Shown here: positions 1-64,000 of the stretch, in pieces | Position numbering within the stretch: the stretch's first letter is position 1 | Layout of the letters: each line of letters opens with the position of its first letter | Source of the DNA: Psychrobacillus sp. INOP01 | Lineage (GTDB): Bacteria > Bacillota > Bacilli > Bacillales_A > Planococcaceae | Direction of reading: 5' to 3' | NCBI RefSeq assembly: GCF_018140925.1 | Contig: NZ_CP073315.1 | Location: forward strand, 310,001-374,000 | DNA: 64,000 bases | Translations under genes and position numbers: made by a program | Notes under the pieces: model-generated | Seen by the model: the letters and a program-made list of their open reading frames with translations, nothing else | What the model was told of the DNA's origin: nothing | Databases searched by the model: none

Positions 1-651
1 GATAATTAGGATTTGTTTCCATCCCATTTTATGCTTTTTGGTAAAAAGCTTATTAAAAATGACTAAATCGCTAATCCCTACAAAAATATAAAGTGATGCA
101 CCAAATGCCCAATAAGAAGGAACGTGATTCACGTGCATCATGGAAATTTTTATATAGTCCCAATCCAATTTGGGGTTAACATAAAATTTTATTAATAAGA
201 AAAAAATTAAGGGCACAAATAAAACAAGTACAATTTCTGCCATATATAACATACTTCTAGATTTCATCAATACTCCAAATGAAATAACGAGTACGAACGC
301 AAATGTCGTAATAACGATCGACGTTTCAGGAGCGAAAAAAGTAATAATTAAAAATACATACGTAATTAGGGTAATGAGCCCGGCACAAAACCAACATAAA
401 AAAAGGTAAAACAGCACCGGATAGGCAAACCATTTTGGAGTATGTGCTTTCAACATTTCCGGCAAGTTTTTACCAGGAAAAGAATTAAATAATTTGACGA
501 TTATATATACGAGTATAGTTCCAATAATAACTGCAGCAATCATAGAAGGAATTGCCCCACTTTTGCTTTCAAATAAAAGAATTTTGGGAACGGAGGCAAT
601 GATATTGGAAAACATCGTGAGAAAAATAAAATAATAAAGAAAGCGACTCAT
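1..651 (-). CDS. GerAB-like spore germination permease (partial, C-terminus off the window)
   Basis: The leftward reading frame gives 217 codons without a stop and runs off the left edge, so only the N-terminal part is present. It starts MSRFLYYFIFLTMFSN and is almost wholly hydrophobic, with about six membrane segments. This is the pattern of the GerAB/GrkB amino-acid-permease-like subunit of spore germinant receptors (APC superfamily), which lies in the spore inner membrane. Its ATG overlaps the TGA of the GerA-type gene upstream (ATGA), so the two are translationally coupled. A GerAC-type lipoprotein would be expected further left. The family call rests on hydropathy and context more than on a signature motif. 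Confidence 0.8.
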   Translation of the reverse strand, partial: MSRFLYYFIFLTMFSNIIASVPKILLFESKSGAIPSMIAAVIIGTILVYIIVKLFNSFPGKNLPEMLKAHTPKWFAYPVLFYLFLCWFCAGLITLITYVFLIITFFAPETSIVITTFAFVLVISFGVLMKSRSMLYMAEIVLVLFVPLIFFLLIKFYVNPKLDWDYIKISMMHVNHVPSYWAFGASLYIFVGISDLVIFNKLFTKKHKMGWKQILII

Positions 652-2012
652 TCACTCTTCACCCCTTTTTCACTCCTTCTGCTTTTCCAATACATTTTTA
701 AATAGGGTTCTCCAAAACTTTCTTTATTGATCAAAAACATAAGAATTCCTAAAAAGCCCAGTATAAATCCAACCGTTCCAAAAAATGTCGTAAAAGCTAA
801 TAGAATATACCTGCAAAATCTAATTGAAAAACTCATCTCGTTGATAGGGATCACAAAACTAGAAATGGCTACTGCCGACACGATAATAATCATTATATTC
901 GAGGTCAATGCCGCCTCAGTAGCCGCAGTTCCTAGTATTAAACCACCAACAGTAGTAGCTGTGGCACTAATTGCTTTAGGTAGTCTAATACTCGCTTCCG
1001 TTAAAAGCTCCATAAATATGAGCATAAATACTACCTCTATAAAAGATGGGTAAGGCACTCCAATTCTACTGCCAGCAACAGTTAAAGCCAACTCTGTTCT
1101 AAAAATGTCTGGATTATAGGAAGTGATGGCAACGTACAAAGCTGGTAACACTAAACAGGTTATTAGTCCAAAATATCGAAGTACTAGCGTAAACGATGTA
1201 ATCCAAAATAAATGATAGTTATCTTCCATGGACACCATGAAATCAAAAAAGACGACCGGTGCAATTAATGCATGAGGACTTCCGTCAATCATCAATATAA
1301 CTTTACCTGCATCCAAGTTATAACAAATACGGTCGGGTCGTTCTGTCAACATTAAAGTCGGAAATAGCGTAAATCTCTTTCCATTTAAGTAAAGTTGGAG
1401 CTCACCTGCCGATTGAATAAGTGGTGCATCTAATTCTTTTAGTCTCTTCCGAATAGACTTTAATATATCTGGCTTTACTGTTTTCTCATCATAAATAATT
1501 GCCAAGTCGTTATGTGTTTTATCTTTTAACTCTACGATCTCAATTTTTAGGGAAGGCTCCTTATAACGATGCCGAATGATATTCAAATTGGTAAGAATGT
1601 CTTCACTTAAAGCTTGTTGGGGTCCATATACAGTAGGTTCCATAAGGGTTTGTTGCACTGAACTACTGTTTACTTTTTTCACATCTACCAGAAAAAATTG
1701 ATGTTGAACTGCTATTAATACACTTCCCTTTGTAAGTTCGAGTAGAATTTTTTCATTCGATTTAATCTCTATAATATCGGGCGATGATTGTATATAAGCT
1801 CCATAATGTTGTGCTGATTGCATTTCGAAAAATGGCTTGATAATAACATTTTGTAATTTATCTCCATCTACTGTCGTTTTTAAATAAAGGAGAAAAGCTG
1901 CTTCTTCTTCTATTTGTAAAGGTATCAGCATAACATCAAAAGAAGGATTCATCTGGCCCTTAAGTTCATCCATTAATCTAGGAGGATCCGATTTCTCTTT
2001 TATATTCGTCAT
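648..2012 (-). CDS. GerA-family spore germination protein (GerAA/GerBA type)
   Basis: A 454-residue A subunit of a germinant receptor. A hydrophilic N-terminal domain of about 260 residues is followed by four or five membrane helices and a short basic tail. Family hallmarks are visible: GPQQALSEDILTNL (the GP-x-EDLRTNL region), TERPDRICYNLDAGKV with LMIDGSP, and EASIRLPKAI near the penultimate helices. The start is placed at MTNIKEKSD because GGAGG lies seven to eight bases before it; a longer reading frame adds 21 residues without a ribosome binding site. Its stop overlaps the start of the GerAB-like permease. It should be made in the forespore, but I could not identify a convincing sigma-G promoter in the 160 bases upstream. 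Confidence 0.93.
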   Translation of the reverse strand: MTNIKEKSDPPRLMDELKGQMNPSFDVMLIPLQIEEEAAFLLYLKTTVDGDKLQNVIIKPFFEMQSAQHYGAYIQSSPDIIEIKSNEKILLELTKGSVLIAVQHQFFLVDVKKVNSSSVQQTLMEPTVYGPQQALSEDILTNLNIIRHRYKEPSLKIEIVELKDKTHNDLAIIYDEKTVKPDILKSIRKRLKELDAPLIQSAGELQLYLNGKRFTLFPTLMLTERPDRICYNLDAGKVILMIDGSPHALIAPVVFFDFMVSMEDNYHLFWITSFTLVLRYFGLITCLVLPALYVAITSYNPDIFRTELALTVAGSRIGVPYPSFIEVVFMLIFMELLTEASIRLPKAISATATTVGGLILGTAATEAALTSNIMIIIVSAVAISSFVIPINEMSFSIRFCRYILLAFTTFFGTVGFILGFLGILMFLINKESFGEPYLKMYWKSRRSEKGVKSE

Positions 2013-2174
2013 ATACAAACCTCCAGTAAAGAGAATCTTCGGTATGCATAGGTTAACCGAATGAACACTATTCAATCCTACTGGCAGGAAACTTTAATGA
2101 AAAAATTGCTATGGTTTACATATATATTCTGCGTTCAAAGTTACAATTTATTTTAGGCAAGGGAATGATAAATT

Positions 2175-2867
2175 TTGAGTGTATTAATTCTTGGGGGATT
2201 ACTATTTTTTAGTGTAAATTTAGGGGCAGGGATTGCTTGGTTAGTAGCTAAAATATTTCATCATTCCGACGAAGGTTTAGCTCTTTTATGCGGAGGATTC
2301 TTGGTAGGTCTACTAACACTTGATATAATTCCAGCGGCATTCCATTTATACAATTCAGCAGGTATCGCTCTTGGTATCCTTATGGGATATATGTTTATCC
2401 TACTAGTGAACAAATCACTACATTCCTCAAATCAATATAGACCATCTGTCTACTTGCTAACTATCGCCCTTTTCATACATACCATTCCATTAAGTTTAAC
2501 TATTGGAAACATGCTTGGAGATCCTTCTTTCACAGTCTCCATAACAACCTCCACCATTTTGCACCATATCCCCGAAGGGTTTGCCATCACATCAATATTT
2601 ATCGCACAAGGACAAAAGATGATAGGTTTACTCCTTTGTTTTATTGGTTTATCTATCTGCTTTAGTTTTTTCATATGGATTGGCAATCATTTACATCTAA
2701 ACATGAAGGCACAAAGTGTGCTTTTAGGTGTCTCCATTGGTTTGATTGCTCTAACAAGTGTAAAAGAATTTATTTTACATAATATCCGATTGGTATCGAT
2801 CAGGACATCAGTAACGTTTGTCCTAACAGGGTATCTACTCAGTGTAGCTTTTCATTTGATGTCCTAA
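2175..2867 (+). CDS. ZIP-family metal transporter
   Basis: A 230-residue polytopic membrane protein with about seven or eight helices. The motif HHIPEGFAI in the middle matches the HxxPEG metal-binding helix of ZIP/ZupT transporters, and a partner histidine occurs in IHTIPLSLTIGN. ZIP proteins move Zn(II), Fe(II) or Mn(II) into the cytoplasm; the substrate cannot be read from sequence. The start is TTG, with only a weak purine-rich ribosome binding site. The gene stands alone between the divergent germination genes and a decayed intergenic stretch, and a hairpin with a T-run follows it. Confidence 0.82.
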   Translation: MSVLILGGLLFFSVNLGAGIAWLVAKIFHHSDEGLALLCGGFLVGLLTLDIIPAAFHLYNSAGIALGILMGYMFILLVNKSLHSSNQYRPSVYLLTIALFIHTIPLSLTIGNMLGDPSFTVSITTSTILHHIPEGFAITSIFIAQGQKMIGLLLCFIGLSICFSFFIWIGNHLHLNMKAQSVLLGVSIGLIALTSVKEFILHNIRLVSIRTSVTFVLTGYLLSVAFHLMS

Positions 2868-2945
2868 TTAAACAAGGAATCCTCTGTTTTCTTACTAGTA
2901 AATGCCTAAAAGAGAACAAATCGTAAGAATGTGCAACCAAACCAT

Positions 2946-2991
2946 AAAAAAAGGCAGAAGAAAAGGATGACTTTTCTACTGCTTTTTTGTT
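2946..2991. terminator. Intrinsic terminator after the ZIP gene
   Basis: The arms AGAAAAG and CTTTTCT, extended by GGCAG/CTGC with one mismatch, form a hairpin around GATGA. It is flanked by an A-run and a T-run, so it could stop transcription in both directions. Confidence 0.75.
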
Positions 2992-3026
2992 ATTCATGAA
3001 ATGCGTAATATTTAGGAGCGTACGTG

Positions 3027-3269
3027 CTATATAGGTCGACATTTTCGTAACATATAGGGCCATTCAGATGCTTTTTTAGCACCTAGTATAATATTTGTTT
3101 GATGAACCATGATTTCTTCCATATCAGCCAACGAATAAAGCGGATTCAATATAATTCCCTCTAATGTCTTGGTCGCAAAAATTTTCCTTTATGGAATTAA
3201 TGGCAACATGCTTTCACTTACAAGTGTCGCTTCTATAAATCCGTTTTGTTTCATATTTTGTATTGTCAT
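3027..3269 (-). pseudogene. Possible decayed reading frame in the 2868-3477 gap
   Basis: The 610-base gap between the ZIP gene and the S9 peptidase holds no intact gene. On the minus strand one frame reads 80 codons with a protein-like composition (MTIQNMKQNGFIEATL, then after one TAA at 3189-3191, LEGIILNPLYSLADMEEIM and HQTNIILGAKKASEW). A single in-frame stop in otherwise plausible coding sequence suggests a remnant. I do not recognise the family, and a chance open frame is not excluded. The remainder, 3270-3477, shows only AT-rich sequence and the probable promoter of the next gene. Confidence 0.3.
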
Positions 3270-3477
3270 AAAATCGCAACGCATTACCCTGTAGTGTTTA
3301 TTTCACCTAATAATATTTACCCTGGATGGATACTGGGAAAAAGAGTATTTATTTGAGATTGAATAAATACAATTATTTCGCCACTTATCTGATTATATTT
3401 AATATTTCGTCAAACACTCAAAACTAGCTTATTTTTATGATAAAATAAACGTATCTTAATAGAATTGGGGAGTTTAA

Positions 3478-5265
3478 ATGGTCAAATTTGATAAGCCTGA
3501 TGTGGAACAATTTTTTCAAACATTAACTGTAAATAATTTCACTGTAAGTCCTGATGAAAAACAGCTTGTAATTAGTTCAAACCTGAACGGTCACTTTAAT
3601 ATTTGGGGGATGGATTTGCCTAATCAGTTTCCATATCCTCTTACGTTTAATAATCAGAGTGTAGATTTTTTAACATACGCAAAAACTGGCGAGTTTATGG
3701 TTGCAGGATTTGATCAAGACGGGGATGAGAATACACAAATTTATGCTCTTTCTCCTCAGGGTGGAAAACTAGTCCCGCTCAGAAAAAATGAAGGAGAGCG
3801 CCATTTCTTCAATCACTTAACAAAAGATGGAAAACGTCTTTACTATTCGACTACCACAGGAAACGCAACCTATCTTAATAGTTATATATATGATATAGAA
3901 ACTGGCGAGGATAAACTTTTACTAGAAGGCAGTATTGCTCCTACCTCTATAGAAGCTGTCTCTCCAGAAGAAAAATCTTTTGTCTCAGGTAAACAATTTG
4001 GAAATACTTACTCTTTAGCCTATGTCCATATAGGTGATGAGACACTTTTAATGACTCCAGAAACGAAAGAACAGCATACAGTTTCAGACGGGCTTTATAT
4101 ATCAGAATCAGAAATCTACTTTTTAACTAACTATGATTCAGATTTGACCTATTTAGCTAAGTTCGACATAGAAGCGAAGGAATTTAAAAAAGTTTTAGAA
4201 ATCAATAAAGAGGATTTTTCTAGTATACATTTTTCTAAGAAAGGTAATTCCCTCTATTTAGTTGGATCGTACGGAGTAGAAGATCGCCTTTATGAATACC
4301 ATTTAAAAAGTGAAGAACTTAACGAAATCAAAACACCAACAAGTGTCGTAGAAAAAGTAATCGTCATGCCTACGGGTAATCTCTATGTCCAAGGCCGAAC
4401 ATCTACTAGACCAAATAATGTCTTTGTATCAAAAGATAATGGTGAATCATGGGAAGAGTTAACTCAATTCCGTGTACCAGGGGTTCCAGATGAAATGCTG
4501 GTAGAACCTACTATTTTAAATTACCCTTCTTTTGATGGTTTAGAAATTGAAGCACTACTTTTCAAAGCAAAAGAGGAATATTCCAATGGTCATGTCATTC
4601 TTTGGCCACATGGTGGTCCTCAATCCTTGGAGAGAAAATGGTTTCGCTCTATGTTCCAATTCTTGCTCAATAGAGGGTATTCCATTTTCGCTCCAAACTT
4701 CCGGGGATCTTCTAACTATGGCTTGGAGTTTATGAAATTAGTAGAAGGAGACTGGGGGCATGGGCCGCGACTAGATAATTTGGAAGGTTTGGAATGGCTG
4801 ATCAAAGAGGGGTATGCAGACAGAGATAAAATTCTACTCCTAGGGGGCAGCTATGGTGGCTATATGTCACTTTTACTACATGGACGTAATGCCGAATACT
4901 TTAAGGCAGTTGTAGATATATTTGGTCCTAGTAATCTATTTTCCTTTGTAGAATCTGTGCCAGAGTTTTGGAAACCTTTCATGATTCAATGGGTAGGTGA
5001 TCCAGTAAAAGATAAAGATAAATTTATAGAAGATTCTCCAATCACTTATTTAGACGGGATGACAAAACCTATGCTAGTTATTCAAGGGGCTAATGATCCT
5101 CGTGTTGTGCAAAAAGAATCTGACCAAATTGTCGCGGCATTAAAGGAAAAAGGAAGAGATGTTGAATATATTGTTCTACCAGATGAAGGTCATGGCTTTT
5201 CGAAAAAGCAAAATGAAATATACGTATATGGTAAAATGCTCGAATTCTTAGATCGATTCATCTAG
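3478..5265 (+). CDS. S9-family serine peptidase (acylaminoacyl-peptidase/prolyl oligopeptidase type)
   Basis: A 595-residue cytoplasmic protein with an N-terminal beta-propeller region (about residues 20-330) and a C-terminal alpha/beta-hydrolase domain. The catalytic triad is visible: Ser458 in GGSYGGYMS, Asp540 in GANDPRVV and His572 in [14 protein letters not shown] near residue 378 supplies the usual oxyanion region. S9C enzymes release N-acylated or unmodified residues from short peptides. The ATG is preceded by GGGGAG at good spacing, and a TATGATAAAAT-like -10 region lies about 30 bases upstream. There is no signal peptide. It is a single-gene unit closed by a strong terminator. Confidence 0.93.
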
Positions 5266-5308
5266 AAAGAATATATTACTGAACAAAAGAATAAATAAAT
5301 TACAGTAA

Positions 5309-5358
5309 GAAACAATGCTTGATACCACTGGCGGCGAGGTATCAGGCATTGTTTTCTA
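5309..5358 (+). terminator. Intrinsic terminator after the S9 peptidase
   Basis: A 13-base arm AATGCTTGATACC pairs with GGTATCAGGCATT (one G-U pair), and GTTTTCT follows it. Confidence 0.9.
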
Positions 5359-5427
5359 ACTGCTTCTCTTCCCTTAAATATTCTAAAGTTTCATCTCATT
5401 CCAGATTAAATCTTCCCATAACCACGG

Positions 5428-5937
5428 TTATTGACCATCTGAAAGGATTTTGTCATTTTCTAAAATGCCTTCCATTTTAAAACCATATTTTTTATAGAGA
5501 TTTACCGCTTTTTCATTAGTCTCTAAAACATTCAACGTTACTTTATTAATTCCATTCGAATCCGCCCAATCAATAGATTCTTTTAATAGGTTTGTTCCAA
5601 TACTTAAACCCCAATAATCTTTTAGGACACAGACTCCGAACTCTACCTTATGGGCAAATCTTTTAAGGTCATTTCCTTCACATCTTGAAAACCCTACAAT
5701 ACGATCGTTATTAACAGCTACTAGAAAAAGATTGTTCATTTTGGCAGTATCTGTTTTTATTATCTCCTCAAAACCAGCTGTATCTATGTATGCTTCGCCT
5801 TTTTCCCTATCCAGATTTTGAGTTTCCCCATCAATCTGTAACCTTACTTCAGACAATTCTTTTGCATCTTTATTCATAGCTGGTCTTATAGAGTAGCAAA
5901 TCCCGTTCACATTATATTCTTTTTGACTGTTTTTCAT
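5428..5937 (-). CDS. GNAT-family N-acetyltransferase
   Basis: About 169 residues with a GNAT fold. The acetyl-CoA-binding region is the segment after VEFGVCVLKDYWGLSIGTNL (the Q/RxxGxG/A loop has degenerated to YWGLSIGT), followed by TLNVLETNEKAVNLYKKYGF, the classic motif B. The start is placed at MKNSQKEYN because GGAGGAGGGG lies just upstream; a longer frame adds 27 residues with no ribosome binding site. The substrate is unknown. It lies downstream of the terminator of the DinB-like gene and so probably has its own promoter. Confidence 0.85.
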   Translation of the reverse strand: MKNSQKEYNVNGICYSIRPAMNKDAKELSEVRLQIDGETQNLDREKGEAYIDTAGFEEIIKTDTAKMNNLFLVAVNNDRIVGFSRCEGNDLKRFAHKVEFGVCVLKDYWGLSIGTNLLKESIDWADSNGINKVTLNVLETNEKAVNLYKKYGFKMEGILENDKILSDGQ

Positions 5938-5989
5938 CTTTAACCCCTCCTCCATGTATTTTACAAGACCTATTTCCATCATGAATATA

Positions 5990-6028
5990 AAAAGATGTGC
6001 ACCAGGTATAATGCACATCCTTTTTTTA
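5990..6028 (-). terminator. Intrinsic terminator after the DinB-like gene
   Basis: GGATGTGCA and TGCACATC form an 8-base perfect stem followed on the minus strand by a T-run. It separates the DinB-like gene from the GNAT gene. Confidence 0.85.
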
Positions 6029-6121
6029 TAGTACTTACTACTGGGCCATGTTCATGTACCCAATCCTTCATCGTATGAGTCTGAATCAAATCAAAATGTT
6101 TTCTCACACAGCATAAAATAA

Positions 6122-6601
6122 TTAGCCTTGTCTCTCTTCTTTTGTTGGTCCCATTACACCAGGCACAGGCAGTCCTGCTTGGCGTAGAAGTACAGTCATT
6201 TGACCGCGGTGGTGTGTTTGATGGTCGATAAGTCCACGAAGCAAAGCTCCTCGAGTTGTTTCTCCTGCAAAGCTTTCAATCTTCTCAACCAATTTCTCAT
6301 CTGTAAGATTGCTTTCTGCTTCGCTCTTTACAGCTTCAACAATTTTTTTATAGGTTTCCACAATATCAATAACTTTAATTTGTTCTTTATTTCCCTCAAT
6401 TGCTGATTTAACATTTAATCCTACTAAACCTGCGAAAAAAGCTGGACTTGTTGCAATATGCCATCCAAGCCAGCCAAGAGTACTATGCCCTTCTACAATA
6501 GCTTGATCTAACTTATCATCTGATAGTGAATGGAGAACTCTAAGTGTCCCTTCTGATGCAACAGACCAATCTGCTATAAAATCATTTACCGTTCTATACA
6601 T
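6122..6601 (-). CDS. DinB-fold protein (YfiT/DinB superfamily)
   Basis: A 159-residue protein with the four-helix DinB/YfiT pattern: an aromatic-rich helix with GWLGWHIATS (first metal-ligand histidine) and HQTHHRGQMTVLLRQAG near the C-terminus (the HxxxHRGQ ligands). These proteins bind a divalent metal and several act as thiol-dependent S-transferases; the substrate here is unknown. Cytoplasmic. A GGAG ribosome binding site precedes the ATG, and a terminator follows. It diverges from a rightward membrane-protein gene across about 160 bases. Confidence 0.85.
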   Translation of the reverse strand: MYRTVNDFIADWSVASEGTLRVLHSLSDDKLDQAIVEGHSTLGWLGWHIATSPAFFAGLVGLNVKSAIEGNKEQIKVIDIVETYKKIVEAVKSEAESNLTDEKLVEKIESFAGETTRGALLRGLIDHQTHHRGQMTVLLRQAGLPVPGVMGPTKEERQG

Positions 6602-6764
6602 TTATACCGACTCCATTTCGTTAATATTATCTTTATCATTGTAATTATTATCCCTGTAATATTCAACTTTAGTATTCCCACACTATAAGAATATATAAGA
6701 CATATTTTACTTTCAAGTATGCATAGATTAGTAGATATGTTCCAATTACGAAAGGAGATTTACT

Positions 6765-7367
6765 TTGGAGGATGATACGCAGAAAAACACTTATCAACGA
6801 TGGTGGTTTATTTTGTTAATCTTATTTTTTGGAATAATAATCATTGAAAATATAATTGATAATACAGAAGAAGTAGAAACTGTTAAAGTGGACATTTCCA
6901 CCTTACCATTTTATAACAAAATGGCAAAAGAAGAGCTAAAAGAAAAAATGGCACAGAGCCATAAAACTCCCGAAGTGGTTGCAGCGGAAATAATTATGAA
7001 GGATTTCGGAACAACGAACCTAGAGAAGGAAAATGCTGTTCTATCGTCTAGATTTGAAGGTGGTGTAGTCGAAACAATTGCACTGGAAGAAAATTTTAAG
7101 TCTGCAGAATCATTAAAACGATCTATATGGTACAGTACAGTAGACTTTATGAAGGCTATGAATTCTCAAGATGAGGTTATTCAAGCTACCTTGATAGTAC
7201 AAGCCCCACTCACAGATCATTACGGAAATGTGGAAAATGGAGATGTTATGGTAGTACTAATGAGCAAGGAAACGTTAAATAAAATAAACTTTAACAACTT
7301 TAATGCAGAAAATATCTCAGCCGTGGCAGATAGCTACTGGGAGCATCCTGCTTTATCAGCTGAGTAA
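6765..7367 (+). CDS. Membrane-anchored hypothetical protein
   Basis: A 200-residue protein starting with TTG after an excellent GAAAGGAGAT ribosome binding site. One hydrophobic helix at residues 13-30 (WWFILLILFFGIIIIENII) is followed by a charged, mostly hydrophilic domain with no cysteine pair and no recognisable catalytic motif. The topology suggests a single-pass anchor with an external domain. I do not recognise the family. It ends about 20 bases before a bidirectional terminator. Confidence 0.75.
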   Translation: MEDDTQKNTYQRWWFILLILFFGIIIIENIIDNTEEVETVKVDISTLPFYNKMAKEELKEKMAQSHKTPEVVAAEIIMKDFGTTNLEKENAVLSSRFEGGVVETIALEENFKSAESLKRSIWYSTVDFMKAMNSQDEVIQATLIVQAPLTDHYGNVENGDVMVVLMSKETLNKINFNNFNAENISAVADSYWEHPALSAE

Positions 7368-7384
7368 TTCGACATTTCCTTGGT

Positions 7385-7419
7385 ATAAACCCCCACTTCA
7401 AAATGAAATGGGGGTTTAT
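7385..7419. terminator. Bidirectional terminator between convergent genes
   Basis: ATAAACCCCCA and TGGGGGTTTAT form an 11-base stem between the membrane-anchored hypothetical gene and the convergent ABC1/UbiB gene. Confidence 0.9.
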
Positions 7420-7435
7420 GCCTTTCTATCTTAAG

Positions 7436-9460
7436 TTATCTATCACTTTTCATCAATCGTATAGCCTGTATAGATAATCGGACTAGTAGTACCGCACATA
7501 AAAATAATCCAACATATGCAGCTGTGTTCAAGTAGATAGCAAATTCTGCCTCTATAAATTGACCAATCGCTAATAATGCTACCGATATAATTCCAAATGT
7601 AATACCGACCATAAGTAAGATGAAACGAGAAAATAATTGTGTGACAAACATAGAATTACTCTTATCCGAAAATATATCATGGTGTAATGTTATTTTGCCA
7701 CTTTCCACACGCTGGATGAGATGATCCACTCGTCTTGGTATTTTACGGAGCGTTGGCAGCAGTAATGCAAATTCCTCTTCTAAACGTTCAAAGGTCTGCT
7801 TCGGTTCTTTAAATGGTTTTTTCCATAATGATGCCATATACTCTGTTGAATACTCTTTTGCTTCATTAAAAATATCAAAGTCTCTTTTTATCATGTGTAA
7901 TGTGCCGTCGAGTGTAACGATAGCTCTTAGCGCAATTCCTACGGATGGATAGAAAGATAAACCAAACTTATTAACCACTTCAAAAAACGCTTGAATCAGT
8001 TCCTCTGTTGGAATATGCGCAATATAAGAAGTTCTTAATAATAATTGCGCCATTGCATGTTCCAATTTCTCACGTTCAATATGATCTACATTCTCTACTA
8101 ATAGGGATAGTGCATCATATAAAATATCCGAATCATTATGTTGAATTCCCAATAAAAATAACTTCATCCCCTCCTGCTGAGGTTGCGCTAAGCGGCCAAC
8201 AGCTCCGAAGTCTAAGAAAATAGGAGTTCCATCAACATCGTCTATAAAGATATTGCCTGGATGTGGATCTGCATGGAATATTCCAGAATACAGTAACTGA
8301 TCAAAAAAAGAATATAGAACAGTCCTTGCAAACTGTTTTCTATCCACTCCAAGTGAACTGAAAAGTGTATCCCCATTTGCCACACTTTGTCCATGAACAT
8401 ATTCGAAAACGATCAGATGATCATTGCTGAGTTCTGAATATATATGAGGTATTTTCACTGTATATGAACTATCTTTTAAGGCAGTTGTCACTTGGAGTGC
8501 ATTTCGCATTTCAATCTCAAAATCAACTTCTTCTCTAAGATTTTCCGCAAAGCCAAGTGCAAGCTCACGAAACCCTAACTTTTCAGCCCATGTAGATTTA
8601 TCAGAGAACCATGTTGCGAAGTCTACTAATATATTTAAATCATCTCGCATCATATCTTTTATATCAGGTCGTAAAATTTTTACTACCACTTCTTTTTTGT
8701 TTGAGCGAAGAATTGCTTTATGTACTTGACCTATCGATGCCGAGGCAATAGGTGTTAGATCGAATTCAACGAACATATCCTCCATTTTATAGGGCAAGAA
8801 TGACTCCAAAATAGAATTTACTTGTTCATTAGTTAAAGGCTTTACATGCTGCTGAAGGGATTCTAATTCCTTTACGAAAGCAGCAGGCAATATATCCCCT
8901 CTTGTAGAAAGAACTTGACCGAACTTCACAAAAATACCACCAGATTGCTCCAATGTATCTTTGAACGCTTTTGCTAGTTCACGCTCACTTTCCTTGAATT
9001 TCGAATATTTAATCGTCCGAGAAATACCATTTTTCATCGCAATTTGGACAACCTGCCGTAATCGTCTCTGACCACGCCATTGATTTCGTAAGCGTATCAA
9101 TAATGATTTATTGCCAGATACTCTTTGCCCCTTTTCTCCAATGGCCATTGGATCAAATAATTCAAAGAAAAGGTAAAGCAACATTGATATTAACAGCATA
9201 CTTCCGACCCATATTATAGTACTGACATCCATATACGTATATACAAAGCTTTCCGATAAGAAATTCGTTCCACGTAAATAGGCGTACCAATAGACAAAGG
9301 AAGTAAAAAATACACTAATTACAACTGCCATAATACGTTTTACAAAGTTGATCTGCGACCCCATCAAACGGCCACTCACAAAAAAGATGAAGCTTGAGAT
9401 AACTAAAATTTGTACTAATATCTTTAAATAAATCAAAAATGGCACGCCCCTTTCATTCAC
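7436..9460 (-). CDS. ABC1/UbiB-family atypical kinase, membrane bound
   Basis: A 674-residue protein: three N-terminal membrane helices, a kinase-like core, and two C-terminal helices. Core motifs are visible: GGIFVKFGQVLSTRGDILP (the KxGQ motif diagnostic of UbiB), ASIGQVHKA (A-rich loop), VVVKILRP (lysine), FHADPHPGNIF and LDFGAVGRL (metal binding). UbiB proteins are ATPases/kinases linked to quinone or lipid metabolism. The N-terminal helix pair differs from the usual C-terminal-only anchor of Escherichia coli UbiB. The start is uncertain: AAAGGGG sits ten bases before an in-frame TTG at 9436, which may be the true start. Confidence 0.9.
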   Translation of the reverse strand: MNERGVPFLIYLKILVQILVISSFIFFVSGRLMGSQINFVKRIMAVVISVFFTSFVYWYAYLRGTNFLSESFVYTYMDVSTIIWVGSMLLISMLLYLFFELFDPMAIGEKGQRVSGNKSLLIRLRNQWRGQRRLRQVVQIAMKNGISRTIKYSKFKESERELAKAFKDTLEQSGGIFVKFGQVLSTRGDILPAAFVKELESLQQHVKPLTNEQVNSILESFLPYKMEDMFVEFDLTPIASASIGQVHKAILRSNKKEVVVKILRPDIKDMMRDDLNILVDFATWFSDKSTWAEKLGFRELALGFAENLREEVDFEIEMRNALQVTTALKDSSYTVKIPHIYSELSNDHLIVFEYVHGQSVANGDTLFSSLGVDRKQFARTVLYSFFDQLLYSGIFHADPHPGNIFIDDVDGTPIFLDFGAVGRLAQPQQEGMKLFLLGIQHNDSDILYDALSLLVENVDHIEREKLEHAMAQLLLRTSYIAHIPTEELIQAFFEVVNKFGLSFYPSVGIALRAIVTLDGTLHMIKRDFDIFNEAKEYSTEYMASLWKKPFKEPKQTFERLEEEFALLLPTLRKIPRRVDHLIQRVESGKITLHHDIFSDKSNSMFVTQLFSRFILLMVGITFGIISVALLAIGQFIEAEFAIYLNTAAYVGLFLCAVLLVRLSIQAIRLMKSDR

Positions 9461-9635
9461 CCTAAGACTATTCCCTTTCTTTCATTTTAATAATCTTCAG
9501 TTCCTTTCACAAATGAAAACCCCAAATGGACATAACTCTGGGATGAATGATAAGCAATTTTAATAAGCAATATAAACTCATGTAGAATTTTTTCTTGAGT
9601 TTTTTGTTGTAGACTTCTAAATGATAGAACTCACG

Positions 9636-9881
9636 CTACTCCTCTTGTATAAACTTTACCACATCGTACTGACAATTATTACAAACCATTAAATGTGGGC
9701 ATATCTGATCTTTCGCTGTGTTTGGATAACCATCCCCCATTTTCACAGTTTCTTCATCATTATAATGACCGTATGGGTCTAGAAAATCAGATACTTTTCC
9801 AGAGTCCTCCAACTGATAATTACAGTTTGGACAATTTATATTTAATACTTTTAACGAGTTACATAAAGGACACATTGCCAT
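9636..9881 (-). CDS. Small zinc-ribbon protein
   Basis: Eighty-one residues with CPLC and CPNC at the N-terminus and CPHL...CNNC at the C-terminus, so it can hold one or two structural zinc ions. AAAAGGAGAG lies seven bases before the ATG, which supports real translation. No further domain is visible and the role is unknown; a nucleic-acid or protein-binding role would be typical of such ribbons. Confidence 0.75.
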   Translation of the reverse strand: MAMCPLCNSLKVLNINCPNCNYQLEDSGKVSDFLDPYGHYNDEETVKMGDGYPNTAKDQICPHLMVCNNCQYDVVKFIQEE

Positions 9882-10057
9882 AAGTATCTCTCCTTTTTAC
9901 ATTCCCACTTAGTATCCATTTGTATATAGATATTATGCAGATAAGTTATAATGACAATAATTAAAGTAAAAGTAAGTAGAGCAAATTTGCAAGGACCTTG
10001 TTCACTAATGGGGGATCCCGATTGTAATTGTCATCCCTTCTTAGACCAACGCTGCCG

Positions 10058-10359
10058 TTACCGTAAAAACAGGTTTAAAACTGGTGGTAATAATAGTAAG
10101 GCAATGGAACTTAAAATAAGTATTTGTGACACTATTCTAGGAAGTTTTTCTCTGCCTTTTCCCTTGTACCAACCATTGAATTGCAACTTGTTTCTATATA
10201 GAACAAAAAATAAAATAAAAATAGCGATAATCCAATCGATCCATATTTTTCTATATCAACACCCATTTCTAAATAAATATTTTTCAATAAATAACCTAAT
10301 GCACTTCCCACAATAGCAAATATAATAATAATTCGGATTAACTCCAATAACGTTCTCAT
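10058..10359 (-). pseudogene. Small membrane protein gene with a one-base frameshift
   Basis: The first frame (ATG at 10359, AGGTGA six bases upstream) encodes MRTLLELIRIIIIFAIVG and a first membrane helix, then ends in a hydrophilic, unnatural tail. In the neighbouring frame the same stretch reads IIAIFILFFVLYRNKLQF, then NGWYKGKGREKLPRIVSQ and a second helix ILILSSIALLLLPPVLN, ending at TAA 10058-10060. The total span is 302 bases, one short of 101 codons, so a single lost base near 10218-10255 explains everything. It could be a true mutation or a sequencing error. The restored product would be about a 100-residue, multi-helix membrane protein of unknown role. Confidence 0.75.
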
Positions 10360-10419
10360 GCCTATCACCTATCATTTCATCAATAAATTCTGTTATTTAT
10401 TGTCTTAAAAGTCCTTATC

Positions 10420-10926
10420 TTATATATCGTTAATATTATCCCAGCCATATATTAGTTCATTTAATTTTTTCCCGGCAATCTCTACTTCAACTACACCAAT
10501 TTTCTTACTGCCCATAGCCTCATAAAACGACTTTGAATTGTTATCTTCTATTACGAGGACGAGCATTGTGTTAATTCCAAGTTTTTCAATGCCCCTAACA
10601 ACTGATTTTAATAGCTGCTTTCCTATTCCTATACCTTGATACTCTTTTAATATATAGATAGAAGTTAGTTCTCCCTTAAATCCTTCGTAATGGCCACTTC
10701 TTTCTTTTCCACCTGAAGCAAAACCAACAATTTTTCCTTCATCATTCTCTGCAACAAATACATTACCTTCTGGAATACTTGTTTCCCAGAATAGTTCTCG
10801 TCTTTTATAGGATAGGTTCAATAAGAACTTATTAGGAAGAATATTTTTATAAGTAGTCCTCCAACTTTCCACGTGCACTAAAGCTATTCCTGCTGCGTCA
10901 GACACTATTGCTTCTCTTACTCTCAT
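10420..10926 (-). CDS. GNAT-family N-acetyltransferase
   Basis: About 168 residues. The GNAT acetyl-CoA motif is intact: LTSIYILKEYQGIGIGKQLL (the QGIGIG loop), and SKSFYEAMGSKKIG forms motif B. The start is placed at the ATG eight bases after GAGGAG rather than at an overlapping GTG upstream. The N-terminal VHVESWRTTYKNILP matches the substrate-side helix of many small-molecule acetyltransferases in Bacillales. The substrate is unknown. It is a single gene upstream of the frameshifted membrane gene. Confidence 0.88.
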   Translation of the reverse strand: MRVREAIVSDAAGIALVHVESWRTTYKNILPNKFLLNLSYKRRELFWETSIPEGNVFVAENDEGKIVGFASGGKERSGHYEGFKGELTSIYILKEYQGIGIGKQLLKSVVRGIEKLGINTMLVLVIEDNNSKSFYEAMGSKKIGVVEVEIAGKKLNELIYGWDNINDI

Positions 10927-11037
10927 TTCAGCCACTCCTCTTAAACTAGGCGTATAAAACGAAGATTACCTTGCTTATTGATCTTTCATCTTAAGTGAAG
11001 ATTATTATGGTCTTTAAATTATGCACTTTCTGTTTAG

Positions 11038-11547
11038 TTACATTTCGTATGCTATTCTTTTTGTCCAATTCGTTAAGCCAATTTTTAATAGCTTTTCAGC
11101 TGCTTCTGCAGGACTCATTGTAAAACCATTTTTTACCCAAAAGGTTAAATATCCAGTTGTACCATAGCTTGCAAATATCGCATAATCCTGGTCATCAAAT
11201 ATATGTAGTAAGTGCGCTGCTAGTTTATTTGATAGTTTTCGAATAGCATTCGTATCTGCAAACTCTAATTCATAAAACGAACGAAATTTAAAAATATGTT
11301 CACATAAGTGTAGTGTCATTGGCTTACCCCATTGGTTAAAGTCCAATTCATAAAATGATAAAAATCGGCCATTTAACGTCCTCCTTACATCATCCATTAA
11401 CTCATATTTATCTGCAAAATGTAGATAAAATGTAGAGCGAGAAAACCCTGCCTTTTGAATTATTTCTTTTACCGACAATTCTTCAAAGCTTTTCTCGTGT
11501 AATAACTGTAAAAAAGCTTCAATAATCGTTTCTTTTCCTATTTTCAA
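11038..11547 (-). CDS. TetR/AcrR-family transcriptional regulator
   Basis: About 169 residues with an N-terminal helix-turn-helix (IIQKAGFSRSTFYLHFADKYEL, about residues 28-49) and a C-terminal ligand/dimer domain. The start is set at the TTG at 11547, eight bases after AGAGGGG, because the upstream reading frame (27 extra residues) has no ribosome binding site and TetR proteins begin close to the first helix. It diverges from the SDR oxidoreductase gene, which it probably controls; a GACATT/AATGTC inverted repeat lies in the shared 99 bases. Confidence 0.88.
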   Translation of the reverse strand: MKIGKETIIEAFLQLLHEKSFEELSVKEIIQKAGFSRSTFYLHFADKYELMDDVRRTLNGRFLSFYELDFNQWGKPMTLHLCEHIFKFRSFYELEFADTNAIRKLSNKLAAHLLHIFDDQDYAIFASYGTTGYLTFWVKNGFTMSPAEAAEKLLKIGLTNWTKRIAYEM

Positions 11548-11563
11548 TTGTGACACCCCTCTG

Positions 11564-11584
11564 GACATTCCGGGTGAAAATGTC
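11564..11584. promoter_or_regulatory. Candidate TetR operator
   Basis: GACATT, nine bases, then AATGTC. The inverted repeat sits just upstream of the TetR start and in the common regulatory region with the SDR gene. The size fits a TetR half-site pair, but the arms are short. Confidence 0.4.
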
Positions 11585-11646
11585 TCGTTATTTCGATTAC
11601 TAATGCGTTTACAATAATGGTATAACATGGTTAGGAGGAAGTAAAT

Positions 11647-12474
11647 ATGACAAAGCAGGTTTATGTAATTACAGGTGGTTCTGGTGGTATGGGTAAAGCA
11701 ACTGCTGAACTTGTTGGTAAAAAGGGAACGATATTATTAGCAGATGTATCTGAAGAGCGTTTAGTTCAAACTAAAGAAGAACTAGCTACTAAAGGGATTA
11801 CAGATGTACACTACCAAACAGTTGATATTACTTCAAAAGAAAATGTTGCTGGCTTAGCGGAAAAAGCATCCCAACTAGGTAAATTGAAAGGGCTCGTTCA
11901 CACAGCTGGACTATCACCTACAATGGCGGATTCTAAACGAATTACCGAAGTCAATTTAGTAGGTACAGGAATTATCTTGGATGCTTTCCTTCCACTTGCA
12001 ACTATGGGTACTTCTGTAGTTTGTATCTCATCTATGAGTGGTCACATGGCTCCCCGACAAGGACCTTATACGGAATTTTTAAAACAACCCTTAGCTGATG
12101 ATTTAATCGAAACAATGGAACAATTTTCACAAGGTAACTCAGGTGCATCATATAGCCTATCAAAATTAGGCGTAATTCTAATTGTTGAAGATCAAGCATG
12201 GGCATGGGGTGAAAAAGGTGCTCGTATCACATCGATTTCACCAGGTACTATTAACACACCTATGGGTCGTCAAGAAGCCTCTCAACAAGAGCAGATGAAA
12301 ATGATGCTTGAGATCACACCTTTACGACGTGAAGGAGAAGCATCAGAAATTGCTTCAGCTGTTGAATTCCTACTTAGCGATGCCGCTTCATATATTACAG
12401 GTATTGACTTACGTGTTGATGGGGGTACTATCGCTAATTTAAATCGGGTACAGTCATTAAAAAACAAAGAATAA
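11647..12474 (+). CDS. Short-chain dehydrogenase/reductase (SDR)
   Basis: A 275-residue Rossmann enzyme. TGGSGGMG (residues 9-16) binds the nucleotide and LADVSEER follows strand 2, suggesting NAD rather than NADP. The catalytic serine is in CISSMSG, and YSLSK carries the Tyr/Lys pair. The C-terminal SPGTINTPMGR and LRVDGGT are typical of the 3-alpha/20-beta-hydroxysteroid dehydrogenase-like group, so a ketone or alcohol of moderate size is a likely substrate. AGGAGG lies before the ATG. Control by the divergent TetR protein is inferred from gene order. Confidence 0.9.
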   Translation: MTKQVYVITGGSGGMGKATAELVGKKGTILLADVSEERLVQTKEELATKGITDVHYQTVDITSKENVAGLAEKASQLGKLKGLVHTAGLSPTMADSKRITEVNLVGTGIILDAFLPLATMGTSVVCISSMSGHMAPRQGPYTEFLKQPLADDLIETMEQFSQGNSGASYSLSKLGVILIVEDQAWAWGEKGARITSISPGTINTPMGRQEASQQEQMKMMLEITPLRREGEASEIASAVEFLLSDAASYITGIDLRVDGGTIANLNRVQSLKNKE

Positions 12475-12490
12475 TAACGTAAAATACTTA

Positions 12491-12528
12491 AAAGCAGCTA
12501 GAGAAAATTATCTCCGGCTGCTTATTTT
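12491..12528 (+). terminator. Intrinsic terminator after the SDR gene
   Basis: AAGCAGC pairs with GCTGCTT, with an inner GAGA/TCTC helix, followed by ATTTTAG. Confidence 0.75.
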
Positions 12529-12680
12529 AGTTGATAATATAACTGTTGAACAGTTTCAACAAACCATAGAAAATCATCTATCCTTAATAGAAACAAAATT
12601 TATAAGTTTAGGTATTTAAAAATGAGGTACATATAAAGAGAGTCCATAAAATATTGAATAGAATACTGGAGGTAAAAATT

Positions 12681-12905
12681 ATGAAAAGAAAAATGGTTGC
12701 TTTACCATTAGCATTATCGTCTTTACTTATTCTCGGAGCATGTGGCGATGAGGATACAGATGTGGATGATATTGAAGTAAATGATCCAATGATAGAAGAT
12801 GATGGAGAAAATGACGCAGGTATTGAAAACGAAGCAAACGATGAGGATGAAGAAATGCAGGAAGATGATGCCACTGACGATTCATCGGATGATTCGAACG
12901 AATAA
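12681..12905 (+). CDS. Small acidic lipoprotein
   Basis: Seventy-four residues. A signal peptide (MKRKMVALPLALSSLLIL) ends in a lipobox LGAC, so Cys21 should be lipidated and the protein held on the outer face of the membrane. The mature part is almost only Asp, Glu, Asn and Ser, with no folded domain. The start is set by GGAGG nine bases upstream of ATG; a longer frame lacks one. The function is unknown; such acidic low-complexity lipoproteins may bind cations or serve as surface polymers. Confidence 0.75.
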   Translation: MKRKMVALPLALSSLLILGACGDEDTDVDDIEVNDPMIEDDGENDAGIENEANDEDEEMQEDDATDDSSDDSNE

Positions 12906-12906
12906 A

Positions 12907-12948
12907 TAAAAGCACTTTTCACTTTTATATTAGTGAAAGGTGCTTTTA
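12907..12948. terminator. Bidirectional terminator between the lipoprotein gene and arsC
   Basis: TAAAAGCACTTTTCACT pairs with AGTGAAAGGTGCTTTTA through 17 positions with a single G-U pair. It serves both convergent transcripts. Confidence 0.92.
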
Positions 12949-12951
12949 ATA

Positions 12952-13380
12952 TTAGCCTTGTTTAGTACTTTCCTGTGCAAATTGGTTAATTCTATTTCCA
13001 ATTTCATCACGAACTTGTTGGAATACAGCCCACTTTTCCTCTTCAGTTCCAGTAGCTTTCGCAGGGTCATCGAAGCCCCAATGCTCTCTTTTAACTTGCT
13101 GTGGTGTTATTGGACATTTATCTGCAGCATCTCCACAAAGTGTTACGACTAGATCTGCATGATTTAAAATTTCTAAGTCGATGATATCCGACGTTTGCTC
13201 AGAAATATCTATTCCAACTTCATTCATAGCTTTTATAGCATTCGGATTAAGTCCATGTGCTTCAATCCCAGCACTAAACACATTCCAATTATCACCTAAA
13301 TATTTTTTTGCCCAACCCTCTGCCATTTGGCTACGGCAGGAATTGCCTGTGCATAGAAAGTAAATCGTTTGTTTTGTCAT
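12952..13380 (-). CDS. arsC: Arsenate reductase (thioredoxin-coupled)
   Basis: A 142-residue enzyme of the low-molecular-weight phosphatase-like arsenate reductase class. Cys10-TGNSC-Arg16 is the anion-binding loop, and Cys82 and Cys89 (LCGDAADKC) form the redox relay, at exactly the positions of the Staphylococcus/Bacillus thioredoxin-linked ArsC. It reduces As(V) to As(III) for export by ArsB. It is the last gene of the five-gene operon, ten bases after arsB, with GGGAG before its ATG. Confidence 0.97.
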
Positions 13381-13390
13381 AAAAATCTCC

Positions 13391-14686
13391 CTAAAAAATT
13401 AATAAAGTTAAGTAAAGTCCAAACAAGGTGATAAACAAAATGGGAACCGTCAAAATAATGCCAGTTTTAAAATATACGCCCCAGGATACTTTCACACCTT
13501 TTTGAGATAGGACATGCAGCCATACTAATGTCGCAAGTGAACCAATTGGCGTAATTTTTGGTCCTAAGTCGGAACCAATAACATTTGCATAAATAAGTGC
13601 TTCTCGAATAACACCTGAAGTATTCGTCTCTGCTATTGCAAGTGCATCAATCATAACAGTAGGCATATTATTCATAATGGAGGATAGAAATGCTGCAATG
13701 AATCCCATGGACATTGTTGCTACAAATAATCCTTGTTCTGAAACAAATTGAATAACACCTGCTAACGAATGCGTAAGCCAAGCATTTCCTAAACCATATA
13801 CAACCACATACATTCCAATGGAGAAAAACACAATATTCCAAGGCGCATTTTTTATAACACTAGTAGTATTCACTGCATGACTGCTTCTCGCCATTAATAT
13901 GAAAAATATAGCAACAACCCCTGCAACAAAAGAAACTGGTAGGCTTGTAAATTCACTAGTAAAATAGCCAACTAGCAGTACTAATAATACGTACCAAGAT
14001 AAATGGAACATTTTTATATCTTTAATCGCTTCTTTTGGTTCCTTTAACTTAGTTAATTCATAAGTTTTTGGAATGCTTTTTCTAAAATAAATAAATAAGA
14101 CACTAATCGTTGCAATTAACGAAAATAAGTTCGGAATAATCATTCTTGAAGCATATTCCACAAAACCAATTTGGAAGAAATCTGCCGAAACGATGTTTAC
14201 TAAATTACTTACTACAAATGGAAGTGAGGTTGTATCTGCAATGAACCCACTTGCCATTATAAAAGGAAAAATCATTGCTTCTTTAAAATTCAAATGACGT
14301 ACCATTGCCAAGACAATCGGTGTTAATATTAATGCTGCTCCATCATTTGCAAAAAACGCAGCTACAATCGCCCCTAATATACTTACATAGACAAACATCT
14401 TTACCCCATTACCTTTTGCTGCTTTCGCCATATGGAGTGCCGCCCATTCAAACAATCCAATTTCATCTAATATTAATGAAATAAGTATTATTGCAATAAA
14501 TGATAACGTTGCATTCCATGTAATTCCAATTACTTCCTGTACATCCTGAAAACCTACTACACCCACCAATAAAGCTACTAATGCCCCGCCACATGCTGTC
14601 CAACCAATGGATAAATTCTTCGGCTGCCAAATAACGAATGTAAGCGTGATTAAGAATATCAGTGATGCTAATATTGCTTCTGTCAA
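13391..14686 (-). CDS. arsB: Arsenite efflux transporter
   Basis: A 431-residue membrane protein of the ArsB/NhaD ion-transporter superfamily with about twelve helices. The hallmark [18 protein letters not shown] and the C-terminal [17 protein letters not shown] and [12 protein letters not shown] are intact. It exports As(III) and Sb(III), driven by the proton gradient or with an ATPase subunit; no arsA is present here. The start is TTG after AAGGGAG. The gene ends ten bases before arsC. Confidence 0.95.
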
Positions 14687-14724
14687 TTTAAATTCTCCCT
14701 TGCTGCATAAACTATGAATGAATT

Positions 14725-14913
14725 TTATCCTTCTGTTGCCTTTAAAAATTGATAGTAACTATACTCTCCAAATGTATCCTTGTTACCCTTAAAAAATTGT
14801 TCGAACATATACTCTTTTGCTTCTTCCATTGTACACATATTAGCAACCATAATTAGGTTTAAATAGGATTTAAAATACTCTTTGGATAATTTACCACCAT
14901 TATTGACAGTCAT
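14725..14913 (-). CDS. Small hypothetical protein in the arsenic operon
   Basis: Sixty-two residues, soluble, with a single cysteine ([18 protein letters not shown]) and an aromatic, acidic C-terminal half. AAAGGAG nine bases before the ATG and tight packing between the flavoprotein gene (14 bases away) and arsB (38 bases) argue that it is translated. I do not recognise the family. It might be a small partner of the flavoprotein or of ArsB. Confidence 0.7.
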
Positions 14914-14927
14914 AATTATTTACTCCT

Positions 14928-16262
14928 TTAGCAGGCTCCACAACATGATGAATCTGCTTGAGATACTTTAATATTCGTGCTGCACACTCCTGTTTCTGGT
15001 AAATCCAATTCAATTGCCTTCGATGCTTCTATATCACCAGATAAATAAGCAACTACCGATCTAACCTGTTCATAACCAGTTGCCATTAAGAATGTTGGAG
15101 CACGCCCATAGCTTTTCATTCCGACAATATAAAAGTTCTTTTCCGGCTGACGTAAAATTTCTTCACCATGAGGACGTACTGTCCCACAGCTATGCAAGTT
15201 GGGATCAATTAAAGTGGAAAGAGCTTCTACACTTTCTGTGCCAGCATCCACACTTAATCTAACCTCTCTCAAGAAAGAAAAGTCTGGTCGACTTCCTGTA
15301 TTTGCAATAATCTCATCTACTTCTTGTTCAAAATGTTTACCATTAAATTGACCTATTATCCGAACCCCTGTTGCCGTCTCTTTTAGTTGCTGTATATATA
15401 ATGGAGTAATTGGTTTTACTTTTCCACTATCCACTAAATGATGGATTCTACTGCCTAGCTCACCTCTTGCTTCTAGTGCATCCTTTTCCTCTCCACCATA
15501 AGCATCTTCTACTTTTTTCTTCCTCATAATCCAAAAAAGTTCTTGACTACCTGACTCTGTAAGTTCAAGAATAGTGTTTATAGCTGAATGTCCTCCACCA
15601 ATAACTGCAACTCGTTTATCATTGTATTTATCTCTCATAGTAGCAATATTAGGAATGCCATAATAAATGTGCTCAAGTAGAACTTTTTCTTCTATTGTCC
15701 AAACATTATCCGTGTTAACAGGATTAGGATGCGACCAAGTACCAGAGGCGTCAATTACTGCTTTTGCTTCTACACGGGTTGTAGTTCCATCCTGTTTCAA
15801 ATATATAACAAACGATGCATTTTCCCTGCCAGCGGTCTTCATCTTATCTAATCCCTTTTTACTAACAGCAGTAACAATAGAATTAAATAAAATATGTGGA
15901 TGTATTTGAGGTAATTCTGAAAGTGGTTCTAGGTATAGTTCAACTAATTCTTTACCAAGAGGTAATTCATCTGCTGGTGGTGCAATCCAATTATTATTTT
16001 CTAGAAGCTTTCTTGCAATTTTATCAATATTATATTTCCAAGGAGAAAACAATCGAACGTGACCCCATTGACGAATGTTCGAACCAACTTTTTCACCCGA
16101 TTCCACTAGAATAAAAGGTTCCCCTCGATCAGCTAAATGTGCTGCAGCAGCAAGTCCTATTGGCCCCGCACCAATAATAGCGACAGGCAGATGATCTATG
16201 TCATTACTTCCATTATTAGGTATACAACAAGAAGACTTATCAATAATATTAAAATTAATCAT
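14928..16262 (-). CDS. FAD/NAD(P)-dependent oxidoreductase of the arsenic operon (ArsO-like)
   Basis: A 444-residue two-dinucleotide flavoprotein. The FAD-binding GAGPIGLAAAAHL (residues 31-43) and the NAD(P)-binding IGGGHSAINT halfway along mark the flavin-containing monooxygenase/thioredoxin-reductase-like fold; VIDASGTWSHPNP and EIIANTGSRPDF are the ATG-type motifs. Vicinal cysteines flank the fold: Cys12-Cys13 and a tail with Cys440, Cys441 and Cys444, which could bind As(III). The reaction is unknown; related ars-linked flavoproteins are called ArsO. It lies 52 bases after the MarR gene, with AAAGGAA before its ATG. Confidence 0.85.
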   Translation of the reverse strand: MINFNIIDKSSCCIPNNGSNDIDHLPVAIIGAGPIGLAAAAHLADRGEPFILVESGEKVGSNIRQWGHVRLFSPWKYNIDKIARKLLENNNWIAPPADELPLGKELVELYLEPLSELPQIHPHILFNSIVTAVSKKGLDKMKTAGRENASFVIYLKQDGTTTRVEAKAVIDASGTWSHPNPVNTDNVWTIEEKVLLEHIYYGIPNIATMRDKYNDKRVAVIGGGHSAINTILELTESGSQELFWIMRKKKVEDAYGGEEKDALEARGELGSRIHHLVDSGKVKPITPLYIQQLKETATGVRIIGQFNGKHFEQEVDEIIANTGSRPDFSFLREVRLSVDAGTESVEALSTLIDPNLHSCGTVRPHGEEILRQPEKNFYIVGMKSYGRAPTFLMATGYEQVRSVVAYLSGDIEASKAIELDLPETGVCSTNIKVSQADSSCCGAC

Positions 16263-16314
16263 AATAAAGGATTCCTTTCTTTAAATGCTTGCGTTTTGCA
16301 AATAATTTTTAAAG

Positions 16315-16761
16315 TTAACACACCGTATCACAACATACATTCGATTTGGACATGGCTTTATTCAATAGTTCTAATGAGCGTATAACTGTTTCACGTTCAA
16401 ATTCATTCATGTGGGAGAATACTTCTTCCAAATAAGTATTCATAGATTCATCAATAGAAGTTGCAACAAATTTCCCCTGTACGGTAAGACCTAATAAGGA
16501 AACCCTTCTATCTAGGGCAGAGGGTGTTTTTGTGACAAGCTCCATTTTAATGAGGTTTTGAATTTGTCTACTAAAGGTAGTAATATCCATCGCCAATAAT
16601 TCTGCCACCTGCTGCATAGAGGATTCAGGTTGCTTATCGATTTCATATAAAATGTGACTTTGAACAGCTGAGATTTCTATTGCACCAATGGCACAGCAGT
16701 TTTTATTTAAAAGCCCAAATCTTCTTGTTAAAAGCTGAAATAATTCTCGTTTGTTTTCCAT
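16315..16761 (-). CDS. MarR-family regulator with cysteine pairs, probable arsenic sensor
   Basis: A 148-residue winged-helix protein: VAELLAMDITTFSRQIQNL is the recognition helix region and DRRVSLLGLTVQG the wing. It carries Cys22-Cys23 near the N-terminus and Cys143-Cys144...Cys148 at the tail. Vicinal thiols of this kind bind As(III) in ArsR-family repressors, but they are not typical of MarR proteins. It is the first gene of the ars operon, which has no ArsR, so it is the natural candidate repressor. The start is the ATG eight bases after AGGGAG. The metal-sensing role is inference. Confidence 0.88.
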   Translation of the reverse strand: MENKRELFQLLTRRFGLLNKNCCAIGAIEISAVQSHILYEIDKQPESSMQQVAELLAMDITTFSRQIQNLIKMELVTKTPSALDRRVSLLGLTVQGKFVATSIDESMNTYLEEVFSHMNEFERETVIRSLELLNKAMSKSNVCCDTVC

Positions 16762-16781
16762 CGAATTCACTCCCTTCTTTA

Positions 16782-16817
16782 TTTATAATATAATTACTTG
16801 TATAATGCAAGTATAAA
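16782..16817. promoter_or_regulatory. Divergent ars promoter with MarR-type operator
   Basis: On the minus strand, TTGCAT (16805-16810), a 17-base spacer and TATAAA (16782-16787) make a good sigma-A promoter for the marR-ars operon. The perfect inverted repeat TACTTG-N7-CAAGTA (16795-16813) covers its -35 box and also a TATAAT that could serve the rightward acetyltransferase gene. Binding of a MarR dimer here would shut both units. Confidence 0.65.
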
Positions 16818-16836
16818 ACCATAAGGAGCAAACAAT

Positions 16837-17337
16837 ATGCCTTTAAAATTCGAGAAGGTAACAGGTAAAGATTGGGATCAAATTAAATATATTTATGAAA
16901 CTGGTATTGAAACAAATAATGCCACTTTCGAAACGCAATCCCCTACTACCTATGACAAGTGGATATCTAACGGTTTCGAAGAATGTAGCTATGTTATAAA
17001 AGATGGTGATCTATTATTAGGTTGGTATAAACTTTCTCCTGTTTCTAACAGAACGGTTTATGCTGGGGTCGGTGAAGTTAGTATTTATGTTCATCCAAAA
17101 GCAAAAGGAAAAGGCGTGGGTCAATTACTTCTGAATCATTTAATAAAAACATCTGAAGAAAATGGCTTTTGGACATTGCAATCATCTATATTTCCGGAAA
17201 ATACTGCAAGTATACAGTTACATTTAAAACAAGGTTTTAGAGAAGTGGGATTTCGCGAACAAATTGGGAAAGTCAATGGAATATGGAGAGATAATTTGCT
17301 ATTTGAGAGAAGAAGTAAATTAAACGGAATAAAGTGA
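16837..17337 (+). CDS. GNAT acetyltransferase of the PAT/ArsN type
   Basis: A 166-residue GNAT. The sequence around GIETNNATFETQSP, GEVSIYVHPKAKGKGVGQLL (acetyl-CoA loop KGKGVG) and SIFPENTASIQLHLKQGF is that of phosphinothricin N-acetyltransferase and its relatives YwnH and ArsN. ArsN1 enzymes acetylate the arsenical antibiotic arsinothricin and often sit in ars clusters. Here the gene diverges from the ars operon over 75 bases with a shared operator. AAGGAG lies eight bases before the ATG. Arsinothricin resistance is plausible but inferred; other amino-acid-like substrates are possible. Confidence 0.85.
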   Translation: MPLKFEKVTGKDWDQIKYIYETGIETNNATFETQSPTTYDKWISNGFEECSYVIKDGDLLLGWYKLSPVSNRTVYAGVGEVSIYVHPKAKGKGVGQLLLNHLIKTSEENGFWTLQSSIFPENTASIQLHLKQGFREVGFREQIGKVNGIWRDNLLFERRSKLNGIK

Positions 17338-17402
17338 TTTTTAATGCTAGTCGTATAAGCACAAAACTATTCCATTATGGTATTCTCAAGGGGGGTGCAA
17401 TA

Positions 17403-18305
17403 ATGAAAAACAAACCAATATATGTAGAGATTTGTATCGAGGAAGATATAGAAAATGTATGGGAGGCTTCACAGAATCCCATCTTGCACGAGCAATGGGA
17501 TTTACGTTTTTCTTCTATTACTTACTTACCAAAAGAAGAAAATGAAGCCCAACTATTTGAATATAAAACGAATTTAGGTTTCTGCCTAGCCATAGCAGGT
17601 TGGGGAAAAAGCGTCGGTACTTTTCATGCTAAGGATGATTCTAGAACATCCTCCCTACATTTTGGAACTGATCATCTTCTATCTCCCATTAAAGAAGGAA
17701 AAGGTTATTGGAAGTATGTTCCTGAACATAATGCTACTAAGTTTTTCACTCAGTACGATTATGATGTTCCATTGGGTGCTTTAGGTAAGCTGGTGGATAA
17801 AATCTTTTTCAGACCTTTAATGGGGTGGGCCACAGCACTAAGTTTTGATGTGTTAAAAAGATGGCTCGAAAAAGGAGATGCCCCATCAGCGCAATATATA
17901 CGATTTTTTACACATTGGATAATAACTTTTTTATTCTTTTTCGTTTGGATTTATCAAGGATTAGTTCCCAAATTAATCATGATGCATCCAGAGGAAGTTG
18001 CTTTGACTTTCGCATTACTTCCTCTCAAGCCAAGCGAGGCTCATAATATGGTCGCAGCCATTGGTATCATAGAGATTATCTTCGGCTTAATTTGGATTCT
18101 TTATCAAAATAAAAGAAGATTACTAAGATTGCAGTTAGTATTACTTCCGTTGCTAACCGTTTCTGCTATAGTTGCCGACTCTTCGGTACTGTCACATCCC
18201 TTCAATCCTGTAACATTCAACTTATCTCTAATCGTTTTAACGATTATTGGCTTGTTATCCGGTAAAGATGTCCCAACAGCGAAAAGCTGTAAACGCGTTA
18301 GGTAA
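17403..18305 (+). CDS. yndG: SRPBCC plus DoxX-like membrane protein (YndG-like)
   Basis: About 300 residues. The N-terminal half (residues 1-160, MKNKPIYVEICIEEDIENVW onward) looks like a START/SRPBCC ligand-binding domain; the C-terminal half has four membrane helices resembling DoxX proteins (YQGLVPKLIMMHPEE is the DoxX-like loop). The start is set by GGGGGG shortly before ATG. It is first in a three-gene set whose order resembles yndG-yndH-yndJ of Bacillus subtilis. The function of that set is not established. The symbol is by context and architecture. Confidence 0.75.
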   Translation: MKNKPIYVEICIEEDIENVWEASQNPILHEQWDLRFSSITYLPKEENEAQLFEYKTNLGFCLAIAGWGKSVGTFHAKDDSRTSSLHFGTDHLLSPIKEGKGYWKYVPEHNATKFFTQYDYDVPLGALGKLVDKIFFRPLMGWATALSFDVLKRWLEKGDAPSAQYIRFFTHWIITFLFFFVWIYQGLVPKLIMMHPEEVALTFALLPLKPSEAHNMVAAIGIIEIIFGLIWILYQNKRRLLRLQLVLLPLLTVSAIVADSSVLSHPFNPVTFNLSLIVLTIIGLLSGKDVPTAKSCKRVR

Positions 18306-18316
18306 GGAGCTTATAC

Positions 18317-18928
18317 ATGTCCATTTATAAAGAAATTCTTGGTGAACAATTTTATAGAATGCACCCAATGCTTCAAAAAAGATATGGGTTTGAAGATGAT
18401 AAAACCTTTAAGGCAACTGGAGTAATGCATAAAATCACCAGTGGTCCTAAATGGTTGTACCTATTTAAATTATTTGCTACACGCAGAAAGTTTTTGTTTC
18501 CAGAACATGGTAATGATATACCTTTTCATATTATCAATAAACAACAAATTGGAACTAATGGTGAGCAACAGGTTCATTGGGAAAGAAGATTTTATTTCCA
18601 AAATATTAACCGTGATTTTAATGCTCTTATGTCCTTGGATAAAGATAAGCAATTAGTAAAGGATTACCTAGGTGAGCCTAGTCTATTTTACTCTGAGCTA
18701 ACTTTTGAAGTTACAGATCAAGGGTATTTAAGGATCGAATCTCAAAAGCAACGAATTGTGTTAGGAAAATATGAATTTCCCATTCCAAAATTATTCAAAG
18801 GGAATGTTTTAGTCACCGAAAGTTACATGAAGGAAAATGAAGCTTTTTTTATACATGTGTTGATTACGAACCCGCTGCTTGGTACTTTATTTGAATATAA
18901 GGGGGAATTCCTATCTGATGACCTATAA
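18317..18928 (+). CDS. yndH: DUF4166-type protein (YndH-like)
   Basis: A 203-residue soluble protein that begins 11 bases after the YndG-like gene. The segment YKEILGEQFYRMHPMLQKRYGF and the later WERRFYF fit the DUF4166 pattern (a domain often found beside saccharopine-dehydrogenase-like or DoxX proteins). No catalytic motif stands out. Its last codons overlap the start of the YndJ-like gene by 11 bases, so the two are co-translated. Confidence 0.75.
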   Translation: MSIYKEILGEQFYRMHPMLQKRYGFEDDKTFKATGVMHKITSGPKWLYLFKLFATRRKFLFPEHGNDIPFHIINKQQIGTNGEQQVHWERRFYFQNINRDFNALMSLDKDKQLVKDYLGEPSLFYSELTFEVTDQGYLRIESQKQRIVLGKYEFPIPKLFKGNVLVTESYMKENEAFFIHVLITNPLLGTLFEYKGEFLSDDL

Positions 18929-20501
18929 ATGGCTTACTATAATACATATTGTTTTGTTTGCTATAACTGCATTTTTTACTGTGAACCCGTGGTACTTTTT
19001 AATGCTGTCAATAGCACATATTTTATTCGTCCCACTAACTTTACAGCTCATTCTTAAAGTAGAGCTTCGAATGTATTATTTTGTCCTTCCCGCTGTATTT
19101 TCTGTTATTGCATTGCAAATTACAGAAAAAACTAGTTTTGACATTGTACTAGCTTTTATTTATCTACTGTTCACATTAGCTGTTGCGATTTATGGATTTG
19201 CTCGTTTTGCTCAAAGAGGATTTGCTCATTTAGAGGAGTTTTCGATAGATGCCGGCCTCATGTATTTATTCATGGGAGGAATTTGGTTTTTTGCTTTCGA
19301 AACAGGTATTGATACTGGTTTCTCCCCTATGTTAACTTGGCTTACAGCAATCCATTTCCATTATTCTTCTTTTCTATTACCTATTTTTATAGGATTTGTC
19401 GGTAGACTATACAAACCTAAGAGTTACCCAGTTTTTGCTTCAATAATATTGGTTTCACCATTAGTAGTTGCAGCGGGTATTACGTTCTCTCCTTGGCTTG
19501 AATTAGTTTCTGTCCTATTATATATTATTGGTATTTATGGATTTATCGTTATTTCGTTTAAAGTTCCATTTAAAGGACTTCTACAAAAAAGCCTAGTGTT
19601 AATCTCGTTTAGTGCATTAGGAATTACAATTATTTTCTCTTTACTCTACGCAGTCGGAAATGCTTTTGGTGTATTTCAGGTGAGTATTGAGTTTATGTTG
19701 AAGTTTCATGGTTTTTTAAATTGTTTGTTATTTGGTTTATGTGGTGTAATCGGATGGTCTATTTTGACTCCTGTCTCTACTTATAGGAAGTGGAATTTTC
19801 CGATTAGCCTTATTCGAGGGAAATTTGTTATTGGCGAACAAATACTAGAGCCTAACAAAGGGAAAGAAACCTACAATGGACTTGTAGATAATATGGAGGT
19901 ATATGTTAATAAGAAAAATGTAAAGCCTGCAATTGTCGACTTCTATGAAAACACGAAACAGTACCAATTGTTTTCTGAGGTTCAATGGTATACATGGTTT
20001 AAACCATTAGCCGCTGTCTATAGAATGATTAGTCAAAGAATGCAACAGTTGAATTTGCCCTATTCTTCTAAAAAAGTGGAGATGACTGGTGACATTATCG
20101 CGGTTAAAGATGGTCGTTTAAAGACTAGGGCATGGCTTCGAAAAATAGAATCTGACGTTATTTTTGTAGCCTTGTATTCATTACATCAAAAAGATAAGAA
20201 AACCTATATGAATATTGCATTGCCGCTCCCTAGCTCATCCATGATTGGTATACTTGAACTACAAGAGAAAAACAATGGAGACCTACAATTAACTAGTCGT
20301 GCTAATAGCAATTCTGATGCAGGAATTTATCTGTCGTTTCGCAAATTTGTATTTAAGCTTCCACTTCAGGAGCATTTTTTAATAGAAGAATTACCAGGCG
20401 GAGAACTTTATGCTAAACATCGGATGAAAATCTTCTCCATTCCTTTTTTGAGCATTGACTATACGATTGTAAAAAAGATAGGTAAAACTATAGGATCTTA
20501 A
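18918..20501 (+). CDS. yndJ: YndJ-like polytopic membrane protein
   Basis: About 527 residues: roughly ten membrane helices in the first 290 residues (including HFHYSSFLLPIFIGFVGR, the conserved histidine-rich loop of YndJ) followed by a 230-residue soluble C-terminal domain. The start is taken at MTYKWLTIIH, inside the end of the preceding gene, with GGGGG 12 bases upstream. B. subtilis YndJ has similar length and neighbours. No function is known for the family. It is the last gene of the three-gene operon; a dispersed repeat lies directly downstream. Confidence 0.8.
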   Translation: MTYKWLTIIHIVLFAITAFFTVNPWYFLMLSIAHILFVPLTLQLILKVELRMYYFVLPAVFSVIALQITEKTSFDIVLAFIYLLFTLAVAIYGFARFAQRGFAHLEEFSIDAGLMYLFMGGIWFFAFETGIDTGFSPMLTWLTAIHFHYSSFLLPIFIGFVGRLYKPKSYPVFASIILVSPLVVAAGITFSPWLELVSVLLYIIGIYGFIVISFKVPFKGLLQKSLVLISFSALGITIIFSLLYAVGNAFGVFQVSIEFMLKFHGFLNCLLFGLCGVIGWSILTPVSTYRKWNFPISLIRGKFVIGEQILEPNKGKETYNGLVDNMEVYVNKKNVKPAIVDFYENTKQYQLFSEVQWYTWFKPLAAVYRMISQRMQQLNLPYSSKKVEMTGDIIAVKDGRLKTRAWLRKIESDVIFVALYSLHQKDKKTYMNIALPLPSSSMIGILELQEKNNGDLQLTSRANSNSDAGIYLSFRKFVFKLPLQEHFLIEELPGGELYAKHRMKIFSIPFLSIDYTIVKKIGKTIGS

Positions 20502-20518
20502 TGAGAATCACCCATGTC

Positions 20519-20715
20519 CACTGATTTTCATTTCAGGCGGACGCTTTCCGCGGGGTGAGCGATGAGCCATCACCTAAAAAGTGTAAAAATCGAGGCCCAA
20601 AAGAGAGATTACAAAGGAACGAAGGCTAAGAACACCACCACGTGTGGAAACACCTCTGTGGCCAACATCCTGTTGGCCACAGAAGACTGAAACCATGCTG
20701 AGCGAAAATCAACGG
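20519..20715 (+). repeat. Dispersed intergenic repeat, copy 1
   Basis: About 200 bases related, in inverted orientation, to 57337-57536. Shared blocks in order are AGGCGGACGCTTTCCGCGGG, AAAGGAACGAAGGCTAAGA, CCAACATCCTGTT, GACTGAAACCAT and AAATCAACGG. Inside it, 20656-20682 forms a perfect 12-base-pair stem with a 3-base loop, which could also terminate the convergent yndJ and metS transcripts. It has no reading frame and is GC-richer than its surroundings. Confidence 0.85.
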
Positions 20716-20774
20716 TTTTTCTAAGTTTACTTTACTTAAAAGGAACGGGTATCTTTTTGCTCAGTTTTTCTTAT

Positions 20775-22412
20775 CTAAGCTTTTGCATTTTCTTTTAACT
20801 TCTCTAGTTCCTCTTGTATCACTCTAATATCGATTCTTTCAAATAGAGGTCTAGTCATTTGTAACTTGATTGGTGTTGGATTAATTGGCTGCCAAGAGAA
20901 CTCAGCAATATGAAGATAGTCTTTAACTTCCTCACTTGAAAAGGGTAGAAATGGTGATAATATTTGCGCTGCATTCCCAATAATATAAACACAGGTAGCA
21001 ATCGTTTTTTTACACGCTAGCCCCTCTTCTTTTAGTTGAATCCACGGTTTTTGAGCGTCAAAGTATTTATTTCCATTACGGATATAAAGAAATATTGTTT
21101 CTAATGCTAATTTGAAATTTCCTTTTTCTAGTAGCTTTCCGACTTCTTTATACAATATTTCCGTTTGGTTAATAATTGGTTCATCTATATTGCTCACAGG
21201 TATATTTCCTTCATAGAATTTTTCTATGAATTTAAATGTTCGATTCACAAGATTTCCGTATGCACCAAGCAGTTCCGAGTTATGACTATATATGAATTCT
21301 CGCCAGGAGAAATCAGTATCACGATTTTCTGGAGCATTTATCGTTAAAAAGTAACGAATGGAATCTGGATGATATCTTTCTAAAATATCCGGTATCCAAA
21401 CTGCCCAATTTTGACTAGTAGAAAGCTTTCTTTTCTCGAGTGTTAAGTACTCGTTTGAGATAATATGTGTGGGTAATGCTTGGCTATTTATCCCTAATAA
21501 TATTGCCGGCCAAATCAGCGTATGAAATGGAATATTATCTTTTCCGTGTATATAGTATGCGATTGTTTTATTGGACCAATAAGATTTATCTTCTTTCATA
21601 GATTTCTTTGCCCACTCTTTACTTGCAGAATAATATCCTGCTACTGCTTCTATCCAAACATAAACTTTCTTTTCCTCATATCCTTTTACAGGAATACTTA
21701 CGCCATTCAGAAGATCTCTAGAGGCAGCTCGATCTAACAGCCCTTCCTTTAAATAACGCTCAGAAAATTGAATCGCATTGTCTCGCCATAATTTATCCAA
21801 CTTCGCCTTTTGCACAAAATCTTCTAACTGCTCTTGAAAAGCACTTAGCTTAAAATAGAAATGCTCCGTTTTACGAATTGTCGGTTCGTTTCCACAAAGC
21901 TTACACGTTCGGTCGATTAAATCTAAAGGATCTAGTATTTTGGAACAATTATCACATTGATCTCCTCGAGCACCGCTACCACAATTTGGGCATTTTCCTT
22001 CTACATATCTATCGGGTAAAAATTGCTTGTCTTCCTCACAATATGTCTGTTCTATTTCTTTTTTATAAATAAACCCATTATCTAATAGCTTTAAAAATAG
22101 TCCCTTTACAACTTGGTGATGATTCTCACTGTCTGTTCGCGTATAGAGGTCATAAGAAAACCCCAAACGCCGAAAAGAATCTTCAAATTCAAAGTGATAT
22201 CTATCCGCTACCTCCTTTACCTTAATACCTTCCTTATTCGCTCGTATAGAAATAGGAGTGCCATTACAGTCACTTCCCGAAACATATAGTACGTCCTCTC
22301 CCTTTAGTCTAAAATACCTTGCAAGTATATCCCCTGGTAATAATGCCGCTATATGACCTAAATGCAATGAACCGTTTGCATACGGCCATGCTCCTCCAAT
22401 AAAAATACTCAT
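20775..22412 (-). CDS. metS: Methionyl-tRNA synthetase, double zinc-knuckle type
   Basis: A 545-residue class I synthetase that charges tRNA-Met. The HIGH-like signature is [12 protein letters not shown] near residue 17 and the KMSKS loop has the form KLSTS. Two zinc knuckles lie in the connective insert (CPNC...CDNC and the C...CKLCG pair). The protein lacks the C-terminal tRNA-binding (TRBD) extension of the usual Bacillus MetRS. The compact four-knuckle type often exists as a second copy in Bacillales and can be insensitive to MetRS inhibitors; whether another copy exists here is unknown. It is controlled by the T-box just upstream, and AGGAGG precedes the ATG. Confidence 0.95.
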
Positions 22413-22442
22413 CCACTATTCCTCCTAATTTTATAAATAAAA

Positions 22443-22700
22443 AAACCTCGCCCTTACCGGAAAATCCCGATAAGGACGAGGTTATTATTCTCGTGATACC
22501 ACCTTAATTTTCAAACGACTCACATCGTCTGACTCTAAAAGTACATGGCAAAAAGCCTTTATACTTTGACATGGATAACAAGTGTCAAATCTTGTCGTAT
22601 CCTACTAGTTACAAACGTTCAGTACGAAGCTCAGAGATCATGTTCAAATGACTAGTTTACTTCATTTCCACCAACAGAAGCTCTCTTTATAACATTATCA
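22443..22700 (-). promoter_or_regulatory. T-box riboswitch with Met (AUG) specifier
   Basis: On the minus strand the leader contains AGAGAGCTTCTG (stem I start), the specifier region GAACATGATC with ATG at 22639-22641, the T-box AAGGTGGTATCACGAG, and a terminator CCTCGTCCTTATCGGG / CCGGTAAGGGCGAGG followed by a T-run (22440-22485). Uncharged tRNA-Met should pair its anticodon with AUG and its CCA end with the T-box, opening the antiterminator and switching on metS. Confidence 0.93.
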
Positions 22701-22828
22701 TTTTACTTTTCCTCTTCATCGCTATTAATTTATATTTGTTAATATGATTATACATACTATTCTAAACAATACAAGAATTAATGTGATTTTTATGTTAAAA
22801 TAGTAAAAAGCGAAGGTGGTGCATATAT

Positions 22829-22954
22829 ATGAAGAGCTTTATCGATGATCTTGCAGGTGCTATTCATGATATTTTGTATTATGTATCGTATTTTATTGCT
22901 GGACTGCTCATTGTTGGTGTTCCACTTTATTTGATAGCGATTTTATTTGGTTAG
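22829..22954 (+). CDS. 41-residue membrane peptide
   Basis: A short frame, MKSFIDDLAGAIHDILYYV followed by the helix SYFIAGLLIVGVPLYLIAIL, ending FG-stop. AAGGTGGTG lies eight or nine bases before the ATG, which makes translation credible, and one clean hydrophobic helix fills the C-terminal half. It is divergent from the metS T-box transcript. No family is recognised; small single-pass peptides of this kind often bind a larger membrane partner. Confidence 0.6.
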   Translation: MKSFIDDLAGAIHDILYYVSYFIAGLLIVGVPLYLIAILFG

Positions 22955-22981
22955 ATTTCTCAAAACTTTTTTTAGCTCATT

Positions 22982-23743
22982 TTATCCTTTTCTACATACA
23001 TAAATCATTTCATCACTATCCTTACTTAGCTGTGATCCTTTCCAATTCTCATAGACATGCATAATGTCTAATCCGTTTTCGGACAGTAGCCGCTCCATTT
23101 CCTTAGGATATGTGTATCTTAAGCTAATATTCGTTTTTCTTTCCTCTACTACATTACCGTCATCCAAGTATTTTCTGATTGTAGTATAATGCTGTACTTG
23201 TTCTATAGGATCATAATTACTAATTGTATAAACATCCACTTTTTTATTTTCCATCGTATCCGTATATGTTTTCCAATATTCTTCTGTACTTGGCTGCAGT
23301 AACTCATCCGCATTTGGAAATCTTGTCCCAAATATAAAAATTCCATCTTTCTCTAATTGATTATGTATGGACCTTAAAACAAGATTTTGTTGGTCATTTG
23401 TATGAAAATGTTGAAAAGAGTTCCCAACCATAAATATAAACGGACTTTTTTGTTCTAATTGAAGCGCTGTGCAATCTTGTTCTAACCATTCAATTTGTAC
23501 ATTTAAATCATTTGCTTTTTTCCTCGCACGTTCAAGCATACCAGCATGTATGTCTACTCCGATTAAATGGAATCCCTTTTGTGCTAAAGGAATCGTCATT
23601 CTTCCAGTTCCACATGCCAAATCTATGATTGGTCCTCCTTGCTTGACAGCCCATTCTGAAAGTAAATTCAGTTCTCCAGTATAAGAATCATTTTCTATAT
23701 CATATGAAATCGGATCACTGTATTCTTCTAAATTATTATTCAT
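22982..23743 (-). CDS. Class I SAM-dependent methyltransferase
   Basis: About 253 residues. The SAM-binding motif I is IIDLACGTGRMTIPLA, the acidic residue after strand 2 is in LIGVDIHAGML, and EQDCTALQL marks motif III; PFIFMVGNSFQHF is the post-motif strand. The substrate is unknown, though small-molecule methyltransferases of this group (methyltransferase 25 type) are common. Its start (ATG nine bases after AAGGAG) overlaps the last codons of the zincin gene, so it is the third member of a tightly coupled operon with the amidohydrolase and zincin genes. Confidence 0.9.
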   Translation of the reverse strand: MNNNLEEYSDPISYDIENDSYTGELNLLSEWAVKQGGPIIDLACGTGRMTIPLAQKGFHLIGVDIHAGMLERARKKANDLNVQIEWLEQDCTALQLEQKSPFIFMVGNSFQHFHTNDQQNLVLRSIHNQLEKDGIFIFGTRFPNADELLQPSTEEYWKTYTDTMENKKVDVYTISNYDPIEQVQHYTTIRKYLDDGNVVEERKTNISLRYTYPKEMERLLSENGLDIMHVYENWKGSQLSKDSDEMIYVCRKG

Positions 23744-24596
23744 CTTCATCTGCTCCTTTTATGAAAAGCCATTTAGCAATTTCCATTTCAAAATTTTGGT
23801 CCTTCCATGCAATAATTGTAGCCAATTCTCCGTGCTTCTCCTTATTTTCTTGAACAAAAAGATCACCTAAAAAGTAGGCTAATCTACAATATCCAAATCT
23901 ATTTCCACCATTAATGGAAAACCACTCTCGATATAACTCATCTGTAGTTAAAGCTTTAAAATCCTCCATAAATGCTTGTTTGAGCATTATTATATTTGCT
24001 TGAGCAAAATCCAGCCATTCAGCACCTTCATCATTATAAGAAAAATAGACAGATGGATGAAGATTAACAGCTATTTGACGAGATAAGTACGTTGCAATTC
24101 CTTCTCTGTAAAGCGATATGAGAGGATTTGTCCATTGTGCCTTTGACCAATCCATCTCTGCATCATCCGATAGAATATTTTGAGACAGATGTCCAAATTC
24201 ATGAGCAACTATTACTCGTAGATGATCAGAGTTCGGTGATAGCTTTTCTAATGCAAAAGTAATATTTGGAATGATTTGCCGATAGGTATATGCATTGGAT
24301 CCAAACCCGCCAACTATCAAATTTATATCGACTGGAAAGGCTATATTATATTTGTTCTTATATGCTACTGCAATTTCTGGAATAATTGTTTGGATATTTT
24401 CGTGAACGTTTTTAATTGTATCGAAGTACTGAGGATATTTTTCAATTGATTGTAGATGTCTTTCTTCAGTATTCTTACAATGTCTATTGAAATACTCCTC
24501 AAAAATTTCAGGGAACTCTGCAAAATATTTACGTAAAGAATGGATAGTAGCTTCATAATTTGTTAAGAAATAAGGGATTGTATCTATTATTTTCAT
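23736..24596 (-). CDS. HExxH zinc metallopeptidase-like protein
   Basis: About 286 residues, soluble, no signal peptide. VIVAHEFGHLSQN carries the HExxH zincin motif (histidines as ligands, glutamate as base), and YREGIATYLSRQI downstream supplies a probable third ligand (glutamate) as in gluzincins. The start is the ATG nine bases after GAGGTGG; upstream in-frame ATGs are too close to that site. It overlaps both neighbours. The substrate is unknown. It may be a cytoplasmic aminopeptidase or a self-protection enzyme of the cassette. Confidence 0.82.
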   Translation of the reverse strand: MKIIDTIPYFLTNYEATIHSLRKYFAEFPEIFEEYFNRHCKNTEERHLQSIEKYPQYFDTIKNVHENIQTIIPEIAVAYKNKYNIAFPVDINLIVGGFGSNAYTYRQIIPNITFALEKLSPNSDHLRVIVAHEFGHLSQNILSDDAEMDWSKAQWTNPLISLYREGIATYLSRQIAVNLHPSVYFSYNDEGAEWLDFAQANIIMLKQAFMEDFKALTTDELYREWFSINGGNRFGYCRLAYFLGDLFVQENKEKHGELATIIAWKDQNFEMEIAKWLFIKGADEDE

Positions 24597-24610
24597 GCTC
24601 ATCTTCCACC

Positions 24611-25960
24611 TCATTTATTGACTATAGTTACCTCATATTTATCCATAAAAGCTTCTAAGTTCTTCATAATAGTTTCTTCATCGGGAATTTGTTCAAAAAG
24701 TTCTTTTTGAGTGTATATTGTTCCTCCTTTAATCACCAAATTAATCTCTTGCGTATGCTGTATATTTTCTAACGGATTTTCATTTAATATTACAATATCC
24801 GCTATTGCACCTTCCTTAATAACCCCTAAGTCTGGACGTTTTAAAGCTTTTGCTGCATTTAAAGTAGCAGCACGAATGGCATCTATTTCGGTTATTCCAG
24901 CTTGTACAAACAACTCTAACTCGCGATGTAGTGCCATTCCAGGTATAGTGAATATTCCTGCGGGTGTGTCTGTTCCTGCAACAACCTGTCCTCCTAAGTC
25001 AAAGTAGGATTTAGTAATTGCCTTATTCATCGTTGCTTGTCTGCCTAGGCTTTCTAGAGATGCTGGCTGACTTAAAAAGTATTTCCATTGATTGACTAAT
25101 CCAGCGTTATCTTCAAGCTTTTTTGTTACATCATTTACTGGATACCAATAGTTCTCTAGATGCATTGCCTGATCCAATAACACCATGGTTGGACATATTA
25201 CCACATTATGTTCGATAAGCACTTTACAAACCTGTTCTATTTTCTCTCGATCGGGTTGTTCCCAATTTATAGATTCCCACACTTTATCATCAGCTTGCAT
25301 CGTCCACTCTGGATATATATCCTGTGCTATACCAGATGCATGTTCGTTCCACTTTACGCCCATCATTGCTGCGTCTATTGCTGTGACATCTTTAGAATGG
25401 ACTAAATCACAGCTCACTTCTTTATTGTATTTATCGGCTTCTTCAACAACCGCCTTCATAGTTGCATTTGGCAACCACCCGTATACTTTGATGAAATCTG
25501 CGCCTGCTTCAATTTGTCTTCTTACTTCCTCTTGAGCGGCTTGCGGACTGTCTGCATTCATATTCCAAGGACTTGTTTCTCCCCATAAACCAGGTGGTCC
25601 GTCAATAATACGGTCAGCTGAAATAACTCTTGGCGTAGGTGCTTCTATTGAGGCATGGATTATATCCTTTAATTCATCGACATTGCCTCCTGTATTTCTA
25701 ACAGTTGTCACACCAGAAGCGGTGAACAATGGAGCAAAGCCTTCTTTTATATGTACATGCATATCAATAAGTCCAGGAATTACCCATTTTTCTTTAAGAT
25801 CCAACACTGTGACATTGGAGTTTGACTTAGTTTCTTGATTTGTTTCACTTTCCACTTTTGTAATACAGCCATTTACTATCGTGATATTTGTCAGAACTAT
25901 ATGACCATTTTCAACATCAATCACATTAGCATTTTTTAAAAATAAAATATTGTTTTCCAC
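24611..25960 (-). CDS. Amidohydrolase-superfamily enzyme
   Basis: A 449-residue metal-dependent hydrolase with the fold of imidazolonepropionase/prolidase-type amidohydrolases. VIPGLIDMHVHI provides the HxH pair, KVYGW contains the probable carboxylated lysine or its equivalent, KWNEHASG the next histidine, and VVAGTDTPAG the catalytic aspartate. The C-terminal strand GAIADIVILNENPLENI is typical. It likely hydrolyses a cyclic amide, lactam or peptide. It starts with GTG after GGGGAG and is first in the operon amidohydrolase-zincin-methyltransferase. Confidence 0.9.
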   Translation of the reverse strand: MENNILFLKNANVIDVENGHIVLTNITIVNGCITKVESETNQETKSNSNVTVLDLKEKWVIPGLIDMHVHIKEGFAPLFTASGVTTVRNTGGNVDELKDIIHASIEAPTPRVISADRIIDGPPGLWGETSPWNMNADSPQAAQEEVRRQIEAGADFIKVYGWLPNATMKAVVEEADKYNKEVSCDLVHSKDVTAIDAAMMGVKWNEHASGIAQDIYPEWTMQADDKVWESINWEQPDREKIEQVCKVLIEHNVVICPTMVLLDQAMHLENYWYPVNDVTKKLEDNAGLVNQWKYFLSQPASLESLGRQATMNKAITKSYFDLGGQVVAGTDTPAGIFTIPGMALHRELELFVQAGITEIDAIRAATLNAAKALKRPDLGVIKEGAIADIVILNENPLENIQHTQEINLVIKGGTIYTQKELFEQIPDEETIMKNLEAFMDKYEVTIVNK

Positions 25961-26134
25961 TTCTCTTTTTCTCCCCTTTTTTAACCTTCAGTACTTTACT
26001 TATAAAATAAGAGAAAGGTTTCATTATTCAGACATTTTTACGGATAAATATTTCTATTTCCTACCTCTAACGAATTTGAGGTTCTTGCCAACTATGTACG
26101 TAATCTTCACCCATGTTGAGTAATTCAGCACAGC

Positions 26135-26365
26135 TTACTCCTCTTCTAAATGTTTGTTAAAGGCCATTACAAAATAACATATTCCAGTTATAACTAATAC
26201 AATACTTATGAATATAGGGAAATATCCTATTGCAGATAAAGCATCTGCAAACCTCCCATATCCCCCTTCTCTAGTAGTATATATAGCTGCTGCAATCCAT
26301 GTCATCCCAAATAACATGATTCCTGAAAGTATTGTTGTTGCTCCTATAAATATATATTTCAACAT
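26135..26365 (-). CDS. Small two-helix membrane protein
   Basis: Seventy-six residues with two hydrophobic helices (residues about 3-28 and 48-68) and a short charged tail HLEEE. GAAAGGGG lies seven bases before the ATG. The loop TTREGGYGRFADALSAIGYFP is glycine- and aromatic-rich. No family recognised. It stands alone between the amidohydrolase operon and citA. Confidence 0.65.
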   Translation of the reverse strand: MLKYIFIGATTILSGIMLFGMTWIAAAIYTTREGGYGRFADALSAIGYFPIFISIVLVITGICYFVMAFNKHLEEE

Positions 26366-26433
26366 TCAGACCCCTTTCATTTACATCACTATATGTATAT
26401 TCGCCATGATATAGAGATTTCCTTTACCACAAA

Positions 26434-26473
26434 AAAAAGATGCTGTTTTCTGTTACTAAAACGGCATCTTTTA
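26434..26473 (-). terminator. Intrinsic terminator after citA
   Basis: TAAAAGATGCCGTTTT pairs with AAAACAGCATCTTTTT; the T-run lies on the minus strand. Confidence 0.9.
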
Positions 26474-26477
26474 AGAA

Positions 26478-27548
26478 TTATTTTATTTCCCCTACGTATA
26501 TAGATTGTGGGCGGAATATTGTATTGTCTTCAAACTGTTCAATTGCATGAGCTGTCCATCCAACCATTCTTGCAATACTAAATGTCGGGGTAAATAATTC
26601 TGAAGGCATATTAATGGATCGCATTATTGCTGCTGCATAATATTCAACATTCGTATATAACTTCCTACCCGGTTTATACTCCGCCAGTAACTCGATAATT
26701 TCTTTTTCTGCGATTGTTGCAATATCTAGCCATGCATCTTTTCCTTGAAGCTCCAAACACTTCTCTCGCAATATAATAGAACGAGGATCCTCTGTTTTAT
26801 ATATTCGATGTCCGAAGCCCATTATCTTGTCGCCATTTTCTATTTTATTTTTTACAATAGTACGAATTTGTGAAGGATCTTTAAATTCATTTAACATAGA
26901 AATGACTCCTGATGGAGCTCCTCCATGTAGCGGACCTTTCATTGTCCCAAGTGCTGAAGTAATGGCGGCCGTCAAATCTGATTCCGTTGAAATTGTTACA
27001 CGAGCAGCAAAGGTCGATGCATTCAAACCATGCTCCATAGTAAGTTTCAAGTATGTTTCCAGTGCTTCCACCTGTACATCAGTAGGCGTTTCTCCAGTCA
27101 GCATCCATAAATAATTAGCTGTATGGGAAAGATCTTTATTTGCAGCAATTACAGGTAGTCCTAGTTGGTTTCGATAATGTCTAGCTACTATCATTGGAAG
27201 GGCAGTTGTTAATAGAACTGCCTGCTCTTCTATTGATTTTTCTTTGAATTCTGTATATGCGTATGCAGAAATTGCCGTTCTCATCGCATCCATTATAGAG
27301 ATTTCAGTTGGAAGTGCATCTATGATCGCGATTATATGCGCAGGCAATTCTCTATGCTGATTCAACCCAAAGCCTTTTGCAGAGCCTCTTTCGCCAGCCC
27401 ATATATAGACCGCCAATTGTTCAAATGTACTAGCAGCAACTAACTCATCCACTTTTACCCCTCTATATCTTAGTTCCCCAATGTCACCATCCACTGACGC
27501 AATTTTTGTATGAACTGCAACAACATCTTTTAATCCCTTTTGAAACAT
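26478..27548 (-). CDS. citA: Citrate synthase, CitA type
   Basis: A 356-residue type I/methylcitrate-like citrate synthase that condenses oxaloacetate and acetyl-CoA. Catalytic features are GGAPSGVISML and MGFGHRIYKTEDPRS (His and Arg of the active site); the second catalytic His is in MEHGLNAST and the Asp in FEDN near the C-terminus. It is much shorter than proteobacterial type II enzymes. Divergent pairing with a LysR gene matches citA-citR of B. subtilis, where CitA is the minor synthase. AAAGGAGG precedes the ATG. Confidence 0.92.
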   Translation of the reverse strand: MFQKGLKDVVAVHTKIASVDGDIGELRYRGVKVDELVAASTFEQLAVYIWAGERGSAKGFGLNQHRELPAHIIAIIDALPTEISIMDAMRTAISAYAYTEFKEKSIEEQAVLLTTALPMIVARHYRNQLGLPVIAANKDLSHTANYLWMLTGETPTDVQVEALETYLKLTMEHGLNASTFAARVTISTESDLTAAITSALGTMKGPLHGGAPSGVISMLNEFKDPSQIRTIVKNKIENGDKIMGFGHRIYKTEDPRSIILREKCLELQGKDAWLDIATIAEKEIIELLAEYKPGRKLYTNVEYYAAAIMRSINMPSELFTPTFSIARMVGWTAHAIEQFEDNTIFRPQSIYVGEIK

Positions 27549-27584
27549 ATAAAACTCCTCCTTTTCTTTAGTATATAAGAGGAA

Positions 27585-27639
27585 CTTGATAAAAAAAATT
27601 AAATATATATAATCATATTAATTACTATTTTTAATCAAG
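27585..27639. promoter_or_regulatory. citA-citR intergenic control region
   Basis: The 103-base AT-rich spacer has distant CTTGAT and ATCAAG half-sites (27585-27590 and 27634-27639) and several TATATA/ATTAAT stretches. CitR represses citA in B. subtilis from such a shared region; the exact site here is not certain. Confidence 0.35.
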
Positions 27640-27651
27640 GAAGGTGATTAC

Positions 27652-28533
27652 ATGGAATACCAATGGTTAAAAACATTTTGTACTGCTGCAGAAACACTCA
27701 ACTTTCGAAAAGCCTCTGAAAAATTAATGATGTCTCAACCAAGTGTGACCGTTCATATCCGATTACTAGAGGAACATTTGGGATCCTCTCTTTTTGACAG
27801 ACAAAATAATCGAGTAACCCTGTCTGAAGCAGGAAAATACTTTCTACCCGAAGCACAAAAGTTAGTGAACAATACTGAAAATACGATTCATAAAATGCAC
27901 GCATTTAAACAAGGGTATCGCCGAACTTGGACAATTGCGATTTCACCTCTTATGGCCGAAACCATTCTTCCTTATTTTTTACGTTCATTTATGAAGTTAC
28001 AACCTGACTTGGAAATACATATTCGTGTGGAGGAATCCCATCTTATCGAAGGTCTCGTAGATTCTGGAGAAGTAAATATTGGCATTTCCGCACTTGACGC
28101 GCAAAGAAAAGGAGTAGAATCCATTTCTTTTTATGAGGATCCAATTTTATTCGTCATGCCGGTAGATGTTTATGATGAGGAAAGTGGACCACCTATTGAT
28201 ATTAAGGGTGTTTTACAGAAAAACTATTTATTTACCCATCACCACCCCATTTTCTGGGACGATCTTCTCGTGAAATTACATAAGCATATCAATGGAGTTA
28301 GAACAATGAAAGTAACACAGGCCCATATTGCCAAACGATTTATACAAGATGACCTAGGCGTATCCTTTTTACCACACTCAATAGTTCGGCGCGAGCTATT
28401 AGAAGGAAAAGTGATGCAACCCCATTTTGATTTATTCGAATTACCTACTGTTTCAACGTTCATAATCGTGAAAAAGAAAGGAGATTTGGAAAAGTTATTC
28501 ATTGACCAAATATCGAAGTTTTACTTTGGTTGA
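27652..28533 (+). CDS. citR: LysR-family regulator of citA
   Basis: A 293-residue LysR protein: N-terminal helix-turn-helix (FRKASEKLMMSQPSVTVHIRLLEE, residues 19-42) and a two-lobed effector domain ending with FIIVKKKGDLE. It lies divergent from citA, as citR does in B. subtilis, where it represses citA. AAGGAAGG precedes the ATG. The effector is not known. It is closed by its own terminator. Confidence 0.85.
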   Translation: MEYQWLKTFCTAAETLNFRKASEKLMMSQPSVTVHIRLLEEHLGSSLFDRQNNRVTLSEAGKYFLPEAQKLVNNTENTIHKMHAFKQGYRRTWTIAISPLMAETILPYFLRSFMKLQPDLEIHIRVEESHLIEGLVDSGEVNIGISALDAQRKGVESISFYEDPILFVMPVDVYDEESGPPIDIKGVLQKNYLFTHHHPIFWDDLLVKLHKHINGVRTMKVTQAHIAKRFIQDDLGVSFLPHSIVRRELLEGKVMQPHFDLFELPTVSTFIIVKKKGDLEKLFIDQISKFYFG

Positions 28534-28541
28534 AAATCATT

Positions 28542-28578
28542 ATAAAGACACGAGCGAAATAATCTCCCGTGTCTTTAT
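28542..28578. terminator. Bidirectional terminator between citR and the SRPBCC gene
   Basis: ATAAAGACACG and CGTGTCTTTAT make an 11-base perfect stem between convergent genes. Confidence 0.92.
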
Positions 28579-28579
28579 A

Positions 28580-29077
28580 TTAGAATGGATAATTAATCTT
28601 ACCAGTTTCAACTAACTGCTTTAATCCTTCAAACATATAACCCCAACCTTGTTCTGTTTGAGTTTTATATTCATCCCGCGCTTTTTCAATATCTTTCTCC
28701 GTCCATCCTTCTTCATGAGGAACAACTATTACTTGTGTGAAAGTCATGTTGCATCCATTCTCAGTTGGCTTAAGTTCAACGGTAATCTCATCGACCGTAT
28801 CACTGAATTGAGGCATTTCGAATGTCAAAACCAATTTATTTGGCGAATTGACTTCCAAATACTCACCGATAGCCCTGTAATCTTTTCCTTCTCGGTGATC
28901 GACAATTTCCCAAGCACCGCCGACACGAGGTTCGTTCATTGTTACCTTATTAGTATGTTCCATCGTGAAGAACCACTTTTTCAACATTTCAGTATTAAGC
29001 CAAGCGTCAAATACTTTATCAGCAGTTACATCAAAACTCTTTGTCATCGTCAGTGTTATAGTGGAAGTATTAGCCAT
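28580..29077 (-). CDS. SRPBCC/AHSA1-domain protein
   Basis: About 165 residues forming the helix-grip fold: VTADKVFDAWLNTEMLKKWF at the N-terminus, GGAWEIVDHREGKDYRAIGE in the strands, and a long C-terminal helix WGYMFEGLKQLVE. AHSA1-type proteins bind hydrophobic ligands or act as Hsp90-activator-like or stress proteins; the ligand is unknown. The start is set at the ATG six bases after AAAGGATG. The gene is separated by 47 bases from a GNAT gene upstream. Confidence 0.88.
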   Translation of the reverse strand: MANTSTITLTMTKSFDVTADKVFDAWLNTEMLKKWFFTMEHTNKVTMNEPRVGGAWEIVDHREGKDYRAIGEYLEVNSPNKLVLTFEMPQFSDTVDEITVELKPTENGCNMTFTQVIVVPHEEGWTEKDIEKARDEYKTQTEQGWGYMFEGLKQLVETGKINYPF

Positions 29078-29124
29078 TTCATTCATCCTTTTCAACATAA
29101 TTTGCTGTTTATATTATACTCTAT

Positions 29125-29679
29125 TTAATGATTTTTATAGTAAATCAAAAAATCAGTCCACTTATCATTTTCAAGTGAAAACTCTTTTCTTTCGCATTCA
29201 AAGATAAATCCAGCTTTTTCAGCGAGTCGTATCGAGGGATAATTATCCATATTTATATGTAATTCAATTCGATGAAAATTAAAAGTTGAAAAGAAAGCTT
29301 CAGTTGCTGCTAATACACTTTCTAAACCATAACCTTTTTTCCAAAACTGATTGTGAATAGAGTATCCCATCATTGCCCACTGGTAATCCATTCTTAAGAT
29401 AGTTATAAGTTCTACTTTCCCTACGTTTACTCCGTCTTCTTTTCGGAATATCCCAAGTATATACATTTCATCTTTTTTGGCTAACTCATTGAATCCATCA
29501 ATCCAGTCAGTAAACCAGTCTTTCGTAGAACTAGGCATATTTGCTGGACGACCATCATCATATTTATATTGCGATGGCAATCTATTATCAAACTGCTCGT
29601 ACCAATTGCTATAATCCTCTTTTTTAAAGGGACGTATGATGAATCTTTCGGTCTCTATAAATAACTTTGAAAATTCCAA
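29125..29679 (-). CDS. GNAT acetyltransferase, RimJ/RimL type
   Basis: A 184-residue GNAT of the RimL group: ETERFIIRPFKKEDYSNWYE at the N-terminus, MMGYSIHNQFWKKGYGLESV as the acetyl-CoA loop (WKKGYG) and HINMDNYPSIRLAEKAGF as motif B. RimJ/RimL-like proteins acetylate protein N-termini or small molecules; the target is not evident. TTG start after AGGTGG. Confidence 0.88.
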   Translation of the reverse strand: MEFSKLFIETERFIIRPFKKEDYSNWYEQFDNRLPSQYKYDDGRPANMPSSTKDWFTDWIDGFNELAKKDEMYILGIFRKEDGVNVGKVELITILRMDYQWAMMGYSIHNQFWKKGYGLESVLAATEAFFSTFNFHRIELHINMDNYPSIRLAEKAGFIFECERKEFSLENDKWTDFLIYYKNH

Positions 29680-29712
29680 TTCTCCACCTGCAGTCTTTTT
29701 TATTAGTATTTT

Positions 29713-30774
29713 TTACTTCCCATCATTCTTTCTAAATACTCGATACCACATCCACCACATTATCAACAAGATCATGATGTAGAGAACATATTGAACCATC
29801 GTTAATGGGTATCCTAATATTTTATGGCTGACGATATCCAAACCAGCCAAGCCAAATACAGCCAAAACAATCAATGATATGCTCATTTTATGTTTTAGAG
29901 AAGTTCTCTTCAATAATCGTATTATTACGTAATATATTGGTAGCATTATAACAAGTGAAAGTAGAGCCCCGCGTCGCGAATTAAAAAGGTTGATCAGTAA
30001 ACCAGAACTCGGCGAGATGAATAATACGAGATTTTCTTCAGGAAGTGTTTCAAATGCCCCGACACACGTATTGCCTTCCTTTTGTAATGGTAAATTCACA
30101 TACACACTCGCTCTTTTTGGCACCTTGACTTCTATGTCTAAGTCTTTAAAATCACTCCAGTAGGATGCTGGATGAAGTAGATAATCTAATCGATAAATAG
30201 GATGGAGACTAGCCCTCTCATCTATACCTAAAGTTGCTTCGTATTCAATAGTTAGCGTATGTATGCTCTTTGCATTTAAAGTTACCTCAAAGGTTTTTGC
30301 TCCTAATTTATTCGAGTCACCTATTACATCGTACCCGCCAAAAGAATATGTTTGTCCTGTTCTTGGATTAACCCATTCAATATGAGGTTTATCCCCTACT
30401 AATTCTTCCTGATTAAAAGGAATATTTCCTGTTAAAGGTATATCAGTTCCATCTAAGTCAACACTCCACTCATGTGAATTACCTGGTTGCGGGAATGCTA
30501 TAGGTACTTGAAGATCTTCTTCTGTTTTGTTTTCCATTTCATAGATAACACGAACATTTGCAAGCATTATTGGATACGGCGGTATATCATCTTCTTGCTC
30601 AATTTCTATATATAATTTTTCACTCTCTATACTGATGACGCTTTCCTCCATAGGAAGCACATGTCCAGATGGAGTGGTTAGCTCTTCAAAATAACTCGTG
30701 CCATTTGCAAAAATGGAGGTTGGATTTATATATATACTAGCTAATACGAGCAGGATTATTACTAGCTTTCTCAT
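29713..30774 (-). CDS. Secreted/membrane hypothetical protein
   Basis: A 353-residue protein with a signal peptide (MRKLVIILLVLASIYINPTS, cleavage likely after IFANG or nearby), an external domain of about 230 residues rich in beta strands, and three C-terminal membrane helices with a basic tail. No catalytic motif is visible; the external part resembles a beta-sandwich (IEYEATLGIDERASLHPIYR). GGGGGG precedes the ATG. Family not recognised; a surface-sensing or structural role is possible. Confidence 0.75.
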   Translation of the reverse strand: MRKLVIILLVLASIYINPTSIFANGTSYFEELTTPSGHVLPMEESVISIESEKLYIEIEQEDDIPPYPIMLANVRVIYEMENKTEEDLQVPIAFPQPGNSHEWSVDLDGTDIPLTGNIPFNQEELVGDKPHIEWVNPRTGQTYSFGGYDVIGDSNKLGAKTFEVTLNAKSIHTLTIEYEATLGIDERASLHPIYRLDYLLHPASYWSDFKDLDIEVKVPKRASVYVNLPLQKEGNTCVGAFETLPEENLVLFISPSSGLLINLFNSRRGALLSLVIMLPIYYVIIRLLKRTSLKHKMSISLIVLAVFGLAGLDIVSHKILGYPLTMVQYVLYIMILLIMWWMWYRVFRKNDGK

Positions 30775-30799
30775 TGCCTTCCCCCCTTTTTTGGAATCG

Positions 30800-31363
30800 T
30801 TATGTTATTTCATCTATAAAAGTCGAGTCATCTTTCAACCATGCTCTTATTGCTAAGTAAAGTTCTTCCACAGATTGCGAGCTATCGAGCTTTAATATAG
30901 GACTTTTAGATAATTCCATTTCATAGGATTGTGCGGCATAAGTTCCTATCATTGTTTTATCTTTTTCCTTTAAATACGTTTTACACCATTCTAAGAATTC
31001 ATTAGTAGTATTTCCATATTCATCAGTCCATGTTTTTTTTAGATTATCTCGGCTAATTTCCCTTTTTCTTAAACGCTCCATTCTAATTTCTTCATCTAAA
31101 TAGAGGAATACAAATAGATCGCGATTACTAAACCCATTAGGATTCCATGAAAAAACAGATCCTGAAACAACATATTCTTCATTGGATTCCATATCTTTCT
31201 CATACATTTCTATTCGTTTTTCAATCGGATGATTTTCATTAAACGATTCATCTTTCCAAAGATATCTGTCTGTATCAATCCACATAATATTTTCTTTTTC
31301 GCTTATAAATTTTGCTAAGGTACTTTTGCCCGTTCCTGAACCGCCTATTATTTGTACTTTCAT
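30800..31363 (-). CDS. P-loop nucleotide kinase-like protein
   Basis: A 187-residue ATP-binding protein: Walker A GGSGTGKST at residues 7-15 and a hydrophobic strand ending LFVFLYLDEE, followed by an arginine-rich LID (RMERLRKREISRD). This resembles the adenylate-kinase/shikimate-kinase-like proteins annotated as topology-modulation protein FlaR. Substrate unknown. Cytoplasmic. It lies 25 bases upstream of the secreted hypothetical gene, on the same strand. Confidence 0.82.
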   Translation of the reverse strand: MKVQIIGGSGTGKSTLAKFISEKENIMWIDTDRYLWKDESFNENHPIEKRIEMYEKDMESNEEYVVSGSVFSWNPNGFSNRDLFVFLYLDEEIRMERLRKREISRDNLKKTWTDEYGNTTNEFLEWCKTYLKEKDKTMIGTYAAQSYEMELSKSPILKLDSSQSVEELYLAIRAWLKDDSTFIDEIT

Positions 31364-31439
31364 TTGCTTTACCGCCTTCTTTTATGAAAATGGATGTATT
31401 ACTAAATTCTCTTTCTCTTCAAGTAGAGCTATGATTCTA

Positions 31440-31877
31440 TTAAACAGTAAGTTCTCCTGTAATCCAGCCTTTCACAAAGCTTTCTATCGAAGAAGAGATC
31501 CATGTTCTACTATCATCTTCATGATTCCATGCATAAATTTCATCGTCTTGAATTCTCCCATTCAATACTCTGTAACCGAATAAATCTCCATTACCTGCAT
31601 CTGAAAAAAATAGTAAATGATCGAATGACATATAAATATCTTTGTAGTCATCATAATTTCTAAAAAATAAGTTATCTTTCACTATCTGTTCAGTAGACCA
31701 GATTAGGGGACATTCATACTTATCAAATATTCCATTTGTTTCATGTAATAATTCTAGTAACTTTCCAGGTAGTTCAACGTTTAACTCTTCTTTAATAAGC
31801 ATTATTTTAGCATTCGTTGCTGGTGCTTTAAAATGATATTCTTTCGATATCGACTCTATGTAATTTCTCCACTTCAT
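31440..31877 (-). CDS. SMI1/KNR4-family protein
   Basis: About 145 residues with the SMI1/KNR4 (SUKH) pattern: ATNAKIMLIKEELNVELPGKLLELL at the N-terminus and LLFFSDAGNGDLFGY in the core, then a C-terminal WISSSIESFVKGWITG. SUKH proteins commonly neutralise secreted toxins of contact systems or serve as immunity proteins. No toxin is next to it. The start is set at MKWRNYIES after GAGG; the longer frame overlaps the neighbouring gene. Confidence 0.85.
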   Translation of the reverse strand: MKWRNYIESISKEYHFKAPATNAKIMLIKEELNVELPGKLLELLHETNGIFDKYECPLIWSTEQIVKDNLFFRNYDDYKDIYMSFDHLLFFSDAGNGDLFGYRVLNGRIQDDEIYAWNHEDDSRTWISSSIESFVKGWITGELTV

Positions 31878-31936
31878 ATTATTATTTATCCTCTTTCCTT
31901 CGTTTATTAAATTGCCAACTAAGGTATTATCCAATA

Positions 31937-32605
31937 TCAATAAGCTATTATGCTGCGAATCCAATCTTTCACATACACTTCTTTCTGTATTTCCGAGAAA
32001 TTTACTGGTAGATTGAGCGATTGTAAATTTGAGGGTAACAAATGCATTTTATGTCTAATTTCTATATTATCTTCTGATTCTGTATCGATGAAAAATAAGT
32101 ATTGACCTTCTATTGCCTCACGATAAATAGCTGAACAGTCCAATGTTTTATAAACAAGTGTAGAAAACTGTTTACCATTTAACTGCACTTCGAAATGCCC
32201 ACGTATATTGTAGTTACATTGAATATGCTTACCCGTAAGTTGGTGTAGATCCTTTTCAAATTCTAAAAGTCTATTTTCATCTACATAGAAAACTTTAAAA
32301 AAATAATCACTTAGTGCCTGATTCTCAATATTTGCATCATAAGAGTCAAAACTTATTTCCATAGATGTTTCATTTTCCGTTTCAACTTTTGACACTAAAT
32401 GTTTTTTTATTAGATTATGAATTAATTTATAGTCTAAGTCACAACCATAGCTTAACATTTTCACCCGCTTCCGTTGTTTGCTCGCGAAATTGAAAATCTC
32501 TCTATAATCATTCATATCCCACCCATATTCAAAATACTTGATATGCTTACTTTGATGCACTCTATAATCTCCTTTGTTGAAAATACCTATTGCTTTGAAT
32601 AACAA
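31937..32605 (-). CDS. Hypothetical protein beside the SUKH gene
   Basis: Two hundred and twenty-two soluble residues, no signal peptide and no membrane helix. TTG start five bases after GAAGGAG. The first half has a basic segment (KQRKRVKMLSYGCDLDYKLI) and the rest alternates strands and helices. No family recognised. It runs into the SMI1/KNR4 gene with a 59-base gap, so both may be co-expressed. A role in contact-dependent defence would be consistent with the neighbour but is not shown. Confidence 0.7.
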   Translation of the reverse strand: MLFKAIGIFNKGDYRVHQSKHIKYFEYGWDMNDYREIFNFASKQRKRVKMLSYGCDLDYKLIHNLIKKHLVSKVETENETSMEISFDSYDANIENQALSDYFFKVFYVDENRLLEFEKDLHQLTGKHIQCNYNIRGHFEVQLNGKQFSTLVYKTLDCSAIYREAIEGQYLFFIDTESEDNIEIRHKMHLLPSNLQSLNLPVNFSEIQKEVYVKDWIRSIIAY

Positions 32606-32742
32606 GTATTCTCCTTCAAATCAACCACGTTTAGCGTTCTCTCCCCTGTAATATCGAAAAATATAAAGAGCAGTAATGATTAAAGATATTATTCCATTTA
32701 TATATTGAACGTAATGGTGAGACTTCAACAAAATCCATGGTA

Positions 32743-33174
32743 TTATTCTTCTTCTAAATGAGATAGCTCACTTTGCAATTCATTTATGACTGAATAACCA
32801 GCTTGGATAATATCATCTTTTTTACGAACAAAATATTTGTATTCCACTTCTGGTTCAGTTCCAAATTTTACGCCAATATAATATGGGTTCATATGTTTAT
32901 AACCATCCACTCGGTGATGCACTGTACTGAATTCCCACGTCTCCTCTGGATATTGTTCTTTCAAATATATATCTAAGTAACCAATTTTGTTTTCAATTTG
33001 CAAATCAATCCAGGATGGACGCACTGCATAAATGATTCCAAAAGCAATTAGAGAGGTAACAGCTAATCCTTGAATTATTTTTCTCCATTTTCCTTTCAAA
33101 AGGGAAGAAACAAATAATATAACGAGTAAAACTCCTCCCACAATCATCAATTCGATTATTTCAGTTGGATGCAA
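32743..33174 (-). CDS. Small membrane-anchored hypothetical protein
   Basis: One hundred and forty-three residues: two N-terminal helices (residues 8-26 and 33-50), then a hydrophilic domain KIGYLDIYLKEQYPEETWEF...EPEVEYKYF. The external part resembles YfjK/DUF3139-like envelope proteins of Bacilli, but I am not certain. It overlaps the HAD gene by 19 bases, which indicates coupling. Confidence 0.7.
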   Translation of the reverse strand: MHPTEIIELMIVGGVLLVILFVSSLLKGKWRKIIQGLAVTSLIAFGIIYAVRPSWIDLQIENKIGYLDIYLKEQYPEETWEFSTVHHRVDGYKHMNPYYIGVKFGTEPEVEYKYFVRKKDDIIQAGYSVINELQSELSHLEEE

Positions 33175-33854
33175 TGATTTTCTATATCTCCTCTCACTAA
33201 CTGATCAATAATAGCTGGAATTTCCATTAAATCATCTACCACATATTCACCCTGAACATCCGTCCATTGAATATCTTTCTTCCACATGCCTATCATTCCA
33301 ACATTTGCAGCACCTTGTACATCATTCGCTGGATGGTCGCCTATAAAAACGCATTCGCTCGGTAGCACTCCAAGTTTGTCGGCAGCACGTAAAAATATTT
33401 GGGGATCAGGCTTTTTAACATCCTCCCATTCAGAAATTAAAATGGTCTGAAAATAACCTTCTATCCCTAAAGCCTGTATATTATCCAGTTGAAATTGGCC
33501 GTATCCATTTGTAATCATTCCGATTAGCATATTTCTGTTCTTCAATTCCTCTAGCATTACTAAGAGATTATCGAAGGGGACACAACAATGCTTAAATTCA
33601 TTCAAATAATTTTCAAGCAGTTTTTCCCAAGTAATTTTCGTAAACCCAAACTCCTCCACTAATTGCTGATATACTTTGTCCTTCCAAACGTATCCTCGAC
33701 TATCTAGTTGTATGAACCTTGCTATATACGCATCTTTTGGAATATGACCTATAAGATCAAACAGTCTCTCATATTGTTTATCAACGAAAATCTTTAACGA
33801 CTCATCTCTGTTCAGTAACGTACCATCCAAATCAAACAAAACTGCTTTTATCAT
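33156..33854 (-). CDS. HAD-superfamily hydrolase
   Basis: A 232-residue phosphatase: motif I LFDLDGTLLN (Asp nucleophile at residue 8 with the second Asp two further on), motif II MITNGYGQFQ, motif III lysine in WEDVKKPDPQIF, and motif IV FIGDHPANDVQGA. The cap is a four-helix C1 insertion (residues 15-90). Members dephosphorylate small sugar or nucleotide phosphates; the substrate is unknown. Its 3' end overlaps the following gene. Confidence 0.93.
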   Translation of the reverse strand: MIKAVLFDLDGTLLNRDESLKIFVDKQYERLFDLIGHIPKDAYIARFIQLDSRGYVWKDKVYQQLVEEFGFTKITWEKLLENYLNEFKHCCVPFDNLLVMLEELKNRNMLIGMITNGYGQFQLDNIQALGIEGYFQTILISEWEDVKKPDPQIFLRAADKLGVLPSECVFIGDHPANDVQGAANVGMIGMWKKDIQWTDVQGEYVVDDLMEIPAIIDQLVRGDIENHCIQLK

Positions 33855-33939
33855 TATTATTCACCCTACTCTTACTTTAAGTCTTCCGAATAATCTTCCA
33901 CATCTTCCTGTTAAAATCCTTCTTTTTTAATTCATACAT

Positions 33940-33970
33940 AAAAACATCATCCACTTTGAAGGGATGATGC
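33940..33970 (-). terminator. Intrinsic terminator after the YolD-like gene
   Basis: CATCATCC and GGATGATG form a perfect 8-base stem, followed on the minus strand by TTTTTATG. Confidence 0.88.
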
Positions 33971-33982
33971 TGTTGGTAATTG

Positions 33983-34354
33983 CTATTCCAATATGGTGAC
34001 GTCTACTATTTCATCAATATATAGTTCGAATGAGCGAAAAGGGTCTTCTAGTTCGATTGTTCGCTTCCTCAAATCAATCCATTGTATCGTACCGCGGTTA
34101 TAGATAAACTCTCCCTCTTTCCACCGTTTTATTTTGATTTCGACGTTTCGTTTCATTGCGAGTGCAATTTGATCCTGAATAGCTTCATAGTCAAACTCAT
34201 TTAAATCTGGGCGAGGCTCTTTTTTTATCTCCTCACTATACTCACGAAGCATTTTCACATGTTCAGGCAACATCATTGCTACCCACTTTTTTGAACCACG
34301 ATCCTGTAATTGAGATAAATCCAATTGGTTCCAATCTTCTTCAAAGTTAGCCAT
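33983..34354 (-). CDS. YolD-like protein
   Basis: About 123 residues. The signature DRGSKKWVAMMLPEHVKMLREY identifies the YolD family, which often accompanies a UvrX/UmuC-type polymerase gene; here it stands alone. The function is unknown, with a suggested link to DNA damage. The start is uncertain: an upstream GTG adds eight residues, and neither site has a strong ribosome binding site. Confidence 0.8.
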   Translation of the reverse strand: MANFEEDWNQLDLSQLQDRGSKKWVAMMLPEHVKMLREYSEEIKKEPRPDLNEFDYEAIQDQIALAMKRNVEIKIKRWKEGEFIYNRGTIQWIDLRKRTIELEDPFRSFELYIDEIVDVTILE

Positions 34355-34432
34355 GTTATCACGTTCTTTCTTTTTCACTTATCATATCGAACATTTGTTC
34401 TTTTTTCAAGAGGGAATAAATGGCTACAATAA

Positions 34433-34458
34433 AGGCGCACCCATGACAAGTGCGCCCA
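34433..34458 (-). terminator. Intrinsic terminator after the LLM oxidoreductase gene
   Basis: GGGCGCAC pairs with GTGCGCC around TTGTCATG, with a following TTTATTG on the minus strand. Confidence 0.8.
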
Positions 34459-34466
34459 ATAACAAA

Positions 34467-35459
34467 TTACATCAATTCTTTTGCGAGTAAACGATAGACG
34501 TTTAACCGTTTTTCTTGCGAATGCGGAATACTACAAATCATTACTTCATCGAAACCATAATTATCTTGCTCTTCCTGTAAAGTCTCAGCCACTTCTTTAG
34601 CAGAACCGACTAGATGAATTTTACGATTTTCTTCAATCATCATTCGGTCCATTTCCGTCAGTGGGTAATTTTGTGCTTCCTCTGGTGTCATCAATGGACG
34701 AATTTGCCCTTTCATAAGAGACAAACGAGAGATGTCCTGCGGTAATGCTTCAAACTCAGCTTCTTCATTTGTTTCTGCCACTGTTACTAAGTAAGTAACA
34801 TTAATCTCCGGCTTCTCCATTAAAGGTGAAGGTGTAAAGTTTTTGCGATACGTCTCTAAAATTGCAGGAGTCATACCACCCTGGAAAAATTGCGCGAAGG
34901 AATATCCGAGCCCCATTCTTCCTGCTTGCACAGCACTATTACCAGTAGAACCAAGTAACCAGGCTTCTGGCAAAACAATTTTGGAAGGTGTGGCAATCGT
35001 TCTGTTGTATAGGCTTTCTTCTGGAATTTCGTCGTTTATTAGTTGTAAAGCAATCGCTAATTTTTCATACATATTATTGACCATAGGAGGTCGACCTTCT
35101 GAAAGGGCGTACATCGCGTGATTATCCCCACCTGGAGCGCGTCCTACACCGAAGTCGATACGCCCTGGAGAAAACGCACTTAGTGTTTTAAATACTTCTG
35201 CGAGCTTTAGCGGTGAATAGTGCATCATCATCACGCCACCAGTGCCGATACGTAAATTTTTCGTTTTTGCTGCTAAGTGAGCTGCAATTACTTCTGGTGC
35301 AGAGCTTGCGAATGCATCGGTTCCATGATGCTCGGCCATCCACATACGGTGAAATCCTAGTTCATCTGCTAAAATAGCCAATTCTTCTGCTTTTTTTAAT
35401 GCTCCTGCTGCTGTATTGCCAGTTGTGATTGGCGCTTGATCTAATACACTTAATTTCAT
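34467..35459 (-). CDS. LLM-class flavin-dependent oxidoreductase
   Basis: A 330-residue luciferase-like TIM-barrel enzyme. MWMAEHHGTDAFASSAPEV and LRIGTGGVMMMHYSPLKLAEV are the FMN/F420-binding strands typical of the LLM group-2 flavin monooxygenases (MsnO8 type), and RIDFGVGRAPGGD forms another conserved loop. FMN rather than F420 is expected in a Bacillales cell. Substrate unknown. A single-gene transcript. Confidence 0.9.
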   Translation of the reverse strand: MKLSVLDQAPITTGNTAAGALKKAEELAILADELGFHRMWMAEHHGTDAFASSAPEVIAAHLAAKTKNLRIGTGGVMMMHYSPLKLAEVFKTLSAFSPGRIDFGVGRAPGGDNHAMYALSEGRPPMVNNMYEKLAIALQLINDEIPEESLYNRTIATPSKIVLPEAWLLGSTGNSAVQAGRMGLGYSFAQFFQGGMTPAILETYRKNFTPSPLMEKPEINVTYLVTVAETNEEAEFEALPQDISRLSLMKGQIRPLMTPEEAQNYPLTEMDRMMIEENRKIHLVGSAKEVAETLQEEQDNYGFDEVMICSIPHSQEKRLNVYRLLAKELM

Positions 35460-35676
35460 CTATATATCTTCCCTTCTACAAATGTTCGTTAAATACTTCT
35501 CTTTTCAAATGCTATCTAATAAAAAATAAAAAGTAAACGAAAGGGACTTGATAATAGTAAAAAAAGATTAAGTATATATAGGAATTGTCAAGGCGACTTT
35601 TAGTATTCCACTTCTTTTTATTTTAGTAGGGACATAAAATCTTAACAGCTCATTCTCACCATGAGGAGATGATTTT

Positions 35677-35877
35677 TTGGTTAGTCTGTTAGAAAATATA
35701 TTCCAAATATCAGCACTATTACTACTGTTATGTTCAATCTATTATTATAGACATTTTAAAAAAACTAAGAGAGAAGGAAAACTAACTTCACTTGAATTTT
35801 CAATGTTTTTGTTAACTGAAGTGACAATTTTTCTTTGTGCAGGAAGTTATCTACTTCTTCTTTTAGACAAAAATTAG
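35677..35877 (+). CDS. Small two-helix membrane protein
   Basis: Sixty-six residues, TTG start eight bases after GAGGAG. Two hydrophobic helices (residues 5-22 and 42-62) flank a basic loop RHFKKTKREGKLTS, so both ends should be outside. Family not recognised. It is convergent with bkdB and separated from it by a strong terminator. Confidence 0.65.
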   Translation: MVSLLENIFQISALLLLLCSIYYYRHFKKTKREGKLTSLEFSMFLLTEVTIFLCAGSYLLLLLDKN

Positions 35878-35914
35878 GTTTATCTCTATTACATATGTAT
35901 TTAGTATTACCAGT

Positions 35915-35962
35915 AAACACGAAAGAAGGTAGAGCAAGAATGCCCTACCTTCTTTCGTGTTT
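35915..35962. terminator. Bidirectional terminator at the end of the bkd cluster
   Basis: AACACGAAAGAAGGTAG pairs with CTACCTTCTTTCGTGTT, a 17-base perfect stem. Confidence 0.95.
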
Positions 35963-35964
35963 TA

Positions 35965-37269
35965 TTAATAAACAGATGTATTTTCTTTCGTTATGTTCTC
36001 AAGAATTTCTTTCACACGCGCTAAGAAACGACCGGCAACTAAGCCATCTAATACACGGTGGTCTAATGACAGACATAAGTTTACCATATCACGCGCAGCA
36101 ATCATTCCACCATCCATAATGACAGGACGTTTCACGATAGATTCTACTTGTAAAATAGCTGCTTGAGGATAATTGATAATTCCCATAGACTGAATAGAAC
36201 CGAATGATCCAGTGTTGTTTACAGTGAATGTACCACCTTGCATTTCGTCTGATTTTAACTTGCCAGAACGGACTTTTGCAGCAAGTTCATTTACTTCACG
36301 ACCAATACCTTTAATCGTTTTTTCGTCCGCATTTTTAATAACTGGAACGTAAAGCGCATCTTCTGTCGCTACTGCAATAGAAATATTAATGTCTTTTTTC
36401 TGAACGATTTTGTCCCCAGCCCACATTGAATTCATCATTGGGAATTCTTTTAATGCTTGCGATACAGCTTTCACGAAGAAAGCGAAGTAGGTAACATTAA
36501 ATCCTTCTTTTTGTTTGAATTCATTTTTGATAGAGTCACGGTATTGAACCATGCTCGTAACATCTACTTCAATCATTGTCCATGCGTGAGGAGCTTCGTG
36601 TTTGCTGCGTAGCATATTTGCTGCGATTGCTTTACGCACACCAGTCACAGGAATTTCGATATCTCCAACCGCCACCGGAACATTAGGAGCTGCAGTTTTC
36701 GGCGTAGGAGCTGAAGAAGGTGTGGCCGGCGATGGTGTAGGAACAGCTTCCTGTTCAACTTTTGCTACCGGAATTTCTCCACTCTCAACAATCTTCAGTA
36801 AATCCTTACGAGTTATACGTCCTTCGTTACCTGTACCAGTAACAAGAGAAAGATCGATACCATGTTCTTGTGAAATTTTTAACACTGCAGGTGAATAGCG
36901 TGCTTTAGAACCTTTTTCACGTTCTACAGGTGCAGCATGCTTTTGTACTTCCGCAGGTTTAACAGTTTCAGCAGTTGGCTCTTCAGGAGCAGCCTCTTTT
37001 ACCTGGACTATTTCCTCAGAAACTCCACCTTCTGTTTCTATTGTACAAACGATTTCACCCACAGCAAGTGTGTCTCCTTCGTTTGCGACCAATTCTTTAA
37101 TAATTCCTGTAAAAGAGGATGGGACTTCAGCAGTTACTTTGTCCGTGTTAACTTCAGCTAGAGCATCGTATTTGTTTACGTGATCGCCTGGTTTTACTAA
37201 CCATTTTTCTATAGTTCCTTCAGTTACACTTTCCCCTAACTGAGGCATTTTTATTTGTTCGATTGCCAT
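35965..37269 (-). CDS. bkdB: Branched-chain 2-oxoacid dehydrogenase E2 (dihydrolipoyl acyltransferase)
   Basis: A 434-residue E2 subunit. Lipoyl domain at residues 1-80 (lysine in EVNTDKVTAEVPS), a proline/alanine-rich linker, the peripheral-subunit-binding domain (RYSPAVLKISQEHGIDLSLVTGTG), and a catalytic domain ending in the HRVLDG motif (SLDHRVLDGLVAG, active-site histidine). It transfers the branched acyl group from E1 to CoA, making isovaleryl-, isobutyryl- and 2-methylbutyryl-CoA for iso/anteiso fatty acids. GGAGGAGG precedes the ATG. Last gene of the bkd operon. Confidence 0.97.
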   Translation of the reverse strand: MAIEQIKMPQLGESVTEGTIEKWLVKPGDHVNKYDALAEVNTDKVTAEVPSSFTGIIKELVANEGDTLAVGEIVCTIETEGGVSEEIVQVKEAAPEEPTAETVKPAEVQKHAAPVEREKGSKARYSPAVLKISQEHGIDLSLVTGTGNEGRITRKDLLKIVESGEIPVAKVEQEAVPTPSPATPSSAPTPKTAAPNVPVAVGDIEIPVTGVRKAIAANMLRSKHEAPHAWTMIEVDVTSMVQYRDSIKNEFKQKEGFNVTYFAFFVKAVSQALKEFPMMNSMWAGDKIVQKKDINISIAVATEDALYVPVIKNADEKTIKGIGREVNELAAKVRSGKLKSDEMQGGTFTVNNTGSFGSIQSMGIINYPQAAILQVESIVKRPVIMDGGMIAARDMVNLCLSLDHRVLDGLVAGRFLARVKEILENITKENTSVY

Positions 37270-37287
37270 TCGTTTTCCTCCTCCCGA

Positions 37288-38271
37288 TTAGTATTCTGCT
37301 AGCTCGCGCATCGCTTTTTCGACTTTATCTGGATTGATCATGAAGAATTTTTCCATCGTTGGTGCATATGGCATAGCAGGAATATCAGGACCAGCAAGAC
37401 GCATAATCGGTGCATCTAGGTCAAATAAGCAGTTTTCTGCGATGATGGCAGCAACTTCTCCGATAATACTACCTTCTTTGTTATCTTCTGTTACTAGCAG
37501 AACTTTACCTGTTTTAGAAGCAGCTTCTATAATACCTTCTTTATCTAAAGGATAAATTGTACGTAAATCTAGAATATGTGCAGAAATACCGTCTTTTTCT
37601 AAGCGTTCTGCAGCCTGTAGCGCAAAATGGACAGCAAGACCGTACGTAATAACCGTAATATCTTCGCCTTCACGCTTCACATCTGCTTTACCGATTTCAA
37701 TTGTATAATCTTCTTCGGGAACTTCCCCTTTAATAAGACGATAAGCACGTTTATGCTCAAAGAACATAACAGGATCTTCATCGCGAATTGCTGCTTTTAA
37801 CAGACCTTTAGCATCGTATGGTGTAGATGGAATAACGATTTTCAAACCAGGCTGGTTAGCAAAAATTGCTTCTACAGATTGAGAATGATAAAGTGCTCCG
37901 TGTATTCCTCCACCAAATGGAGCCCGGAAAACGATTGGACAAGTCCAATCATTGTTAGAACGATAACGAATACGTGATGCTTCGGAAATAATTTGGTTTA
38001 CCGCAGGCATGATAAAATCAGCAAACTGCATTTCTGCAATTGGACGTAGCCCATACATAGCAGCACCAATTCCAACTCCAGCTATAGCAGATTCTGCAAG
38101 AGGTGTATCTAGCACACGATATTCTCCAAATTCATCATAGAGACCGTTTGTCGCTTTGAATACTCCACCCTTACGACCTACATCCTCTCCAAGTACGAAA
38201 ACGCGTTCATCACGAGTCATTTCTTCTTTCATTGCAAGTGTGATTGCATCAATATAAGACATGATTGCCAT
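37288..38271 (-). CDS. bkdAB: Branched-chain 2-oxoacid dehydrogenase E1 beta
   Basis: A 327-residue thiamine-diphosphate enzyme subunit. AIMSYIDAITLAMKEEM, DTPLAESAIAGVGIGAAMYG, and IPSTPYDAKGLLKAAIRDEDPVMFFEHKRAYR are the canonical E1-beta segments; the glutamate of LAES activates the cofactor. It pairs with BkdAA and starts directly on the bkdAA stop (TAATG), with GGGGGG eight bases before it, so the subunits are co-translated. Confidence 0.97.
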   Translation of the reverse strand: MAIMSYIDAITLAMKEEMTRDERVFVLGEDVGRKGGVFKATNGLYDEFGEYRVLDTPLAESAIAGVGIGAAMYGLRPIAEMQFADFIMPAVNQIISEASRIRYRSNNDWTCPIVFRAPFGGGIHGALYHSQSVEAIFANQPGLKIVIPSTPYDAKGLLKAAIRDEDPVMFFEHKRAYRLIKGEVPEEDYTIEIGKADVKREGEDITVITYGLAVHFALQAAERLEKDGISAHILDLRTIYPLDKEGIIEAASKTGKVLLVTEDNKEGSIIGEVAAIIAENCLFDLDAPIMRLAGPDIPAMPYAPTMEKFFMINPDKVEKAMRELAEY

Positions 38272-39284
38272 TATGCGTTCCCCCCTTCTTGTTTTTCTGC
38301 GTAGACGTGCTTCAAAGCATCTTCAGGTGCAGCATATGGAGCATTTTCTGCATAGTCCGTTGCTTCATTTACTTCCTTCATAATACGATCATTAATCTCT
38401 TTTTCTAAATCTGTAGATAAAATATCTAAATCACGCAAATATTTTGCGAATGTAATAAGTGGATCTAACGCTTTACCTTCTGCAATATCTTCTGCTGTAC
38501 GGTATTGTCTGTCATCGTCATCAGAAGAGTGGGCAGTTAGTCGATATGTTACTGCTTCTATTAAGCTTGGGCCACCACCATTACGTGCACGATCCGCAGC
38601 TTCCTTCACCACTCGGTAAACTTCGATAGGATCTTTCCCGTCTACAGTCACACCAGGCATGCCATAACTGGAAGCACGTTCTGCAACCGTTTTACTCGCA
38701 ACCTGACGCTCAAACGGTACAGAAATAGCATAATTATTGTTTTCAACCATTGTAATACATGGTAATTCGTGAACTCCTGCAAAGTTTAGCCCTTCATGGA
38801 AATCCCCTTGGTTAGAGGAACCCTCTCCAAGCGTTACAAAGGTAATGAAATCTTTTTTCTCAATTTTCGCAGCTAAAGCTACTCCCACAGCATGTGGTAG
38901 CTGAGTTGTAACAGGTGAAGAACCAGTTAGGATTCTATTTTTCTTTTGACCAAAATGTCCTGGCATTTGACGACCACCAGAGTTTGGATCTTCTGCTTTT
39001 GCAAAAGCCGAAAGCATTAAATCTTTGGCAGTCATTCCGAAGTGTAAAACAACACCCATATCACGGTAATAAGGTGCAATATAATCTTTTGTATTATCAA
39101 GTGCAAAAGCTGCTCCCACTTGTGCGGCTTCTTGACCTTGACAAGAAATAACAAAAGGAATTTTCCCAGCACGGTTTAATAACCACATACGTTCATCGAT
39201 ACGGCGTGCCATTAGCATCGTTTCAAATATTGTTAGCACATCTTCATTTGTTAAACCTAATTCTTCATGACGATTTGTTGTCAT
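38271..39284 (-). CDS. bkdAA: Branched-chain 2-oxoacid dehydrogenase E1 alpha
   Basis: A 337-residue thiamine-diphosphate-binding subunit: GEGSSNQGDFHEGLNFAGVHEL is the GDG-x(n)-NN cofactor motif (ending in VENNNYAIS), and YRLTAHSSDDDDRQYR is the phosphorylation-loop region. It decarboxylates the 2-oxoacids of valine, leucine and isoleucine. GGGGGAG precedes its ATG. The 170 bases before it hold a repeat-like element rather than a gene. Confidence 0.97.
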   Translation of the reverse strand: MTTNRHEELGLTNEDVLTIFETMLMARRIDERMWLLNRAGKIPFVISCQGQEAAQVGAAFALDNTKDYIAPYYRDMGVVLHFGMTAKDLMLSAFAKAEDPNSGGRQMPGHFGQKKNRILTGSSPVTTQLPHAVGVALAAKIEKKDFITFVTLGEGSSNQGDFHEGLNFAGVHELPCITMVENNNYAISVPFERQVASKTVAERASSYGMPGVTVDGKDPIEVYRVVKEAADRARNGGGPSLIEAVTYRLTAHSSDDDDRQYRTAEDIAEGKALDPLITFAKYLRDLDILSTDLEKEINDRIMKEVNEATDYAENAPYAAPEDALKHVYAEKQEGGNA

Positions 39285-39344
39285 CTAGAACTCCCCCTCT
39301 ATTAAAATACAAGCAAATTGCTTCTTACTCAGCATGTGTTTAGC

Positions 39345-39455
39345 TCCAGCTCCCAGCCCGCCTGAGTCGCTTGAGACATGTGAATAAAGGAAAAATGTGC
39401 CTTTATCCATGTCTTCCGGCACTTTTTGAGGCTTAAGTGGGTGCATGCGCTTTTC
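39345..39455. repeat. Degenerate palindromic repeat inside the bkd operon
   Basis: Between lpdV and bkdAA lies AGCTCCAGCTCCCAGCCCGC...GAGTCGCTTGAGACATG...GTGCATGCGCTTTT, resembling the AGCTCCAGCGCC...GCGCTTGCGCTTTT intergenic elements common in Bacillaceae. Its centre (39374-39413) folds as GACATG..ATAAAGG / CCTTTAT..CATGTC. It may shape mRNA processing between E3 and E1. Confidence 0.6.
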
Positions 39456-40885
39456 TACATATGAATAGCTTTGCCATCTACAGCTAGTGCTGCTTCACCC
39501 ATTACTTCACTTAGTGTAGGGTGTGGGTGAATCGTATGTGCAATTTCCCAAGGTGTTGCGTCAAGAACCATTGCTAAACCAGCTTCTGAAATCATATCGG
39601 TTACGTGTGGTCCAATCATATGAACCCCTAGAATATCATTTGTCTGTTTATCTGCAACAATTTTCACAAATCCATCTGATTCACCGTAAACAAGTGCTTT
39701 TCCAATCGCTTTAAATGAGAATTTACCAACCTTTACATCAAATCCTTTATCCTTTGCTTGTTGTTCCGTTATACCAACGCTTGAGCTTTCAGGATTCGAA
39801 TAAATGCAACGTGAAACTAATGTATAGTCAATTGGTGAGATTTCGTTACCAGCAATATGTTCGATCGCAGTAATCCCTTCATGACTAGCTACATGTGCTA
39901 GTTGAAGTCCACCGATTACATCTCCAATTGCATATATGTGAGATTCTTTTGTTTGGAATGTCTCTGACACTTGGATAAATCCTTTTTCTACAACGATATC
40001 TGTATTTTCAATGCCTATACCTTCTACATTTGCTTGTCTGCCAACAGAAACTAACATCTTTTCTGCTGTGAAGGCTTTCGTTTCACCATTTATTTCTGCA
40101 GAAATTTTCACTTCTTTTTCTTTTGTTTCTAGTGTTTCTGGGAGTACTTTTGCACTTGTTACAAATGTTACACCCTTTTTAGCTAGCAGCTTTTGCATTT
40201 CTTTCGAGATATCCTTGTCTTCTGTTGGTATAATACGATCTGCATATTCGACCACTGTTACCTCTACTCCAAAATCATTAAGCATAGATGCCCATTCAAT
40301 TCCAATAACTCCGCCACCTACGATTAGAATTGATTTTGGTAACTCTGTCATTGCTAGGGCTTCATCGGAGCTCATGACAAATTCTCCGTCAATCGTTAAA
40401 CCAGGTAAAGTGCGTGGTCTAGATCCAGTAGCAATAACTACATTTTTAGGGATTATCATTTCATTTTCTTCACCATTGTTCATCTCTACAGATATAGTAC
40501 CACCTGGAGAGGGTGAAAAAATAGAAGGTCCTAACATTCTTCCAGTACCTTCATAAACATCTATTTTACCTTTTTTCATCAAGCCTTGCACACCTTGATG
40601 TAATTGGTTGACGATAGATTCTTTACGTGCCTGTACTCGACTAAAGTCGAGTGTTACCTCTCCAGTATTTACACCAAAGTCCGCAGCATGATTTTTAGTA
40701 GTTGCATACACTTCAGCACTACGAAGTAACGCCTTACTAGGAATACAACCTTTATGTAAGCAAGTACCACCTAAATTTCCTTTTTCAACGATTGCTGTTT
40801 TTAATCCAAGTTGAGCCGAGCGTATAGCAGCAACATAACCGCCAGTACCGCCACCGATAATTACTACATCATAATCTTTTGCCAA
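39455..40885 (-). CDS. lpdV: Dihydrolipoyl dehydrogenase (E3) of the bkd complex
   Basis: About 476 residues of the disulfide-flavoprotein family: FAD motif IIGGGTGGYVAAI, redox pair GGTCLHKGCIPS, NAD motif ILIVGGGVIGIEWAS and the C-terminal HPHPTLSE base histidine. It reoxidises the lipoyl group of BkdB. The start is taken at the TTG nine bases after AAAGGAG, giving MAKDYDVVIIGGG, as in LpdV of B. subtilis; the ATG sits directly on the ribosome binding site. Confidence 0.96.
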   Translation of the reverse strand: MAKDYDVVIIGGGTGGYVAAIRSAQLGLKTAIVEKGNLGGTCLHKGCIPSKALLRSAEVYATTKNHAADFGVNTGEVTLDFSRVQARKESIVNQLHQGVQGLMKKGKIDVYEGTGRMLGPSIFSPSPGGTISVEMNNGEENEMIIPKNVVIATGSRPRTLPGLTIDGEFVMSSDEALAMTELPKSILIVGGGVIGIEWASMLNDFGVEVTVVEYADRIIPTEDKDISKEMQKLLAKKGVTFVTSAKVLPETLETKEKEVKISAEINGETKAFTAEKMLVSVGRQANVEGIGIENTDIVVEKGFIQVSETFQTKESHIYAIGDVIGGLQLAHVASHEGITAIEHIAGNEISPIDYTLVSRCIYSNPESSSVGITEQQAKDKGFDVKVGKFSFKAIGKALVYGESDGFVKIVADKQTNDILGVHMIGPHVTDMISEAGLAMVLDATPWEIAHTIHPHPTLSEVMGEAALAVDGKAIHM

Positions 40886-40978
40886 CTTTACCATCTCCTT
40901 TAATTTCCATCTAAGAAGGCCGCTTTACTTTAAAAGAAAGACGGCCACTTAGTTCAATAGATGAAATTAGTTGTTGTA

Positions 40979-42073
40979 TTAACGTCCGTTTAAGATATGT
41001 TTGCCATTTTGTAGGAATTGACTACGAGATTTACTTACTCGTGCAATACGTTCTTCCGCCAAACGGTCAGCAGCAACATATGATGGAACACCATCACGTT
41101 TTGAAATTTCAAAAATACGTTCAATTTTATCATAAATAGTAGCTACACGTTTCATCGCACGCTCCGCATTATAGCCATACAATTCGTCAGCTACATTAAT
41201 AACGCCACCTGAGTTAATAACATAATCCGGTGCATAGACAATGCCCATTTCATGGATTACATCCCCATGTGTTGTATCACGTAATTGGTTGTTTGCTGAA
41301 CCAGCAATTACTTTCGCTTTTAGTTGTGGAATTGTATTATCATTAATAATCGCACCTAAAGCACATGGCGCAAAAATATCTGCTTCTTGTGAATAAATAT
41401 CGTTTACATCAACCTGAACTGCTCCAAAAGCATTTACTGCACGGTCAACAGATGCTTGGTTAATATCTGCAACGATTAGTTTAGCTCCTTCTTTGTGTAG
41501 GTATTCGCAAAGTGTATACGCTACATTTCCTACACCTTGTACAGCTACTGTTTTACCTTCTAAAGAATCAGAGCCAAATGCTTCCTTAGCAGCTGCTTTC
41601 ATCCCAACGTAAACACCGTAAGCTGTAACCGGTGACGGATTCCCTGAAGAACCAAATGCTTCGGAAATTCCAGTCACATAGTTAGTTTCTTCATGTATTA
41701 AGTCCATATCCGCGACAGTTGTTCCAACGTCCTCAGCTGTAATATAACGACCATTTAACCCTTGGATGAAACGACCAAAAGCACGGAACATTTCTTCATT
41801 TTTATCCTTTAATGGATCTCCAATAATTACGGTTTTACCGCCACCAAGATTTAGACCTGCTGCTGCATTTTTATAAGTCATACCTTTTGCAAGACGTAAT
41901 GCATCCTCAATCGCTTCTTCTTCAGTCGCATAATTCCACATACGTGTCCCACCAAGTGCTGGACCTAAAGTTGTATCATGAATTGCTATTATCGCTTTTA
42001 AACCTGAAGTTTTGTCCTGGCAGAATACTAATTGTTCGTAATCATAAGTTTCCATATATTTAAAAATTTCCAT
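40979..42073 (-). CDS. bcd: Leucine dehydrogenase
   Basis: A 364-residue enzyme that deaminates leucine, valine and isoleucine with NAD to 2-oxoacids, feeding BkdA. Catalytic lysine in [14 protein letters not shown] motif [23 protein letters not shown] and [15 protein letters not shown] are all present. The length and sequence closely follow B. subtilis Bcd. AGGAGG precedes the ATG. In B. subtilis, ptb lies between bkdR and bcd and buk lies between bcd and lpdV; neither is present here. Confidence 0.97.
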
Positions 42074-42147
42074 GTGTAGTTCCTCCTAGTAGTTAAATGG
42101 GCCTTACTTATATATTCAATACCCCTATTGTTTGAAGTGACTCCCAT

Positions 42148-44169
42148 TTATGCTAAATGATATTTTTCTAACTTGTAATATAAAGTGCGGAGTGAAATGT
42201 TAAGTTGTTTGGCGGTTCGTGATTTATTTCCCCCAGAAACTTTTAATGCTTGTGCCAATACCTTCTTTTCCATTTCATCCATTTGTTCTGCTAACGTGCC
42301 AAGTGAAGTCTCTCCCTTGTCCTCACTTGGTAATACTAGCATTGATTTCGGTAGATGATCCTCTTCTAGTATTCGATCATTTGGCTGTAAAAAAATCATA
42401 GAACGACTTATGACATTTTCAAGCTCCCGAACATTCCCTGGCCAATCATATAGAAGTAAACTCTCCATTGCTTCTTCTGAAAATCCTTCTATATTTCGGC
42501 CAAATTCTTGATTTAATCTCACAAGTAAATGCTCAGCTATTGCCGGAATATCCTGCTTACGATTGCGTAAGGAAGGAATATGTATTGGCATTCGATTCAA
42601 TTGATAATAAAAGTCTTCTCTAAAAGTACCTTCAAGCATTGCTTTTTCGAGGTTCAAACTACTCGATGCGATGATTCTCGCATCTACAGGTATAGACGTC
42701 GTTCCTTCTACCCGAATGATTGCATTTTCTCTAAGAACACGTAGCAGCTTTGCCTGTGTCTTTTTCGTAAGTTCCCCAACTTCATCCAAGAAAATGGTTC
42801 CATTTGTAGCTTGTTCAAAAATTCCAGGTTGTATAAACCCATCTTTTTCTGATCCAAATAACTCTGTTTCTAGCAAATGCTCTTCCACTGAGCTACAGTT
42901 TACACGAAGAAACGGATAACTCGATCGATTACTTTCGCTGTGTATAGCAAGAGCAAATAAGTCTTTTCCAGCACCGACCTCTCCCCTTAAAAGAACCGTT
43001 ACTGAAACGCTTGCTGCTAGCTTAGCTTGCTCAATTGTGAAGTTTATTTCGTTAGATGTACCGACGATGTCTTCAAAGCTATAAGTTGCTCCTAACGTTC
43101 TGATTAGCGTACGAGCATGATCTAATTCTTTCATTAACCCTCGCATCTCAGTCATATCGTGTATAACTCCGACACTACCTTTTAGCTGTTGGTTAACGAT
43201 GATAGGCGCGACATTGACGATAACATCTTTTTTCAGTTTCCCTACTCTTAGATTAACACCACGAATAGGCTTGCGAGTTTGCAACACTTTTAAGTGGATA
43301 CTTTCCCCTTCGGAAATATCCGCTGTCGCAGGTTGCCCAATTACTTCGGCTTCACTAAATCCAGTTATTCTTGTGTAGGCTGGGTTAATAAGTATGCCTT
43401 TACCTTCTTCATCCACAACGGAAATTGCATCATCACTTGAATAAATAATAGCCTCAAGCATTTTTTGTATTTCTGTTAGGTTTGTAATTTCTTCAGCTAG
43501 TCGAACTACTTCCGAAATATCCTTAAAAACTGCAAATGCACCGACCTGTTTTCCATCTTCATTAATCATTGGATAACGCGAGGTGACAATTTTGGTACCG
43601 CTTTCAAGAATCAGTTCTTTGTTTAGTTCGACACGCCCCGTATCGAACACTCTCGGTAATTCGCTTAATGAGATAACCTCATGTACATGTTTTCCCATGG
43701 CATTTTCCACGGATATTTGGGTCATTTTTTCTGCACTTTTGTTGAATAGATTCACGATACCTTGATCATCAATCCCAATCATACCTTCTTCAACTGAATT
43801 GAAGATTAACTCCTGCATAATCGTTTTGTGATCAATAATGTGTATATACTTATTTTTTTCTTCTAAAAGTGAAACAATTAAGTTGGCAATTTCGCCCGGT
43901 ATTAATACCGCAGTGGCAGGTCTATTTGCAAGAAGCTCATGAAATACCTCTTGGTTTCCCGTAACATCAATGATGATCTGAATATCTCCATTAAGGAGAG
44001 GCTTCCAATCTTTATATGTAGGAATATTGATCTCTTTTGCAAGTTTTAACCCGGGAGCTTTTTCATCAATGTCTACAATGGCTTTTACTTGAAGGTATTC
44101 AGCCTGTTGTATCAACTTCAGAAGTGCATATCCTCCATTACCAGCGCCTACTATAAGAATATTTTGCAA
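42148..44169 (-). CDS. bkdR: BkdR-type AAA+ regulator lacking the GAFTGA loop
   Basis: About 673 residues. An N-terminal nucleotide-binding-like domain (NILIVGAGNGGYALL), two PAS domains (about 120-225 and 235-340), an AAA+ domain with Walker A GEVGAGKD and Walker B GTIFLDEVGEL, an FREDFYYQLN arginine finger and a Fis-type helix-turn-helix end. The sigma-54 contact loop GAFTGA is missing: ELFGSEKDGFIQPGIF replaces ELFG-GAFTGA-PGLF. The start is set at TTG nine bases after GGGGGTG, giving MQNILIVGAG as in other BkdR proteins. It should control bcd-bkd. Confidence 0.9.
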   Translation of the reverse strand: MQNILIVGAGNGGYALLKLIQQAEYLQVKAIVDIDEKAPGLKLAKEINIPTYKDWKPLLNGDIQIIIDVTGNQEVFHELLANRPATAVLIPGEIANLIVSLLEEKNKYIHIIDHKTIMQELIFNSVEEGMIGIDDQGIVNLFNKSAEKMTQISVENAMGKHVHEVISLSELPRVFDTGRVELNKELILESGTKIVTSRYPMINEDGKQVGAFAVFKDISEVVRLAEEITNLTEIQKMLEAIIYSSDDAISVVDEEGKGILINPAYTRITGFSEAEVIGQPATADISEGESIHLKVLQTRKPIRGVNLRVGKLKKDVIVNVAPIIVNQQLKGSVGVIHDMTEMRGLMKELDHARTLIRTLGATYSFEDIVGTSNEINFTIEQAKLAASVSVTVLLRGEVGAGKDLFALAIHSESNRSSYPFLRVNCSSVEEHLLETELFGSEKDGFIQPGIFEQATNGTIFLDEVGELTKKTQAKLLRVLRENAIIRVEGTTSIPVDARIIASSSLNLEKAMLEGTFREDFYYQLNRMPIHIPSLRNRKQDIPAIAEHLLVRLNQEFGRNIEGFSEEAMESLLLYDWPGNVRELENVISRSMIFLQPNDRILEEDHLPKSMLVLPSEDKGETSLGTLAEQMDEMEKKVLAQALKVSGGNKSRTAKQLNISLRTLYYKLEKYHLA

Positions 44170-44241
44170 GAATATGCACACCCCCATTAATCATCTGCAA
44201 CTTATTGCACTTCTCATTTATCATAACGCAAGTTTCTTTCG

Positions 44242-44269
44242 TTGACAATCATATTGTTGATAGTAAAAT
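44242..44269 (+). promoter_or_regulatory. Sigma-A promoter of yqzF
   Basis: TTGACA, a 16-base spacer and TAAAAT lie about 30 bases before the yqzF start. Confidence 0.65.
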
Positions 44270-44297
44270 TAAATTAGTAAGAACAGGAGTGAAAAAA

Positions 44298-44549
44298 ATG
44301 GCTCGTTTAGCGGCTTTAATCGTGTTATTAATTCCTGGAATTTTAGCAGCATTTGGGATTAAATTAATGAGAGATACATTTTTCGGATTGCAAATCCTCC
44401 CTATTGGTGGCTTGGCCATACAATTTATAAGCGGATTAATATTTACGGTTCTAGGATTAGGCTTCTTTGCAGGTTTCTTATTGAACCGGGATCGTAAAAA
44501 TGGGAAAGTAGCTCCACGATTTCAAAAGAAAAAAGACGTAGACTTATAA
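44298..44549 (+). CDS. yqzF: DUF2627 membrane protein
   Basis: Eighty-three residues with two helices (residues 4-22 and 33-58) and a basic tail RDRKNGKVAPRFQKKK. The sequence and place between bkdR and yqiK match YqzF of B. subtilis (DUF2627), whose function is not known. The start is the ATG eight bases after CAGGAG; the upstream frame extension is not supported. Confidence 0.88.
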   Translation: MARLAALIVLLIPGILAAFGIKLMRDTFFGLQILPIGGLAIQFISGLIFTVLGLGFFAGFLLNRDRKNGKVAPRFQKKKDVDL

Positions 44550-44566
44550 AAGTCAGCGTCTTTTTT
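44529..44566. terminator. Bidirectional terminator yqzF/yqiK
   Basis: AAAAGACG..GACTT and AAGTC..CGTCTTTT form a hairpin with a two-base internal bulge, overlapping the end of yqzF. Confidence 0.85.
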
Positions 44567-45272
44567 GTTGTTGTATTACTTTTTCGGGATAATCAGTGAT
44601 CCATCCAATCACAGATTCATGCGGATTTTGAATATATTTTTCGTTACCTTTTATGTTATAAAAGCGCATAGGATAACCAGCATCCCAAACTTTCTTCATC
44701 AAATCAGTATCATAAAATTTTTTGTTGAAGTGAATTGCATCTATTTCTTTAATAGACAATACATAATCCCAATCAGAGTTTTTTTTGCCAATAAATGCTG
44801 TTTGGACTTCTCTTTCCATAGCATGTATGGTTTCTAGCACGCTAAATTCAAAGGAAGAAAAGTGGACATCTGAAATGTTTGATGCTTTTTCTACAACTTC
44901 TCTAATTTTTTCAGTTTTACCAAGAAAGGATTCCTTCAATTCGATATTTAATTTTATCCCTAAAGGGGTCACAAAATGGATGAATTCATCAAAGGTCACT
45001 ACTCTAGTATATAAAAACTTGCGGTAAAACACTCTTCCAAGCTTTAACTGCAGAACTTCCTCTGCAAGCATATCCGTAATTCTTCTTTTATTTCCCGCTA
45101 GTCGAAAAAAATCGATATCATGAGTAACAAAAGGCACGCCATCTGCAGAAAGCTGTAGATCTAGTTCAATTCCATCTACACCTAGCTTCACAGCTCTTTT
45201 AAACGCTTTCATGGAATTTTCTACTGTTTTGAATGCTGCACCACGATGAGCATACACAGGTATATTAGACAT
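44553..45272 (-). CDS. yqiK: Glycerophosphodiester phosphodiesterase
   Basis: A 239-residue GDPD enzyme that hydrolyses deacylated phospholipids to glycerol-3-phosphate and an alcohol. YAHRGAAFKTVENS holds the HRG motif, GIELDLQLSADG the ExD pair, VTHD the second histidine, and LNIELKES the C-terminal glutamate. No signal peptide, so it acts in the cytoplasm. It matches YqiK beside yqzF and bkdR in B. subtilis and overlaps the DUF342 gene by eight bases. Confidence 0.93.
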   Translation of the reverse strand: MSNIPVYAHRGAAFKTVENSMKAFKRAVKLGVDGIELDLQLSADGVPFVTHDIDFFRLAGNKRRITDMLAEEVLQLKLGRVFYRKFLYTRVVTFDEFIHFVTPLGIKLNIELKESFLGKTEKIREVVEKASNISDVHFSSFEFSVLETIHAMEREVQTAFIGKKNSDWDYVLSIKEIDAIHFNKKFYDTDLMKKVWDAGYPMRFYNIKGNEKYIQNPHESVIGWITDYPEKVIQQQKRR

Positions 45273-46836
45273 TTAACTCCCCATTTTCCAATTTAAATTT
45301 CCCTTGGGTTTGTTTCGTTAGATAGGAGGACTTGTTTCCAATTTGAATAATAGTTCCTGGATTTGCTTCTCTTGTAATTTGGATAAAATAATCTGACGTT
45401 TGTCTTAACATTTTCAAAATACGTTGAATCTCCTCATCTAACTCTTTAACCTCACGCTGAATTTCATTATGTTTTTGCTTCGTTTGCTCATATATAGCTA
45501 CTTGTTGTACAGACATTGAGTTTTTAAATTGACTTAATTGACTCAAACTAAAATTAATCTTTGTTGTTTCTTCCTGTAACTTCATCATTTCTTGTGCTTT
45601 TGTTTTGGCATTTTCTGTTAAGATTTTCCGATCTATTCCTTGGACAATCAATTCCGTTTTTCTTTCTGACTTGTTACCCGTATACGCAGTAGTAATTGAA
45701 TTGATGGCAATAGCCTTACCACCAATAATTTTCCCTTTGCGCTCATCTAGAACCAGTTTATCACAGAAAATTGTAGCTCCCAATGAATAAAACCCAATGT
45801 GAATATCGTCTTTTGCCTCTAGCGAACATTCATTTGCGTGCTTAACAAATATATTATGATGTGCCTCAATCGCTGTGACCCCTCTGCCGAAAATACCACC
45901 TTTAATGAACACATCTCCTTCGGTCGATTTTATAAGTTCAGCCGCATGAACACCTTCGTTCGATTCAATAGAAATATCACCTGAAGCTACTATTGAGTAT
46001 CCAGCCATTACAGTTCCTCTAACTTGGATAGAACCGTCAAATTTTATATTTCCCGTCTCCAATCCAACATCACCGTCGATGATAAGATGCTTTTGGACCG
46101 TAAGTATTCCATTAACTTCTCCAATTACTCCTTTTGTTTTTGAACGAAGAACCGTTTTCCCTTCCTCTTCCACTTCATATGCAGATTTATTATCATATTT
46201 TAAAGGAAAATCATCCCCCATTATTGGAGGTACCATTTCGCCAAAAATATTCTTACCTGCCACACCTTGCTGAGCAGGAATTTTTTCGCCAAGCCAAGAT
46301 CCCTCATTAATCTCTACGAGGAAGTTCATGTCAAAGTAATCTGCTTTACCATCTTCATTGATCACTGGTGTCTTTTCCGCTTGTTGCAAATAAGAAATTT
46401 TAGCATCGGCACCTTTTTGAGGTGGTAGTCCCTCTGCAATTATGTATGATTTACCTGTTTTAATCGCGGGTAAGTCTAATGGCTGGTGACCAAATACAAT
46501 TTGATTGTCTTGAAGTAGTTTTTGTATATTCATTTGAAGACTTTCTATGTTCTCTTGTATAAAGTTCGGGGATTCGTAAATAGTAAGTAACGCTTGCATT
46601 TTATCACTGCTTATTTCTAACTCCATACTGTCTATCCAGGTACCTAATTCAATAGGATCATGTGAACCACTTTCTACAGCTTTTTTTACAGCCATGAAAT
46701 TAGAAATTTTCAGTCTTGGATGATTTCTAGTTAACTCATCCACTTTTTTTAGATTATAATGATCGCTTTTAATAGTCATAAATACTCGTCCATTTTCGGC
46801 AGAAAGCATTATTTCATCATTCTCAATGATTAACAT
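45265..46836 (-). CDS. FapA/DUF342-family protein
   Basis: About 523 residues. The centre (residues 110-390) is the DUF342/FapA repeat region: ISYLQQ...DYFDMNFLVEINEG, then a right-handed beta-helix-like run (LIIDGDVGLETGNIKFDG, IQVRGTVMAGYSI). The C-terminal third is a coiled coil (KTKAQEMMKLQEETTKINFS). FapA proteins are associated with flagellar or envelope polymer processes; the role here is unknown. The start is uncertain between ATG 46836 and GTG 46848. It is first in a two-gene unit with yqiK. Confidence 0.85.
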   Translation of the reverse strand: MLIIENDEIMLSAENGRVFMTIKSDHYNLKKVDELTRNHPRLKISNFMAVKKAVESGSHDPIELGTWIDSMELEISSDKMQALLTIYESPNFIQENIESLQMNIQKLLQDNQIVFGHQPLDLPAIKTGKSYIIAEGLPPQKGADAKISYLQQAEKTPVINEDGKADYFDMNFLVEINEGSWLGEKIPAQQGVAGKNIFGEMVPPIMGDDFPLKYDNKSAYEVEEEGKTVLRSKTKGVIGEVNGILTVQKHLIIDGDVGLETGNIKFDGSIQVRGTVMAGYSIVASGDISIESNEGVHAAELIKSTEGDVFIKGGIFGRGVTAIEAHHNIFVKHANECSLEAKDDIHIGFYSLGATIFCDKLVLDERKGKIIGGKAIAINSITTAYTGNKSERKTELIVQGIDRKILTENAKTKAQEMMKLQEETTKINFSLSQLSQFKNSMSVQQVAIYEQTKQKHNEIQREVKELDEEIQRILKMLRQTSDYFIQITREANPGTIIQIGNKSSYLTKQTQGKFKLENGELNV

Positions 46837-46863
46837 AACTCTAAACACTTCCTCTCATCATTT

Positions 46864-46890
46864 ATTATACTCACTATTAAAAATAGTGTG
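46864..46890 (-). promoter_or_regulatory. Promoter with adjacent palindrome upstream of the DUF342 gene
   Basis: On the minus strand TATAAT (46864-46869) follows the palindrome CACTATT-N3-AATAGTG (46872-46888), which occupies the spacer and approach to the -35 position. There is no good -35 hexamer, so an activator or repressor may bind the palindrome. The rest of 46891-47142 shows no further gene. Confidence 0.45.
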
Positions 46891-47142
46891 ATAAAAATTT
46901 TGTTTTTGCGAAAAATATCGCTATTAATACCTAATCGTTATTATTATTAACTAGTTTAACTTGATATTAAACAGATATTTAGTCTTGCACTAGACCTACT
47001 ATAAAGGGTACAAAGTAACTACCCTCATAAACCTTATCAGTCTAAAATATCCTTGTTTCTATAAGTGCTTCTGAAAGAACAAGCTTTTTCCCAGACATAT
47101 TCTAATTCTGTTGGTTTATTATTTCTTCACTTTATTGGACAT

Positions 47143-47178
47143 AAAAAAACCAGCGAATCAAAAAACTCGTTGGTTTTG
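47143..47178 (-). terminator. Intrinsic terminator after spo0A
   Basis: AAAACCAACGA pairs with TCGCTGGTTTT (one mismatch), followed by a T-run on the minus strand. Confidence 0.85.
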
Positions 47179-47272
47179 CTAGTAATAGTTTATAGGTCTT
47201 GAAAATTGTATCTAGTTAAGATTCTATAAAATGTTGGTTTTATATTTATTATAAGTTCAGTAATATCAACGA

Positions 47273-48064
47273 TTAACTAGCCATATTCTCCATACGAATT
47301 TTGTCGGCGATCATTGCGATGAATTCGCTATTAGTAGGTTTTGATTTTAAGTGATGTACTGTGTATCCAAACAATTTAGAAATAGTTTCATAGTTTCCGC
47401 GATTCCATGCTACCTCGATAGCATGTCGAATTGCTCGTTCTACACGGGATGGTGTCGTTTGAAATTTTTTAGCTATTTCTGGATATAAAACTTTCGTAAT
47501 TGAACCTAGCAATTCAATATCGCTATAAACCATTTGAATAGCCTCACGCAGGTAAGAGTATCCTTTAATATGAGCAGGAACGCCAATCTCTTTAATAACA
47601 TTTGTTATTGTATTGTCAATCATCCGCTTATTTTGCAATGCTTCTTTTTCGGGATTAGCTTTAACAGGTTCCTCTTGAACAAAACCTTTTTTGCCTGCTA
47701 CTTGTTTGATTTGAGTTACTAAGCGTTCAAACTCAAAAGGCTTTAGCATAAAATAGGATGCACCTAAATCTACTGCTTGTTTCATAACATCCTCTTGTCC
47801 AAAGGCAGTCAACATAATTACTTGGATATCCTTAAGTTTATTGTCTTTTTGTAGATTATCTAAAACAGCAATTCCATCTAAATGCGGCATAATTATGTCG
47901 AGTAGTAATACATCTGGTTGAATATTATCCAAAAGTTCCAAACAAAGTTTCCCATTTACTGCTGTGCCAATTATTTCAATTTCCGGGTGCTGATCGAAGT
48001 AAGATCCCATTGTACGAATTAAATCTTTGTTATCATCCACAATTGCAATTTTTATCTTTTCCAT
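47273..48064 (-). CDS. spo0A: Sporulation response regulator Spo0A
   Basis: About 263 residues, the master regulator of sporulation. Receiver domain: acidic pair Asp10-Asp11, phosphorylated Asp56 in LLLDIIMP, threonine in MLTAFG and lysine in MLKPFEF. A linker follows ([11 protein letters not shown]), and then the Spo0A C-terminal DNA-binding domain with [20 protein letters not shown]. The start is the ATG eight bases after AAAGGTGG. It is phosphorylated through the Spo0F/B relay and binds 0A boxes (TGTCGAA). Confidence 0.98.
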
Positions 48065-48100
48065 TTTCTCATCCACCTTTTGTATTTTTTCACTTAGGTA

Positions 48101-48129
48101 CTATTCTCTTTAATTTTCTTAAATCCTTC
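48101..48129 (-). promoter_or_regulatory. Sigma-H promoter of spo0A
   Basis: On the minus strand GAAGGATTT (48121-48129) fully fits the sigma-H -35 consensus RnAGGAwWW; an 11-base spacer leads to AGAGAATAG (48101-48109), one base off RnnGAATww. This corresponds to the sporulation promoter Ps of spo0A. Confidence 0.75.
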
Positions 48130-48173
48130 AATCTTATTAAAAATAAGGCTTTTATAATACATTTTCGTTATAT

Positions 48174-48211
48174 TGCGACAAATTTTCGAATATTGCAACA
48201 TTAATGTCGAA
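48174..48211. promoter_or_regulatory. 0A-box cluster upstream of spo0A
   Basis: TGTCGAA (48205-48211, exact 0A box) lies close to TGCGACA (48174-48180, one mismatch from TTCGACA on this strand), and TTCGAATATTGC between them is box-like. Spo0A~P probably controls its own gene here. Confidence 0.6.
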
Positions 48212-48551
48212 TAATCTTTATACCATATTATACCTAATTGAGTAAAAAGGATAGTCCTAAAAATGGTCTATTTTTTGTCAAAACAGAAAGTACGTTTTTA
48301 AACAACTGTCTCGCGCATGCATCACGAGTCGTTTCAGATGCTTTCATAAATATACTGAACACTGGTTCATGATACTTTAACAAATAAATAATACTGCTGA
48401 TTTCTGTTGGGGCAGACATGTTCCGCAATTTAAAGCCATCACTGCTAGGCGTTTGCGATGTCTCATCTGTCTTTTTGAACTCGCTGGGTTCGCCACCTTA
48501 CTCTTCAATCAAAGGTGTTGTACTTAAATAAACGTCTTAATATTTTCGAGA
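48212..48551. other. Unassigned stretch between spo0A and spoIVB
   Basis: A gene-free 340 bases. On the minus strand it contains an open frame (MSAPTEISSIIYLLKYHEPV...) of about 60 codons without a ribosome binding site. It has no repeat in this window and no recognisable domain. A remnant of a former gene is possible. Confidence 0.3.
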
Positions 48552-48594
48552 AAAGAGAGGCTGATCATGACATCAGTCACGACCAGCCTCTCAT
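48552..48594 (-). terminator. Intrinsic terminator after spoIVB
   Basis: GAGAGGCTG and CAGCCTCTC form a 9-base stem around a loop of about 20 bases. Confidence 0.65.
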
Positions 48595-48675
48595 AAAAAA
48601 TCAATCGATAACAAGTCTGTCCAAAGCCTTCTGAAAACGCTAGAAATAAGCTTTGGTATACCTAATTTTTCTAAT

Positions 48676-49635
48676 TCATTTAGGATTCTTTTTCATCATT
48701 TCGGTTATTGCTAACCCTGCACCATTTTCTGGTTTATCTACATACATATGAGTAACGACTCCGATTAGTTTATCTTTTTGTATGATTGGACTTCCACTCA
48801 TGCCTTGTAAGATACCGCCTGTTTTTTGAATGAGCTTCTTATCGGTTACTGTAAATTGAAATATATGACCTTCTACTGAAGAAATTTCTATTGAGAAATC
48901 CTGTACCTTTTGACCATCGATTGAGGTTCGCATAACTGCTTTGCCTGTCATTATATCTTCTTGATCTACAATTTCCACCTGTTGCAAGGATATATTTTCT
49001 AACGCACTATTGTCCAATTTTCCGAAAACACCGTATACATTATTTTCATTTACACCACCAATTGGTAATGTATTTGATTGATGGGATGTTATTTTATAGC
49101 CAGGTTTTCCCGGCGTACTTTTCTTTATCTGCTCAATTGAGGATAAATATATGGAACCTTCCGAGAAGTTCGGAGTAATTCCAGACTGTTGGTCCACTAT
49201 TTGGTGACCTAATGCACCAAATTCTTTCGTAATCGGATCAAAATAAGTCAAAGTGCCAATACCTTCTGTTGCGTCTTTCAAAAAAGGAAGTAATTTCACC
49301 ATTTGAGTTGGACTGATACTTTTCGTATACTTTTCTTTTTTATGCTCATACTGGATAATAATTTGTGTACTATCTTTTATATGACTTTTTACGTCCATAA
49401 GATTTGTCACAGGCTGATCGTTGATAAGATGAATCGCATCACCTGTTCGCAGCCATTCGTCATCCGAAAGTAAAACATCACTACTTACAAAAACGGAACC
49501 ATACTGTAAATCAATTTGAATAGACTGCCCGAGTGGAACCACTGAAGTTTGCTCTGCAAAAGCTGAATTGTTCGCGAAGAATAGAGTAAAGAAGAGTAGT
49601 GGCATTAGCGACCATTTCCGATAGTTTTTCTTCAT
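48676..49635 (-). CDS. spoIVB: SpoIVB serine peptidase
   Basis: A 319-residue S55 peptidase with a signal anchor (MKKNYRKWSLMPLLFFTLFF), a PDZ-like segment (SSDVLLSDDEWLRTGDAIHLINDQPV) and the peptidase domain with the catalytic serine in LQGMSGSPII. It is made in the forespore and cleaves SpoIVFA to release pro-sigma-K processing. It is about 100 residues shorter than B. subtilis SpoIVB, mostly in the N-terminal stretch, though the catalytic core is intact. GGGAGG precedes the ATG. Confidence 0.95.
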   Translation of the reverse strand: MKKNYRKWSLMPLLFFTLFFANNSAFAEQTSVVPLGQSIQIDLQYGSVFVSSDVLLSDDEWLRTGDAIHLINDQPVTNLMDVKSHIKDSTQIIIQYEHKKEKYTKSISPTQMVKLLPFLKDATEGIGTLTYFDPITKEFGALGHQIVDQQSGITPNFSEGSIYLSSIEQIKKSTPGKPGYKITSHQSNTLPIGGVNENNVYGVFGKLDNSALENISLQQVEIVDQEDIMTGKAVMRTSIDGQKVQDFSIEISSVEGHIFQFTVTDKKLIQKTGGILQGMSGSPIIQKDKLIGVVTHMYVDKPENGAGLAITEMMKKNPK

Positions 49636-49655
49636 ATTTCACCTCCCTATATTGA

Positions 49656-49684
49656 TACTATGTCCTACAAAATGTCGCCTATGA
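49656..49684 (-). promoter_or_regulatory. Candidate forespore promoter of spoIVB
   Basis: TCATA (49680-49684), a 17-base spacer and CATAGTA (49656-49662) resemble the sigma-G pattern GHATR-N18-CATnMTA, with mismatches. Confidence 0.4.
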
Positions 49685-49699
49685 AAGGTAAATAATTGA

Positions 49700-49730
49700 T
49701 AAAAAAAAAGACCTCTAATTGCAAGGTCTT
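49700..49730 (-). terminator. Intrinsic terminator overlapping the recN stop
   Basis: AAGACCT and AGGTCTT form a 7-base stem; a nine-base T-run follows on the minus strand. Confidence 0.82.
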
Positions 49731-51433
49731 CACAGATTTCTTATAATTTTTTTGCGATTTTCCGCTAATTTTAAAAGTTCTTTCGAATGCTGTAACGTTG
49801 TGCTTGTAATTTCAGCACCAGACATCATCCGACTTAGTTCTTCTGCTCGTTTATCATTTTGTACTTCTTCTAATACAGTAAAAGTTCGATTACCACTGAC
49901 CTCTTTTTTAATCATTAAATGTTGATCCGCCATCGCTGCAACTTGTGGTAAATGAGATATACAAAGCACTTGCGAGTTCGAGGCAATCCCTGAAATTTTT
50001 TCTGCTATTGATTGGGCAACGCGTCCACTTACTCCAGTATCAACTTCATCAAAAATAATGGATGTAATGCCTTGATGCTTAGAGAAAATACTTTTAAGTG
50101 CAAGCATCATACGTGATAACTCTCCACCCGAAGCAATTTTAGTTAATGCCTTCAGAGGTTCGCCTACATTCGTTGAAATATAAAAAGACAAGTCGTCTAA
50201 CCCATTTTCATTATAGACTGGTTTAACTGTTTCATGAAACATAACCGAAAAAGTAGCCTTTTCCATATATAATTCTTGTAATTGCTCCATGATGGCAACG
50301 CTTAATAATTTTGCAGCGTTTTTACGTTTATCCGTTAAATCAATAGCCTCTAATTCTAAATCAATTTCAATTTGACGTATTTTTTCTGTCATTTTTTGAA
50401 TTTGCTCATCACGATTTACCAACTGATCTAAGCTGTATTGAATTTGATCTTTGTATTGTAAAATTTCTTCAATTGATGAACCATATTTTCGTTTTAAGGT
50501 TTGGATAGTTGCTAAACGCTCGTCCACGATTTGAAGTTGATTGTTATCAAATTCCATCTCATCTAACTCATTTTTTAACTGATATGCTGCATCTTGCAAT
50601 ATGTAAAAAGCTGAAGACACGTTTTCGCTAAGTTCCTGCATATTTTTATCAACATCTGCTATATCCTGAAGATCAGCCATTGCTGTACCTATATAATCTA
50701 GACCTTTGGATTCGGTCAAAATAGCATCATAGGCATTACTCATTTTGTCGAAGACCTTATGGAAATTTTGTAATTTCTTTTTCTGTTCCTGTAATTGATC
50801 CTCTTCACCTATAACTAGATTCGAATCGGCTATTTCTTCTACTTGGAACGTATACAAGTCAATCTTATGTGCAATCTGTTGTTCGTTCTCCGATAGTTTA
50901 TCGAGTTCTTTTTTCCACTTTTTATATTGTTTATAAAGTTCTTGATAGGATTCTTTCACTTCTTTTAGATTTTCTCCAGCAAATTGATCCAACAAATGGA
51001 TATGGGCTTTATCGTCCATCAATTCTTGACTCTCGTGCTGCCCATGAATATCTATTAAAGAAGCACCAATTTCTCTTAAAATACCAATTGTTACAAGTTT
51101 CCCATTTACTCTACAGACACTTTTACCTGACTGGTTAATATCTCTTCTTAAAATAATAGATTCGTCTTCAATATCAATACCAACGTCTGCCAGCTTTTTA
51201 ACAACACCATGCCCGGGATTAGAAATAATAAATAAGCCTTCTAATTCGGCTTTTTTAGCTTCATGTCTAATGAATTCATGTGAGCCTCTCCCACCACATA
51301 ACAAATGTACAGCATCAATAATAATAGACTTTCCTGCTCCAGTTTCTCCAGTAAGCACAGTAAGCCCTTCTTCAAAACTGACGGTCAATTCATCAATAAT
51401 GGCAAAGTTTTTTATCGTTAGTTCCTTCAACAA
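49730..51433 (-). CDS. recN: DNA repair protein RecN
   Basis: A 567-residue SMC-like repair ATPase that acts early at double-strand breaks. LTGETGAGKSIIIDAV is Walker A, followed by a long helical coiled-coil region (about residues 155-370), then GGELSRMMLAL (signature) and SIIFDEVDTGVSG (Walker B). TTG start six bases after GAGGTGA. It lies 16 bases after argR, so the two form an operon, as in B. subtilis. Confidence 0.97.
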   Translation of the reverse strand: MLKELTIKNFAIIDELTVSFEEGLTVLTGETGAGKSIIIDAVHLLCGGRGSHEFIRHEAKKAELEGLFIISNPGHGVVKKLADVGIDIEDESIILRRDINQSGKSVCRVNGKLVTIGILREIGASLIDIHGQHESQELMDDKAHIHLLDQFAGENLKEVKESYQELYKQYKKWKKELDKLSENEQQIAHKIDLYTFQVEEIADSNLVIGEEDQLQEQKKKLQNFHKVFDKMSNAYDAILTESKGLDYIGTAMADLQDIADVDKNMQELSENVSSAFYILQDAAYQLKNELDEMEFDNNQLQIVDERLATIQTLKRKYGSSIEEILQYKDQIQYSLDQLVNRDEQIQKMTEKIRQIEIDLELEAIDLTDKRKNAAKLLSVAIMEQLQELYMEKATFSVMFHETVKPVYNENGLDDLSFYISTNVGEPLKALTKIASGGELSRMMLALKSIFSKHQGITSIIFDEVDTGVSGRVAQSIAEKISGIASNSQVLCISHLPQVAAMADQHLMIKKEVSGNRTFTVLEEVQNDKRAEELSRMMSGAEITSTTLQHSKELLKLAENRKKIIRNL

Positions 51434-51449
51434 CTGTTTTCACCTCACT

Positions 51450-51899
51450 TTAAAGCATTTCGAGTAAGCGATTTTTGATAACTTGACTATCTTGTTCCTG
51501 CCTACATAGGATTAAACAAGTATCGTCTCCACAAATAGTTCCTAAAATCTCTGACCAATCTAAGTAATCAATTAAAGAACCTATTGCGTGGGCATTACCA
51601 GGTAACGTTTTCATCACTAAAAAGTAACTTGCTCCATCAATACTAACGAATGCATCAGACAATGCTCTTCGCAGTTTTTGTGTAGGATTAAAGCGTTGGT
51701 CAGCAGGTAAACTATATTTATAATTACCATTAGGCAATGGAACTTTAACTAAATGAAGTTCTTTAATATCTCTCGAAACAGTAGCCTGAGTGACATTATA
51801 TCCCGCATTTTTTAGAAAATCGACTAAATCATCCTGTGTTTCAATTTCGTGTTTTGCAATAATATCCCTTATGCGAATATGTCGTTGTCCCTTGTTCAT
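51450..51899 (-). CDS. argR: Arginine repressor/activator ArgR (AhrC)
   Basis: A 149-residue winged-helix regulator: N-terminal HTH ([32 protein letters not shown]) and C-terminal hexamer/arginine domain with [16 protein letters not shown], where the GDD aspartates bind arginine. With arginine it represses biosynthesis and activates catabolism. GAGGTGA precedes the ATG. It precedes recN in the operon. Confidence 0.95.
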
Positions 51900-51913
51900 A
51901 TCGGGTTCACCTC

Positions 51914-51945
51914 ATTGTATATTTATACTATTTACTTTATACAAT
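51914..51945. promoter_or_regulatory. Inverted repeat upstream of argR
   Basis: ATTGTATA, 16 bases, then TATACAAT: an exact 8-base inverted repeat in the argR promoter region, overlapping TAGTAT/TATAAA -10 candidates. It could be the autoregulatory ARG box, but the sequence does not match the Bacillus ARG box closely. Confidence 0.45.
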
Positions 51946-51974
51946 AGCATTTGATTGGAAAAGTAACAAGAAAA

Positions 51975-52000
51975 AAGCGACTCTTTTACAAGAGCCGCAA
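51975..52000 (-). terminator. Intrinsic terminator after yqxC
   Basis: GCGGCTCT and AGAGTCGC pair with one G-T mismatch; TTTTTTC follows on the minus strand. It separates dxs-yqxC from argR-recN. Confidence 0.82.
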
Positions 52001-52001
52001 G

Positions 52002-52820
52002 TTATTTAAGTAGTTGATGTGCTTCGTTGACTAGTTTTGTAAAATCAATCTGATGCGGTGGAAATTCTTCGCCTACGATATTCGTGAGATGAAATAAAAA
52101 TTCGATATTTCCCTCTCCACCAGTTATAGGAGAGAAAGAAGCATTTTTTAAACGAAAATGCTGATTTTCCGCAAAATGAGCTATGTCATTCAAAACGTCT
52201 ACATGCACTGATTTATCCCTGATGACACCTTTTTTCCCTACACGATCTTTGCCTGCCTCAAACTGAGGCTTTACAAGGGCAATCACATCGCCATTAGGTA
52301 CTAAAATTGTTTTTAAAGTCGGAAAAATAAGCTTTAAGGAAATAAATGATACGTCAATCGATGCAAACGATGGTAAACCTTCTAAAAAATCTGCTGGGGT
52401 TGAGTATCTAAAATTCGTTTTTTCCATAACAGTTACACGAGCATCTTGCCTAATTTTCCAAGCTAATTGGTTGCTCCCTACATCTAAAGCATAGGCATGC
52501 TTGACACCATTTTGTAAACCACAGTCCGTAAATCCTCCTGTAGAAGAACCGATATCAAGCATGATTCTATCTTCAATACTCAAATCAAATTGTTCTAGTG
52601 CTTTTTCTAGCTTTAATCCACCACGGCTTACATACTTTAATACCTGACCTTTTACAGTTAAAACGGAGGTAACTTCCACCTTTTCTCCAGGTTTATCGAT
52701 TCGCTCTTCGTTTTTATAAATAAGCCCGGCCATAATAGCACGTTTAGCCTTTTCTCTCGTTTCGAATAATCCTTGCTCAACTAATAATACGTCTACCCGT
52801 TCTTTCGGTATTTTAGTCAT
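52002..52820 (-). CDS. yqxC: TlyA-family rRNA methyltransferase (YqxC)
   Basis: A 272-residue protein with an N-terminal S4 RNA-binding domain ([20 protein letters not shown]) and an FtsJ-like SAM-dependent methyltransferase core ([18 protein letters not shown], motif I). TlyA enzymes methylate the 2'-O of rRNA cytidines; capreomycin sensitivity depends on this in mycobacteria. Its ATG overlaps the dxs stop (ATGA), as in B. subtilis. Confidence 0.93.
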
Positions 52821-54718
52821 GATGAAATATACCTTGATGATTCATTTACTTTTCTATTCACTACTTTTACAATTTCGTCAGAAGTAATGTGAATTTCTTC
52901 TAGTAATTGATTTACTTCACCATGTTCGATAAAGATGTCTGGTATTCCTATACGATGTACATTTGCCTGAAGATTATTTTCATTATAAAACTCCATTACT
53001 GCACTACCGAAACCACCTTGAAGAGCACTCTCTTCCAATGTAATAATAGGAATATTACGAGATTGTAGATCTTGGAGCATTTTTGAATCTAACGGTTTTA
53101 TAAAGCGTGCATTAATCACTTCTACAGAAATATTACTTTGCGAAAGTATTTCTGCAGCTTGCATAGCCATTGGGATAGTTGTTCCAAATGTCAGTATAGC
53201 CGCCTGTGTACCCTCTTTTAATACTTCCCAAGAACCGATTGGAATAGTTTTCAATTCTTCATCCATTGGCACACCAAGACCATTTCCTCTTGGATAACGA
53301 AGTGCTATTGGTCCATCCGAATATTCGAAAGCAGTCTTGACCATATGCTGTCCTTCATTTTCATCTTTAGGCATCATAATGACCATATTTGGCATATGAC
53401 GTAAGAAAGAAATATCGAATACCCCTTGATGTGTTTCTCCATCTGCTCCAACTAAACCAGCTCGATCAATAGCAATCACAACATTTAAGTTTTGACGGCA
53501 AATATCATGAAGCACCTGATCATAAGCACGTTGAAGGAATGTTGAATAGATAACAAGCATCGGTTTCATACCATCTGCAGCCAAACCTGCCGCCATTGTA
53601 GTAGCATGCTGTTCTGCAATACCTACATCGAACATACGATTTGGAAACTCAGAAGCAAACCCTTCTAATTTGGAACCGACTGGCATTGCAGGAGTAATCG
53701 CTACTATACGTTTATCAGTTCTTGCTAGCTTTCTTGCAGTTTCTGCTACAAGTGCACTCCATGAAGGTCCTTTTGAAGCTGATTTTATCAAATCACCAGT
53801 TTCCATTTTATATGGACCTGTTCCATGCCATGTGCCGATTTTGTCAAGCTCCGCAGGTTTATAGCCTTTACCTTTTTTCGTTATAACGTGTAAGAGTACT
53901 GGTCCCTTCATCTTCTTCGCATATTGTAGGTTTTCCTCTAATGCTTCAAAGTCATGACCGTCAATTGGTCCTAGATAAGTAAATCCTAGTTCTTCGAAAA
54001 ACGCTCCGGAAACTAGTAAATACTTTAGACTATCTTTTACTCGCTCTGCTGTACCTGCAAGTTTCCCACCAACTGCTGGGATTTTTTTCAGTAATGACTC
54101 TAGTTCATCTTTTGCCTTGTTATAGGTTCCATGTGTACGTAATCTACCTAATACATTGTGGAGAGCTCCTACATTGGGTGCAATAGACATTTCGTTGTCA
54201 TTTAAAATAACGGTTATATCCGTTTTTTCATGTCCAATATGATTTAAAGCTTCTAATGCCATACCACCCGTTAGAGCACCGTCTCCGATTATTGGTACAA
54301 CATAATTTTTTTTGTTTTGAATATCACGAGCTTTTGCCATACCCATAGCAGCAGAAAGTGAAGTTGAGCTATGTCCAGCTTCCCATACATCATGTTCACT
54401 TTCAATACGCTTAGGAAATCCACATAATCCTTTAAATTGACGCAGTGTATCGAATTGACTCGCACGCCCTGTTAAAATTTTATGGACATATGCTTGATGT
54501 CCGACATCCCAAAGAAATTTGTCTTCTGGACTATTGAATGATTTATGCAAAGCAATTGTTAGTTCTACTACTCCTAAGTTCGGCCCAATATGCCCACCTG
54601 TTACCGCTAAATTTTCTATTAAAAACGATCGAATATCTTCACTAAGTTCCTTTAATTGTTCATTATCTAAACTTTTTAAAAAGGATGGGCTAGAAATTGA
54701 AGTTAAATCCATTGCCAT
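52817..54718 (-). CDS. dxs: 1-deoxy-D-xylulose-5-phosphate synthase
   Basis: A 633-residue thiamine-diphosphate enzyme, first step of the MEP isoprenoid pathway. [15 protein letters not shown] at the start of the core, [15 protein letters not shown] (GDG cofactor motif), and [15 protein letters not shown] and [14 protein letters not shown] in the C-terminal halves are diagnostic. The start is the ATG six bases after AAGG. It lies in the ispA-dxs-yqxC order. Confidence 0.97.
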
Positions 54719-54799
54719 CACACACCTTCTATTAGATTTCCTTCTTTACAACTAGTTAATATCATAGCAATAAATGCTTAAAAAACAAATTATTCGCTA

Positions 54800-55684
54800 C
54801 TATTTTGATCTTTTCGTAATATAATTGGCCAACTCTACCAGTAAACCATTATGCATTTGAACATTCTCTAAAGCTTGAAAAGCTTGGTTATATTGATTTT
54901 GTAGTTCTTTTTTCGTACCTTCCATCGTCAAAATTGAAGGATATGTATTTTTTTCACTTATTAAGTCTTTACCAGCAGTTTTCCCCAATTGCTCCGATGT
55001 ACCTTCTACATCTAGAATGTCGTCTTGAATTTGAAATGCAAGACCAATATGAAATGCATACTTTTCTAATGCATTCATTATTTCACTCGGAACATTTGCA
55101 ATGATAGCTCCGGCTAAAATGCTGTAAGACAAGAGGGCACCTGTTTTATTTACATGAATCTCTTCTAACTGCTCCAAAGTTAAGGTTTGACCTTCCCCTA
55201 GCATATCTAATACTTGGCCGCCAACCATACCTTCTGCACCCGCAGAAAAGCTTAACTTTTCGATCAAATCTACTTTCAGTTTCGGGGATATATTTGAAAG
55301 TCTAGCAATAATACCAAAGGCAATCGTTACAAGCGCATCTCCCGCTAATATTGCAAGTGCTTCCCCAAATACTATATGATTGGTTGGTTTTCCACGTCGT
55401 AAATCATCATTATCCATCGCAGGTAAATCATCATGAATAAGTGAATACGTATGGATCATTTCAATCGTACTTGCGACAATAATGGCATCATCATTTCGAA
55501 AATCTAGCTCTTTTAAAACTGCAAGTGTATACAGCGGTCTAATTCTTTTCCCACCAGCTTGAAGTGAATAATACATAGCATCTTTTAATGGCGCTGGTGC
55601 CTTTAAATCTTTTATAAGATCATGTAATGTCTTTTCAATAAGTGGCTGATTGGTTTGAATGAATGAAGTTAATAGATTACTCAT
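54800..55684 (-). CDS. ispA: Farnesyl diphosphate synthase
   Basis: About 294 residues, all-trans prenyl synthase. LLYSLQAGGKRIRP-like AGGKR, first aspartate motif LIHDDLPAMDNDDLRRG and second motif FQIQDDILD are intact. It makes farnesyl diphosphate for quinone and undecaprenyl synthesis. The start (MSNLLTSFIQ) overlaps the xseB stop by eight bases; the upstream frame extension is inside xseB. Confidence 0.95.
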   Translation of the reverse strand: MSNLLTSFIQTNQPLIEKTLHDLIKDLKAPAPLKDAMYYSLQAGGKRIRPLYTLAVLKELDFRNDDAIIVASTIEMIHTYSLIHDDLPAMDNDDLRRGKPTNHIVFGEALAILAGDALVTIAFGIIARLSNISPKLKVDLIEKLSFSAGAEGMVGGQVLDMLGEGQTLTLEQLEEIHVNKTGALLSYSILAGAIIANVPSEIMNALEKYAFHIGLAFQIQDDILDVEGTSEQLGKTAGKDLISEKNTYPSILTMEGTKKELQNQYNQAFQALENVQMHNGLLVELANYITKRSK

Positions 55685-55898
55685 TGGATGCACCAGCATC
55701 TTCTTTGTTTTCGTCCATAAATGTAACTAGCTGCTTTTCTGCTTTTTGCAACTTGTCACTACATACTTTGGAAAGTTCCATACCTTTTTGATAAAGTTCT
55801 ATAGCGCTTTCTAAAGGTACATCACCTTGTTCCAACTGACGAACTATATTTTCTAATTGCAGCATTGCTTCATCGAATAGAATTTCCTTCTTAGTCAT
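55677..55898 (-). CDS. xseB: Exonuclease VII small subunit
   Basis: Seventy-three residues with the XseB three-helix pattern: FDEAMLQLENIVRQLEQGD, PLESAIELYQKGMELSKVCS. Several copies bind XseA, forming exonuclease VII, which degrades single-stranded DNA. It follows xseA by five bases. Confidence 0.93.
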   Translation of the reverse strand: MTKKEILFDEAMLQLENIVRQLEQGDVPLESAIELYQKGMELSKVCSDKLQKAEKQLVTFMDENKEDAGASNE

Positions 55899-55903
55899 TT
55901 ATA

Positions 55904-57262
55904 TTAGTCCCCACTTTCTTTCACATCAACTCGTTGAACGATAGCTTCTAATTGACCATCTTTTAATGTAACAAATATAGAATCATCTTTTTTTACATTT
56001 TCTACGGATTTAACTAGTTTACCCTCTTTGTAAATAATACTATATCCTCGATCCATTATCTTTAATGGATTTAAAGCTTCTAATGTTCGAATAGAACTAA
56101 CAAATTGTTGACGATGTTTTTCAAACGTGGATATTGATGCTAGGTTCAATTGATTAGTAATTGTCTGAATAGATTTATGATGTTGATCAATTACTTTTTG
56201 TGGAGATAATTGGGAAAATCTATTTTGAACCTGTAAATAATCACGTTGTTTACTTTTATAAAGAAGGTTAGTTTCTCTTTGTAGCTGTTGTTCTGTACGA
56301 ACAAACCTTTCAATAAAAGGACGATATAATTTTTCAGGGGTTGCCATTACCGGTGATTCCATTGCCCGTTTATATCTGTTTTTTTCATCTGTTATCCGCT
56401 TGGTAATAAAATGTAAACTTGCCGATTGAAATGATAAGATATTTTGCATAAGATTTTCTTTGCTTGGCACCGCCATTTCAGCTGCTGCTGTCGGGGTTGG
56501 TGCTCTTAAATCCGAAACAAAATCAGCAATAGTTGTATCTGTCTCATGACCAATTGCACTTATGATTGGAACTCGACTGTTTGCAATGGCTCTTGCTACT
56601 ACTTCCTCGTTGAAAGCCCAAAGGTCCTCAATGGAACCACCACCTCGTCCAACAATCAAAACGTCCATATCACCTGTTTGGTTTGCTTTTTCAATGGACT
56701 TTACAACAGAAGGAGCAGCCTGAGGTCCTTGAACGATACTAGGAAATACGATAACTTCAGAAATTGGATAACGACGTTCTAACGTTGTTAAGATATCTCG
56801 AATAGCTGCTCCAGTTTTAGAAGTAACGACACCAATTTTTTTAGGAAAAGTTGGTATAGGTTTTTTACGACTTGGATGGAAGAGTCCTTCTTGTTGTAAT
56901 TTCTTTTTTAATTGTTCAAATGCTAAAAAAAGCTCCCCTATACCGTCTGGCTGTATAGTAGCAGCGTATAACTGGTATTGTCCAGCTACTTCGAATACAT
57001 TTATATCTCCTCGCACGAGGACATTCATGCCACTTTCAGGAACAAATTTTAATGATTTGGCATTCATCGCGAACATGACGGAAGTGATTCGAGCAGCATC
57101 GTCTTTAAGCGTAAAATAGATATGTCCGCTGGAATGAACCTTCACATTGGATAGTTCCCCTTTTACGTACACATCTCGTAAATGCGTGTCCGCATCGAAT
57201 TTTCGTTTTATGTATTTGGTTAAGGCTTTTACAGTTAAGTACTTACTCGGCTCTGTAGTCAC
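55904..57262 (-). CDS. xseA: Exonuclease VII large subunit
   Basis: About 452 residues: N-terminal OB fold (SKYLTVKALTKYIKRKF, VYVKGELSNVKVHSSGHIYF) then the catalytic domain with IGVVTSKTGAAIRDILTTLERR, GRGGGSIEDLWAFNEE and AIGHETDTTIADFVSD. The start is set at the GTG (57262) eight bases after GGAG, giving MTTEPSKYL; the longer frame to 57352 runs into the dispersed repeat and is not supported. It precedes xseB. Confidence 0.95.
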   Translation of the reverse strand: MTTEPSKYLTVKALTKYIKRKFDADTHLRDVYVKGELSNVKVHSSGHIYFTLKDDAARITSVMFAMNAKSLKFVPESGMNVLVRGDINVFEVAGQYQLYAATIQPDGIGELFLAFEQLKKKLQQEGLFHPSRKKPIPTFPKKIGVVTSKTGAAIRDILTTLERRYPISEVIVFPSIVQGPQAAPSVVKSIEKANQTGDMDVLIVGRGGGSIEDLWAFNEEVVARAIANSRVPIISAIGHETDTTIADFVSDLRAPTPTAAAEMAVPSKENLMQNILSFQSASLHFITKRITDEKNRYKRAMESPVMATPEKLYRPFIERFVRTEQQLQRETNLLYKSKQRDYLQVQNRFSQLSPQKVIDQHHKSIQTITNQLNLASISTFEKHRQQFVSSIRTLEALNPLKIMDRGYSIIYKEGKLVKSVENVKKDDSIFVTLKDGQLEAIVQRVDVKESGD

Positions 57263-57336
57263 AAAAACAACTCCATTAGTATAATAAGAAAAGCGGCAGA
57301 CGCCCATACCTTTTAAGAAGAGGAACCATAGAAACA

Positions 57337-57536
57337 CCGTTGATTTCCTCAACGGCGGACGTTTTTCGCAGGTATGGCTTCAGTCTCCTTGGGTTAACAG
57401 GATGTTGGTCACGAAGGCATTGCCACACGATGTGGCGCTCTTAGCCTTCGTTCCTTTTAATAAACCAAGTATGCTCTAGTTAGAAGGCACATGTTCTGCC
57501 CGCGGAAAGCGTCCGCCTGGAACGGAAATCAGCAGC
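57337..57536 (-). repeat. Dispersed intergenic repeat, copy 2
   Basis: Inverted copy of the element at 20519-20715, with CCCGCGGAAAGCGTCCGCCT (57499-57518), the CTTAGCCTTCGTTCCTTTTA, AACAGGATGTTGG and ATGGCTTCAGTC blocks. It lies in the 440-base spacer between xseA and folD, together with GCGCAGCGCAAGCGCCTAGC at 57615-57640, another Bacillaceae-type intergenic fragment. No gene is present in the spacer. Confidence 0.85.
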
Positions 57537-57671
57537 ATTATTGCATGATTTTATTCTACAATAATAGCTTGAGTCTGGATTTATGTAACGGAAAGCATTT
57601 TTTTCTTAATCTTCAAGAAAAGCGCAGCGCAAGCGCCTAGCTATAGAAGAATTACAGTTACTCCAAGGTAA

Positions 57672-57698
57672 AAGCTGTCTTTCATAGAAAAACAGCTC
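57672..57698 (-). terminator. Intrinsic terminator after folD
   Basis: AGCTGT and ACAGCT form a six-base stem followed by TTTTACC on the minus strand. This, with the repeat, separates folD from xseA. Confidence 0.65.
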
Positions 57699-57703
57699 AC
57701 CAA

Positions 57704-58561
57704 TTATTTATTAGTTAATGTATTTTCAGCCGCTAAACAAGTATTTTCCATAAGCATTGCGATTGTCATTGGACCAACACCACCAGGAACTGGAGTAATT
57801 TTAGAAGCTACTTCTTGTGCTGAAGCAAAGTCCACATCTCCGCAGAGCTTGTTGTTCTCATCTCGGTTGATGCCTACATCAATGACAACTGCTCCTTCTT
57901 TTATATAACTAGCATCTATCATCTTAGTTCTACCGGTTGCTACAACTAAAATATCCGCATGTTTAGTAAAAGAGTGTAAATCTTTTGTTCTAGAATGACA
58001 GTAAGTAACTGTTGCATCCTTTTGTAACAATAACTGACCCATCGGTTTACCAACAATGTTACTACGACCAATAATAACAGCATGTTTTCCTGCAATCTCA
58101 ACATCACTGTATTCGAGTAATTTCATAACGCCAAAAGGTGTACAAGGAAGGAAAGATTGTTGACCAATCATCATTTTCCCAACATTTTCTGGATGGAAAC
58201 CATCAACATCCTTTTGCGGAGAAATAGCTGCAATTACTCTGTCCTCATCAATTTGCGAAGGCAATGGTAGTTGAACTAAAATACCATGAATTTTTATATC
58301 TTGGTTAAGTGCCTCTACATTTTTAAGAAGTTCATCTTCAGAAATATTTTCGTCTAACTCTATTAGCACGGAGTACATACCTAAACGCTCGCAAGTTTTT
58401 GCTTTATTGTTTACGTATGTTTGTGATGCAGGATTACTTCCAACTAAAACAACTGCTAATCCTGGAACGACACCTTTAGATTTTAGTTTTTCAACACGTT
58501 CTTTCACTTTTTCTGTAACTAATCCTGCAATTTGTTTTCCATCAATTTTGTTAGTAGACAA
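57704..58561 (-). CDS. folD: Methylenetetrahydrofolate dehydrogenase/cyclohydrolase
   Basis: A 285-residue bifunctional enzyme that interconverts 5,10-methylene- and 10-formyl-tetrahydrofolate. [19 protein letters not shown] holds the catalytic lysine (KxxxC region), [10 protein letters not shown] the next conserved block, and [21 protein letters not shown] the NADP-binding region. [18 protein letters not shown] is the C-terminal signature. TTG start after AAGGAG. Confidence 0.97.
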
Positions 58562-58588
58562 TTCAAACGCTCCTTAAGTCAATGTAGA

Positions 58589-58966
58589 TTATTGCTCTGC
58601 ATATTTGGATAAAACACCATTTACGAAACGACTTGACTTCTCGTCACCAAATACTTTAGAAATTTCTAGTGCTTCATTGATCACTACTTTAGCCGGTGTT
58701 TCTTCAGTGAATAGTAATTCAAATACAGCAATTCTCAGTACTGTACGTTCAATTTTCGGAAGTCTAGAAAGCGACCAGTTTTCTAGTTTATCTGTTAAAG
58801 AAGCATCTATTTCCTCTTTATGATTCACGACTCCAGTCACTACTTGTGTCAAAAAAGAATCTTGTTCTTCCGTAACATGTCCAATAGCTTCTTCTATGGA
58901 AATTTCATGATTGTCTAATTGAAATAGAGCTTGTAATGCTAATTCTCTCGCTTGTCTTCGTTTCAT
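58589..58966 (-). CDS. nusB: Transcription antitermination factor NusB
   Basis: A 125-residue all-helical protein: RRQARELALQALFQLD at the N-terminus and AVFELLF, KVVINEALEISKVFGDEKSSRFVNGVL near the end are NusB hallmarks. With NusE (S10) it supports rRNA antitermination. AAGGAG precedes the ATG. It lies 27 bases before folD, with which it probably forms an operon. Confidence 0.96.
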   Translation of the reverse strand: MKRRQARELALQALFQLDNHEISIEEAIGHVTEEQDSFLTQVVTGVVNHKEEIDASLTDKLENWSLSRLPKIERTVLRIAVFELLFTEETPAKVVINEALEISKVFGDEKSSRFVNGVLSKYAEQ

Positions 58967-59041
58967 TATTTAGTTCTCCTTTAAATGTAACTATCTAGAC
59001 AATCATAGCATATTTTTTTGTAGTATGTGTATTAGAAAGTC

Positions 59042-59084
59042 AAAAAAAGAGAAAGAGCTATTTTTCCTAATAGCTCTTTCTCTT
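59042..59084 (-). terminator. Intrinsic terminator after yqhY
   Basis: AAAGAGAAAGAGCTAT and ATAGCTCTTTCTCTTT form a stem of about 15 pairs; the T-run follows on the minus strand. It isolates accBC-yqhY from nusB. Confidence 0.93.
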
Positions 59085-59089
59085 CTATT

Positions 59090-59482
59090 CTATTCTGTTG
59101 TATCGAATTGAACACCTGTAATATGTACATTCACTTCTTTAGGTGTTAAACTCGTCATATTTTCGATCGCTTGACGAATTTGTGATTGGACTTCTCTTGC
59201 AACTGTAGGCACAGATGAACCATATTTCACAAGGCAATATACGTCGATAAACAATCCATCATTATTTATCTCCGTTTTAATACCCTTGCCATGTACTTTT
59301 TTCCCTAAACGTTCTACTACACCTGCAGCAAAGTTTCCTCGTGTACCAGCAATGCCTTCAACTTCATTTGTAGCAATTCCAGCAATCACTGTAATTACTT
59401 CGGGAGCAATTTCTATTGTCCCTAGATATTCTTTTCCTTCAGGAGTCATTTGAACAAACTTTTGTTCAGTAGTTTCTGTCAT
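59090..59482 (-). CDS. yqhY: Asp23/Gls24-family protein YqhY
   Basis: A 130-residue protein of the Asp23/DUF322 family: GTIEIAPEVITVIAGIATNEVEGIAG and the C-terminal LTPKEVNVHITGVQF. Many Firmicutes have it directly after accBC, and YqhY is thought to influence acetyl-CoA carboxylase or malonyl-CoA supply. The start is the ATG eight bases after AAGGAG. It lies 15 bases after accC. Confidence 0.92.
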   Translation of the reverse strand: MTETTEQKFVQMTPEGKEYLGTIEIAPEVITVIAGIATNEVEGIAGTRGNFAAGVVERLGKKVHGKGIKTEINNDGLFIDVYCLVKYGSSVPTVAREVQSQIRQAIENMTSLTPKEVNVHITGVQFDTTE

Positions 59483-59497
59483 ATCCTTCACTCCTTA

Positions 59498-60847
59498 TTA
59501 TGAATTCATTACATCATATTTTTCTAAGAATTTAGTATCAAAATCACCCGATACAAATACTTCATGACTCATGAGCTTCGAATGGAATTCTATTGTAGTT
59601 TCTACCCCTTCGATAGCAAATTCACTTAGTGCACGCTTCATTTTAGCGATTGCTTCTTCTCGAGTTGCAGCATGGACTATAAGCTTTGCAACCATTGAAT
59701 CATAAAACGGTGGAATCGTATAACCTGGGTATACAGCTGAATCTACGCGAACTCCTAAACCTCCCGGAGGTAAATAAAACTCAACTAGGCCTGGAGAAGG
59801 CATAAAGTTTTTCGCAGGGTTCTCCGCATTGATACGGCATTCAATTGCCCATCCATTAAGTTTAATATCTTCTTGTTCGAATGGCAATTTTTCTCCAATA
59901 GCAACTAAGAGCATTTGTTTGATCAAATCTACACCTGTAATCATTTCTGTGACAGGATGCTCTACTTGAATACGTGTGTTCATTTCCATAAAGTAGAATT
60001 TTTGTTCTATATGATCAAAGATAAATTCTACTGTACCTGCACTTTCATAACCAACAGCAAGTGCTGCCTTCACAGCTGCTGCTCCCATTTCAGCGCGAAG
60101 CTCCTCAGACAATGCAGGAGATGGTGCTTCTTCCACTAGCTTTTGCATACGACGCTGAACGGTACAATCGCGTTCACCTAAGTGAACCGCATTTCCGTGA
60201 GCATCAGCTAACACTTGTATTTCCACATGACGGAATACCTCAATATATTTCTCTAAGTAAACTCCAGGGTTACCAAATGCAGCTGCAGCTTCTTTTTGAG
60301 TTATTTTAATCCCTTTTAGGAGATCTTCCTCGTCTTTAGCGACACGGATTCCCTTACCACCGCCACCAGCAGTAGCTTTGATAATCACAGGAAATCCTAT
60401 TGCATTAGCAACTTTCAATGCATCTTCATCGGTTTCAACAATACCTTTAGATCCTGGAACTGTTGGTACTCCTGCTTTTTGCATTGTTTCTTTTGCTACA
60501 TCCTTAATCCCCATGCTTTTAATAGCAGAAGAAGTTGGACCGATAAATTTAATACCACATTCTTCACATAGCTCTGCAAACTCGGCATTTTCTGCTAGGA
60601 ATCCATAACCAGGATGAATTCCTTCACAACCAGTAAGTTTAGCTACAGTTAGGATGTTGGAGAAATTCAAATAGGAATCCTTTGAAAGCCTCGGACCTAT
60701 ACAGTAAGCTTCGTCAGCTATTTGCACATGAAGTGCTTCACGGTCTGCTTCAGAATACACAGCAACAGTTTCGATATCTAATTCTTTACATGCACGTATT
60801 ATACGGACAGCTATTTCTCCGCGATTTGCGATCAGTACTTTTTTCAT
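59498..60847 (-). CDS. accC: Biotin carboxylase subunit of acetyl-CoA carboxylase
   Basis: About 449 residues, an ATP-grasp enzyme that carboxylates biotin on Acc[20 protein letters not shown] at the N-terminus, [15 protein letters not shown] (glycine-rich ATP loop), [17 protein letters not shown] and [16 protein letters not shown] are diagnostic. The start is the second of two adjacent ATGs, eight bases after AAGGAG. It lies directly downstream of accB. Confidence 0.97.
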
Positions 60848-60863
60848 CATCCTTGCTCCTTTC

Positions 60864-61361
60864 TTAGTTTCCTTTAACGAGGAACAGAGGTTGACCATAT
60901 TCAACTAATTGTCCATCTTTCACAAGAATTTCTACAACTTCTCCTTCAATTTCAGCTTCAATTTCATTGAACAGCTTCATTGCTTCTACGATACAGACGA
61001 TAGAATCAGTCGACACTTTTGTACCAACTTCTACGAATGCAGATGCATCGGGAGAAGAGGATTGATAGAATGTTCCAACCATCGGTGAAATAATTGTATG
61101 TAACGAGCTATCCACAACACTGTCAGTAGCTTCTTCAACAACCAATTCCTTTGGTATCTCTTGAACAATAGGTGCTTTCACTTCTACTTGTTTTGGTTGT
61201 TCTACAATAGATGAACTATCAAAGGTTTCACTAGATGAATTGACAAAACCTTTTTCATTTTTTTTCAATTTAATCTTTGTACCTTCTGATTCGTATAAAA
61301 ATTCATCTAGTGACGATTGATCGATTAGTTTTATAATTTCTCTTATTTCTTGAATCTTCAT
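60864..61361 (-). CDS. accB: Biotin carboxyl carrier protein
   Basis: A 165-residue BCCP. An N-terminal helical region ([20 protein letters not shown]) and a hydrophilic linker lead to the biotinyl domain with Lys129 in EAMKLF, the biotin attachment site, preceded by [14 protein letters not shown]. It carries carboxybiotin from AccC to the transferase. AAGGGGA precedes the ATG. It starts the accB-accC-yqhY operon. Confidence 0.97.
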
Positions 61362-61463
61362 TTAGTTAATCCCCTTTAATCTAATTATTAATTGCTCCAT
61401 ATTCTATTTTAGACGTTTTCGTGTAAATTTGAAATAGATAGGGGTAATTATTCTGAAATAATA

Positions 61464-61487
61464 AAAAAAAGCGCCCCTTCAGGCACT
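61464..61487 (-). terminator. Intrinsic terminator after spoIIIAH
   Basis: AGTGCC and GGCGCT (one G-U) with a T-run of eight on the minus strand, ending the spoIIIA operon before accB. Confidence 0.8.
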
Positions 61488-61532
61488 CTTCAATATCGCT
61501 ATATATTAAGTATTTTTTAATTTTCTTATAGA

Positions 61533-62063
61533 TTATTGGCCATTAAAATTAACTTCAACATTATAAGCTTTCGGCCACTCACGCTTAACTGCATAAATAA
61601 TTTCAGATGCTTTTTTAGTCGATTGTTCATTTGCCACAACATCTATTAAAACATCACTTTCTTCTATACGCACTAGTGCGTCATCATATCCTAATGATTT
61701 GATGATTAACTCCAACATCGCTTCTGTGGAATCAATTTTAACTAGTTCTTCAATTTGGTTATAAGCCTCGTCTTTTTGTTCTGCTGTAAATTCATTGGAA
61801 CCTACTTTTTTAGTTAATTGTTCAGTTAGTTGACTCCGTTTTTCTGTTACTTCCATTCTCATTTCTTCAAATGCATTACTTTGAGAAACAAATGATTCTT
61901 CATTTGTCGAAGAAGTTTCTACTAACCCTACCTCATCTAACGTGTCATCGGAAAATAGAGCAATTCCATCGAATGGTGATGGTCGATCCGATACATAAAA
62001 AACTGTCACTACTGCTACTAAACTAAATAATGTTAAAAACCATACAGATCTCTTTTTATTCAT
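61533..62063 (-). CDS. spoIIIAH: Stage III sporulation protein SpoIIIAH
   Basis: A 176-residue mother-cell protein. One N-terminal helix (VWFLTLFSLVAVVTVFYVS) anchors it; a helical region with the EscJ-like ring-building domain (NQIEELVKIDSTEAMLELIIKSLGYDDALVRI) faces the forespore and meets SpoIIQ. It is shorter than the 218-residue B. subtilis protein, mainly in the linker. GGAGG precedes the ATG, and the start lies one base after the spoIIIAG stop. Confidence 0.95.
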   Translation of the reverse strand: MNKKRSVWFLTLFSLVAVVTVFYVSDRPSPFDGIALFSDDTLDEVGLVETSSTNEESFVSQSNAFEEMRMEVTEKRSQLTEQLTKKVGSNEFTAEQKDEAYNQIEELVKIDSTEAMLELIIKSLGYDDALVRIEESDVLIDVVANEQSTKKASEIIYAVKREWPKAYNVEVNFNGQ

Positions 62064-62064
62064 A

Positions 62065-62490
62065 TTATTTATCCTCCAATTCCATTTCTTCTATCACAAT
62101 TCGATGTGGAGATATCTGCAATACAGATGATAATGTCTTTACCAAACTATTTTGTATACGTTTATCGTTCGCCCCTTCCGCAACTACTAGTATTCCAATC
62201 AATTCCTCTTTGTTCCCTTTACTGTCACTTGTCCACTGGAAAAATGAAACATCACTTTCCGAAGTGTTTTCAGAACTAACATCGTAATGGAAATAAACTG
62301 CAACCTTTCCTACCCCGTTAATCTTCTCTAGTATGGATATTAGATTTTCCGAATCTTGGTAGGTTGGAACTTCAGTTTCATTATTGCTTTCCCCATCACG
62401 AGTAAGTAAGTCAGAAAAAAGTAGACTAATGAAAAGAACAGCTATACAAATGACAACAAAACGAAAAGTGGGTTTTTGTTTAACTGAAAT
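62065..62490 (-). CDS. spoIIIAG: Stage III sporulation protein SpoIIIAG (reduced, apparent AUU start)
   Basis: About 141 residues against 229 in B. subtilis. One N-terminal helix (FVVICIAVLFISLLF) and the ring-building domain: LISILEKINGVGKVAVYF and LIGILVVAEGANDKRIQN, then LSSVLQISPHRIVIEEME. The large beta-ring insertion of B. subtilis AG is missing. No ATG, GTG or TTG lies before the helix; the first possible codon after an in-frame TGA is ATT, with AAGGGTGA six to eight bases before it. The start remains uncertain. Confidence 0.8.
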   Translation of the reverse strand: MSVKQKPTFRFVVICIAVLFISLLFSDLLTRDGESNNETEVPTYQDSENLISILEKINGVGKVAVYFHYDVSSENTSESDVSFFQWTSDSKGNKEELIGILVVAEGANDKRIQNSLVKTLSSVLQISPHRIVIEEMELEDK

Positions 62491-62545
62491 GGTGATTCAC
62501 CCTTCTTTTCATGATGGATACAATACTTTATGCAAGACAACCTGT

Positions 62546-62695
62546 TTATATGAAGAGAAAGCACATAATCCAATAGATTATCGCAATTTTCACAAGAAAT
62601 CCCGATCGTTCCTTGTCTGTATGCTCCAGTAGAATAGACAGTAGCTCGCCCACTAGAACGATTAATAGAATGCCAAAGAGAAGTGTCGTAACGAT
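62546..62695 (-). CDS. spoIIIAF: SpoIIIAF remnant or minimal form (apparent AUC start)
   Basis: At the place of spoIIIAF there is only a 49-codon frame: helix IVTTLLFGILLIVLVGELL, a charged loop LEHTDKERSG, and a second helix LVKIAIIYWIMCFLF. This matches the two N-terminal helices of SpoIIIAF but lacks its ring-building domain (B. subtilis AF has 206 residues). No ATG, GTG or TTG is in frame; ATC lies eight bases after AAAGGA. It could be a minimal AF, or a degraded gene. Confidence 0.5.
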   Translation of the reverse strand: MVTTLLFGILLIVLVGELLSILLEHTDKERSGFLVKIAIIYWIMCFLFI

Positions 62696-62700
62696 GGTTA

Positions 62701-63612
62701 CTATCCTTTCCCACTTATTAATAGTTTTGCAAATAACATTGTTAATATAATCGTGAAGAAAAATGTAAATGCGATTAATACGGAAATTATGGAAAGAACA
62801 AAAAGTGTCTTTCCGATATCATCTAATAGTCCACTTATATTGCCATCTACAAAAGGTTCTAAAATAGCGCCAAGTAAACGGTACAAAAAAGCAATGAGAA
62901 TTGTTTGTATGGTTGGAATAGAAACTAACATTAACACCGATAAAATAACTGCATTTCCGGTTATAACAGAAGCTGAAGAAGAAAAGTTTTTCATCGTGCT
63001 GATACTTTCCGTCAGTAAAGATCCGACAAATGGAATATTATTTTGAATGAGCCGCTTCACAGTCTCGTTGACAGTGCCACTTACAGACCACGTAATCAAA
63101 CCATTTACTGACATGAAAATACTGTATAAGAGCAGAATAATAGAAGTGGAACCTATTAAAGTTAAACGGATGAGATCAGACATTTTTGAAAATGAAGTAG
63201 AAGGATGAATTCTACTGATCAAATCAAATATAAATGCAGCCATAATAGCAGGTATTAAAATTTTCCCCGCTAATACTGTAGTAAAGGATGCAAATAACAT
63301 GACAGCTGGATTCCATGAGGTTATTAAAAATGCTCCTCCTGAAGCAGCAATTCCCAGTGTCAGAATTGGATATATACCTAGGAAGAGAGTCACTAATTCA
63401 GACGTCATTGCCTGAATCATTTCTAATGCTCTAATAGCTGGTTCTAGACAATAGATACATATTATTAACATAAATAATAATTTAAATAATCTTTTGCTGG
63501 ACGGAATAAACCACTCTAAGCAGATAAAGGCAAATCCGAATAATAGCATGTACGAAAATGTTTGCGCTACCTCTTTGATAGGCTTCAGTAAAGACATTAT
63601 TATTTCTTCCAT
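62701..63612 (-). CDS. spoIIIAE: Stage III sporulation protein SpoIIIAE
   Basis: A 303-residue polytopic membrane protein with about eight helices. The segments SWNPAVMLFASFTTVLAGKILIPA and ITGNAVILSVLMLVSIP fit SpoIIIAE, a mother-cell membrane part of the SpoIIIA-SpoIIQ feeding tube. It is about 95 residues shorter than B. subtilis AE, lacking the N-terminal secreted stretch. GAAGGA lies ten bases before the ATG. Its stop is followed directly by the short AF frame. Confidence 0.9.
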   Translation of the reverse strand: MEEIIMSLLKPIKEVAQTFSYMLLFGFAFICLEWFIPSSKRLFKLLFMLIICIYCLEPAIRALEMIQAMTSELVTLFLGIYPILTLGIAASGGAFLITSWNPAVMLFASFTTVLAGKILIPAIMAAFIFDLISRIHPSTSFSKMSDLIRLTLIGSTSIILLLYSIFMSVNGLITWSVSGTVNETVKRLIQNNIPFVGSLLTESISTMKNFSSSASVITGNAVILSVLMLVSIPTIQTILIAFLYRLLGAILEPFVDGNISGLLDDIGKTLFVLSIISVLIAFTFFFTIILTMLFAKLLISGKG

Positions 63613-63626
63613 TGCTGTTCATTCCT

Positions 63627-64000
63627 TCAAGAAAGTAGTCCCAAAAGTGATAAAAACTTGTCATAGAATTGCTTCATATGATTCAGCCAGACAATAAGGA
63701 GAATAGCTTTTGTCGTAAAAGTGAATATAGAAGCAAGGCTTGTATATTCATAGTCCAAAAGAAGGTCTTCGATTATTTGTGAAAGAAATAATAAGACGAC
63801 TGAAAATAAAAGTAGTTTAAAGACGGGTAGTAGGTTCGCTGGTACGACGGAGATGTATTGGGAGACATAAGGAATGATAAATACGGTGAATATATAAGTT
63901 AAAAAAAGAAAAATATAAATCGTATATACAATTGAATGAATGCGAGGGTATGATTCTTTAATTAGTTGCAGTAAAACAAATGCTAGAATAATTGTTATGT
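63627..64000 (-). CDS. spoIIIAD: SpoIIIAD-like membrane protein (partial, N-terminus off the window)
   Basis: The frame is open over 124 codons to the right edge and ends with a TGA 14 bases before spoIIIAE. It shows about four membrane helices (IILAFVLLQLIKESYPRIHS, IFTVFIIPYVSQYISVV, LLLFSVVLLFLSQIIEDLL, IFTFTTKAILLIVWL). The place and topology fit SpoIIIAD, which with AC and AE forms the membrane part. Sequence similarity to B. subtilis AD is weak by eye, so the name rests on position. Confidence 0.7.
   Translation of the reverse strand, partial: ITIILAFVLLQLIKESYPRIHSIVYTIYIFLFLTYIFTVFIIPYVSQYISVVPANLLPVFKLLLFSVVLLFLSQIIEDLLLDYEYTSLASIFTFTTKAILLIVWLNHMKQFYDKFLSLLGLLS

Follow-up and report, generated by a model that had tools for sequence, protein, structure and literature searches.

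The spoIIIA operon of Psychrobacillus sp. INOP01 lies at the end of the window, by which we mean the whole stretch of 64,000 nucleotides analysed (NZ_CP073315.1, positions 310,001 to 374,000). On the minus strand, the gene order is AC-(AD)-AE-AF-AG-AH; AD crosses the end of the window and AC lies beyond it. The next frame upstream of AC is efp-like, with neither AA nor AB in between, and the homologs of AE, AG, and AH share one operon adjoining efp/accB-accC. The closest named locus is that of P. psychrodurans, with 97% identity in AE. The features are listed in Table 1. No family match was found for AD when Pfam and NCBIfam were searched. A search of positions 58000-64000 with Rfam at gathering cutoffs found no RNA elements, and a search for plasmid relatives gave no match. 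A SpoIIQ homolog is also present (NF053738, E 1.7e-51; 175 bits, below the model cutoff of 250), and it adjoins spoIID-, spoIIID-, and mbl-like frames.

Table 1. Features of the spoIIIA operon, in coordinates of the window
Feature	Position	Strand	Basis or remark
probable spoIIIAD	63627..64000, past window end, start ~64010	-	position between AC and AE alone
spoIIIAE short form, 303 aa, without N-terminal part	62701..63612	-	PF09546, E 2.3e-30
AF Shine-Dalgarno GGGAAAGGAT, overlaps AE stop	62703..62712	-	computed pairing -10.2 kcal/mol, gap 7 nt
spoIIIAF short form, two-helix hairpin, 49 codons from ATC (62549-62695) plus stop	62546..62695	-	start codon proposed
sigma-E-like -35 TCATATA, overlaps AF stop	62547..62553	-	invariant in 19 Psychrobacillus genomes
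sigma-E-like -10 CATAAAGT, 14 nt from -35	62525..62532	-	invariant; 2 mismatches to the consensus as we presume it
invariant ATGAAAAGAAGGGTGA with AG extended Shine-Dalgarno	62497..62512	-	19 genomes and computed pairing
spoIIIAG short form, proposed start ATT, 141 codons plus stop	62065..62490	-	TIGR02830 and 5WC3 matches
spoIIIAH, 176 aa, ATG start	61533..62063	-	PF12685, E 9.5e-17

A first-pass annotation, made from the letters of this DNA, had described AE as shortened, and this was confirmed. The AE frame encodes 303 aa, compared with 390-402 aa in four canonical AE open frames. The match to Pfam Spore_III_AE (PF09546) begins at profile position 70 of 321, and that to TIGR02829 at position 134 of 381. 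Since both profile matches start late, the missing part is the N-terminal one. The median omega of AE within Psychrobacillus was 0.06. The AE of Psychrobacillus sp. NEAU-3TGS (G016; L020 / L063) is broken up, with overlapping frames that cover query residues 1-54 and 44-303.

The frame of about 49 residues behind AE had been described as AF reduced to two helices, without its ring-building domain. AlphaFold2 predicted helices at residues 2-23 and 28-48 (pLDDT 78, pTM 0.43), and when the AF profile was aligned with four full-length AFs, the first ~50 residues alone aligned (hhalign E 3.3e-6, probability 88%). That description was confirmed. A short hydrophobic frame between AE and AG was found in 108/108 Planococcaceae loci (105 by filter, plus L065, L078, and L093), and in the 105 filtered loci it ends 43-61 codons past the AE stop. 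The median omega of AF over 109 usable Psychrobacillus pairs was 0.17 in frame; the two alternative frames gave 1.4 and 2.0. For AG, the median in this genus was 0.22. These ratios indicate purifying selection on both AF and AG. Taken with the alignment, they indicate that AF is not lost but kept as an N-terminal hairpin, which is new with respect to the published surveys.

AG (~141 residues) has kept its ring-building motif but not the insertion from which the cup of the 30-mer ring is made. Its profile matched B. subtilis SpoIIIAG (5WC3) over chain residues 44-83 and 129-177 (E 1.9e-11). At the insertion site, 10 profile positions stand in place of 45 chain residues of 5WC3, which bears out the earlier claim that the ring insertion is missing. 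The match of TIGR02830 to AG had an E value of 6.7e-14 and was below the cutoff of that model. The AG model had a pLDDT of 72 and a pTM of 0.53, with residues 73-93 disordered (pLDDT <50), and 5WC3 was its best Foldseek match (E 9e-4, TM 0.45, rmsd 16.6). It matched the fold of PrgK, EscJ, and FliF, which also carry the ring-building motif, weakly (E 0.003 and up), and by sequence AG groups with SpoIIIAG rather than with these proteins. The evidence that the model gives for the predicted AG fold is modest. In contrast to the codons around them, AG codons 7-10 (ACT TTT CGT TTT) showed no nucleotide change across the 19 Psychrobacillus genomes, even at third positions.

It had also been claimed that neither AF nor AG has ATG, GTG, or TTG in frame and that each has a Shine-Dalgarno placed for ATC (AF) and ATT (AG). 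For AG, this held over the first 60 codons of the open frame. For AF, none of the three codons occurs before TM1, and the claim needs a slight correction since an in-frame GTG is found at codon 15, within TM1. Both Shine-Dalgarno sequences are placed as described; with what we take to be the 16S tail, that of AG in the window pairs at -9.5 kcal/mol with a gap of 5 nt. Across the 19 genomes of the genus, which are 19 distinct regions, the 16 bases of ATGAAAAGAAGGGTGA are invariant, and their pairing ranges from -9.3 to -9.9 kcal/mol. Behind them, the site of the proposed AG start is ATT in eight genomes, ATC in six, ATA in four, and ATG in one (P. insolitus). The spacer between ATGAAAAGAAGGGTGA and this ATN is five bases in 6 genomes and six bases in 13. 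To account for this difference, a quickly built AE tree, with 31 of its 80 inner branches unresolved, needs five or more changes. Because one-base indels recur in the stretch before ATN, and there only, the AG frame is not maintained through this stretch. The encoded amino acid differs in 11% of genome pairs at AG codon 0, in 68% at codon -1, and in 82% at codon -2. All 13 genomes with the six-base spacer have an in-frame TGA before ATN, and 12 of them have no ATG, GTG, or TTG before the AG core. By this comparison, initiation of AG at AUN is well supported, and the non-AUG start that had been claimed for it stands.

Alternatively, AG could start at the invariant ATG that heads the 16-mer (MKRRV...), in frame in six genomes and via a frameshift in thirteen. 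This ATG is present in 19/19 genomes, is in frame with AG in the six with the five-base spacer, and lies 12 nt past the -10-like element, near the 5' end of the transcript expected from it. A canonical AG start may be used in those six genomes. In the other 13, however, an AG-frame TGA follows four to six bases behind the ATG block of the 16-mer, and the bases where a shift would be needed are not conserved. In addition, the ATN of P. insolitus is itself an ATG, and the T and G of the invariant ATG fall within or beside the predicted extended Shine-Dalgarno duplex. We consider a start at this ATG unlikely. Its conservation in the 13 genomes where it is out of the AG frame is unexplained unless it is part of the extended Shine-Dalgarno. 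In Rummeliibacillus (L093, L094, and L095), AG has no in-frame ATG, GTG, or TTG near its start, and GAAGGAGGAGATGTCCTTGG has an out-of-frame ATG, then an A-rich run.

The operon was then compared between 49 Planococcaceae genomes, including that of the window, and 32 genomes outside the family. Over-cutoff matches to AA, AB, and full AF were found in 0, 0, and 0 of the 49 family genomes versus 26, 27, and 27 of the 32 outside; a further outside genome (G072) had AA at 217 bits, under the cutoff. The AA ATPase and AB were thus without over-cutoff match in the genome of the window itself. A full-length AF with its ring-building domain, which would have spoken against the reduced form had it lain elsewhere, was found neither in this genome nor in the other 48 (PF09581). 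AE was matched in 37/49 family genomes, with open frames of 262-363 aa, and the other 12 had no AE match; outside the family, 27/32 genomes were matched, with open frames of 374-904 aa. The GerM domain was over cutoff in three family genomes (G020, G024, and G036), with a single partial match each, and a two-domain GerM was found in none of the 49. Outside the family, 25/32 were over cutoff, nearly all of them two-domain. The same short forms of AE, AF, and AG were seen in the 19 genomes of the genus and in the other family loci read (108 loci, 87 of them distinct regions). The reduced SpoIIIA of Psychrobacillus and other Planococcaceae loci is lineage-wide. The minimal apparatus that the first-pass annotation had proposed is therefore smaller still, with no over-cutoff AA or AB and no two-domain GerM found, and it is shared across the family. 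A sequencing error or a single decayed strain had been considered as the origin of the short forms, and this concern is answered by the family-wide reduction. The gene loss itself was already known, since AA, AB, and AF are given as missing in Planococcaceae or L. sphaericus in two previous reports (PMC7924749, PMC3533761).

AF and AG might also be decaying remnants of an apparatus that is being lost, in which case the missing starts would be early pseudogene damage. That AA, AB, and full-length AF are missing family-wide, that 12 genomes have no AE match, and that AE is split in G016 would agree with this. However, both frames are intact in 19/19 genomes of the genus at the low omega values given above, the AF frame is kept in all 108 loci, and strong Shine-Dalgarno sequences are retained. 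Decay is in our judgement very unlikely. A point against a functional apparatus is that one described Psychrobacillus species showed no spores (PMC13228071).

The start of AF was less sharply defined than that of AG. The AF Shine-Dalgarno pairs at -9.1 to -10.2 kcal/mol in 18/19 genomes and at -7.1 kcal/mol in the remaining one (L016). AF codon 0 is ATC in 13 genomes, and ATT, GTC, and GTT in one each, which makes A/GUY in 16/19; GUC and GUU are poor start codons. The other three genomes have AAC or GAT at codon 0, and two codons upstream of it they have an ATG that belongs to a TAATG overlap. They form one clade, so the exchange counts as one event. AF codons 1-4 are nearly as variable as the codons before the start, and the exact AF start is therefore less certain. 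For AF, the claimed non-AUG start is likely, and the boundary of that start is not sharp. An AE-AF fusion through -1 frameshifting around the end of AE would be in keeping with an AF frame that is open ahead of the AE stop in 18/19 genomes. We hold this reading to be very unlikely, since P. insolitus has a closed AF frame up to +8 past the AE stop, genera differ in the frame of AF relative to AE, a shared slippery heptamer was not seen, and a strong Shine-Dalgarno sits where initiation needs one.

Near-cognate AUN starts have been described for infC, ccpN, and cvfC1 of S. aureus, where they likewise have an extended start-proximal Shine-Dalgarno and are conserved across species (PMC13009471). 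Here, in contrast, the genes are two of a sporulation membrane complex, the third base is free (T/C/A, and G once), and the case is made from sequence. AF and AG are two candidates for joining the few conserved AUN starts on record. A literature search limited to open-licence papers found no published short AF and no published non-AUG start of AF or AG. The unusual start codons may explain why AF was reported missing.

We next consider the region between AF and AG. The elements TCATATA and CATAAAGT, 14 nt apart, are invariant in Psychrobacillus and overlap the AF stop. Scored against what we take to be the sigma-E consensus, 31 of 80 distinct family regions had a pair with two or fewer mismatches (Markov null 3.5%), 38 had three (null 18.6%), and 11 had four. 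The best pair had 14-nt spacing in 69/80 distinct regions, although the loci are related. B. subtilis and C. difficile are known to have an internal promoter ahead of AG (PMC6934232). With such a promoter here, AG and AH could be transcribed apart from AF, which ends at this point.

We propose, with a probability of about 0.7, that the operon encodes a SpoIIIA apparatus that is reduced throughout the Planococcaceae lineage but functional, with AUN-initiated AG and AF. The mother cell would have a membrane core made up of AC, AD, AE, and the AF hairpin. AG, with its plain ring-building motif, and AH would form the intermembrane part that meets SpoIIQ, without an AA motor. Initiation of AG at AUU, AUC, or AUA would be aided by the extended start-proximal Shine-Dalgarno, also on the internal sigma-E transcript. 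AF would be initiated at AUC directly behind the AE stop, probably in a manner coupled to termination of AE. The view of the product as a channel is taken from the B. subtilis model.

The SpoIIIA-SpoIIQ systems of B. subtilis and C. difficile resemble this locus in gene order, in the homology of AE, AG, and AH, in SpoIIQ, and in the internal promoter before AG (PMC6934232). In contrast, AA, AB, and a two-domain GerM were not found here, AE is without its N-terminal part, AF without the ring-building domain, and AG without the insertion. The sets published for Planococcaceae and L. sphaericus share the absence of AA and AB, whereas AF, and also AG in the discussion of one survey, are reported absent there (PMC7924749, PMC3533761) and have short forms here. 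This corrects the earlier reports of AF as absent. Previous reports showed that the ATPase motifs of AA are required in B. subtilis for sigma-G activity and efficient sporulation (PMC2703783), and that deleting AA, AB, AE, AG, or ACD reduces sporulation to ~0.001-0.003% (PMC12720343). A family with many spore formers nevertheless retains an operon in which AA and AB are missing and AE, AF, and AG are trimmed. It offers a natural test of how the apparatus functions, in which AC, the AE core, the AF hairpin, the AG ring motif, AH, and SpoIIQ are kept, and the motor, the AE N-terminal part, the AF ring domain, the AG insertion, and GerM are lost together. In the soil bacterium Psychrobacillus and its relatives, the presumed channel from mother cell to forming spore would be much reduced.

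Near-cognate starts should keep the synthesis of AF and AG below that of AE and AH. In S. aureus, AUU and AUA starts gave ~10% of the AUG level in poor medium, and one gene reached up to 30% in rich medium (PMC13009471). On this precedent, low, tuned synthesis of AF and AG may be expected, as the first-pass annotation had suggested. Low levels of AA, AE, and, as data not shown in that report, AF still allow efficient sporulation in B. subtilis (PMC2703783), so scarce AF would be tolerable.

Sporosarcina may keep AF scarce in another way. In 20 distinct Sporosarcina loci (L071, L073, L075, L077, L079, L081, L083, L084, L086, L087, L090, L096, L097, L099, L100, L101, L103, L104, L105, and L127), an NTG (19 ATG, 1 TTG) lies eight bases before the Phe-Leu of AF in the wrong frame, and it opens a four-codon frame, NTG NNN NNT TTY TRR. 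In 19/20 loci, no other NTG close to the AE stop has a better Shine-Dalgarno than this one; in L104, a GTG one codon later is better. The two frames would be joined if the Phe tRNA slipped by -1 on U UUY, just ahead of the stop. A stimulating RNA structure behind the slip site was not supported (mean z -0.16 in the 20 out-of-frame loci versus -0.34 in 19 in-frame loci), and TTTYTRR or similar stop-ending bases also occur in about 15/19 in-frame loci and are not special to the out-of-frame group. An in-frame ATG, GTG, or TTG shortly before Phe-Leu is absent in 12/20 out-of-frame loci and present in 8/20, five of these eight being ATGA- or GTGA-type overlaps with the AE stop. A tentative wider reading, to which we give somewhat less than an even chance, is that lineage-specific decoding devices in Planococcaceae keep the synthesis of the vestigial AF hairpin, and of AG in Psychrobacillus, low, by AUN starts in Psychrobacillus and by a -1 slip in two Sporosarcina clades, under selection for few AF copies per apparatus. 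It is weakened by the in-frame alternative in the eight loci. The out-of-frame state takes four changes on the AE tree, and the omega of AF was 0.19 in the out-of-frame group (20 loci) and 0.16 in the in-frame group (19 loci). At the 3' end of Sporosarcina AF, Gly-His-Ser codons overlap a -35-like TCATAGC, where the constraints on protein and promoter coincide.
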